NCBI GenBank assembly: GCA_028696455.1
Contig: JAQVGZ010000019.1
Location: 1-34,624, forward strand
Direction: 5' to 3'
Length of the DNA: 34,624 nt
From: Desulfotomaculaceae bacterium
Lineage (GTDB): Bacteria; Bacillota; Desulfotomaculia; Desulfotomaculales; Pelotomaculaceae
Part shown: positions 1 through 34,624 of the stretch, one piece after another
How positions within the stretch are numbered: the first letter of the stretch is position 1
Layout: every line of letters starts with the position of its first letter
Notes under the pieces: generated by a model
Database searches by the model: none
The model's input: the letters and a program-made list of their open reading frames with translations, nothing else
What the model was told of the DNA's origin: nothing
Translations under genes and position numbers: made by a program

Positions 1-248
1 GCTGCGAGGGCAGGGGTGAAGCAAATGAGAGCCCGATCGGCTATATCCCAAAGGCAAATGCCCTTAACATGGAAGGGCTGGATTTAGCGCCCGGCACGGT
101 TGAATATTTACTTGGTGTGGAACGGGAAATTTGGATAGAGGAATTAAATGGGCTGGTACCTTTCTTCAAGAAGTTCGGTGAAAGGTTACCAAAAGAAATC
201 ATGGATGAGCATCAGGCTACTTTAGGGCGTTTAAATCGTTATTATTAG
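1..248 (+). CDS. pckG: Phosphoenolpyruvate carboxykinase (GTP), C-terminal end only (5' cut by window)
   Basis: The frame beginning at base 3 is open from the window edge and stops with TAG at 246-248, giving 81 residues. The start CEGRGEANESPIGYIPKANA matches the conserved stretch near the C terminus of GTP-dependent PEP carboxykinases (family pattern EA.E.PIG..P). The remainder, with GLDL, a region ending in LNGLVPFFKKFGERLP and a basic tail, fits the C-terminal helical segment of that family. The enzyme converts oxaloacetate and GTP to PEP and CO2 in the cytoplasm, in gluconeogenesis or anaplerosis. Substrate and nucleotide-binding motifs lie outside the window, so catalytic integrity cannot be judged. 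No clear terminator follows it. Confidence 0.85.
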   Translation, partial: CEGRGEANESPIGYIPKANALNMEGLDLAPGTVEYLLGVEREIWIEELNGLVPFFKKFGERLPKEIMDEHQATLGRLNRYY

Positions 249-373
249 TAAATAATCAGTTCATTCTCATACCTGGCTGGGCGAACTCACTGACGCTTTT
301 AGTTACATTATGCTTTATTTATCCCGCAATATAAGGGGCTAACGCAGACATCCCGGAAGGGCGCGACAAGATC

Positions 374-805
374 ATGGTAATTCGGTGCAGTCGTGATTGG
401 GTTTTGCCCTATTTGGGCACAGACACAGGACTACCTCCGAATCGTACAGAATACTATCCACGCTCCAGTATGGAAAACCCAGACTGCATTGGATGGTCTT
501 TTACTATGCTGCAGGGAGAAATTTATGCTATTATAAAAAAGGTAGACAGTTTTTGGGTCAAAAGCGAGCGGCTGGCTGGCTGGATTGAAGTGCGTGTTTA
601 CAATTCCGGCACCAGTATAGATGAGCATGACCTGCCACTTGTTTTTGACCGCTTTTACCGTGCCAGCAAAACCAGGCAGAAAGATGGGACAGGTCTGGGC
701 CTGGCTATTGCCAAATGGATTGTTGATCAACATGAAGGAACAATTAGTGTGAAGAGCAGTATGGGAAAAGGCTGTGTATTTACCATACTCCTGCCTGAAA
801 TTTAA
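374..805 (+). pseudogene. Sensor histidine kinase remnant (C-terminal part of the HATPase_c domain)
   Basis: Only the part from about base 580 is recognisable. It shows an N-x-G version of the G1 box (VYNSG), an F box (FDRFYRASKTR), a G2 box (GTGLGLAIAKWIVDQHEG) and a C-terminal G-x-G-x-x-F-x-I-x-LP ending. This is the ATP-binding half of a membrane sensor kinase of the BaeS/CusS type. The histidine-containing DHp domain, the N box, the sensor region and all membrane segments are missing, and the preceding 65 or so codons resemble nothing I know. No response regulator gene lies beside it. I read it as a decayed kinase gene fused by chance to upstream open sequence. Translation of the fragment is possible but it could not act as a kinase. 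Confidence 0.7.
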
Positions 806-840
806 TAAAGCAAGAGCACCCGATTACCGGCTTCCTCCTG

Positions 841-982
841 TTATTTTATTTGTTCTACTCCCGGCCAGGAACTTTTGACAGCAGCAATTAATTCGTTGTA
901 ATAAAAAACTGTTTCCGTTCTGTCCTCCCAATCAACTTGCCCCTAAAGCCTCATCAAAACCCATTTTGCCTGTGCTAATCAT
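841..982 (-). pseudogene. Short frameshifted coding remnant, family not recognised
   Basis: On the minus strand an ATG at 982-980 opens MISTGKMGFDEALG and then hits a stop. Removing one G from the GGGG run at about 940-943 joins it to a frame reading QVDWEDRTETVFYYNELIAA and on to a TAA at 841-843, about 47 codons in all. Composition and codon flow look like real protein on both sides of the shift. I see no good Shine-Dalgarno sequence. It could be a decayed small gene, the 3' end of a lost gene, or a real gene with a sequencing error. Confidence 0.35.
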
Positions 983-1158
983 AATTGTAACCACTAGTAA
1001 GCAAGGTCGACTATTTATCCTGACCATAATTGGTTGCCGTTATACCAATATTGCATAGAAATTTTACCCGTACTAGCCATAATTTATAGTGATTATTATT
1101 ATAGCTTAAGGTCAATTATAAAACTGTTAAATAAATCTTGATAAAGGAGAAAAAAGCT

Positions 1159-1719
1159 ATGCGATTATCGGCACATGAGCTTCATGATTTACATGAGTTG
1201 ACAATGAGCTGTGTTAATTCCATCACGAATATGGCTTGTTTTATTAATCAGGCCCAGGACCCACAGCTTAAATCATTGCTGCAACGTCATTTCCCTCATC
1301 ATATCCAGGATTACAATATCAAAGTGGACCTGTTGCAAAAGGCGGGAGTATCAACGCTACACTTTTCCGCACCCCAGATGCAGCAAGTAAATATTAACCA
1401 GCCTACCAATCTGCAGCCGGTAACCCCCAGGACAGATGTCCAGCAATTCAACGACAGAGAAATTACAACCGCCTATTTGTTGACACTTAAGCGGGCCGGA
1501 CGTGAATATGCCTGGTCAGCAATGGAATGTTCTAATCCGGAAATCAGGTCCTTCCTGGAAAATGCATTTCAAATGAGTTCACACCATGCCTTTGAGGTAT
1601 GGCAGTACATGGTGCAGAAAGGGTACTATCCTGTTGAGGCGGCCGATCAGTCTAGTTTAAATTTATACGGCAGGGTTTATCAACCGGTGCCTAATGCCCA
1701 ACAAATAAGCATGATGTAA
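1159..1719 (+). CDS. Coat_F family spore coat protein
   Basis: 186 residues, cytoplasmic or spore-coat, with no signal peptide. Two helical segments with the ferritin-like Coat_F pattern are visible. The first, about residues 5-58, runs LHELTMSCVNSITNMACFIN to HHIQDYN. The second, about residues 100-165, is REITTAYLLTLKRAGREYAW followed by SHHAFEVWQYMVQKGYYPVE. Gln/Asn/Pro-rich linkers surround them. Bacillus CotF is the family reference, and relatives are common in spore-forming Clostridia. I chose the ATG at 1159 because an AAAGGAG Shine-Dalgarno sequence at 1143-1149 lies 9 bases before it. A TTG at 1138 in the same frame lies upstream of that site and is unlikely. Transcription is monocistronic, with a strong terminator at 1804-1834. 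Sporulation-specific expression is inferred from the family. Confidence 0.85.
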   Translation: MRLSAHELHDLHELTMSCVNSITNMACFINQAQDPQLKSLLQRHFPHHIQDYNIKVDLLQKAGVSTLHFSAPQMQQVNINQPTNLQPVTPRTDVQQFNDREITTAYLLTLKRAGREYAWSAMECSNPEIRSFLENAFQMSSHHAFEVWQYMVQKGYYPVEAADQSSLNLYGRVYQPVPNAQQISMM

Positions 1720-1803
1720 ACACGTTATTAATTAATTCCACTCTTATTTTTAAAAAATATAGATTTTATTGCTATGTAAACATTGCATACAAGGTTAGAT
1801 TAA

Positions 1804-1834
1804 AACTAGAACCGTTTAACGGTTCTAGTTTTTT
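1804..1834 (+). terminator. Intrinsic terminator of the cotF-type gene
   Basis: A perfect 11-bp stem (AACTAGAACCG at 1804-1814 with CGGTTCTAGTT at 1820-1830) and a TTTAA loop are followed by a T run. It is the only strong element in the 295-base gap between the cotF-type gene and the convergent MBL gene. I see nothing else in that gap. Confidence 0.9.
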
Positions 1835-2014
1835 CTCTTATGCGGCACCTCCAGTGACTTGTGCCAAAAATAGCCGGATTAGGATCATTGATTACAAGCA
1901 AAATAGAACAATATGTTTTATCTTAGCCTGGTAACGTCAAATCATTGATCGTGGCACTAGCATTGTCAGCAGGTCTCCGCTCCGTCTGCTTTCTAAATCA
2001 TTGTGGGTATGCAA

Positions 2015-2848
2015 TTACTGCCGATCAACAAAACGCCCTTGCTCCGGCACGGCCATTTCATCAAAGTTCCTTACCAGCAGGTCTAAATGGTTTTCCAATT
2101 CTTCGCCTTGCATTGGCTGACCGTGGCTTGGGATAACCAGTGAAGGCTGTAATTCCCTGAGATGTTTGACGGAAGCTTCGGCAGCCTGCCAATCTATAGT
2201 GAGATATGCAGGAGGGCCGCTGATCTGCTCACTTTGAGTCAGTACAGACATTAATGATTCCTGTTTTACAGTGGTGAAGGCATCTGCGGCGAGAAGCACA
2301 TGGTCTTTTTCACGAAACAAACAAACGTGCCCTTCGGTATGTCCGGGTGTGTGAATCCATTTCCAACCGGTCATACCGGGCACACTTCCGTCAGCCGGCA
2401 GTGCTACTGCCCGATAACCTACGTCAATACTCGTATGCGGGAATGTCGGCGACATTTTCGCCACCATGCCACTGCTTACTGCCGGATCGCCCACCGGGTA
2501 ATCTTTTTTCCCTGTGATGTAGGGCATTTCCAACTCATGGGCATAGACCGGAACGTCCCACAGATTAGCAAGCTTGATCACTGAGCCCACGTGGTCGAAA
2601 TGCCCGTGCGTAAGGATGATTGCCTGAGGACTGCTGTTTTTACCGAAACGTTTTTCTACAGCTTGTAGAATAAAATCCGCGGAATTTTCAAGTCCTGTAT
2701 CCACAAGCACCCATTCACTGTCTCCTGTCTTCGGCTTTCCAACTATGCAAGCGTTCACGATGGTAAATTGCAACATCAATATATCCGGGGCAACTTCCAA
2801 TGAAGACGAAGTCATTGCAGATAATCCTTCTACTAGCTTATTCCCCAT
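2015..2848 (-). CDS. MBL-fold metallo-hydrolase
   Basis: 277 residues with no signal peptide. The metallo-beta-lactamase fold ligands are all present: HGHFDH at residues 81-86 (His81, His83, Asp85, His86), His170 in HTPGHTEGH, Asp189 in AADAF and His242 in PSHGQP. This predicts a dinuclear-metal hydrolase of the glyoxalase II-like or broad MBL class. The substrate cannot be told from sequence. The ATG at 2848 is preceded by a GGAGG Shine-Dalgarno sequence at about 2854-2860. It appears monocistronic. It converges with the cotF-type gene and is divergent from uvsE. The roughly 300 bases between it and uvsE hold no gene that I can see. Confidence 0.85.
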   Translation of the reverse strand: MGNKLVEGLSAMTSSSLEVAPDILMLQFTIVNACIVGKPKTGDSEWVLVDTGLENSADFILQAVEKRFGKNSSPQAIILTHGHFDHVGSVIKLANLWDVPVYAHELEMPYITGKKDYPVGDPAVSSGMVAKMSPTFPHTSIDVGYRAVALPADGSVPGMTGWKWIHTPGHTEGHVCLFREKDHVLLAADAFTTVKQESLMSVLTQSEQISGPPAYLTIDWQAAEASVKHLRELQPSLVIPSHGQPMQGEELENHLDLLVRNFDEMAVPEQGRFVDRQ

Positions 2849-3146
2849 GTTAATACCTCCACTTGTTTTTAGTATAGTGCGGCCTTACCCAAAGGTATTA
2901 TGTACAGAGTGATTACTTTTATTAATTGACACTCATTACGCTAACGTGGCACTAGTAAGAAAATTAAAGCCACTTGGCCTTAAACGGCATGTAATGTGAT
3001 TAATTAACGCCGATGTTATCCCTATTATTGGGCGACATAAAAGAACTTGGATGTCTCACCTGCCGGTGTTTACTCAGCTCAATATTTATTCATTATAAAT
3101 GTCAAATTGCAAACACTTATAATAGTCCATCAAAGAGGTTTAGATA

Positions 3147-4115
3147 ATGAAAATTAGATTTGGTTATGTAGCAATGTCGACTATGCTTAAAAACGCCTCT
3201 CCTTCCCGAACCGTAACTGCAAAGGCATATCGCCAGTTGGCTGAAAATAATCCTGAGGCAGCTAAAAATAAGGTCCGCAGGGCAGGCTCTGAAAACCTGT
3301 TCAATACCCTGCGTATATTAAGGCATAACAAGGCCTACGGGGTGGCAGTATACCGGTTTTCTTCCAAGATCATACCACTTGCCACTCACCCACTTCTGGC
3401 AGACTGGAACTATACTGAAGACTTTCGGGATCAGCTGACGACAATAGGCGATTTTGTTAGGGAAAACAACATGAGAGTTTCTTTTCACCCGGATCATTAC
3501 ACCTTAATTAATTCACCGAAGGAAGAGGTCTTTTTATCCTCTCTAAAAGACCTGGAACATCACTGCCTGCTTTTTGAAGAGATGGGCCTGAGTCAGCACG
3601 CCAAACTGGTTATGCATGTCGGGGGAGGTTATCAGGACAAAGAAAATTCTCTAGAGCGTTTCCAGGAAAATTGGAAGCGATTGACCAGGCGGCTCACGGA
3701 GAGATTGACCCTTGAAAATGACGATAAAACCTTCACTGCTAAAGACGTTCTTTTATTATGCAACAGGTTATCTCTGCCAATGGTACTGGATCTTCACCAT
3801 TTTAAATGCAACAACGAAGGAGAAACCTTAAAAGATTTACTACCGCTAATTCTCTTAACCTGGAATAACACAGACTTACCGGCTAAATTTCATATTTCAA
3901 GTTCGAGGAACCAGGTAGACTTCCGAAGTCATCATGATTTTGTTAACCCGGAAGATTTATACCCGTTTCTTAAGTTGGCACGTGAAATAAATGTTAACAT
4001 TGACGTAATGGTTGAGGCCAAGCAAAAAGACCGGGCCATGTTTCAGTTGGTAAAAGAATTGTCAGCTTATCCATTGATCAAACAAATAAATGAAGCTACC
4101 TTGTTTTTTAATTAA
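3147..4115 (+). CDS. uvsE: UV damage endonuclease UvsE (UVDE)
   Basis: 322 residues, close to the normal length for bacterial UVDE. The enzyme nicks DNA directly 5' of UV photoproducts and starts alternative excision repair. It has a TIM-barrel fold with metal ligands on the strand ends. Matching family segments are MKIRFGYVAMS at the N terminus, SFHPDHYT, MHVGGGYQDK, LENDDKTFT, VLDLHHFKCN, AKFHIS (the Lys that is carboxylated in the characterised enzyme, and a His ligand), FRSHHDFV and MVEAKQKD (Glu ligand). The equivalence of individual residues is from memory of the Thermus enzyme. A Shine-Dalgarno sequence (AAAGAGG) lies upstream, with TATAAT at 3118-3123 as a possible -10 box. In a spore former it could help repair UV-damaged spores. 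A decayed copy of the 3' end lies at 7667-7924. Confidence 0.93.
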   Translation: MKIRFGYVAMSTMLKNASPSRTVTAKAYRQLAENNPEAAKNKVRRAGSENLFNTLRILRHNKAYGVAVYRFSSKIIPLATHPLLADWNYTEDFRDQLTTIGDFVRENNMRVSFHPDHYTLINSPKEEVFLSSLKDLEHHCLLFEEMGLSQHAKLVMHVGGGYQDKENSLERFQENWKRLTRRLTERLTLENDDKTFTAKDVLLLCNRLSLPMVLDLHHFKCNNEGETLKDLLPLILLTWNNTDLPAKFHISSSRNQVDFRSHHDFVNPEDLYPFLKLAREINVNIDVMVEAKQKDRAMFQLVKELSAYPLIKQINEATLFFN

Positions 4116-4157
4116 GAACGCTATTTCTGTTTTAGCGGGGGCAAATGCTGCCCGCTG

Positions 4158-4369
4158 CGGCCTTGGGGCAAAGCTTTTGTTGCTGAAGCCCCTGTCGTTT
4201 TGATCTTTTTCGCCCTCCCCTTAACTCTGCAAAAATATGGTGACGTGGAAGCAGGATTTATTCCACACAGGACGCGACCACTGCCTATACTTACGCGATG
4301 CTTGCTGCCGCATCACTTAATCTTGCCACCATCTGGGTCGGCGCCTTTCACGACAAAGAAGGGTTTTAA
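4158..4369 (+). pseudogene. Nitroreductase-family remnant with frameshift
   Basis: Two frames together give the C-terminal half of a nitroreductase. Frame one from 4158 reads PWGKAFVAEAPVVLIFFA, the family FVAEAPVVL segment, and continues through LQKYGD. After a shift near 4250-4260 the next frame reads QDATTAYTYAMLAAASLNLA and then TIWVGAFHDKEGF, with a stop at 4367-4369. This second part is the QD.a.A..ml.Aa..gl.t.WigaF motif of FMN-dependent nitroreductases. The FMN-binding N terminus is absent. It lies just downstream of uvsE in the same direction. I take it as a dead gene. The 332-base gap downstream of uvsE otherwise holds only the terminator at its end. Confidence 0.65.
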
Positions 4370-4412
4370 AAGCATTTTCTCCATAAGACAAGTCTCTGAG
4401 GAAAATGCTTTT
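4368..4412. terminator. Bidirectional terminator between the nitroreductase remnant and lipoprotein gene copy A
   Basis: A perfect 12-bp inverted repeat (AAAAGCATTTTC at 4368-4379 and GAAAATGCTTTT at 4401-4412) has A-rich and T-rich outer ends, so it can work in both directions. It lies 35 bases beyond the stop of the minus-strand lipoprotein gene. A similar but not identical hairpin follows the second lipoprotein copy at 11683-11726. Confidence 0.75.
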
Positions 4413-4447
4413 CTGTTAATAATGAATTGTTATAATAGCAATCACCA

Positions 4448-5380
4448 TTAAGCAGAAAGCCATTGCTTAACTTTCTCAATCACCTGTTGCCTCTCCTGAA
4501 TCACCTTGTCCGTTAGGGTATAGTTTTCATTCTTTAAGACTTCACGATAGCCGGAAAAAGCTTCGGCGAATTTTCCATTGGCTGACGTATCAAAATTTTT
4601 GTAGCTTTCTTGAAAATCTTTCCTTAAAACCTTGGTGTTATAAGCAAACGCCGGTGTATTGTTTAACCCGGATAAATAGAAATTTACATAGCGCAAATAC
4701 AGCTCCTCAATATCCGCCCGCTTTGCAGAGGCTGAATAGTTCCTAATATAGCTCTCCTGCGCTCCAATTCTTTTTAGTATTTCGTCAGGTGTGATCAGCA
4801 GCGCTGCATCGGCAGCAGGCGGGTTCTTGCTTTCTACAGCCATAATTGTATAGTAATTTTTCAGATCATCACTTAAATATGCATAATACTGTTGATAAAA
4901 TTGGTAATCAATCACTGGAAAATACATGCCTTCCGCACTGCGCGCCAGGTACCCCGTGTCCCTTACCTCTTCCAGCATTCTTTTAATTTCCGGATCTTTT
5001 ATTTGATCAAGCTGCTGCATGCTGAAGGAATAGCCGAACTCTTTATGCAGTCCATTGGGGATGGTTTTTGTCCATTTTTCCTCCTTACCCCCGGCAAACT
5101 GCTGGTCCAGTTCCTCTAAAGACTTTTTTTGCCTGGTCTCATAGCCGGTTACTAATTGGTTTGCACCTTCTTTGGTTACTTTGGAGATGTTGGTGTCGAT
5201 AAAGGCCAGGATTTCTTTTTCTGCCGCGTTTTCTCTCATCAACCTTTCAAATTCAGCAAGCACTGCCTGGTCCTGCAGCTTATCCTCACTTGCCGTACTG
5301 CCGGGCCCGGTACAGCCAAACAGAAAAACCACTACAGACAGGTAAGTCAGGATTAAAAACAAGGGTTGAACTATTCTCAT
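4448..5380 (-). CDS. Lipoprotein of unknown function, paralog A
   Basis: 310 residues. A type II signal peptide is clear: MRIVQPLFLILTYLSVVV, then the lipobox LFGC with Cys at residue 23, so the mature protein should be anchored to the outer face of the membrane. The rest is predominantly helical and charged, with no domain I recognise. A Shine-Dalgarno sequence (AAAGGAG at about 5388-5394) fits the ATG at 5380. It lies 48 bases downstream of the anti-sigma gene on the same strand and is probably the third gene of that operon, which would make it a candidate member of the stress regulon. A paralog at 11765-12697 is about 94 percent identical in protein by my reading, and a 338-base stretch is identical in DNA. 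Confidence 0.85.
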   Translation of the reverse strand: MRIVQPLFLILTYLSVVVFLFGCTGPGSTASEDKLQDQAVLAEFERLMRENAAEKEILAFIDTNISKVTKEGANQLVTGYETRQKKSLEELDQQFAGGKEEKWTKTIPNGLHKEFGYSFSMQQLDQIKDPEIKRMLEEVRDTGYLARSAEGMYFPVIDYQFYQQYYAYLSDDLKNYYTIMAVESKNPPAADAALLITPDEILKRIGAQESYIRNYSASAKRADIEELYLRYVNFYLSGLNNTPAFAYNTKVLRKDFQESYKNFDTSANGKFAEAFSGYREVLKNENYTLTDKVIQERQQVIEKVKQWLSA

Positions 5381-5428
5381 AACATACTCCTTTATAAAAC
5401 GTATTTACGGTGATGAATGTTATTTCTT

Positions 5429-6970
5429 TTAACGGGGGTCGTAACCGACAACCGACCAAATTCCCGTCTCGTCCTGCCGAACAAGCCGCTCCAGGTAGAC
5501 TTGTTTGATCGGTCCGCCGGTAACTTCCACCACGGCCTGAGCGCCGTTGTTAACTGCCAGTTTAAAAGCTGATGCCGGTATTAGGGGTTCGCCTTGAATT
5601 CCATCCGGCGTTACCTTTAAGTTAACAAAGGTCGTTGCCACTTGCAAGGGATCAAGCTGCCAGGGACTGCTGCCTCGATCCACTTGCTGCTGGTTGGCCT
5701 TGACAATCTCCAGGTCCACCGGAACCTTGACCTGAGCCCTGTTTAGCAGGTTCTGACCGTTATCCGGCAAGGTCAGGTCAGCCGCGATCTGACCGGCTAA
5801 CTCTACCCGCCGTATGCCATCGATCTGGATTTCCAGTCCCTCCTGCCGCCAGCGCAAACGTTCCCACCATACTTCCAGTGGACCGCCGGCAGCAGTACCA
5901 AGAGCGGAATTAGCGACCGGCTCGAAAGATTCCTGAGCGACAGTTTCTATAATTGTCGTATCACCGTAATCCAGGACGATCCGATCTTGGAAAGCAAAGA
6001 TGCGGCCAGGCGCTTCCTGCGGGAGCAGCGGTGTGAAATTGCTGATGACAGCTGCTTCCTGCACTGTAGCCACCAATTGCCCCGGATCTTTTTCTACCAC
6101 TGTATAGCCTTCGGGCTGTTGGTACGTAAATACATGGGGATCAATTGGCATATTGGGCTCAAAACTTGTAAAGGTAAATGTGGTCATCAGCGCATTTTGC
6201 ATTGCTGTTTGCAGCTGGACCGGCAGATTGGTTTCGGCATCAATCCATAAGTAATAAGGTAGACCACCAGGTGGTGAAATTTCCAGTTTTGTTGCCTGCC
6301 GGCCGGCCACTAGCTCCGTTCCTGCAACAGTGTGCGGGTACTGCTTGGCCCGCTTAGCTTCATCACGCAAATCAAAACCAGTTTTCGCCGGGTCCGGCGC
6401 TGGCGGCAGCAGGGCTACTTCCTTGCTTTGGGGACGAACCTGCCATTTCCGCTCGCCATTATTGACGGTTAAGGTACCATCGTCCTGCCGCATGGCATAT
6501 TTATCTCCCTCTGACCAAAGCTCCACCCGGCGTGCCAGCCATTCCTCCCCGGCGGCATTTCGGGAGCGCACCTCCAGGATGCCGTGATAGTTAGACAAGC
6601 TGACAACTGCTTTCTCCATAGCGTAAACCACATCACGGTTAAATAAGCCGGTCCAGCTTGTTAACACCGCAACTAATAATAACCCGGCGGCCAGGGCTAC
6701 AAATGGCCCAATCCACCTGTTACGCAAACGTCTCCCCCTTTGATAGTTACTGCTGTTATTTTCCTGGATTTGAACAGCCACAGCTTTGGCCAACCTTTTC
6801 GGGTACCCGGGAGCGGGCAGGGCAGGCTCTTTTAAAGTGCGGACCTGTAAAACTGTTGCCATCAGTTTTTCCAATTCCGGAGTGCCGGCCGCTAGCTGGC
6901 CTTTTTCAGGCTCTTGCTCCGCATTCAAGGCATCAATATAATCGGAAAGTTTGTTTTCCAGCTCATTCAT
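5429..6970 (-). CDS. Membrane anti-sigma factor with RseB/LolA-like extracellular domain
   Basis: 513 residues. Residues 1-85 are cytoplasmic and soluble, a likely sigma-binding region, although I see no clear zinc-binding H-x3-C-x2-C. One membrane segment lies at about 86-105 (GPFVALAAGLLLVAVLTSW). A large extracytoplasmic part follows. Its first section (about 115-290) has the LolA/RseB-like beta pattern: YHGILEVRS, VELWSEGDKYAMR, LEISPPGGLPYYLWIDAETN and MTTFTFTSFEPN. A second acidic beta-rich section reaches the C terminus. The gene starts 17 bases after the ECF sigma gene stop, the usual sigma/anti-sigma pairing. By analogy it holds the sigma factor at the membrane and releases it on an envelope signal. 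The signal and any protease are unknown. Confidence 0.75.
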   Translation of the reverse strand: MNELENKLSDYIDALNAEQEPEKGQLAAGTPELEKLMATVLQVRTLKEPALPAPGYPKRLAKAVAVQIQENNSSNYQRGRRLRNRWIGPFVALAAGLLLVAVLTSWTGLFNRDVVYAMEKAVVSLSNYHGILEVRSRNAAGEEWLARRVELWSEGDKYAMRQDDGTLTVNNGERKWQVRPQSKEVALLPPAPDPAKTGFDLRDEAKRAKQYPHTVAGTELVAGRQATKLEISPPGGLPYYLWIDAETNLPVQLQTAMQNALMTTFTFTSFEPNMPIDPHVFTYQQPEGYTVVEKDPGQLVATVQEAAVISNFTPLLPQEAPGRIFAFQDRIVLDYGDTTIIETVAQESFEPVANSALGTAAGGPLEVWWERLRWRQEGLEIQIDGIRRVELAGQIAADLTLPDNGQNLLNRAQVKVPVDLEIVKANQQQVDRGSSPWQLDPLQVATTFVNLKVTPDGIQGEPLIPASAFKLAVNNGAQAVVEVTGGPIKQVYLERLVRQDETGIWSVVGYDPR

Positions 6971-6987
6971 TATTTCATCCCCTCTTA

Positions 6988-7521
6988 TTAAGCATGGTCC
7001 TCCAGGATTTTAGCCAATCCCTGTAAAGCCCGGTATTGGGCTGTGCGGACAGCGGCTTCCGTTTTTCCTGTAAGCTTGGCGGTTTCAGCTACCGAATAGC
7101 TTTTAATGATTCGCAAATCAAGAACGGTACGCTGGTCTTCACTTAATTTGGCTAAAGCATTTTCCAGCTGCAGACGCTGCGCAACGGCTTTTTGATGATC
7201 CATATGGGCAGTTTCTTCCGGATTTATTTCCTCAAAATTCACCGGCGCCCCCCGGCGTTTTTTTTGCCGCCAACGGTCACGCAAAACGTTTAGCGCTACG
7301 GTTTTCATAAAACCCAGGAAGTTGCCCTGGAGAGCCTGATGTTTTTGCAGATAGGTTAGTGTTTTAACATAGGTTTCCTGGGTAATATCCTCTGCCTCCT
7401 CCCGGTTTTGCACTTTAAAATAGATAAAGCGGTAGAGCGGTTCCCACGTGGCAGAGCATACCCGTTCAATTGCCTGGCGGTCGCCCTCTTTAGCCTTTTT
7501 AAGCTCTTCAACAGTAGTCAC
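6988..7521 (-). CDS. ECF-family RNA polymerase sigma factor
   Basis: 177 residues from the GTG at 7521 (VTTVEELKKAKEGD). Region 2 is seen in PLYRFIYFKVQNREEAEDIT and QETYVKTLTYLQ, and region 2.4/linker in GFMKTVALNVLRDRWRQKKR. Region 4 is the stretch from LSEDQRTVLDLRI to a helix-turn-helix SVAETAKLTGKTEAAVRTAQ. No C-terminal extension is present. The start is uncertain. A GTG at 7533 and a TTG at 7617 are in frame, but homology starts near 7521 and AAGAAGG at about 7533-7539 can serve it. It is the first gene of the sigma/anti-sigma/lipoprotein operon. The stress it senses cannot be read from sequence. Confidence 0.88.
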   Translation of the reverse strand: MTTVEELKKAKEGDRQAIERVCSATWEPLYRFIYFKVQNREEAEDITQETYVKTLTYLQKHQALQGNFLGFMKTVALNVLRDRWRQKKRRGAPVNFEEINPEETAHMDHQKAVAQRLQLENALAKLSEDQRTVLDLRIIKSYSVAETAKLTGKTEAAVRTAQYRALQGLAKILEDHA

Positions 7522-7666
7522 AAGTAGCTGCACCTTCTTTCCCGGCCGGTTAATTACATCTATAACAACGATTAAGTTATCCAAAACGTTACATGAAAAT
7601 CCTGGTGCCTGCCTCAAACCTTAAACCGGTTCTCCTTTGCCGGCACCGCTATTGTCTATATTTATT

Positions 7667-7924
7667 GTTTATCGCATCGCAAGCGCGAGAAGCTCAACAG
7701 ACAGCCGCAGTCATCATGATTTTGTCAACCCGGAGAATTTATACCCTTTTCTCAAGTTGGCGCGTGAAATCAACAAGGATATGGATGTAATGGTTGTAGC
7801 CAGGCAAAAAGACCGGGCTATGTTCCAGCTGGTAAAAGAACTGCCGGCATACCCCATGCTTAAACAAGTCAATGAAGCAACATTAAGTTTTAATAAACAA
7901 CAAAAATCTGGAATATTACCATAA
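7667..7924 (+). pseudogene. Decayed copy of the uvsE 3' end
   Basis: About 85 codons match the C-terminal quarter of the intact uvsE at 3147-4115. Clear matches include SRSHHDFVNPENLYPFLKLA, RQKDRAMFQLVKEL and a C-terminal QVNEATLSFN. DNA identity looks near 75-80 percent. Nothing upstream of about 7667 matches uvsE, so at least three quarters of the gene is absent. Key residues are changed: the K-x-H of AKFHIS is now VYRIAS, and the Glu of MVEAK is now MVVAR. It therefore could not be an active endonuclease. The next gene is the subtilase downstream. In the intact locus the uvsE 3' end also lies beside the lipoprotein operon, so the two uvsE pieces bracket that operon. Confidence 0.8.
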
Positions 7925-8049
7925 CCACTAGCAAATACCTACGCTAAATAGAAAATTTATAATAGTTTTCACACAGGTAGGATTTTGGGTTTTTTTGTTG
8001 AATATCCATATCATTAGCCAACTATTATAAAATTAAAGGAGGGTATTTG

Positions 8050-9495
8050 GTGAATCGAGTTATTACTTTGTGTTTAGCACTGGCGTTGGGAGTTTTTATG
8101 CTTCTCCCCGGCACAGCTTCAGGCGCCACCACGGAAAACATCCACTCCTATTCCGTACTATTCAATGAAAATGCTATCCCCGGCCATTTTAAAACGAGCA
8201 TTGAATCCATGGGTGGAAAAATTGTTTATTCCGTTCCCGAAATCGGATTTGCACAAGTTAATAGTAATAATAATATTTTATTTGATTTAAAAAGCTTGTC
8301 TTCGGTAAAGTCGGTCAATCCTTCAATTTCCTGGCCGGCGCCTGCAGTGCATACAACCGGCTTTGAAGAATATTTAACCCTGGATTATTCAGATTATCCC
8401 TACATAAGAGATCTGCAATGGGATGTTCACCGTGTTACTAAAAATGGTGCCAGTTATCATTTAGGCACCGGTTCCAATGATGTCGTTGTAGGGATAATTG
8501 ACAGCGGCATCGACCGCGATCACCCGGATTTGGTTAAAAACCTGCTGCCAGGATCGAAAAACTTTGTTCCCGCGGGTGGATACCGGAATACGGAACCGCA
8601 AGAAACAGGCAATGTCAACGAGTTTGACGACAAAACGGGGCATGGTAGTCACATTGCCGGAACCATTGCCGCCAATGGAAAGATGCTGGGCGTGGCACCG
8701 GACACGGGCATACGGGCTTACCGCGTATTCGGCCAGTCCAGCGCGGAAACCGGCTGGGTTGCTGCGGCAATTATCGCAGCGGCAAATGATAGTGTAGACG
8801 TCATCACATTGAGTCTGGAGGGTTTCTATTTACATGGGCAAACTTTTTACCTGGACCCTCTAACTGGAGAAAAAACTGCATTGGGAAATGATACAGCTGA
8901 CTTTGCCGCGTACAAAAGAGTTATCGATTATGCGGTAAATAAAGGTTGCCTGGTGGTCACCGCATCCGGCAATCAAGGTCTGAATATGACCAATAAAGGA
9001 CATGTGACCAACTACCTGAACTCGGTTTACAGTGGAAGTGGTCTGTATTTTGTAGGAGCAACGTTCGAAGCGCCCGGTACGATTCCCGGTGTGGTGACGG
9101 TTTCCGCCACGGGACCTGATGATAACCTGGCGATATACTCCAATTATGGACCTGGTTTTATCGATCTGGCCGCCCCCGGTGGTGATATGGCGAAGTTCCT
9201 TGAATATCAACTAAGCGGTAGAATACCGGAGGATTACTTTAGCGAGGGACTTTATAAAGAGGAGTTTTGTTTGAGCACTAATCATTTAGGTGGTTACAGC
9301 TACAACGCAGGAACATCAATGGCTGTTCCTAAAGCAGCTGCAGTAGCATCTCTGATTATAGACAAGTATGGAAAAATAGGGCCCAAAAAGGTGGCGAATA
9401 AGCTCTTTAAGAAGGGCGTTGAACCGGTAACCGGGAAGGATAAGAAATATTATGGAAGTGGCCGTTTGAATGCATTCAAAGCATTAACGGACTAA
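8050..9495 (+). CDS. Secreted S8 (subtilisin-like) serine protease
   Basis: 481 residues. A signal peptide (residues 1 to about 26, hydrophobic core TLCLALALGVFMLLPG, likely cleaved after TASGA) is followed by an I9-like propeptide, about 30-100 (HSYSVLFNENAIPGHFKTSI onward), and then the peptidase domain. The catalytic triad is Asp151 in VGIIDSGIDRDHPD, His198 in TGHGSHIAGT and Ser423 in NAGTSMAVPKA, with the oxyanion Asn308 in TASGN. It is probably an exported, self-processed protease. The GTG at 8050 was chosen because AAGGAGGG ends 6 bases before it. A TTG at 8047 is too close. It is monocistronic and ends at a strong hairpin (9573-9616). No lantibiotic or other dedicated substrate gene is near it. 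Confidence 0.92.
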   Translation: MNRVITLCLALALGVFMLLPGTASGATTENIHSYSVLFNENAIPGHFKTSIESMGGKIVYSVPEIGFAQVNSNNNILFDLKSLSSVKSVNPSISWPAPAVHTTGFEEYLTLDYSDYPYIRDLQWDVHRVTKNGASYHLGTGSNDVVVGIIDSGIDRDHPDLVKNLLPGSKNFVPAGGYRNTEPQETGNVNEFDDKTGHGSHIAGTIAANGKMLGVAPDTGIRAYRVFGQSSAETGWVAAAIIAAANDSVDVITLSLEGFYLHGQTFYLDPLTGEKTALGNDTADFAAYKRVIDYAVNKGCLVVTASGNQGLNMTNKGHVTNYLNSVYSGSGLYFVGATFEAPGTIPGVVTVSATGPDDNLAIYSNYGPGFIDLAAPGGDMAKFLEYQLSGRIPEDYFSEGLYKEEFCLSTNHLGGYSYNAGTSMAVPKAAAVASLIIDKYGKIGPKKVANKLFKKGVEPVTGKDKKYYGSGRLNAFKALTD

Positions 9496-9572
9496 TTAGC
9501 ATACCGTTTTGGATACCTTCAGACGTAAATTGTTATGATCATTACATCTAACAACTGAAATCGCTCCCTAAA

Positions 9573-9616
9573 GTCATGCCGCCGGTTTAGTGCCGGCGGT
9601 ATGACGATATTTTTAT
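9573..9616. terminator. Intrinsic terminator between the subtilase and leuA2
   Basis: A 13-bp stem (GTCATGCCGCCGG at 9573-9585 with CCGGCGGTATGAC at 9593-9605, one G-U pair) has a 7-base loop and is followed by GATATTTTTATT. It serves the plus-strand subtilase and may also stop the convergent leuA2 transcript. Confidence 0.88.
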
Positions 9617-9660
9617 TATCCAATTGCTGCCTGTTAAAGCTGCTTATTTAATCAGAAATC

Positions 9661-11160
9661 TTACCTTTTAATTTTATTAAGCGCATTGATATAGGCCTTG
9701 GCGCTGGCCTCAATGACATCGGTGCTAATACCCTTTCCCACCACCAGCCCGTTATCTCCGGAGCAAAGCTTGACTGTCGCTTCCCCCAGGGCCTCACTGC
9801 CCCGGGTCACCGAGCTCAAAGAATAATCCTCCAGTCGCACCTCCACACCGGTCAGCCGGTCGATGGCTTTAAACACAGCGTCAACCGGGCCGTTGCCGCA
9901 GGCAGCATCCATGTACTCAGTGGCGTCGATATCGACTGACACAGTGGCAGTGGCTGTCGATACACCGGAGGTGGCCACGGCAATATTTTTTAAAGTAATC
10001 CAGTTGCCGTTGGATACGGGCATACCCATCAGGGCATGGAGGTCCTCATCAAAAATTTCCTTTTTCAGATCGGCCAGCTGCAAGAACTGCTGGTAAACAT
10101 TATCCAGCTCTTTTTCGTGCAATTGGTAGCCCAATTCCTGCAGGCGGTGCCTGAGCGCGTGACGGCCGGACCGGGCGCTCAAGTTGATCGTGCTGTGCAG
10201 CCCGCCAATAATTTCAGGCTGAATTATTTCATAGGTCAGCCGGTCTTTCAAAATACCGTCCTGGTGGATGCCGGACGCATGCATAAAGGCCCCCGCCCCG
10301 ACGATGGCTTTATGAACAGGCACCGGCACCCCGGTCACCCGGGATACCAGCCTGCTGGTGGCTGATATTTCCCTGGTGTTCACCCTCACCTCCAACCCGT
10401 ATTGCTTACGCCGGGTGTAGACGGCCATGATCACTTCCTCCAGCGAGGTATTGCCAGCCCGCTCACCAATGCCGTTAATGGCCCCCTCCACCTGCCCCGC
10501 CCCGGCCAGGATGCCCGCCAGTGAATTAGCGGTAGACATGCCCAGGTCGTCATGGCAGTGTACGCTCACCACTACCTTCTCAATCCCGCTAACATTATGC
10601 ATTAAATAGGAGATCAAGTCTTCATATTCAAAGGGAGTGGCATAGCCCACAGTGTCAGGAATATTTACTACCGTGGCGCCGGCCTTAATTGCACTTTCGA
10701 TTACAGCAGCAAGAAAGGCCCGGTCGCTGCGAAAAGCGTCCTCGGCATAAAACTCAACGTCACTGACATATTTTTTGGCGTGCTTTACCGCGGCTACCGC
10801 TACCTCGAGCACCCGCTCCGGCGCAAGCTTAAGCTTTTTCTCCATATGTACCGGTGAGACCCCGATCCCGGTGTGTATTCTTGGATATTCAGCCCCCTGC
10901 AAGGCTTGCGCGCAGCAGTCGATGTCACTCTCCACGGCGCGGGTCAGACCACAAATAGACACACCTTTTACCTCCCGGGCAATCAAGCTTACCGCAGCTG
11001 CGTCTCCCGGCGAAGATGCCGGAAAGCCCGCCTCAATTACATCCACCCCAAGCCTGACCAACTGCCTGGCCACCTTGAGCTTTTCCGCAGCATTCAAGGT
11101 AATCCCTAATGATTGCTCCCCATCCCTTAAGGTGGTATCGAATATATACAGCCTGCGCAT
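9661..11160 (-). CDS. leuA: 2-isopropylmalate synthase-like protein, second copy (T-box controlled)
   Basis: 499 residues, a full-length member of the LeuA/citramalate/homocitrate synthase family. The metal and catalytic motifs are present: [12 protein letters not shown] at residues 8-19, [30 protein letters not shown] and ASGIHQDG. The C-terminal LeuA_dimer region (about 365-499, with [20 protein letters not shown]) is the usual leucine-binding regulatory domain. The reaction is acetyl-CoA plus 2-oxoisovalerate to 2-isopropylmalate. The site usually read G-K-x-SGRHA here reads SARSGRHA, so a shifted substrate (for example citramalate or homocitrate formation) is possible. The ATG at 11160 has GAGGGGG at about 11167-11173. 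Its own promoter and T-box leader lie upstream. The other leuA is at 27988-29523 in the main operon. Confidence 0.85.
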   Translation of the reverse strand: MRRLYIFDTTLRDGEQSLGITLNAAEKLKVARQLVRLGVDVIEAGFPASSPGDAAAVSLIAREVKGVSICGLTRAVESDIDCCAQALQGAEYPRIHTGIGVSPVHMEKKLKLAPERVLEVAVAAVKHAKKYVSDVEFYAEDAFRSDRAFLAAVIESAIKAGATVVNIPDTVGYATPFEYEDLISYLMHNVSGIEKVVVSVHCHDDLGMSTANSLAGILAGAGQVEGAINGIGERAGNTSLEEVIMAVYTRRKQYGLEVRVNTREISATSRLVSRVTGVPVPVHKAIVGAGAFMHASGIHQDGILKDRLTYEIIQPEIIGGLHSTINLSARSGRHALRHRLQELGYQLHEKELDNVYQQFLQLADLKKEIFDEDLHALMGMPVSNGNWITLKNIAVATSGVSTATATVSVDIDATEYMDAACGNGPVDAVFKAIDRLTGVEVRLEDYSLSSVTRGSEALGEATVKLCSGDNGLVVGKGISTDVIEASAKAYINALNKIKR

Positions 11161-11233
11161 TATTAATTCCCCCTCTTAAAATTCCATTACTTACTAAAAC
11201 TAAACCTCTAAGATCGCTAAGGTCTGATTCCAT
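11033..11233 (-). CDS. Possible leader ORF between the T-box and leuA2, out of frame with leuA2
   Basis: The ATG at 11233 follows a very good Shine-Dalgarno sequence (GAGGAGG, 11242-11248, 8-base spacing) directly downstream of the T-box terminator. It opens a 66-codon frame beginning MESDLSDLRGLVLVSNGIL, with five Leu in the first 19 codons, and runs 128 bases into leuA2 in another frame. Only the first part is not imposed by leuA2. It may be a translated leucine-rich leader that couples ribosome flow to leuA2, or the site may just be a spare ribosome landing point. No homolog comes to mind. Confidence 0.3.
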   Translation of the reverse strand: MESDLSDLRGLVLVSNGILRGGINNAQAVYIRYHLKGWGAIIRDYLECCGKAQGGQAVGQAWGGCN

Positions 11234-11254
11234 CAACACCACCTCCTCGCAAGA

Positions 11255-11529
11255 AATTAAAGACCCTGCGCCTTTTTTGAGACGCAGGGTTCACCTTCGC
11301 GGTACCACTCAAATTAACGGCGACTTTAAGCCGTTCCCTCCAAAGGATACGGGATAAAAATCCGATATCCCCTTCCTTTTAACGGCGGAAGCCCCGTCCG
11401 GTCCTAATCTCACCATTGATTTCAGCCGGCTACTCCAGGGAGAGTTCTGCGCTAAGCCTTCGGCCGCCTTGCACCACCCGGCGGTTCTCTGAACCTGGCT
11501 GTAAACACTTACTATTCCCTTTCATCGTC
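11255..11529 (-). promoter_or_regulatory. T-box riboswitch leader of leuA2 (probably tRNA-Leu specific)
   Basis: On the minus strand the leader starts with GACGATGAAAGGGAATAGTA (11529-11510), typical of T-box stem I. It then has the specifier region GAACTCTCCCTGGAGTAGCC (about 11446-11427). A T-box core TGGTACCGCG at 11307-11298 is followed by a terminator (ACCCTGCG 11290-11283 with CGCAGGGT 11270-11263, then CTTTAATTT). Uncharged tRNA should stabilise the antiterminator and allow leuA2 expression. Leu triplets CTC (11444-11442) and CTG (11438-11436) both lie in the specifier region. I cannot fix which is read without folding stem I. Confidence 0.9.
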
Positions 11530-11545
11530 TTTAAATATAGTATGG

Positions 11546-11575
11546 ATTTTACCAGCAAATAAGTATCTTTGTCAA
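11546..11575 (-). promoter_or_regulatory. Sigma-A promoter of the leuA2 T-box transcript
   Basis: TTGACA (11575-11570), an 18-base spacer and TAAAAT (11551-11546) lie just upstream of the T-box stem I. A start near 11539 would place stem I at the very 5' end of the RNA, as is usual. Confidence 0.75.
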
Positions 11576-11682
11576 TGGGTCAGGAAACATTTTCTGAAAC
11601 AGCAATTGGAGCAATTGACTACAATTAGACCATTCGTATCCGGAACCAGATAGACAAGAAACACGCTGCTCCTTTAATTAGA

Positions 11683-11726
11683 AAAAGCACTTCCCCATAG
11701 GACAGGGACCTGAGGAAAGTGCTTTT
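11683..11726. terminator. Bidirectional terminator after lipoprotein gene copy B
   Basis: AAAAGCACTTCC (11683-11694) pairs with GGAAAGTGCTTTT (11714-11726) with one bulged base. It lies 38 bases beyond the stop of the lipoprotein gene. It has the same outline and partly the same loop as the hairpin at 4368-4412, with matched base changes in both arms, so it was probably duplicated together with the gene. Confidence 0.75.
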
Positions 11727-11764
11727 AACCTGTTAATTATAAACCGTTTTAACAGCAATGACTG

Positions 11765-12697
11765 TTAAGCGGAAAGCCATTGCTTCATTTTTTCAATCAC
11801 CTGTTGCCTCTCCTGAACCACCTTATCAGTTAGGATATAATTCTCATTCTTTAATACCTCAAGATAGCCGGAAAAAGCTTCGGCGAATTTCCCACCGGCT
11901 GACGTATCGAAGTTTTTGTAGCTTTCTTGAAAGTCTTTTCTTAAAAACTTGGTGTTATAAGCAAACGCCGGTGTATTGTTTAACCCGGATAAATAGAAGT
12001 TTACATAACGCAAATACAGCTCCTCAATATCTGCCCGCATTACAGAGACTGGATAGTCTTTAATATAGCTCTCCTGCGCTCCAATTCTTTTTAGTATTTC
12101 GTCAGGTGTGATCAGCAGCGCTGCATCGGCAGCAGGCGGGTTCTTGCTTTCTACAGCCATAATTTTATAGTAATTTTTAATATCATCAGTCAAGTATACA
12201 TAATACTGTTGATAAAACTGGTAATCAATCACCGGAAAATATATGCCTTCAGCACTGCGTGCCAGGTACCCCGTGTCCCTTACCTCTTCCAGCATTCTTT
12301 TAATTTCCGGATCTTTTATTTGATCAAGCTGCTGCATGCTGAAGGAATAGCCGAACTCTTTATGCAGTCCATTGGGGATGGTTTTTGTCCATTTTTCCTC
12401 CTTACCCCCGGCAAACTGCTGGTCCAGTTCCTCTAAAGACTTTTTTTGCCTGGTCTCATAGCCGGTTACTAATTGGTTTGCACCTTCTTTGGTTACTTTG
12501 GAGATGTTGGTGTCGATAAAGGCCAGGATTTCTTTTTCTGCCGCGTTTTCTCTCATCAACCTTTCAAATTCAGCAAGCACTGCCTGGTCCTGCAGCTTTT
12601 CCTCACTTGCCGTACTGCCGGGCCCGGTACAGCCAAACAGAAAAACCACTACTGACAGGTAAGTCAGGATTAAAAACAAGGGTTTAACTATTCTCAT
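11765..12697 (-). CDS. Lipoprotein of unknown function, paralog B
   Basis: 310 residues and close to collinear with the product of 4448-5380. It has the same type II signal peptide (MRIVKPLFLILTYLSVVV, then LFGC) and no recognised domain. The ATG at 12697 is chosen because an AAAGGAG sequence lies just upstream and the first paralog starts at the same residue. In-frame codons up to 12787 are not conserved in the other copy. Differences cluster in the C-terminal half (for example IKDYPVSVMRADI against IRNYSASAKRADI). It follows the beta-propeller gene by 135 bases on the same strand. This context differs from copy A, so the two copies may be expressed under different conditions. Confidence 0.85.
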   Translation of the reverse strand: MRIVKPLFLILTYLSVVVFLFGCTGPGSTASEEKLQDQAVLAEFERLMRENAAEKEILAFIDTNISKVTKEGANQLVTGYETRQKKSLEELDQQFAGGKEEKWTKTIPNGLHKEFGYSFSMQQLDQIKDPEIKRMLEEVRDTGYLARSAEGIYFPVIDYQFYQQYYVYLTDDIKNYYKIMAVESKNPPAADAALLITPDEILKRIGAQESYIKDYPVSVMRADIEELYLRYVNFYLSGLNNTPAFAYNTKFLRKDFQESYKNFDTSAGGKFAEAFSGYLEVLKNENYILTDKVVQERQQVIEKMKQWLSA

Positions 12698-12832
12698 GAC
12701 ATGCTCCTTTGTAAAGAGTATGGTTCGCATCATACAGAAACAGGCCACTAGCGTATTTATTGCGAAAGCATCTGCCAAGACCGTCACCAGCAGAGGAACC
12801 TATGCAATTGCTTTCGACGCGGAGCCACTACA

Positions 12833-15211
12833 TTACTTTAGCTCCACCGTACTTATTTCAGCCAGGCTGTCTAAGCTGTTTGCCCGGATATATTTCCCCG
12901 ACAGGGTATATAACACGTCATCAATATATAGGACCCTGCTAATATTTTTTTCGCTGTCATACCAATAACTGCCGGCCTTCTGATAATCCTGATCTGAAAT
13001 GTGGGTGATCCGCCCCTTGAGCTTAAAGCCGTCAGTCAAATCTATATTATACACATAGGCTCCCTGATAGATAAACTCGCCATAAGCTGGGAAGCCCCCC
13101 TGTACTTCACTGCCCTTCACCTCCGAGACGCTGACGGGAAAGGCCAGCAGATTTTTATCCCTGGCAAACAGCAAAGCCTTGTGGTTATACAATAACTCGG
13201 AATCCGTACCCCAATCGCCTATTTTTTCTACAAACATTTCTTTGGGATTGGTTACATCCGTTACATCAAAGATGGCCATTTTCATACCGGTATAGTAAGC
13301 CATACTGTCGACTTCGCCCTTACCACCCTTTTGCCCGAGCTCAATGGTATCCTTGCCAAAGCCGATCACGTGGTCCTCGTCATAGGGGTGCAGGTAATTA
13401 CTATATCCTGGTATTTTCAATGCACCAAGAATTTCGGGCTGACCAGGGTCTTTTAAGTCAATCACAAACAACGGGTCCACTGTTTTAAACGTCACCATAT
13501 AAGCCCGGTCTCCGGTGAATCTTACGGAGTAGATTCTTTCCCCGGGTGCAATATTCTCCAGCTTGCCGGTTATATTCAAGGACTCACCCAGAACATACAT
13601 ATTATTTTTTGATGTATGTTCGTCACTTCGCCAAATTTCGCCTTTGGTTGTGGCAATCCGGAAGTACCCGTTATACTCATCCATTGAAAACTGGTTTAGA
13701 ATGGTCCCCGGCACTTCTCCTTTGGTAGAGTAAGTTAATTTTCCGTCATTCATGGCGAATTTATAAATTCTGGTATTATTCCTGTCCACAGCAGGCCGGG
13801 GCATAGGCAAAAACCCCGTCTTATCTTCCATTATTCCATATTGATAACTGGTTACCGCCACGTATAGATTCTCCGTCGAAACATAAACATTCTCACCGGA
13901 ACCGAGGATAGTGTTAATATCCGCCTTTTTCTCCGGCCGGTCCAGGTTTAAGCCGGCCACAAGGAGGTAATTAGGCTGCACAGCATCAGGGAAACACTTG
14001 ATGTTGCCATAATCGATATCTACAAACTCATCGCCTGCTGCTGTATCCCGGTAGAAAGGCTGCGGGTTCTCTATCTCTCTCATGGGGTAGTAATAAATAC
14101 TTCTGTTGACTACCAAGTAAAATGATGAGCCAATTTTGCGGGAGGAAACATATCTTCCTCCAAGATCCAGTTCACGCACCTTGTTGATATTTGTCTTGTC
14201 ACTGATATCATAGACAATGGCGCTGACCAGTTCATGCTGGTAAGGAGGAGGGTAAATCTCGGTACTTATTTTTTTGCTGTCTTCCCGCATAATGATCGGC
14301 ATGTCCATGTACACACTGGTTTGGCCAATCACAATCATGTTCTTTTCATCCACGTACAATTCGCTGGGGGAAAAGTTTTTCCCGGCAAAGTCAATGGTGT
14401 CTACTATCTCCATGTCGCTGGCAGGGTAGGCCTTGGCGATTACCACCCGCTGCCCGTTGACCATATAAATATAACTGCCGTCGGTTTTAACAAGATCAGC
14501 CTCATCCACACCCTCGACCTGGACATTGGTTTTAGAATAATCAGCACCGCCAGCCCCCGCCGCTGACTGCGCCGTATCCGCCATTTCCTTTCTCGCGCCC
14601 TGGTTCATCATTACCGATGGAGCACCACTGCGTCCTAGGCCTGAAACCTTATCCTGAGAATTAGCCAGCAGGTTCTTCAGGTTTTCGTAATTGCCTACTA
14701 CCGGCAGGTCGCTGCTTTCCGACAGGGGCTTGGGCAAATTGCCTGGAGGGCCAACCAGCACGCTCTGGTTCTCTTCGTCCCAGCCCACCTCATACCCAAG
14801 GGCTTCAGCCAGCCAGCGGGCAGGCACAAAGACCCGGTCACCCGCCAGCACGGGCACAACATCCATCGTCCGCTGCTGCTCTCCCACAGATAATAAGTTG
14901 CTGCCTACAGTCATCCGGATCGCTGAGCCAGCGGGGTTAAAGGAAACTGTTTGCGCCACATCATCCCAGATTATATTTTCATCCGGGATTCCCAGCGCCC
15001 GGCCGAGAAACCGCACAGGAACATAGGTCCGGCTGCCTTGAATAAATGCTGGAACATCCATGGCAGTGGCCTGGCCGTTACTGATATACATTTTTTGGCC
15101 GACCAAAAAAGTTGCCTGATGCTGGTTCAGCGCGTGCCCTTTTGGCTGAAGCCAGGGTATAAAAATTACTGAGAGGGCTAAAAACAAAACTAAAGCAATA
15201 AATTTTTTCAC
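12833..15211 (-). CDS. Secreted beta-propeller protein with copper amine oxidase-like N-terminal domain
   Basis: 792 residues. A signal peptide (MKKFIALVLFLALSVIFIPW) is followed, at about 30-155, by a copper-amine-oxidase-like N domain with two repeats (VPAFIQGSRTYVPVRFLGRALG and VPVLAGDRVFVPARWLAEALGY). This is a common stalk module in clostridial surface proteins and does not itself imply oxidase activity. From about residue 225 the protein matches the Beta_propel family: NVQVEGVDEADLVKTDGSYI, then repeats such as VSAIVYDISD, LFVIDLKDPGQPEILG and MAIFDVTDVTNPKEMFVEKI. The role is unknown, probably an envelope binding or scaffold protein. The start is GTG at 15211, with AGAGGTGG just upstream. 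The lipoprotein copy B follows and may be co-transcribed. Confidence 0.85.
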   Translation of the reverse strand: MKKFIALVLFLALSVIFIPWLQPKGHALNQHQATFLVGQKMYISNGQATAMDVPAFIQGSRTYVPVRFLGRALGIPDENIIWDDVAQTVSFNPAGSAIRMTVGSNLLSVGEQQRTMDVVPVLAGDRVFVPARWLAEALGYEVGWDEENQSVLVGPPGNLPKPLSESSDLPVVGNYENLKNLLANSQDKVSGLGRSGAPSVMMNQGARKEMADTAQSAAGAGGADYSKTNVQVEGVDEADLVKTDGSYIYMVNGQRVVIAKAYPASDMEIVDTIDFAGKNFSPSELYVDEKNMIVIGQTSVYMDMPIIMREDSKKISTEIYPPPYQHELVSAIVYDISDKTNINKVRELDLGGRYVSSRKIGSSFYLVVNRSIYYYPMREIENPQPFYRDTAAGDEFVDIDYGNIKCFPDAVQPNYLLVAGLNLDRPEKKADINTILGSGENVYVSTENLYVAVTSYQYGIMEDKTGFLPMPRPAVDRNNTRIYKFAMNDGKLTYSTKGEVPGTILNQFSMDEYNGYFRIATTKGEIWRSDEHTSKNNMYVLGESLNITGKLENIAPGERIYSVRFTGDRAYMVTFKTVDPLFVIDLKDPGQPEILGALKIPGYSNYLHPYDEDHVIGFGKDTIELGQKGGKGEVDSMAYYTGMKMAIFDVTDVTNPKEMFVEKIGDWGTDSELLYNHKALLFARDKNLLAFPVSVSEVKGSEVQGGFPAYGEFIYQGAYVYNIDLTDGFKLKGRITHISDQDYQKAGSYWYDSEKNISRVLYIDDVLYTLSGKYIRANSLDSLAEISTVELK

Positions 15212-15327
15212 AAAACCACCTCTTTAATTTTAGTTTATAATTAGACGCTCATTGTAATGAAAAGGTTCAATATTATTTAACCAGTTGATGATCAAATAAC
15301 TACTTTCCAAATATGCGCTTATCAGAG

Positions 15328-15370
15328 TAAAAAAATTACCGTAGCAAGTTTAATCACTGGCTACGGTAAT
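15328..15370 (-). terminator. Terminator of the tRNA-Glu gene
   Basis: An 11-bp perfect stem (ATTACCGTAGC at 15334-15344 on the plus strand with GCTACGGTAAT at 15360-15370) is followed on the minus strand by seven T. It lies 14 bases beyond the CCA end of the tRNA. Confidence 0.92.
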
Positions 15371-15383
15371 CAAATGTTGTGTA

Positions 15384-15458
15384 TGGTAGCCCCAAGGGGA
15401 CTCGAACCCCTGTTTCCGCCGTGAGAGGGCGGCGTCTTAACCGCTTGACCATAGGGCC
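15384..15458 (-). tRNA. tRNA-Glu, anticodon CTC
   Basis: 75 bases with the CCA end encoded. On the minus strand it starts GGCCCTATGGTCAAGCGGTT. The anticodon arm is CCGCC, loop CTCTCAC, GGCGG, giving anticodon CTC (reads GAG), and the T arm contains GGTTCGAGTC. The acceptor stem pairs along 7 bp with a G-U at the end. The body is the standard Firmicute tRNA-Glu. It is a single gene with its own promoter and terminator. Confidence 0.96.
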
Positions 15459-15479
15459 ATAACATTTACTACGAATACT

Positions 15480-15508
15480 ATATTAACAATTATAATAAAA
15501 CAAGTCAA
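15480..15508 (-). promoter_or_regulatory. Promoter of tRNA-Glu
   Basis: TTGACT (15508-15503), 17 bases and TAATAT (15485-15480) lie with a predicted start about 15 bases before the mature tRNA. Confidence 0.75.
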
Positions 15509-15639
15509 GTATCATAACAACCATTCTTGTCTTACTAACCATTGATTAAATAAATCTAAAACGTATCTCCAAATTATAATCATCAGCATGCCCACCACCG
15601 CCCCCGTAGAGCAGGCGATTTAGTCCTTGATCATATGGG

Positions 15640-15669
15640 AAAAGCGGAACACAGTAAACCCGTTCCGCT
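15640..15669 (-). terminator. Terminator of the SLH/Ig-like protein gene
   Basis: An 8-bp stem (AGCGGAAC 15643-15650 with GTTCCGCT 15662-15669) has TTTT on the minus-strand side. It lies 25 bases after the stop of the SLH gene. The rest of 15509-15694 holds nothing that I can identify. Confidence 0.8.
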
Positions 15670-15694
15670 CTTCTATTCAATTAATTAGTTTTTA

Positions 15695-17110
15695 CTACTC
15701 AACAGTAAATCTCCAGTCATCACCATTAATTCCCTCAAAATCAATGCCTGTGTCTTCTTCTTCAAAATAATTTTCCTTAATAGTTACTTCATACGTGTCA
15801 CCATCTTCTAAATTCTCTCCTAAAGTAATCTTTAGCGTATCCCCGTCGATTTCTATTTCATCAATCTCAACATCTTGATTATCACTCACGTTGTAAACCT
15901 TTACAGCCCTAAGCAAAGTTTTTCCTGATATTACCTGAATGTCATCGCTGAATTTAGCTTTAAGCACCCTGGTGCCGTTGTCAACGTCGCCGGCGCCGTC
16001 TTCAGGGTTTAAACTAACCAGCTCAAATGACCCGGCAGTGCTGAATTCCCATTCACTACCGCTGATTCCGCCGAAGTTTTCACCAGAGTCCCTTGCCTCG
16101 ATCAGATCATCTTCGATGGTAACCCGGTAGGTTTTATCGCTTTCCAGATATTCGTCAAGCTTAATCGTCAGGGTTTTCCCCTCGATGTACACTTCATCAA
16201 TTGCCACAACCTCATCATCGGTCACGTTCTCGACAGTTATTCCGTCCTGAACGCTTTCCAGGTCTTCAATTGCCCGCACTTTAATATTGAAATTAACTAC
16301 TAGCTCATCAATATCCCCTTTTACGTCATCGCTGCCATCGGAGGGATTCAAACTGTTGACCCTCAATTCCTTAATATTATTATTGTCATCTTTATTATCA
16401 TCACCTGAAGTAATACTGTCCTGTAATATTCTGTAAAGCACCATTGCCATTTCCGCTCTGGTTACCGATCTATTAGGCTGGAAGTAGTTACCAGGATAGC
16501 CGACCATGTAACCGTATTTATACATCCCACCTATATAGCACCGGGCATAGTAGGGAATTTCATCCCGGTCCCGGAAGGAGAGCTCTTCATCCTGATCCAA
16601 GCCCATGGCCCTGTTGGCCCAGACTGCTACCTCAAACCTTTTTGCGGCCGCCCGACCATTTAGGTCTTCGGCCTCGTCTTCAGTCAATATTCCTTCATCA
16701 ACAGCGAAATTAAGACAGTCAGTCATCCAGTCAGGAACGTTTCGGCCCCAGGAATTGTCTGAATCATAGGCGCCGGTGAAACCACAAGCCCTTGAGATCA
16801 TCATAATCGCCTCATATTTGCTCACAGCAGCATTTGGCCTAAAACTCCGGTCAGGATAACCCTTAATAACCCCATATGAGGATATTACCTGAATCGGTTG
16901 CATCGCCCAGTGCGAGTTAATATCGATTAGTTGAACAGATTGCCAATTGTTCTGAAGTTTAATTTTAAAGTGTCCTTTCGCCTTCCCCTTGCCAGGATCG
17001 GCATAGGACGCAACCGCCAAACCCAGAACTAAAACCACCGTTAAAATGAATGTAAAAAAACCTCTCTTAAACAAACAACACACCCCCGAATCAAAAATAT
17101 TTTTAGACAC
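15695..17110 (-). CDS. S-layer homology (SLH) surface protein with two Ig-like repeats
   Basis: 471 residues from GTG at 17110. A signal peptide has the hydrophobic core FFTFILTVVLVLGLAVASYA. Three SLH domains follow at about 58-112, 122-172 and 178-230, with GYPDRSFRPNAAVSKYEAIM and GYPGNYFQPNRSVTRAEMAM as the clearest. They should bind secondary cell-wall polymer. After an Asp/Asn linker there are two homologous beta-sandwich repeats of about 105 residues (Big_5/SbsA Ig-like type). Each opens with SLNP.DG and ends with WEFST or WRFTV, and both are very acidic. A surface or S-layer associated role is likely. The start is odd: a near-perfect Shine-Dalgarno sequence (17140-17136) lies 25 bases before the GTG. 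A TTG at 17074 with GGGGGTG before it would also leave a complete signal peptide. Confidence 0.85.
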   Translation of the reverse strand: MSKNIFDSGVCCLFKRGFFTFILTVVLVLGLAVASYADPGKGKAKGHFKIKLQNNWQSVQLIDINSHWAMQPIQVISSYGVIKGYPDRSFRPNAAVSKYEAIMMISRACGFTGAYDSDNSWGRNVPDWMTDCLNFAVDEGILTEDEAEDLNGRAAAKRFEVAVWANRAMGLDQDEELSFRDRDEIPYYARCYIGGMYKYGYMVGYPGNYFQPNRSVTRAEMAMVLYRILQDSITSGDDNKDDNNNIKELRVNSLNPSDGSDDVKGDIDELVVNFNIKVRAIEDLESVQDGITVENVTDDEVVAIDEVYIEGKTLTIKLDEYLESDKTYRVTIEDDLIEARDSGENFGGISGSEWEFSTAGSFELVSLNPEDGAGDVDNGTRVLKAKFSDDIQVISGKTLLRAVKVYNVSDNQDVEIDEIEIDGDTLKITLGENLEDGDTYEVTIKENYFEEEDTGIDFEGINGDDWRFTVE

Positions 17111-17168
17111 AAGAATTAATATAGTCTAAGAATCACCTCCTTCTTAACATATTAATAATATAATAAGT

Positions 17169-17196
17169 TAATCCATATTTACATAAATATGGATTA
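17169..17196. repeat. Perfect 13-bp inverted repeat upstream of the SLH gene
   Basis: TAATCCATATTTA and TAAATATGGATTA are separated by two bases. It lies about 60-85 bases before the SLH gene start, in its promoter or 5' leader. It is either an operator for a dimeric regulator or an RNA hairpin. It has no long T run on the minus strand, so it is a poor terminator for that direction. Confidence 0.6.
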
Positions 17197-17375
17197 AAAA
17201 GAGTAACACCTACCCTTTTCCTAACGAAACTAATAAACCAACATTAAAATTCTACTATTGGTTTGACTAATACCAAATTATAAATTGTTAGTTAATTAAT
17301 TTTCTACTTTATCTTCTTACTTCTTAATACGACATGAATGCACTTTTTTGGGGTAGTCAAACTTTGAAAATTTCG

Positions 17376-17418
17376 TAAAATAAAACGGGAGACGAACCAC
17401 CAGGGCTTCAACCTCCCG
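17376..17418 (-). terminator. Hairpin with T-rich tail in the 686-base gap before nagB's terminator
   Basis: CGGGAG (17386-17391) pairs with CTCCCG (17413-17418). On the minus strand it is followed by TTTTATTTT, so it looks like an intrinsic terminator, but no gene lies just upstream on that strand. The stretch 17111-17796 is AT-rich with no convincing ORF. It could end an unannotated short RNA or act as a backup stop for the nagB operon. Confidence 0.4.
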
Positions 17419-17730
17419 CAAATTACGCAATATAGTCCGGTAACGCCAAATATATCGAAGGTTAGGTGTTGTTACCGTATCATCTTGTTGACGATTAGAA
17501 AGTGTCTGTAACTCTGATAAGTCTGCAAATAAACTCCCTTAATACACTTTAATTATTTCAAATTATCTTTACCTTTCTAATCATTTGGATATTATTGTCG
17601 AATAGCCTATCTCTTGTTATTTTACAACAATTTTTAATTATGGGTGGTAATGTGGAATTTGACCAAGACTGCGTGTATATTATGGCCACATTATTAAGTT
17701 CTTTATATAGCCGGAGTTGTGGGCAGTAAG

Positions 17731-17756
17731 AGAAAAGCCAGGAAGCAACTCCTGGC
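17731..17756 (-). terminator. Intrinsic terminator of the nagB operon
   Basis: A perfect 7-bp stem (GCCAGGA 17737-17743 with TCCTGGC 17750-17756) and 6-base loop are followed on the minus strand by TTTTCTC. It lies 40 bases past the nagB stop and closes the cdaA-to-nagB gene group. Confidence 0.82.
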
Positions 17757-17796
17757 ATTCAAAGACGTAAATAAACAACAAAGAACTGAGGCAACT

Positions 17797-18612
17797 TTAT
17801 AATTCGTATCGGCGCTTCATGTTTTCAACATGCCTGTAATGATCAGAATGAACTAATTTAGAAGCCGCCGCTTCATCAAGCACAACCGAGATGTTTCCGC
17901 TGTGCAGTTGTATGGCCGATGCGGTAATCTGCGATGTAAGCGGTCCCTCTAAACATTTGGCAACGACATCAGCTTTCTTGGAGCCGTTTACAATCATTAA
18001 AATATTCTTTGCATCCAGTATGGTTCCAATACCCATTGTAATGGCAAAATGCGGCATCTGGTTGCGTTCGATATTAGCTTTTTTGTAGAAAGCTTCATAG
18101 TTATCATCCAGGGTCTGTTCTGTCAATGCCACTACTCTTGTTCTTGATCCAAGTGATGAGCCAGGTTCGTTGAAGCCCCAATGCCCATCGCCGCCAAGTC
18201 CCAAAAGCTGCAAATCAATGCCTCCGGCCTTCTTGATTTCTTTTTCATACCATATACAAAACTCTTTCGGTTCTTTTGTTTGACCATCGGGTATTTGGAT
18301 GTTTTCCCTTTTGATATTGATATGCTTGAATAGTTCCTCGTGCATAAACCTGGCATAGCTTTGATCCAAATGATAGGGCTTCCCCAAATCAATTCCGACA
18401 CCAAGATATTCATCAAGGTTAAATGTTTTGACCTGCGAAAAATCAAGGCCCTCTTCCCTGTGCATTCTAACCAGCTCCTGATAAGTACCAATGGGGGTGG
18501 CTCCTGTTGCCAGTCCGAGCACACAGTCCGGCTTGGATTTAACATAACCCGCAATAATTTCTGCGGCGTATTTGCTCATTTGTTCATAATTTTCCCTGAT
18601 GATAATATCCAT
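17797..18612 (-). CDS. nagB: Glucosamine-6-phosphate deaminase/isomerase family, possibly working as GlcN6P synthase
   Basis: 271 residues, normal NagB length. Conserved parts are the sugar-phosphate loop LGLATGATPIGTY (residues 32-44), NLDEYLG (Asp67, Glu68), and GGDGHWGFNEPGSS with Asp142, His144 and Glu149, matching the catalytic Asp, His and Glu of E. coli NagB. A Trp follows the catalytic His where Ile is usual. NagB is known to interconvert GlcN6P + H2O and Fru6P + NH3 and is normally catabolic. Here no nagA, nagE or GntR regulator is near. Instead it follows cdaA, cdaR, glmM, a glmS ribozyme and an acetyltransferase-like gene, the position where glmS usually stands. I infer an anabolic, aminating role, but this is not shown by sequence. 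The ATG at 18612 has AGGGGGAA upstream. The 119-base gap to the preceding gene holds nothing else clear. Confidence 0.9.
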   Translation of the reverse strand: MDIIIRENYEQMSKYAAEIIAGYVKSKPDCVLGLATGATPIGTYQELVRMHREEGLDFSQVKTFNLDEYLGVGIDLGKPYHLDQSYARFMHEELFKHINIKRENIQIPDGQTKEPKEFCIWYEKEIKKAGGIDLQLLGLGGDGHWGFNEPGSSLGSRTRVVALTEQTLDDNYEAFYKKANIERNQMPHFAITMGIGTILDAKNILMIVNGSKKADVVAKCLEGPLTSQITASAIQLHSGNISVVLDEAAASKLVHSDHYRHVENMKRRYEL

Positions 18613-18731
18613 GTTTTATTCCCCCTGTTTTTCTTAAAAATTTTCATCTTCATCTTATAGATCTTTTCGAGCTTTTTCTTCTTCGCGGCAACAGCTTTCT
18701 GGCTGATCGCTGGTTTGCAGGTTTATAGATA

Positions 18732-19406
18732 TCATTTGCGATCTTTCCTGACGATCTCGCCGCCTTGCTTGAATATGCTGTCCTCAGGAACATAGCCACG
18801 CACCAACGACAGCGGGTAGATCATGCTGTTTCTGCCTATAATGGTGCCTGGGTTGAGCACTGAGTTGCAACCCACCTCGACATGATCCCCGAGCATCGCA
18901 CCCACCTTCTTCATACCAGTCTTTGCTGTCTCGTTGTTGATGCGCACTGTCACCGGACTCTTATCTGACTTCACATTTGAAGTAATGGAACCGGCACCCA
19001 TGTGGGCCTTGAAGCCAAGTATGGAGTCGCCCACATAATTGTAATGCGGCACCTGCACACTGTTAAACAAGATAACATTCTTCAGTTCAGTGGAATTTCC
19101 GACAACAGCATGCTCACCAATCACAGCTGAACCGCGAATAAAGGCGCAGTGGCGAATTTCGGCATACTGGCCGACGATGCAAGGCCCATGAATATACGCC
19201 GTTGGGGCAACATTAGCTGTACGGGCTATCCAGATATCATCTGCAGGATGATCGAAATCAATTCGTGACAAGGTTTCTCCCAATTCAAGAATAAAGGATT
19301 TGATTTTAGGTATAATTTCCCAAGGATACTCGCATCCGGCAAAAATATCCTTTGCTATGGTTTCCCTAAAGTCGAACAAGTCTGATATTTTTATACCGCT
19401 GTTCAT
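18732..19406 (-). CDS. Left-handed beta-helix protein resembling the GlmU acetyltransferase domain
   Basis: 224 residues. A short helical N terminus (about 1-55) precedes a hexapeptide-repeat beta-helix (about 58-200) with turns such as VAPTAYIHGPCIVGQYAEIR and VIGEHAVVGNSTELKNVILF. The segment VPHYNYVGDSILGFKAHMGA at about 119-138 matches the GlmU acetyltransferase site HLSYLGDAEIG...IGAGTIT, with His121 at the place of the catalytic His. No uridylyltransferase domain (no N-terminal Rossmann fold with LAAGxGTRM) is present, though such proteins are often labelled UDP-GlcNAc pyrophosphorylase. The likely reaction is acetyl-CoA plus GlcN1P to GlcNAc1P, the step after GlmM. The ATG at 19406 has GAAGGGAG upstream. 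It is the first gene after the glmS ribozyme, about 344 bases away, and precedes nagB. Confidence 0.72.
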   Translation of the reverse strand: MNSGIKISDLFDFRETIAKDIFAGCEYPWEIIPKIKSFILELGETLSRIDFDHPADDIWIARTANVAPTAYIHGPCIVGQYAEIRHCAFIRGSAVIGEHAVVGNSTELKNVILFNSVQVPHYNYVGDSILGFKAHMGAGSITSNVKSDKSPVTVRINNETAKTGMKKVGAMLGDHVEVGCNSVLNPGTIIGRNSMIYPLSLVRGYVPEDSIFKQGGEIVRKDRK

Positions 19407-19497
19407 TTTCCAAACTCCCTTCTACACGTATCCCAATTTATGACAAGTTGATTCTTCAAGTATTAACTAACCTTTATACCCCTGCGGAGCACAATCT

Positions 19498-19526
19498 ATA
19501 ATGAAAACGATTCATTTTCTTATCAA
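19498..19526 (-). promoter_or_regulatory. Weak candidate promoter inside the ribozyme-to-gene gap
   Basis: TTGATA (19526-19521), 17 bases and CATTAT (19503-19498) lie about 90 bases before the acetyltransferase-like gene. If used, it would give nagB an expression path that bypasses the ribozyme. The -10 match is poor, so this is tentative. Confidence 0.25.
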
Positions 19527-19749
19527 AACGATCACCGTTAAGACGATGTTGCTTGATAAACCAGCTGATTATCCACTCAAGCGCTAATTTTATACCAGCC
19601 CGTTTGGGTGCGTTGGAGAAATTATTCCATCAATGCTTAAAGAAACAGAAATGCCGGACATATGAAAGCCACGGCACTCAAAAAGCAATTTATGGGATTT
19701 CTAATAAAGGCAATACTAATCCTCTATGTGCTTTACCGCTATCGGCCGC

Positions 19750-19958
19750 TGGCACTTTTGTCCCACCGGTTACCCAGTGGTTTTGTAATGCCGCTAACGG
19801 TCCGGCCGTACCGGGGGGAACCCGCCGAAAATTCGATTAACCCCCTCCTCGTCAACCCTGATAACTTACAAGTGAACAATTAACCAACTCTAAATTTCAA
19901 GTATCTTCTTCTAATTGAGCTATAAACCAGTCATTATTATAAGCAGGGTTCTGGCGCT
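19750..19958 (-). ncRNA. glmS ribozyme (GlcN6P-activated self-cleaving riboswitch)
   Basis: Read on the minus strand, the cleavage site is A19958/G19957 in CAAGCGCCAGAACCCTG. P2 is ACCCTG (19949-19944) with CAGGGT (19860-19855), closing an 83-base insert whose ends also pair (CTTATAA with TTGTAAG). The core continues TTGACGAGG (19855-19847), GGGGGTTAATCGA, TTCGGCGGG (19829-19821), and P3 is GGGGG with CCCCC (19818-19813). P4 is CGGT...ACCG followed by TTAG. P4a is GGCATT (19792-19787) with AGTGCC (19756-19751), and P4b is CCACTGG-GTAA-CCGGTGG. Every element follows the Thermoanaerobacter glmS ribozyme layout. In that family GlcN6P acts as coenzyme for cleavage and the cut mRNA is degraded. 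The downstream genes here are an acetyltransferase-like gene and nagB, not glmS. Confidence 0.93.
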
Positions 19959-20103
19959 TGATTATTTAATTTTCTCATATCTTTAAAAACTATGGTTTAG
20001 AAGTCATTATCACCCCGCTTCAAAACTGATGTCTTTGCTAAGATTCAAACGATAATATATCTTTGCCAGAAATATATAACAGATTAATCTACTATCATAA
20101 AGA

Positions 20104-21438
20104 CTATTTATTTTTTTCTATTACATCAACCAACTTACCAACTATTTCCTGTAGTTGATCCATATTTCTTCCTTCGGCCATTACTCGCACCAGAGACTCA
20201 GTACCGGATGGGCGTACCAGAATACGTCCTTTTCCACCCAACTTAATTTCCAATTCCTTAATGGCTTCAGCTAAAACAGGGCTACACATGACCTGAGACT
20301 TATCAACAACTGGTACATTTACCAGCAACTGCGGAAACCTCTCCATCTGCGCTGCCAATTGCTCCAGTGGGAGGCCACTCTCTTTCATCACACTTAGAAG
20401 CTGTAAGGCTGTTAAAATGCCGTCACCGGTAGTATTATGATCTAGTGAAATGATATGACCGGATTGTTCACCCCCAAAGCGGGCGCCGGTACGCAATAGT
20501 TCCTCCAAAACATAGCGGTCGCCAACTTTTGTCTCTATTACCTGAATGCCAGAATCTTGAAGTGCCAGGTGCAGCCCAAGGTTACTCATCACAGTAACGA
20601 CAACAGTTTTTTTCGCCAGCAAACCCTTCTTCATCAGGTGGCGGGCACAAATTACCATGATCTGGTCGCCGTCAACCAGCCTGCCGCCAGCATCTACCGC
20701 CAGTACCCGGTCGGCGTCGCCGTCGTGGGCTAGACCCAAATCAGCTTTTGTCGAAATAACAGCTTTCATTAAAGCTTCCGGGTGGGTGGAACCACACCGG
20801 TCGTTGATGTTAATTCCATCCGGCTGTGCGTTGATTGTGACCACTTCAGCGCCCAATTCGCTAAAAATTCGCGGGGCTACTTGATAGGCTGCACCATTTG
20901 CACAATCAACTACAATCTTCAGACCGCTAAGGTCCATTTTAAAAACGCTGCTGGCAAATTCAACATAACGGTCGGCGGCATCATGCATTCGTTGCAAACG
21001 TCCGATGCCTCCACCTTCAGGGTAAGGGACACCAACGCACTCATTTATAACCAGTGCCTCAATATTCGCCTCAATTTCGTCGGAAAGCTTGTAGCCACTG
21101 GAACTAAAGAACTTGATGCCGTTATCATCAACCGGGTTGTGAGAAGCAGATATAACTACCCCTGCCGCTGCCTTTAGCTCACGCGTAAGATACGCGATAG
21201 CCGGCGTAGGCATTACCCCTAGAGTGACTGCATCAACACCTGCGGAACAAATTCCTGCTACCAGTGCGGCTTCCAGCATATCCCCCGAAATACGGGTGTC
21301 CTTCCCAATAACCATGCGGTTGCTGTTACCTCCGGCAAGGATATAAGCTCCCGCCCGGCCCAGCTTAAAAGCCATTTCCGGGGTTAGATCACGATTAGCT
21401 ATACCTCTTACCCCGTCTGTGCCAAACATTACCCCAAT
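20104..21438 (-). CDS. glmM: Phosphoglucosamine mutase
   Basis: 444 residues if translation begins at ATT (21438-21436), 441 from the ATG at 21429. It converts GlcN6P to GlcN1P for UDP-GlcNAc and peptidoglycan. The motifs are [16 protein letters not shown] at the N terminus, the phosphoserine loop [15 protein letters not shown] (Ser99 in the longer form), the metal loop DGDADR, and the C-terminal [15 protein letters not shown]. The ATG has only two bases between GGGG and itself. The ATT has AAAGGGG 8 bases upstream and gives [12 protein letters not shown], the usual family N terminus ([12 protein letters not shown]). I therefore favour ATT, a rare start. It lies in the common cdaA-cdaR-glmM order. 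The ribozyme begins 145 bases after its stop without a clear terminator, so read-through is possible. Confidence 0.93.
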
Positions 21439-21539
21439 AAACCCAGCCCCTTTCGTCTTTAAGTTTTTTGTCTGAATACAAAATCACACTTCATTCTATG
21501 TTATTAGACAACTTTATGTCAATCACCCGGTTAGGTAGA

Positions 21540-22493
21540 TTATTGTTCCGCGGGAACAGATCCGTTACTATTTGGTGTTTCCTCAGTCTGTTTCTCATTG
21601 TTAACTTTTATATACACTTTTACCTGACCCGGCTGATAATCAAAAATACCGGTGATAGGAGACAGGCCTACATTTATATCAAAATTCTTATTAATATTAC
21701 TAATATCTATCATTTCCGTACTTATCTCATAAACGTTGTTAATTACTTCTGCCGGGCCAAATATTTGCACCGAACCTGGGTCGGAATAACTATTTAAAAC
21801 GGTAAACCCAGAAGCAGGGGTACCGGTTATCTGTAGTTTGACCGGCACTGTTTTTGATATAGCAGTGCTGACAATTGGCACCACGACCCGAACAACAGAA
21901 GGATCTATAGCAACATCCTCAACACTTGCGCTAACCTTAATAGTCTCAGTTATATCTTTTATGGCCAATGAAATATCTACTACTGCTGTTACCTGGTTGA
22001 TTAAATTCACTACTTTTCCCGGGCCCCTGGCAGATACATTTTCAGGCTGGCACCTCGGCGCTAACGCAGTATAGCCCTGGGCAGGGTTTCCTTGCAAGCT
22101 AACCGAGACTGGTATTTTTTTTTCTATCAGCGAGTCTATTGATAAATGCACTTCTTCCGGGTTGACCTGACTCACGTGCAGACTAGAAGGAGCGCTAACC
22201 TGGACAGGTATTGTGTTTTGACCCACTACAACATTCGCTAAATCAATCACCGCCTTAAATTGCCCGGCGGTAAGGTTGGAGAGCTGATTTTTATTTCCTA
22301 CTACCCTTACCCTGATAAATTCCGGCATTCCTTCAGTAATCAATAAATCCTGTGCAAGACCAGTTTGTTCCAGGCCAATAGTTAAAACTTGTTCCCCTGC
22401 CGGGTTTTGTTCATTACTGACGTATATCCATAATATGAGGGCAAGCAGTACAGAAAGCAACTTGATGGAATTATTATGCCAGTTTAGTTGCAT
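21540..22493 (-). CDS. cdaR: CdaR (YbbR-domain regulator of the c-di-AMP cyclase)
   Basis: 317 residues. One N-terminal membrane segment (about 10-25, LLSVLLALILWIYVSNEQNP) precedes an extracytoplasmic array of YbbR repeats, each with a V.V...G.pa.GYt....P..V.v.Gp pattern (for example NPAQGYTALAPRCQPENVSA and GTPASGFTVLNSYSDPGSVQ). CdaR proteins bind and modulate CdaA. The ATG at 22493 follows AGGAGGTAA, and the cdaA stop codon TAA is part of that ribosome-binding site, so the two are translationally coupled. A longer frame from 22514 would overlap cdaA and lacks a site. The short polar C-terminal tail is not conserved in the family as far as I recall. Confidence 0.9.
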   Translation of the reverse strand: MQLNWHNNSIKLLSVLLALILWIYVSNEQNPAGEQVLTIGLEQTGLAQDLLITEGMPEFIRVRVVGNKNQLSNLTAGQFKAVIDLANVVVGQNTIPVQVSAPSSLHVSQVNPEEVHLSIDSLIEKKIPVSVSLQGNPAQGYTALAPRCQPENVSARGPGKVVNLINQVTAVVDISLAIKDITETIKVSASVEDVAIDPSVVRVVVPIVSTAISKTVPVKLQITGTPASGFTVLNSYSDPGSVQIFGPAEVINNVYEISTEMIDISNINKNFDINVGLSPITGIFDYQPGQVKVYIKVNNEKQTEETPNSNGSVPAEQ

Positions 22494-22498
22494 TATAG

Positions 22499-23341
22499 TT
22501 ACCTCCTGGCCCAAAGTGATGACAGTGTACTGCCTGACTTGTTACTAAAAAGTAAGCTTAACCTTTCCTGCAGGCTTGCCTCATCAAGATTTCTCGTTAG
22601 AACTCCTTCAACAGCTACTGATATGATGCCAGTTTCCTCGGATACAATAATTGATACCGCATCAGAGTGCTCACTAATGCCGATGCCGGCCCGGTGCCTG
22701 GTACCTAAATCGCTTGTGAGATTGGGATTTTCGCTAAGGGGCAAGAAGCATGCCGCCGCAGCCACCCGGCCGTTTCGTATGATTACTGCACCGTCGTGGA
22801 GAGGGGTTTTGGGTATGAATATATTTACTAGGAATTCTGCAGAAACAATCCCATCAATCTTTAGTCCAGTATCAATATACTCTTCTAATCCAGTCTCGCG
22901 TCCCAGTACAATGAGTGCCCCAATTTTATTTTTAGACAGAATAGTTGTCGAACGGGTAATTTCGGCAATAATTTTAACCTGGCCAATTTCTCCCTGGGAC
23001 ATTGGGGTAAGAGAGCCATGGGTTAAAAACTGCCCACGCCCAAGCTTCTCTAAAGCCCGCCTGAGTTCAGGCTGGAATACTACCGGCAGTGCCACCACCA
23101 GTGCGGTCATAGCCTGTTTTAGGATCCAGTTCATGGTATAAAGGTTAAGCATACTGGATAAAGCAGTGGCAATCAGAAGAACAGCCAGTCCCTTGATTAA
23201 TTGTACAGCCCTGGTTCCTTTAATCATAAGCATTAATTTGTATACAATAAAGGCTACAATAAAAATGTCAATTACGCTGTACAGGTTAAATTTAAGTACC
23301 GTCCCTAAATAGTCAAGGCTTGGAAACCATAACTGCTCCAC
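22499..23341 (-). CDS. cdaA: Diadenylate cyclase CdaA (c-di-AMP synthase)
   Basis: 280 residues. Three N-terminal membrane helices (within about 15-85) precede the DAC domain, with DGA at residues 183-185 (LHDGAVIIRNGRV) and RHR at 215-217 (DLGTRHRAGIGISEHSDA), both needed for making c-di-AMP from two ATP. c-di-AMP governs potassium and osmolyte balance and cell-wall homeostasis in Firmicutes, and GlmM is known to bind and inhibit CdaA. The GTG at 23341 has AAAGGAGGT 8 bases upstream. It is the first gene of the cdaA-cdaR-glmM group. Two terminators lie between it and cimA, so it probably has its own promoter in the 53 bases before the start or inside the hairpin region. Confidence 0.95.
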   Translation of the reverse strand: MEQLWFPSLDYLGTVLKFNLYSVIDIFIVAFIVYKLMLMIKGTRAVQLIKGLAVLLIATALSSMLNLYTMNWILKQAMTALVVALPVVFQPELRRALEKLGRGQFLTHGSLTPMSQGEIGQVKIIAEITRSTTILSKNKIGALIVLGRETGLEEYIDTGLKIDGIVSAEFLVNIFIPKTPLHDGAVIIRNGRVAAAACFLPLSENPNLTSDLGTRHRAGIGISEHSDAVSIIVSEETGIISVAVEGVLTRNLDEASLQERLSLLFSNKSGSTLSSLWARR

Positions 23342-23394
23342 TCCGGCATACCTCCTTTCCTGCCATTCCAGAATATTATTTCTCTGTATTAGAC

Positions 23395-23426
23395 AAAAAA
23401 CCGCATCACCATTATTTCGGTAGCGG
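23395..23426 (-). terminator. Hairpin with T run just upstream of cdaA
   Basis: On the minus strand CCGCTACC and GGTGATGCGG form an imperfect stem (CCGC/GCGG and ACC/GGT with a small internal loop) followed by TTTTTT. It is a second stop after cimA or an attenuator in the cdaA leader. Confidence 0.6.
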
Positions 23427-23479
23427 AAGTCTGTTTCCTGCTATAAACACTTACGTTTAGAGAACAATTACCGGCGCCG

Positions 23480-23508
23480 AAAAAAACTCCGGCGTCACTC
23501 GGCCGGAG
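23480..23508 (-). terminator. Terminator of the branched-chain amino acid operon, overlapping the cimA stop
   Basis: On the minus strand CTCCGGC (23508-23502) pairs with GCCGGAG (23493-23487) and is followed by seven T (23486-23480). The cimA stop codon TGA (23497-23495) is in the loop. Confidence 0.85.
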
Positions 23509-25096
23509 AATCATTTTCTGTATCATGAGTAATTTGCCCACCTTCCAGCAAACCATAAGCAATACTGTCCACCAGTGCTTGCCAGCTTGCCTCAATAATG
23601 TTCTGGGATACGCCCACTGTGCCCCAGGAGCGCAGGCCGTTGCTGGTTTCAATGTGGACCCGTACTGTAGCTCCGGTTCCATCCTTTTCATCCAGTACCC
23701 GCACTTTGTAGTCAGTAAGATGCATAGACTTAATCCCGGGATAAAATACTTCAAGAGCTTTGCGTAAGGCATTATCAAGTGCGTTTACTGGACCGTTGCC
23801 CTCTGCAGCGGTGTGTACTACCCTCTCGCCAACCCGCATCTTAATGATTGCCTCGGAATATGCCTGATTATTCTCTCTTATTTCTGTTAATAAGCGCAGT
23901 GACTCCAGGGAAAAGGGCTCACTATACCCGTTAAAGGCCTTGCGCATCAAGATAATAAAGGATCCTTCGGCTCCCTCGAACTGGAAGCCCTGATTCTCCA
24001 GCTGCTTGATCTCTTCTAAAATAAGTTTGCCCTCGGGACTCTGCTGGTCGATCGAAAGATTGTGCTCTTTATACTTATATAGCATATTTGACATACCCGA
24101 AAGTTCGGAAATCAGCACCCTGCGGCCGTTTCCCACCAACTCCGGATCAATATGTTCATAAGTCTTATAGTCTTTAATCAGGGCGCTGACATGTACTCCA
24201 CCTTTATGGGCAAAAGCACTTGCCCCAACATAAGGCTGATGCGGATCGGGACTAACATTAGCCACCTCACTAACGAAATGTGACAACTCGGTCAGTCGGG
24301 TTAATTTTTCTCGGGGAATGGTTTCGATACCACACTTCAGGGTCAGGTTAGGTATAATAGAACAAAGGTTGGCATTGCCACACCTTTCCCCATAACCGTT
24401 AACTGTACCCTGCACATGTACAGCCCCAGCCTGGACCGCCATCAGGGAATTGGCCACTGCCATCTCGCCGTCATTATGGGCGTGTATCCCTAAGGGAACA
24501 CTCAGGTTGCTTCTGGCAACCCGCACTATTTCCAAAATTTCCGCAGGCAAGCTGCCGCCGTTAGTATCGCAAAGAACAATAGTCTCAGCCCCGCCTGAAC
24601 CGGCAGCTTTGATAGTTTCCAGAGCATAGGCTGGATTGGCTTTATATCCGTCAAAAAAATGCTCGGCGTCATAAATTACTTCCAGGCCGCGGCTTTTTAA
24701 ATAGGCTACTGTTTCACGAATCATTGCCAGATTCTCTTCTAGTGTCGTCCTCAACGCCCGGGTAACATGAAAATCCCAGCTTTTACCAAATACAGTGGCC
24801 ACAGGAGCCTGAGATTCCAAAATGGCCTTGACACTAGCATCATTCTCCGTAGCCGTATAGGGACGGCGGGTCGAGCCAAAAGCGGCTATTTTAGCCTGCC
24901 TCATTTTAATTCCCTGGATCCGGTGAAAAAAATCAAAGTCCTTAGGATTTGAGCCAGGCCAACCTCCTTCAATATAATGAAATCCTATCTTATCTAGACG
25001 CTGGGCGATCTTAATTTTATCTTCACAAGAATAGGAAATCCCTTCCGACTGGGTACCATCGCGGAGCGTAGTATCATAAATTTGCACAGATTGCAT
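23495..25096 (-). CDS. cimA: (R)-citramalate synthase
   Basis: 533 residues, the length of the CimA group and longer than most LeuA. Motifs are [20 protein letters not shown] at the N terminus, [29 protein letters not shown], and [13 protein letters not shown]. The C-terminal regulatory domain carries [41 protein letters not shown] and AHKGGVHV are typical of citramalate synthases of the CimA type and not of LeuA. It condenses pyruvate and acetyl-CoA to citramalate, opening the threonine-independent route to 2-oxobutyrate and isoleucine. LeuCD and LeuB upstream can carry out the next two steps. The ATG at 25096 has GAGGTGA, 13 bases after the leuB stop. It is the last gene of the operon. Confidence 0.93.
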
Positions 25097-25109
25097 TATG
25101 TCACCTCAT

Positions 25110-26189
25110 TTACACTCCGGATTCAATCTGCTCAATTATACGGTCCCCCATCTGAATAGTGTTAACCAGTTGTTTCCCCTCTTCCATCAGGTCAGCGGTC
25201 CGGAAGCCTAAATCCAACACTTTAGTGATCGCACGCTCAATGCAGTCCGCTTCCTCCATCAGATCCAGGGAGAAACGCAGGAGCATTGCTGCGGACATAA
25301 TGGTGGCAATAGGGTTGGCGCGCTGCATGCCGGTGTATTTTGGGGCGGAGCCATGGCTGGGCTCATAAAGTCCGATGTCGCCGCCGATACTGGCTGATGC
25401 CAGCATCCCCAGGGAACCTGTGAGCATAGAGGCCTGGTCGCTTAAGATATCTCCAAACATGTTCTCTGTGACCAGCACATCAAACTGACGAGGGTTTTTA
25501 ACCAGTTGCATCGCGCAGTTGTCCACATAATAATGATCCAGTTCCACATCAGGGTATTCCTTCCCAATGGCTGTGACCACTTCACGCCAGTAGCGGGAGC
25601 TCTCCAAAACGTTGGCTTTATCTACAGAGGTTACCTTGCCCCGCCGCTTTCTTGCCAACTGAAAGGCCATACGGGCTATGCGCTCGATCTCCGGAGTAGT
25701 ATACTCAAGAGTGTCTATTACTCTGATAACACCACCTTCAATGGGCTCCCGGTGCTTTTTGCCAAAATATAGCCCCCCGGTCAGTTCCCTGACCACCATA
25801 ATATCCAGTCCGGAAACAACTTCCGGTTTTAAGGTAGAGGCATTGATCAGCGCCGGGAATACTTTTGCCGGGCGCAGGTTGGCGTAAAGTCCCATCTCTT
25901 TACGCAAAGGTAAGAGCGCCCCGACCTCCGGGCGCAGGTGGGAGGGCAATTCGTCCCACTTAGGACCACCTACAGCACCTAGAAGAATAGCATCACTGCT
26001 ATGACACAAGTCCAGTGTTTCTTGTGGCAGTGGGTGGCCAACTGCATCATAAGCCACCCCGCCAATCAGGCCCTCTTTAAACTGGAATTCGTGCCCGAAA
26101 CGCCGGGCTACCGCTTCCAGCACGCGAACCGCCTGAACGGTAATTTCAGGTCCGATCCCGTCGCCAGGCAAAACAGCTATTTTGTACAC
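25110..26189 (-). CDS. leuB: 3-isopropylmalate dehydrogenase
   Basis: 359 residues, normal length. Motifs are [10 protein letters not shown] at residues 7-16, the substrate arginines in [45 protein letters not shown] with the catalytic Lys, [13 protein letters not shown] with the metal-binding Asp residues, and the NAD loop [13 protein letters not shown]. It oxidises and decarboxylates 3-isopropylmalate using NAD, and probably also 3-methylmalate from the citramalate branch. The GTG start at 26189 overlaps the 3' end of leuD by 13 bases, with AAAGGATG as ribosome-binding site. Confidence 0.96.
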
Positions 26190-26683
26190 GTTTTGTTCAT
26201 CCTTTCCGCTACGTAATTAATCAGGCCGCCTGCTGCAATGATCTGTTGCATAAAGAATGGTACCGGAGTAGCCTGGTAAGTTTTGCCTGTTGTCTTGTTA
26301 GTAATAATCCCCGTTCCGGCATCAACTGTCACCTCGTCGCCCTCGTTAATCTCTTCAGCAGCTTCAGGCGCCTCAAAAATAGGCAGGCCGATATTAAAGG
26401 CGTTACGGTAAAAAATCCGGGCAAAAGTCTTGGCAATAACACATGAGATGCCAGCGGCTTTGATGGCGATAGGTGCGTGCTCCCGGGAACTGCCGCAGCC
26501 AAAATTTTTGCCCGCAACAATAATTTCACCGGGTTTAACCTTTTCAGGAAACGCCGGATCAGCATCCTCCATGCAGTGTTTGGCCAGTTCAACCGGGTCA
26601 GACGTATTTAAATACCTGGCGGGGATAATAGCGTCGGTATCAACGTCTGAACCAAATTTCCAGATACTACCTTGAATTTTCAC
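26177..26683 (-). CDS. leuD: 3-isopropylmalate dehydratase, small subunit
   Basis: 168 residues, the short LeuD form found in Clostridia and archaea. Motifs are [17 protein letters not shown] near the N terminus and [20 protein letters not shown], the swivelling-domain loop that contributes to the aconitase-type active site with LeuC. The GTG start at 26683 directly abuts the leuC stop (26684-26686), and the GGGGAGGTGGAG at the end of leuC is its ribosome-binding site, so the two subunits are translationally coupled. Confidence 0.95.
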
Positions 26684-27946
26684 CTACTCCACCTCCCCGG
26701 GACCGGCGATGCGGCCTAAAATCGCTGAAGCAGCAGCCACAGCAGGATTGGAAAGGTAAACCTCACTCTCCGGGTGTCCCATTCGGCCTACAAAATTACG
26801 GTTTGTGGTAGCGATGGCGCGCTCCCCTTTGGCCAGGATACCCATATGACCGCCCAGGCAGGGTCCGCAGGTGGGAGTGCTCACAGCCCCGCCGGCCTCA
26901 ACAAATATTTCAATCAATCCTTCCCGCAACGCCTGTAAATAGATTTCCTGAGTGCCGGGGAAGATTACCATTCTTACGTTTTTGTGCACTTTCCGGCCCT
27001 GTAGCAATTTTGCCGCCAGCCGCAGGTCCTCGATCCGCCCGTTGGTGCATGAGCCAATAACTACCTGATCAATTTCTACATTGCCCGCCTCACTCACCGG
27101 CCTGCTGTTCTCCGGCAGGTGCGGAAACGCTACCTGAGGTTCGATTTGGGTGACATCATACTGGCAAATCTGACTGTACTTTGCATCCGGATCACTTTGA
27201 TAAAACTGATACGGGCGCCTGCAGCGGCCTTCCACATAAGCCCTGGTAATATGATCGGGGGCAATAATACCGTTCTTGCCGCCGGCCTCAATGGCCATAT
27301 TGCACATAGTCAGACGACCGTCCATGGACAGGTTTTCTATCGCTCGGCCGGTGAACTCCATCGCCTGGTAGAGTGCCCCGTCGACTCCTATATCCCCGAT
27401 GGTGTACAGAATTAAATCTTTGCCGCCAACCCAAGGCTGCAGCTCGCCGGCAAATTCAAATTTTATCGATTCCGGCACCTTCAACCAGGTTTCCCCAAGC
27501 GCCATGGCGGCAGCCAGGTCGGTACTGCCAACGCCGGTGGAAAACGCTCCCAACGCCCCGTAAGTACAAGTATGCGAATCCGCCCCGATGACCAGATCGC
27601 CAGGCCCTACCAGGCCTTGCTCGGGCAGGAGGCAGTGCTCAATACCCATTCGCCCGATTTCGAAATAGTTGGTCAGACCATGCTTTTGGGAAAATTTCTT
27701 CAGTAGCATAGCCTGTTCAGCTGACTTAATATCTTTATTTGGCGTGAAGTGATCAGGAACCAGGGTCACACGTTCTCGGTCAAATACCTCAGGCACTCCG
27801 ATTTTTTCAAACTCCTGGATGGCTACCGGCGCCGTAATATCGTTTCCCAGCACAAAATCTACCCGGGCATTAATTAATTCGCCGGGTACAACTTGCTCTT
27901 TACCCGCATGTGCTGCCAGGATTTTTTCCGTTATGGTCATCGGCAC
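26684..27946 (-). CDS. leuC: 3-isopropylmalate dehydratase, large subunit
   Basis: 420 residues, the shorter bacterial/archaeal LeuC type. The [4Fe-4S] cysteines are in [13 protein letters not shown] and in [14 protein letters not shown]. Other aconitase-family motifs are [20 protein letters not shown] and [20 protein letters not shown]. It isomerises 2- and 3-isopropylmalate together with LeuD, and probably citramalate to 3-methylmalate. The oxygen-sensitive cluster fits an anaerobe. The start is GTG at 27946 with GGGGTGA upstream. An ATG two codons later is an alternative. It follows leuA1 by 41 bases. Confidence 0.96.
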
Positions 27947-27987
27947 TTATTCTCACCCCGTTTGCATTAATTTCTACGTTATTAGCT

Positions 27988-29523
27988 TTATTTCGCTATA
28001 TCTTCAACCAGCCGGTTCTCCCAAACCAGTTTATTTACAGCACTGACATAGGCTTTGGCACTGGCGTCAAGAATATCCGTACTGATTCCGCGGCCCATGT
28101 AAGTTTTCCTTCCGTCTATAGTTATCCGCAGGGTTACATCGCCCAAAGCATCTTTTCCAGCTGTAACTGCGTTTATCCCCCAGGTAGCTAAAGTGCAATT
28201 TAGCCCGGTGATTTTATCTATCGCCCTGCAAATTGCGTCTACGGGGCCATTACCGCAGGCAGCCTCCTCTATCAACTGCCCATTCCGCTTCAAGCCTATA
28301 GTTGCTGTTGGCACAATTGTAGTACCACTAGAAATATGCAGGTATTCAAGCGCATAAGTATGAGGTATACGGCGGATTTCCTCATCGATTATGACCTCTA
28401 AGTCATCATCAGTTATTTCTTTTTTCTTGTCTGCCAACTTTTTAAAAACAATAAAAGCACTGTTTAACTCATCTGCTGAAAGGTTATAGCCCAGTCCCTC
28501 TAAACGCTGGCGGAAGGCGTGACGTCCTGATAGCTTCCCAAGGACCAAATTGCTCTTGCTTATCCCAACCATGGCCGGGTTCATAATCTCATAGGTGGTG
28601 CGCTCCTTAATGATCCCGTCCTGGTGAATGCCTGACTCGTGGGCAAAGGCATTTTTACCCACTACTGCTTTATTGGCCTGCACTTTCATACCGGTGAGAG
28701 AGCTTACCAGCCTGCTAGAACGATAAATCTCCTCAGTATTGACGTTGGTAAAATAGTCGAAGTAGTCCTTCCGGGTTCGGAGGGTCATCACCACTTCCTC
28801 CAGGGCCGCATTGCCGGCCCGTTCCCCGATCCCGTTGATAGTGCCTTCCACCTGCCGGGCGCCATTTATCACCGCTGCAAGGGAGTTGGCAACAGCCAGG
28901 CCAAGATCATTATGGCAGTGTATGCTAACGATTACTTTTTCTATTCCTGCCACCTTTGAGCATATGGTCTGAATAAACCTGCCCCATTCGTCCGGAACAG
29001 CGTAACCCACGGTATCGGGAATGTTCACGACCGTGGCGCCAGCCGCAATCGCTGCCTCTAAAACCTGACATAAAAATTCCAAGTCAGAGCGGGAGGCGTC
29101 CATAGCAGAAAATTCCACGTCAGCAGTATAGGATTTGGCACGCTTAACAGCAGCCACGGCTGCCTCGAGCACCTGCTCCCTGGTAAGCCGTAACTGGTGC
29201 TTTAAATGAATATCCGAAGTAGAAATAAAAGTGTGAATACGCGCCTGATCTGAAAAGCGCACCGCCTCCCAGGCCCGGTCAATATCCTCAAAATTGGTTC
29301 TGGCCAACCCAGCCACGGTTACTCCCTTGACCTCCCGGGCTATCGCACTAACTGCTTCAAAATCACCAGGTGAAGCAATAGGAAATCCAGCCTCAATGAT
29401 GTCTACTTTTAGTTTGGCCAGTTGTCGGGCAATCTGAATCTTTTCACTCACGTTCAGGCTGGCGCCTGGTGACTGCTCTCCATCTCTTAAAGTAGTATCA
29501 AAAAGATAGACTCGCTGGCTCAT
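27988..29523 (-). CDS. leuA: 2-isopropylmalate synthase (operon copy)
   Basis: 511 residues. The canonical LeuA set is present: [17 protein letters not shown] at residues 8-24, [43 protein letters not shown] and [15 protein letters not shown]. The C-terminal leucine-binding domain (about 385-500) contains [20 protein letters not shown]. It makes 2-isopropylmalate, the first leucine-specific step. Both catalytic and regulatory parts look intact. The ATG at 29523 has GGAGG 8 bases upstream, 13 bases after the ilvB1 stop. It differs from leuA2 (9661-11160) at the SGRHA loop, where this copy has the usual GKLSGRHA. Confidence 0.95.
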
Positions 29524-29536
29524 GTTTCCTCCAAAA

Positions 29537-31198
29537 TTAATCTATAGCTTCGTTGATATTTGATCCTGCCAAAACCATTGGCAGTACATTTTCTTCGCCA
29601 CTGACCAGGCAATTTACCATCACCGGCCCTTCAGCGAGCATTATTTCCGGTAGTTGGTCTACCAGTTGCTCAGGTGTTTCAATTATGTAACCAGCCATTC
29701 CGTATACTTTTCCAAGGGCAGCGAAATCAAGATCAAAATGAAAATCTACAGCAATATGCCTTTTCTCGCAATAAAACTCCTGAAGCTGGCGAACCATACC
29801 CAGCTGCCTGTTATTTATAACAAATATTTTCAGTGGTAATTTCTGCTCCACAGCAGTAGCAAGCTCCTGTAAAGTCATCTGAATACTGCCGTCACCAGTG
29901 ATCAGAATTACTGGGCGACCTGGAGCTCCCATCTGCGCACCGATTGCCGCAGGCAAACCAAAGCCCATTGTGCCTAAACCGCCGGAGGTAATAAAGCTGT
30001 GGGGCTCATCAAATTTATAATACTGGGCCGCCCACATCTGGTGCTGCCCAACATCGGTAACAATAATAGCACTGCTACCAGCTGCTTCACATATCTTTTC
30101 GATAACAAGCTGGGGTTTTAAGGTACCTTCGTTAGAATAACTTAGCGGGTATTTTCTTTTCCATTCCTGAACCATCGCGACCCATTCAGAATTTTTCCTC
30201 TTCTTTATAACCTTTAAAATAGACTCCAGCACCAACTTTACATCGCCCACAATTGGCAGGAACGGACGAATGTTTTTACCAATTTCCGCCGGGTCTATAT
30301 CAATATGAATAACTTTAGCGTTTGGTGCAAATCCCTGAAGATTGGCCACAACACGATCATCAAAGCGGGCTCCCACGGCAATCAGACAGTCACACTCAGT
30401 AACAGCTAGGTTTGCATAGCGGGTGCCATGCAAACCTAACATGCCCAGGAAGAGGGGGTGATCACCAGGGAAACAGCCCAGGCCCATCAATGTATGTGTC
30501 ACAGGAGCTGAGATGGTTTCAGCAAGATTTCTCAATTCAGCAGCGGCATTGGATATCTTGACGCCCCCGCCAGCATAAATAACCGGCCGCTTAGAATCCA
30601 TGATTAATTTGCTGGCCTGACTCACCATTGCTGGATGTCCCTTATAAGTAGGCTTGTAACCAGGCAATTGAACATTTCTAGGATAGGTAAATTTAACCTT
30701 AGCTTGCGCCACATCTTTGGGTAAATCTATTAATACAGGGCCAGGCCGGCCTGTTGAGGCAATATGGAAAGCCTTTTTAATTACCTGTGGCAATTGTTTT
30801 GGGTCTTTAATCAAATAGTTGTGCTTGGTTACGGGTATGGTGATGCCTGTAATGTCAACTTCTTGAAAAGCATCGGTACCGATCTGGCTAACTGGCACCT
30901 GGCCGGTAATTACGACTATTGGAATAGAATCCATATAGGCGTTAGCTATACCTGTTACCAGATTAGTGGCACCGGGACCGGAAGTGGCTATACATACACC
31001 GACTTTACCAGTAGCCCGGGCGTAACCGTCAGCAGCGTGAACAGCGCCCTGCTCGTGACGGACCAAGACGTGCTTGATTGTAGAATTATACAAGACATCA
31101 TAAACGGGGAGGATTGCGCCACCCGGGTACCCGAAAATCAGCTCAACATTTTCCTGTTCCAGACAGTGGACCAAAGCCTCAGCAACAGTAATCTCCAA
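29537..31198 (-). CDS. ilvB: Acetolactate synthase, catalytic subunit (copy 1)
   Basis: 553 residues from TTG at 31198. A ThDP enzyme that joins two pyruvates (or pyruvate and 2-oxobutyrate) for valine/leucine/isoleucine. Motifs are [31 protein letters not shown] with the catalytic Glu, the FAD-site region VGARFDDRV, and the ThDP/Mg loop [18 protein letters not shown] followed by [15 protein letters not shown]. The last motif usually reads [13 protein letters not shown]. The Trp linked to herbicide sensitivity is Leu here. The start was placed at TTG because GGGGGGAG (31204-31212) lies 5 bases upstream. A perfect 8-bp hairpin (31220-31239) sits just before that site. It follows ilvC after 172 bases, a larger gap than elsewhere in the operon. 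Confidence 0.92.
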
Positions 31199-31219
31199 GC
31201 ACACTCCCCCCAAATCCCA

Positions 31220-31239
31220 GTCATCAGATGCCTGATGAC
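31220..31239. promoter_or_regulatory. Perfect hairpin directly upstream of the ilvB1 ribosome-binding site
   Basis: GTCATCAG (31220-31227), ATGC loop and CTGATGAC (31232-31239). It ends 7 bases before the Shine-Dalgarno sequence of ilvB1 and has no T run, so it is not a terminator. It may be an mRNA-processing or stability element separating ilvBNC from ilvB1-leu, or an operator. Confidence 0.5.
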
Positions 31240-31370
31240 ATTATCTTCTTTTAATAAGTACCTGTCATATTAATATTTATTAACTAAGACTACTTTACCT
31301 TAGCTTAGCAGGTTTTTTCTAATGCCAAAACAATAAAAGTTAAATTTGGCTGGGCTCGATAACAGCATCC

Positions 31371-32886
<1,516 letters not shown>

Positions 32887-32958
32887 GACAAAAACCTCCC
32901 AATTTAGCCGTGGGTGGTTAGACTTCAGCCTCCGGCAAAAAATAGTACATAACTACTC

Positions 32959-34617
32959 TTACCCAAGCATATTATTTAAAGACTCGCCAGGGGGGACCAT
33001 TGGCAGCACATTTTCTTCTCTTTCCACCATAAAATCAAGCATTACCGGCTTGCTGGAGCGAATCGCCTGTTCCAATGCTGGGGTCACTTCAGACCGCTTG
33101 GTTACCCTGATTCCCTCGGCGCCAAATGCTTCAGCCAACTTGACGAAATCAGGATTAAGCAGCTCAGTCTGAGAATACCGTCTCTTGTAAAATAACTCCT
33201 GCCACTGTCTGACCATTCCTAAGTAGCCATTATCCATGATCGCTACATTGATGGGAAGTTCGTAATTAACTGCCGTGCACAGTTCCTGAATGTTCATTTG
33301 AATACTGCCGTCCCCGGCAATATCAAACACTGTTTCATCAGGGCAACCCACTTGAACGCCTATAGCTGCGGGCATACCATAGCCCATTGTCCCCAATCCA
33401 CCAGATGATATGAAAGAACGTGGTTTGGTGAAAGTATAATACTGGGCAGTCCACATCTGGTGCTGTCCCACTTCGGTGGTAATTCGTGCATTACCTCCGG
33501 TAGAGTGGTAAATTTCCTGGATCACTGACTGGGGCTTCAGCTTACCTCTATCACAATAACTAACAGGATACTCCTTTTTCCACGTCATTATTTTTTCGCG
33601 CCAGGCTTCACCAATCCTGGGCTGCAATATATTTATTAGCTGTTTTAATACTTTTTTTACATCTCCAATAATCGGTATGTCTGCCCAAATATTTTTTCCC
33701 AACTCTGCTGGATCTATGTCAATATGAATTACCCGGGCCTCAGGCGCAAAGGTTTCCAGGTTACCGGTGACACGGTCATCAAAACGCGCCCCTATGGCAA
33801 TCAGGAGATCGCAGTTGCAAACAGCAAAGTTCGCGTACTTGGTGCCATGCATCCCGAGCATACCAAGTGATAGAGGATGATCGCCCGGAAAGCCCCCCAA
33901 TCCCATCAAGGTAGTAGCCACTGGCGCTACTATTAACTCTGCCAAACGGAGCAGTTCCGCATGGGCGTCGGATATAACTACCCCGCCGCCAGCATAGATT
34001 AACGGCCGTTCCGATTTGGCAATTGCCCTGGCTGCCTCCATTATCTGATGTGGATCGGCCTCTCCTATGGGCTGATAGCCCGGCAAATTTATTGCTTCCG
34101 GCACTACATACTCGTCAATACTGGCAGAGACATCCTTCGGTATATCGATCAGAACCGGTCCTGGCCTGCCGGTGGTGGCAATATAAAATGCCTCTTTAAC
34201 AATGCCGGCCAGTTCAGATAGATCTCTAACCAGGTAGCTATGCTTGGTGATCGGGAGAGTGATCCCTACGATATCCGCTTCCTGAAAAGAATCTTTTCCG
34301 AGTAGATTTTGGGGAACCTGCCCGGTAATGGCCACCAGGGGCACTGAATCCATGTAGGCGTTAGCAATACCAGTCACCAGATTAGTTGCGCCAGGGCCAG
34401 AGGTTGCGAGACAAACACCAGGCTTCCCGGTAGCGCGGGCGTAGCCGTCAGCCGCATGGGCTGCCCCCTGCTCGTGCCTGCAAAGGATATGACGAATTTC
34501 AGCAGAATATAGGGCATCATAAATCGGCAATACCTGACCTACGGGGTAGCCGAAAATAGTGTCCACTGCTTCCGCCTCTAAACTTTTTATTAAGATTTCC
34601 GCCCCGGATAGCTTCAC
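32959..34617 (-). CDS. ilvB: Acetolactate synthase, catalytic subunit (copy 2)
   Basis: 552 residues, complete from GTG at 34617. Only seven bases upstream are visible, so its ribosome-binding site and promoter are outside. Motifs are [20 protein letters not shown] with catalytic Glu49, [29 protein letters not shown] and [20 protein letters not shown] (the usual Trp kept). The N-terminal loop reads [12 protein letters not shown] in place of the nearly universal GYPGGAVLPIYD. It precedes ilvN by 72 bases and is probably the main ALS partner of that subunit. The first seven bases at the window edge hold no feature. Confidence 0.94.
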
Positions 34618-34624
34618 ACCGCAC

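Follow-up and report, generated by a model that had tools for sequence, protein, structure and literature searches.

Probable partial gene conversion between duplicated putative lipoprotein genes in a Desulfotomaculaceae genome

Why do two putative lipoprotein genes on one bacterial chromosome share 338 bp without a single mismatch when much of their remaining length has diverged? The genes, referred to here as copy 1 and copy 2 (Table 1), are direct repeats about 7 kb apart in the stretch of DNA that we analyzed (the window), which is the whole of contig C71 (34624 bases) from a draft genome of 2.69 Mb in 167 contigs. Their proteins are 94% identical over 310 residues, and a protein search and a DNA search of this genome returned two matches each, with no third copy. 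A preliminary description of the window had proposed recent conversion or partial recombination, or else strong N-terminal selection. In our analysis, the copies are best explained by duplication of the gene and a recent, partial conversion thereafter (probability about 0.8), and the mosaic of differences, the permutations and the comparison with a congener all support the first of the two proposals.

Table 1 Positions of the lipoprotein copies, the putative tracts and neighboring features in the window
Feature	Position	Strand	Remarks
Lipoprotein copy 1	4448..5380	-	310 codons; starts 48 bp behind the stop of the RseB-domain gene
Lipoprotein copy 2	11765..12697	-	310 codons; gene order as for the single close copy in G002
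Putative conversion tract, copy 1	4944..5281	-	whole codons 34-145; identical to 12261-12598
Putative conversion tract, copy 2	12261..12598	-	identical to 4944-5281
Second mismatch-free run	4744..4847	-	104 bp; may mark a smaller or an older tract
Duplicated block around copy 1	4368..5404		93% to 11683-12721
Duplicated block around copy 2	11683..12721		93% to 4368-5404
MucB/RseB-domain protein	5429..6970	-	just upstream of copy 1; Pfam MucB_RseB, E = 6e-8
ECF-type sigma factor	6988..7617	-	adjoins the RseB-domain gene
Copper amine oxidase N-domain / beta-propeller protein	12833..15211	-	upstream of copy 2
UvdE-type UV endonuclease	3147..4115	+	full length
3' fragment of a second UvdE gene	7699..7901	+	79% identical to 3917-4119; between sigma factor and subtilase

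Distribution of differences between the copies

Mismatch-free runs at register +7317 reached 338 bp at most (4944-5281 = 12261-12598), exactly as first described, with no mismatch even at third codon positions. The next runs at this register were 104 bp (4744-4847) and 53 bp (5283-5335), and all 212 exact 127-mers present at two places in the window belonged to the 338-bp run, the first at (4944, 12261) and the last at (5155, 12472). Outside it, the copies differed at 43 of 496 sites in the 3' part (4448-4943), at 3 of 99 sites in the 5' end (5282-5380; positions 5282, 5336 and 5368) and at 5 of the 24 bp preceding the start codon. The 3' noncoding flank differed at 17 of 79 ungapped sites (0.22; 62/79 identical), close to the uncorrected divergence of silent sites in the 3' part (24/101.8 = 0.24).

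By Nei-Gojobori counting, codons 146-310 carried 24 silent and 19 replacement differences, which bears out the earlier statement that both kinds occur near the 3' ends. Silent differences between the copies amounted to 24.0 per 101.8 sites in codons 146-310 and 1.0 per 24.7 sites in codons 1-33, versus 0 per 68.0 sites in the run, codons 34-145 (run vs 3' part, Fisher P = 1.7e-6 on rounded counts). For codons 146-310, Ks was 0.283 and Ka 0.050, and both copies look as though they have been kept as genes (Ka/Ks in the 3' part 0.05/0.28).

When the 46 differences were shuffled over the 933 positions, no 338-base run appeared in 50,000 trials. A GENECONV-like permutation (GENECONV itself was not used), set up as a three-way comparison including the congener G002, gave a longest concordant run of 53 of the 186 polymorphic sites, a length reached in none of 100,000 shuffles; when the comparison was restricted to strictly silent codons, the run comprised 30 of 83 sites and was matched in 93 of 100,000 shuffles (P ~0.001). 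The identity block is thus longer than chance allows for the polymorphic sites, and it lies inside a longer, diverged homologous pair, both of which are hallmarks of interlocus gene conversion. An even spread of differences, named in the preliminary description as the pattern that would speak against its reading, is excluded by the silent counts together with the permutations. The lack of change at all 68 silent sites sets an upper 95% bound of 0.043 on the silent divergence accumulated after the event, some 18% of the raw value of 0.236 measured outside the run.

The edge of the tract at 5281 is soft. Positions 5282-5380 differed more than the run (P = 0.011) and did not have clearly fewer differences than the 3' half (P = 0.06), and the tract may have ended at 5281 or may have reached the start codon and acquired three changes later. 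For its place in the 3' half, the run at 4744-4847 is also unexpectedly long (P about 0.001, for a run picked after looking), which hints at a further small tract.

Silent-site control and competing histories

We compared the copies with the single close copy in G002, a congener that matches Pelotomaculum sp. PtaB.Bin104 (MVQL01000244.1). Our comparison set comprised one genome per species, G002 being one of two from the same genus; G002 was used for the counts and G001 as a second, nearly saturated check. Ks to G002 was 0.743 in the run, and 0.831 (copy 1) and 0.907 (copy 2) in the 3' part. Silent sites differing from G002 numbered 31.8 of 67.5 in codons 34-145 and 53.5 of 101.7 in the 3' part of copy 2 (Fisher P = 0.53, rounded counts). 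The silent distance to G001, which is near saturation, was 1.49 in the run, and 2.03 and 2.21 in the 3' part. The run is thus slightly less diverged from G002 than the 3' part, yet without silent conservation. Since its silent distance to G002 is 0.74, against 0.83-0.91 in the 3' part, conservation is not the cause of the identity, and a block of identity that lacks silent conservation in an outgroup is again characteristic of interlocus gene conversion.

In the history that we favor, only one lipoprotein gene would have existed at first, standing where copy 2 is now. It would have been duplicated, probably after the split from G002, and the new copy would have come to lie behind a pair of ECF sigma and RseB-domain genes, with the junction near the ribosome-binding site of the copy and at the 3' end of the pair. 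While purifying selection acted on both copies, their silent distance would have grown to about 0.28. Homologous repair between the direct repeats, presumably non-reciprocal, with RecA-type enzymes involved and with duplication preceding conversion, may then have overwritten some 340-440 bp in the 5' half of one copy with the sequence of the other, which would leave that stretch identical and the remainder with its older divergence. Placed by G002, 21 of the differences between the copies fell on copy 1 and 18 on copy 2, with 7 unclear; this even placement gives no usable signal of the donor copy.

The locus is an ordinary, well-supported natural case of a known process, partial gene conversion between paralogs. 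For gene conversion between tufA and tufB of Salmonella, a processivity of about 0.998 per base has been reported (PMC5485169). As in that system, two paralogs on one chromosome are involved, with continuous blocks transferred inside the gene and tract lengths of similar scale, as deduced from the processivity of 0.998; a tract some 340-440 bp long would be compatible with this value. Unlike the lipoprotein copies, which are 91% identical in the 3' part and only partly homogenized, the Salmonella tuf genes are nearly identical throughout (PMC5485169), and conversion of the lipoprotein genes is deduced from sequence rather than measured. In chromosomal cassettes of Salmonella, likewise repeats on one chromosome but engineered rather than natural paralogs, recombination is reported to be RecA- and RecB-dependent, with direct repeats recombining on average 2.2-fold faster than inverted ones (PMC8262849). 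A search of the literature on gene conversion in Pelotomaculum found no related report. The pair is a clear natural example of partial homogenization in bacterial paralogs, and a warning that whole-gene trees or duplication dates would blend two histories.

A mosaic of near-identical and diverged halves would likewise result if the duplication were recent and a related strain had since supplied a diverged allele that took the place of the 3' half in one of the copies. We consider such a replacement distinctly improbable: the noncoding flanks are diverged on both sides (17/79 on the 3' side, 5/24 on the 5' side), so that two or more replacements would be needed. The 3' halves of both copies are also about equally far from G002 (0.83, 0.91), although a donor of the same lineage would match this too.

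Could the assembler instead have merged reads of two copies that truly differ in the run? The genome is a draft, and contigs C9 and C71 share exactly their first 127 bases, which fits de Bruijn assembly with an apparent k = 127; de Bruijn assemblers can flatten isolated differences. However, the same assembler separated the 91%-identical 3' halves, as well as the single differences at 5282, 5336 and 5368, and it is therefore unlikely to have merged the 5' half wholesale and nothing else. About 29 differences would be expected in the run (43/496 x 338), similarly dense rather than isolated, and the 338-bp repeat was spanned although it exceeds the apparent k = 127. Assembly error is thus an unlikely cause of the identity; at most a few isolated sites were probably flattened, which would leave the conclusion unaffected.

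Window 1-224 and positions 1-224 of L072 (contig C9) encode the same PEPCK C-terminus and are 98.7% identical, forming a second near-identical gene pair. A join of contig C23 to the window via the split PEPCK gene was considered and dropped, as PEPCK ends start two contigs, C9 and C71.

The somewhat fewer replacement changes to G002 in codons 34-145 (Ka 0.079 vs 0.10-0.11) and the slightly lower silent distances there (0.74 vs 0.83-0.91 to G002; 1.49 vs 2.0-2.2 to G001) would agree with selection, or a low local mutation rate, as what keeps these codons identical, but silent sites so heavily diverged from G002 (31.8/67.5, beside 53.5/101.7 in the 3' part) cannot yield 0/68 between the copies. 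The strong N-terminal selection raised in the preliminary description is not supported by this control, and we give such an explanation next to no probability.

Ancestral and derived places of the gene

As with copy 2, the single close copy of G002 sits between a LeuA-like gene and a beta-propeller gene, and the order subtilase - LeuA-like - lipoprotein - beta-propeller is common to both; the gene adjoining the G002 copy we take to be YjbQ-like. The RseB-domain protein encoded next to copy 1 is presumably an anti-sigma-like regulator, given its domain and its place beside the ECF sigma gene. The orthologous sigma / RseB-domain pair of G002 (87% identical DNA) lies ~13 kb from the lipoprotein copy on the same contig and has no lipoprotein gene behind it; a hairpin and a convergent gene, which we take to encode a transporter component, stand there instead. 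In a scan, this hairpin of 18 pairs, between the RseB-domain and convergent genes, resembled a terminator when read along the convergent gene's strand; on the other strand its T run belongs to the stem. In the window, homology of copy 1 to copy 2 stops near the ribosome-binding site, and no terminator-like site separating the RseB-domain gene from copy 1 turned up when 4100-5560 was scanned. Copy 1 is probably co-transcribed with the sigma / RseB-domain pair.

Because G002 shares the gene order of copy 2 and has no lipoprotein gene behind its RseB-domain gene, copy 1 is most simply read, from gene order and sequence, as the derived copy, captured into the sigma / RseB-domain operon. Loss of copy 1 in G002, rather than its gain in the lineage of the window, is possible but would need the window copies to have been homogenized from end to end since the split. 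The two copies may, improbable as we consider it, be evolving in partial concert under two regulons, in which case conversion would keep the copies alike in their N-terminal half and their C-terminal halves would specialize; the ectopic copy 1 would then have been captured as a third operon gene without the hairpin of G002.

The two UvdE sequences of the window (3917-4119 vs 7699-7901) differed at 24.3 of 38 silent sites and are silently far more diverged than the lipoprotein pair (24 of 102; P = 2e-5), about as much as UvdE is from G002 (P = 0.41). It follows that the history of the locus included more than one event, or that the lipoprotein genes were homogenized repeatedly. A single tandem duplication extending from the RseB-domain gene to the lipoprotein gene, followed by complementary gene loss, is attractive in that the single UvdE fragment of G002, a middle one, is flanked on the left as the full window UvdE is and on the right as the window fragment is. 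Such a duplication predicts equal ages, however, whereas the silent divergences of the UvdE and lipoprotein pairs are unequal, and it stands only if the lipoprotein block was homogenized again later. Separately, window 7620-7661 and 821-882 are 95% and 82% identical to L052 9865-9906 and 10461-10522, and are perhaps remnants of one open frame of G002; the neighboring G002 frame (L052 9135-9755) had no match in this genome in a search run without a positive control.

The lipoprotein family and its RseB-domain neighbors

The signal peptide of a lipoprotein ends in the lipobox cysteine. Both copies have LFGC at codons 20-23, a candidate lipobox in which F at -2 is atypical; G001 has LTGC. Neither copy matched a Pfam family, and NCBIfam gave no family for copy 2 and only sub-threshold ones for the G002 copy. 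A PDB sequence search with copy 2 returned one weak match (E = 0.025), and the structure model of the lipoprotein (mean pLDDT 43) was too poor for a fold search. For this unnamed family, the capture of copy 1 behind a sigma / RseB-domain pair offers a modest lead on function.

We searched 30 loci by tblastn with the RseB-domain protein of the window (E up to 1e-4, flanks of at most 1.5 kb). The RseB-domain gene lay just upstream of a member of the lipoprotein family in three of them: copy 1, G002:C186 and G015:C162. The sigma / RseB-domain pair of G002:C186 is shortened, the lipoprotein relative of G015:C162 is broken by stops, and both relatives are distant, with 37-40% identity. The arrangement thus recurs but is not general. 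In G003, an RseB-domain gene and a lipoprotein gene share one contig, with the lipoprotein gene upstream and another gene between them.

Follow-up and report, generated by a model that had tools for sequence, protein, structure and literature searches.

glmS ribozymes are treated as specific to glmS, and hence as drug targets. In the survey of McCown et al. (2011), all but two of the glmS ribozymes reportedly precede glmS, and no paper on a ribozyme-led nagB was found in the literature searched. Akkermansia muciniphila, which lacks GlmS, has a catabolic NagB that is unable to make GlcN6P at physiological conditions, and needs GlcNAc (PMC5902328); it stands as a warning precedent against an anabolic reading of NagB.

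The locus described here lies on the minus strand of a 34,624-nt stretch of DNA (the window), taken from a 167-contig assembly (G000) of 96% completeness, and carries a glmS ribozyme that is followed by an acetyltransferase gene and nagB (Table 1). The sequence establishes the ribozyme, the genes around it and the replacement of glmS at its own site. The best-supported function, and in our judgement the likely one, is feedback control by the ribozyme of a NagB that acts as ammonia-dependent GlcN6P synthase; for this function the direction of NagB, the role of the acetyltransferase, co-transcription and cleavage are inferred, and there are no activity data. The elements are known individually; their combination is new and recurrent.

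Table 1. Features of the ribozyme-acetyltransferase-nagB locus in the window.
Feature	Position	Strand	Basis
glmM, phosphoglucosamine mutase, upstream gene	20104..21429	(-)	TIGR01455, 616.9 bits (cut-off 447.55)
Promoter-like AAGACA-18-GATAAT, 5' of ribozyme, weak (9/12)	20006..20035	(-)	consensus scan, not above chance
glmS ribozyme, complete, long P1 insertion	19740..19969	(-)	RF00234 covariance-model match
Leader stretch, orthologous to the one before glmS in sister species G091 (87.9% identical)	19616..19862	(-)	DNA comparison
Invariant ribozyme core GACGAGG	19847..19853	(-)	sequence and alignment with relatives
Terminator-like hairpin 3' of ribozyme, followed by CTGTTTCTT	19649..19679	(-)	fold, -14.1 kcal/mol
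Segment without traced origin, from old glmS leader to acetyltransferase gene	19425..19615	(-)	no match among fetched loci
Promoter-like TTGATA-17-CATTAT within that segment, weak	19526-19498	(-)	consensus scan
Acetyltransferase, GlmU C-terminal type, left-handed beta-helix, 224 aa	18732..19406	(-)	profile search, alignment
nagB, DGHW subfamily	17797..18612	(-)	TIGR00502, 274.1 bits (cut-off 236.9)
Strong intrinsic terminator after nagB, end of proposed transcription unit	17737..17756	(-)	8-bp stem, T-rich tail

An earlier note, made from the sequence alone, had claimed a complete minus-strand glmS ribozyme with cleavage at 19958/19957, followed by a GlmU-like acetyltransferase and a NagB-type deaminase in the absence of glmS, and had asked for a search with RF00234. 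All of these claims held, the absence of glmS with the scope of a whole-genome TIGR01135 search of a 96%-complete assembly and the identity of the two genes by profile searches. The RF00234 match (99.4 bits, E 2.7e-22, model positions 1-167 of 167) is well above the Rfam gathering score of 37, and it is the sole glmS ribozyme of the genome in an RF00234 search. The cleavage site (A19958/G19957), P1 (AACCCTG/CAGGGTT) and the elements P3 to P4b are legible in the sequence; the cleavage site, the core motifs AGCGCC, GACGAGG and TTCGGCGG, and the P4 pairings are also supported by alignment with relatives. Only the usual, non-definitional placement in a glmS leader is unmet, for acetyltransferase gene and nagB lie downstream. 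GlcN6P-dependent self-cleavage of this RNA is assumed, and there are no cleavage data.

No terminator was found by a scan of the interval between glmM and the ribozyme, and the genes on either side of the ribozyme-acetyltransferase junction are co-directional and have proper ribosome-binding sites. Co-transcription of the acetyltransferase gene and nagB with the ribozyme is inferred; the path of transcription is left open by the hairpin and by the weak promoter-like site 3' of the ribozyme. A strong promoter 3' of the ribozyme was considered and rejected, as the matches reach only 9/12 and are not clearly above shuffled expectation. The hairpin with its T-rich tail (19679-19640, minus strand) is seen at the same position in 16 members of the family, the window included, and such a conserved hairpin between a glmS ribozyme and the next gene suggests a second, transcriptional layer of control. 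Elsewhere in the window, two near-identical lipoprotein-like genes (4448-5380 and 11765-12787, minus strand), 7 kb apart, represent a recent duplication, and a T-box leader (11275-11534, minus strand; 107.4 bits) precedes a 2-isopropylmalate/homocitrate synthase-like gene (9661-11160) that is a second copy, paralogous to 27988-29523.

The ribozyme is found in 98 of 113 genomes of the window's order, and in 97 of these 98 it is followed by glmS, as judged from ribozyme coordinates against GlmS matches; the window alone departs from this. The order glmM-ribozyme-glmS is therefore ancestral and the arrangement in the window derived. Two of the 97 have an isomerase-only GlmS, one in the window's genus (G092) and one in its family (G088). 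Three species of the window's genus carry three different enzymes behind an orthologous ribozyme: full GlmS (G091), isomerase-only GlmS (G092), and acetyltransferase-NagB (the window).

The genes that follow the leader are of other affinity. From position 19424, 18 nt before its start codon, the acetyltransferase gene matches locus L123 of a Syntrophomonadaceae MAG, its nearest relative, at 85% identity, and we read the gene as foreign; from position 18644, 32 nt before its start codon, nagB is homologous to L123 and to genus g9. The two genes point away from each other in L123 and G107, about 250 bp apart; in the window both follow the ribozyme in the same direction, and the donor-type divergent promoter region has largely been lost. 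An orthologous leader joined to re-oriented, L123-like genes implies that a transferred pair took over the site of glmS.

No GlmS above the TIGR01135 cut-off and no isolated GlmS isomerase was found in the window's genome, for which the sole TIGR01135 match is partial (131.8 bits, residues 1-249) and lies in a frame of 490 aa that we take to be PurF. The same search detected GlmS above the cut-off in 14/14 control genomes, and it does detect the isomerase-only GlmS of the sister species. The usual glmS site is fully assembled in the window and holds the new genes. A glmS remnant between ribozyme and acetyltransferase gene was also sought and rejected, as a tblastn search of the window with GlmS returned noise only and the leader homology ends at 19616; likewise, neither a second ribozyme nor a glmS elsewhere was found in searches of the genome. 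GlmU is intact (584 bits), and the cell therefore needs GlcN6P. Four other genomes of 92-97% completeness (G075, G076 and G078, of one genus, and G031) have no GlmS, no glmS ribozyme and no close NagB.

The NagB of the window belongs to a subfamily, defined here by BLAST identities and motifs, that is sharply separate in the phylum sample (members at least 429 bits; the next group, canonical NagB, at most 252 bits). It has DGHW where canonical NagB has NGHI or DGHI, and a six-residue insertion, KPYxxD, ahead of QSYARFM; the active-site motifs DEY, DGH and NEP are conserved in the alignment. Among the best 80 loci from a GTDB scan for genomes with this NagB, the gene lies at most 2.6 kb from glmM in 15, several of which are glmU/acetyltransferase-glmM-nagB clusters; one glmM-linked case (L162, CP070770) is on a single-contig chromosome record without GlmS. 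Within the window's family, the subfamily co-occurs with absence of GlmS (6/9 vs 1/16; Fisher p 0.003); one genus accounts for five of the six. nagA does not exceed its cut-off in most GlmS-less hosts of this NagB (e.g. genus g9, with five genomes without glmS, and G113, G114, G118, G122 and G124). The linkage to glmM, the absence of nagA from most GlmS-less hosts and the co-occurrence with GlmS loss together favour a biosynthetic role of this NagB.

Two stronger inferences were rejected. That the window's own NagB is anabolic cannot be proved from a lack of nagA, as nagA is present in the window's genome (313 bits), on another contig (C111); the window's nagB does lack the nagA linkage expected of a catabolic NagB, and nagA is also found in sister species without nagB and hence is not tied to nagB. 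Nor is the subfamily a strict marker of GlmS loss: many genomes carry both it and GlmS, so that this NagB cannot everywhere be a mere stand-in for GlmS. In several genomes the subfamily NagB has a convergent neighbour, an uncharacterised protein about 300 aa long (L113, 10556-11464; L107, 7109-8020; L108, 9317-10216).

A survey of related genomes for the ribozyme-nagB order, which the earlier note had also proposed, found it again, in two loci (L151 and L179) of Syntrophomonadales, an order other than the window's. In both, glmM, ribozyme (105.9 and 88.0 bits) and nagB follow one another with nothing between, and both genomes lack GlmS; the two are MAGs of differing record series and isolate names. 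Across the 48 ribozyme-bearing genomes of Syntrophomonadales, the ribozyme precedes a full-type GlmS in 36, an isomerase-only GlmS in seven, nagB in two and a contig end in three; no further ribozyme-nagB case was found among 17 additional loci with a close NagB in the phylum sample. The claim that every known glmS ribozyme precedes glmS was thus nearly right for the two orders, the exceptions being two other nagB genes and nine glutaminase-less GlmS genes (L034, L037, L206, L217, L229, L231, L235, L242 and L246). In a tree of the isomerase domain, the isomerase-only forms branch at two or more distinct points, one per order. These proteins, of about 370 aa, are encoded directly behind the glmS ribozyme, and those of L034 (3253-4365) and L037 (3594-4718) each possess a start codon and Shine-Dalgarno sequence of their own. 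In a further genome (G118) with NagB and acetyltransferase and without GlmS, a glmS ribozyme follows glmM and the contig (C134; locus L232) stops 96 nt later.

In its core, the ribozyme has 94% identity with those of G091 and G092, compared with 50-65% at four-fold sites of glmM, and its overall score is intermediate to the scores in the two sister species of the genus with glmS (92.4 and 105.9 bits). The omega values of NagB (0.07) and of the acetyltransferase (0.15) indicate purifying selection on both. Together these values speak against a relic; a very recent loss of function cannot be excluded.

In the proposed mechanism, the transferred acetyltransferase-nagB pair would have taken the place of glmS behind the ribozyme of glmS itself, and NagB would run in the synthetic direction, from fructose-6-phosphate and NH4+ to GlcN6P, which GlmM, GlmU and the extra acetyltransferase would draw onward to UDP-GlcNAc; from its sequence, this acetyltransferase is likely a GlcN1P N-acetyltransferase. 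Surplus GlcN6P would bind the ribozyme as cofactor; with cleavage of the leader at 19958/19957 and degradation of the mRNA 3' of it, GlcN6P synthesis would be switched off, as with glmS. The NagB reaction is reversible, with a Keq of about 0.2 M (PMC11593775), and Candidatus Syntrophopropionicum ammoniitolerans, which we take to be the genus-g9 genome G102 with NagB and without GlmS, has been cultivated at 0.3 M NH4Cl (PMC11201294); at these values GlcN6P would outweigh F6P at equilibrium (ratio above 1). The suggestion of the earlier note that the circuit is rewired, and is logical if NagB makes GlcN6P, is supported by the comparative data, because the leader is orthologous, the arrangement is found in a second GlmS-less lineage, NagB is glmM-linked and nagA is mostly missing from GlmS-less hosts; the direction of NagB and control by the ribozyme remain inferred.

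The rival explanation that survives best, though it is an unlikely one, is that the ribozyme is a relic: glmS was lost, amino sugars are salvaged or recycled, and a catabolic NagB with a promoter of its own sits behind a leftover leader. The presence of nagA in G000 makes GlcNAc6P salvage with a catabolic NagB possible, and the promoter-like site and the terminator-like hairpin 3' of the ribozyme as well as the Akkermansia precedent are in favour of it. However, the ribozyme shows no decay relative to those before intact glmS in the genus, either in score or in its core; the ribozyme-nagB order arose a second time; the divergent promoter region of the donors is mostly gone, with homology beginning only shortly before the two start codons; and nagA is missing from most other GlmS-less hosts and present in sister species without nagB. 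It is very unlikely that glmS is still there, in an assembly gap or relocated, with the acetyltransferase gene and nagB merely inserted beside the ribozyme; the number of contigs and the completeness of the assembly leave room for this, but the site that holds glmS in the 97 other ribozyme-bearing genomes is fully assembled here without it, and G113 and G114, which share the ribozyme-nagB arrangement, and the five genus-g9 genomes lack glmS as well. An assembly chimera is less likely still: the ribozyme-acetyltransferase junction is known from one draft assembly only, but the flanking genes share one direction, have proper ribosome-binding sites and are closed off by a terminator, and the ribozyme precedes nagB in two further MAGs.

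We therefore retain ribozyme control of a GlcN6P-synthesizing NagB as the preferred reading. A bolder one, towards which we lean by a narrow margin, is that ammonia-rich anaerobes have repeatedly swapped glutamine-dependent for ammonia-dependent GlcN6P synthesis, by way of either DGHW NagB (here and in Syntrophomonadales) or glutaminase-less GlmS (at least two origins), with the glmS ribozyme retained each time and acting as a portable feedback sensor for GlcN6P, one that tracks the reaction rather than the gene. A ribozyme kept before nagB makes the textbook direction of NagB testable, as the regulation predicts an anabolic enzyme, and the locus offers a natural experiment in the re-use of an RNA sensor whose own gene has been replaced. 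The signature of DGHW, KPYxxD insertion and glmM linkage could be used to predict which syntrophic bacteria of high-ammonia digesters make amino sugars in an ammonia-dependent way.

Compared with the glmS-ribozyme system of Firmicutes, the locus is alike in the RNA, whose RF00234 score is far above the cut-off, in its place after glmM and in the leader; it differs in the downstream genes, such that GlcN6P would govern an ammonia-using instead of a glutamine-using enzyme. NagB shares the fold family of known glucosamine-6-phosphate deaminases (TIGR00502; best PDB match B. subtilis NagB, 2bkv/2bkx), and its subfamily departs from canonical NagB in DGHW, in the KPYxxD insertion and in its position beside glmM rather than with nagA. 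The acetyltransferase aligns over its length with the left-handed beta-helix of archaeal-type GlmU (TIGR03992; Sulfolobus ST0452-type entries 5z09 and 2ggo) and keeps the catalytic His of GlmU (PH-x-x-YVGD; motif H-x-x-Y-[LV]-GD) in an alignment with Haemophilus GlmU (2v0h), but it is without the nucleotidyltransferase half of GlmU/Arch_GlmU and scores 151.8 bits, under the curated cut-off of 292.1. With the isomerase-only GlmS of sister genera, the window's system shares the ribozyme-led site, the missing glutaminase and, presumably, the dependence on ammonia; those enzymes retain the isomerase half of GlmS, whereas the window uses NagB instead.
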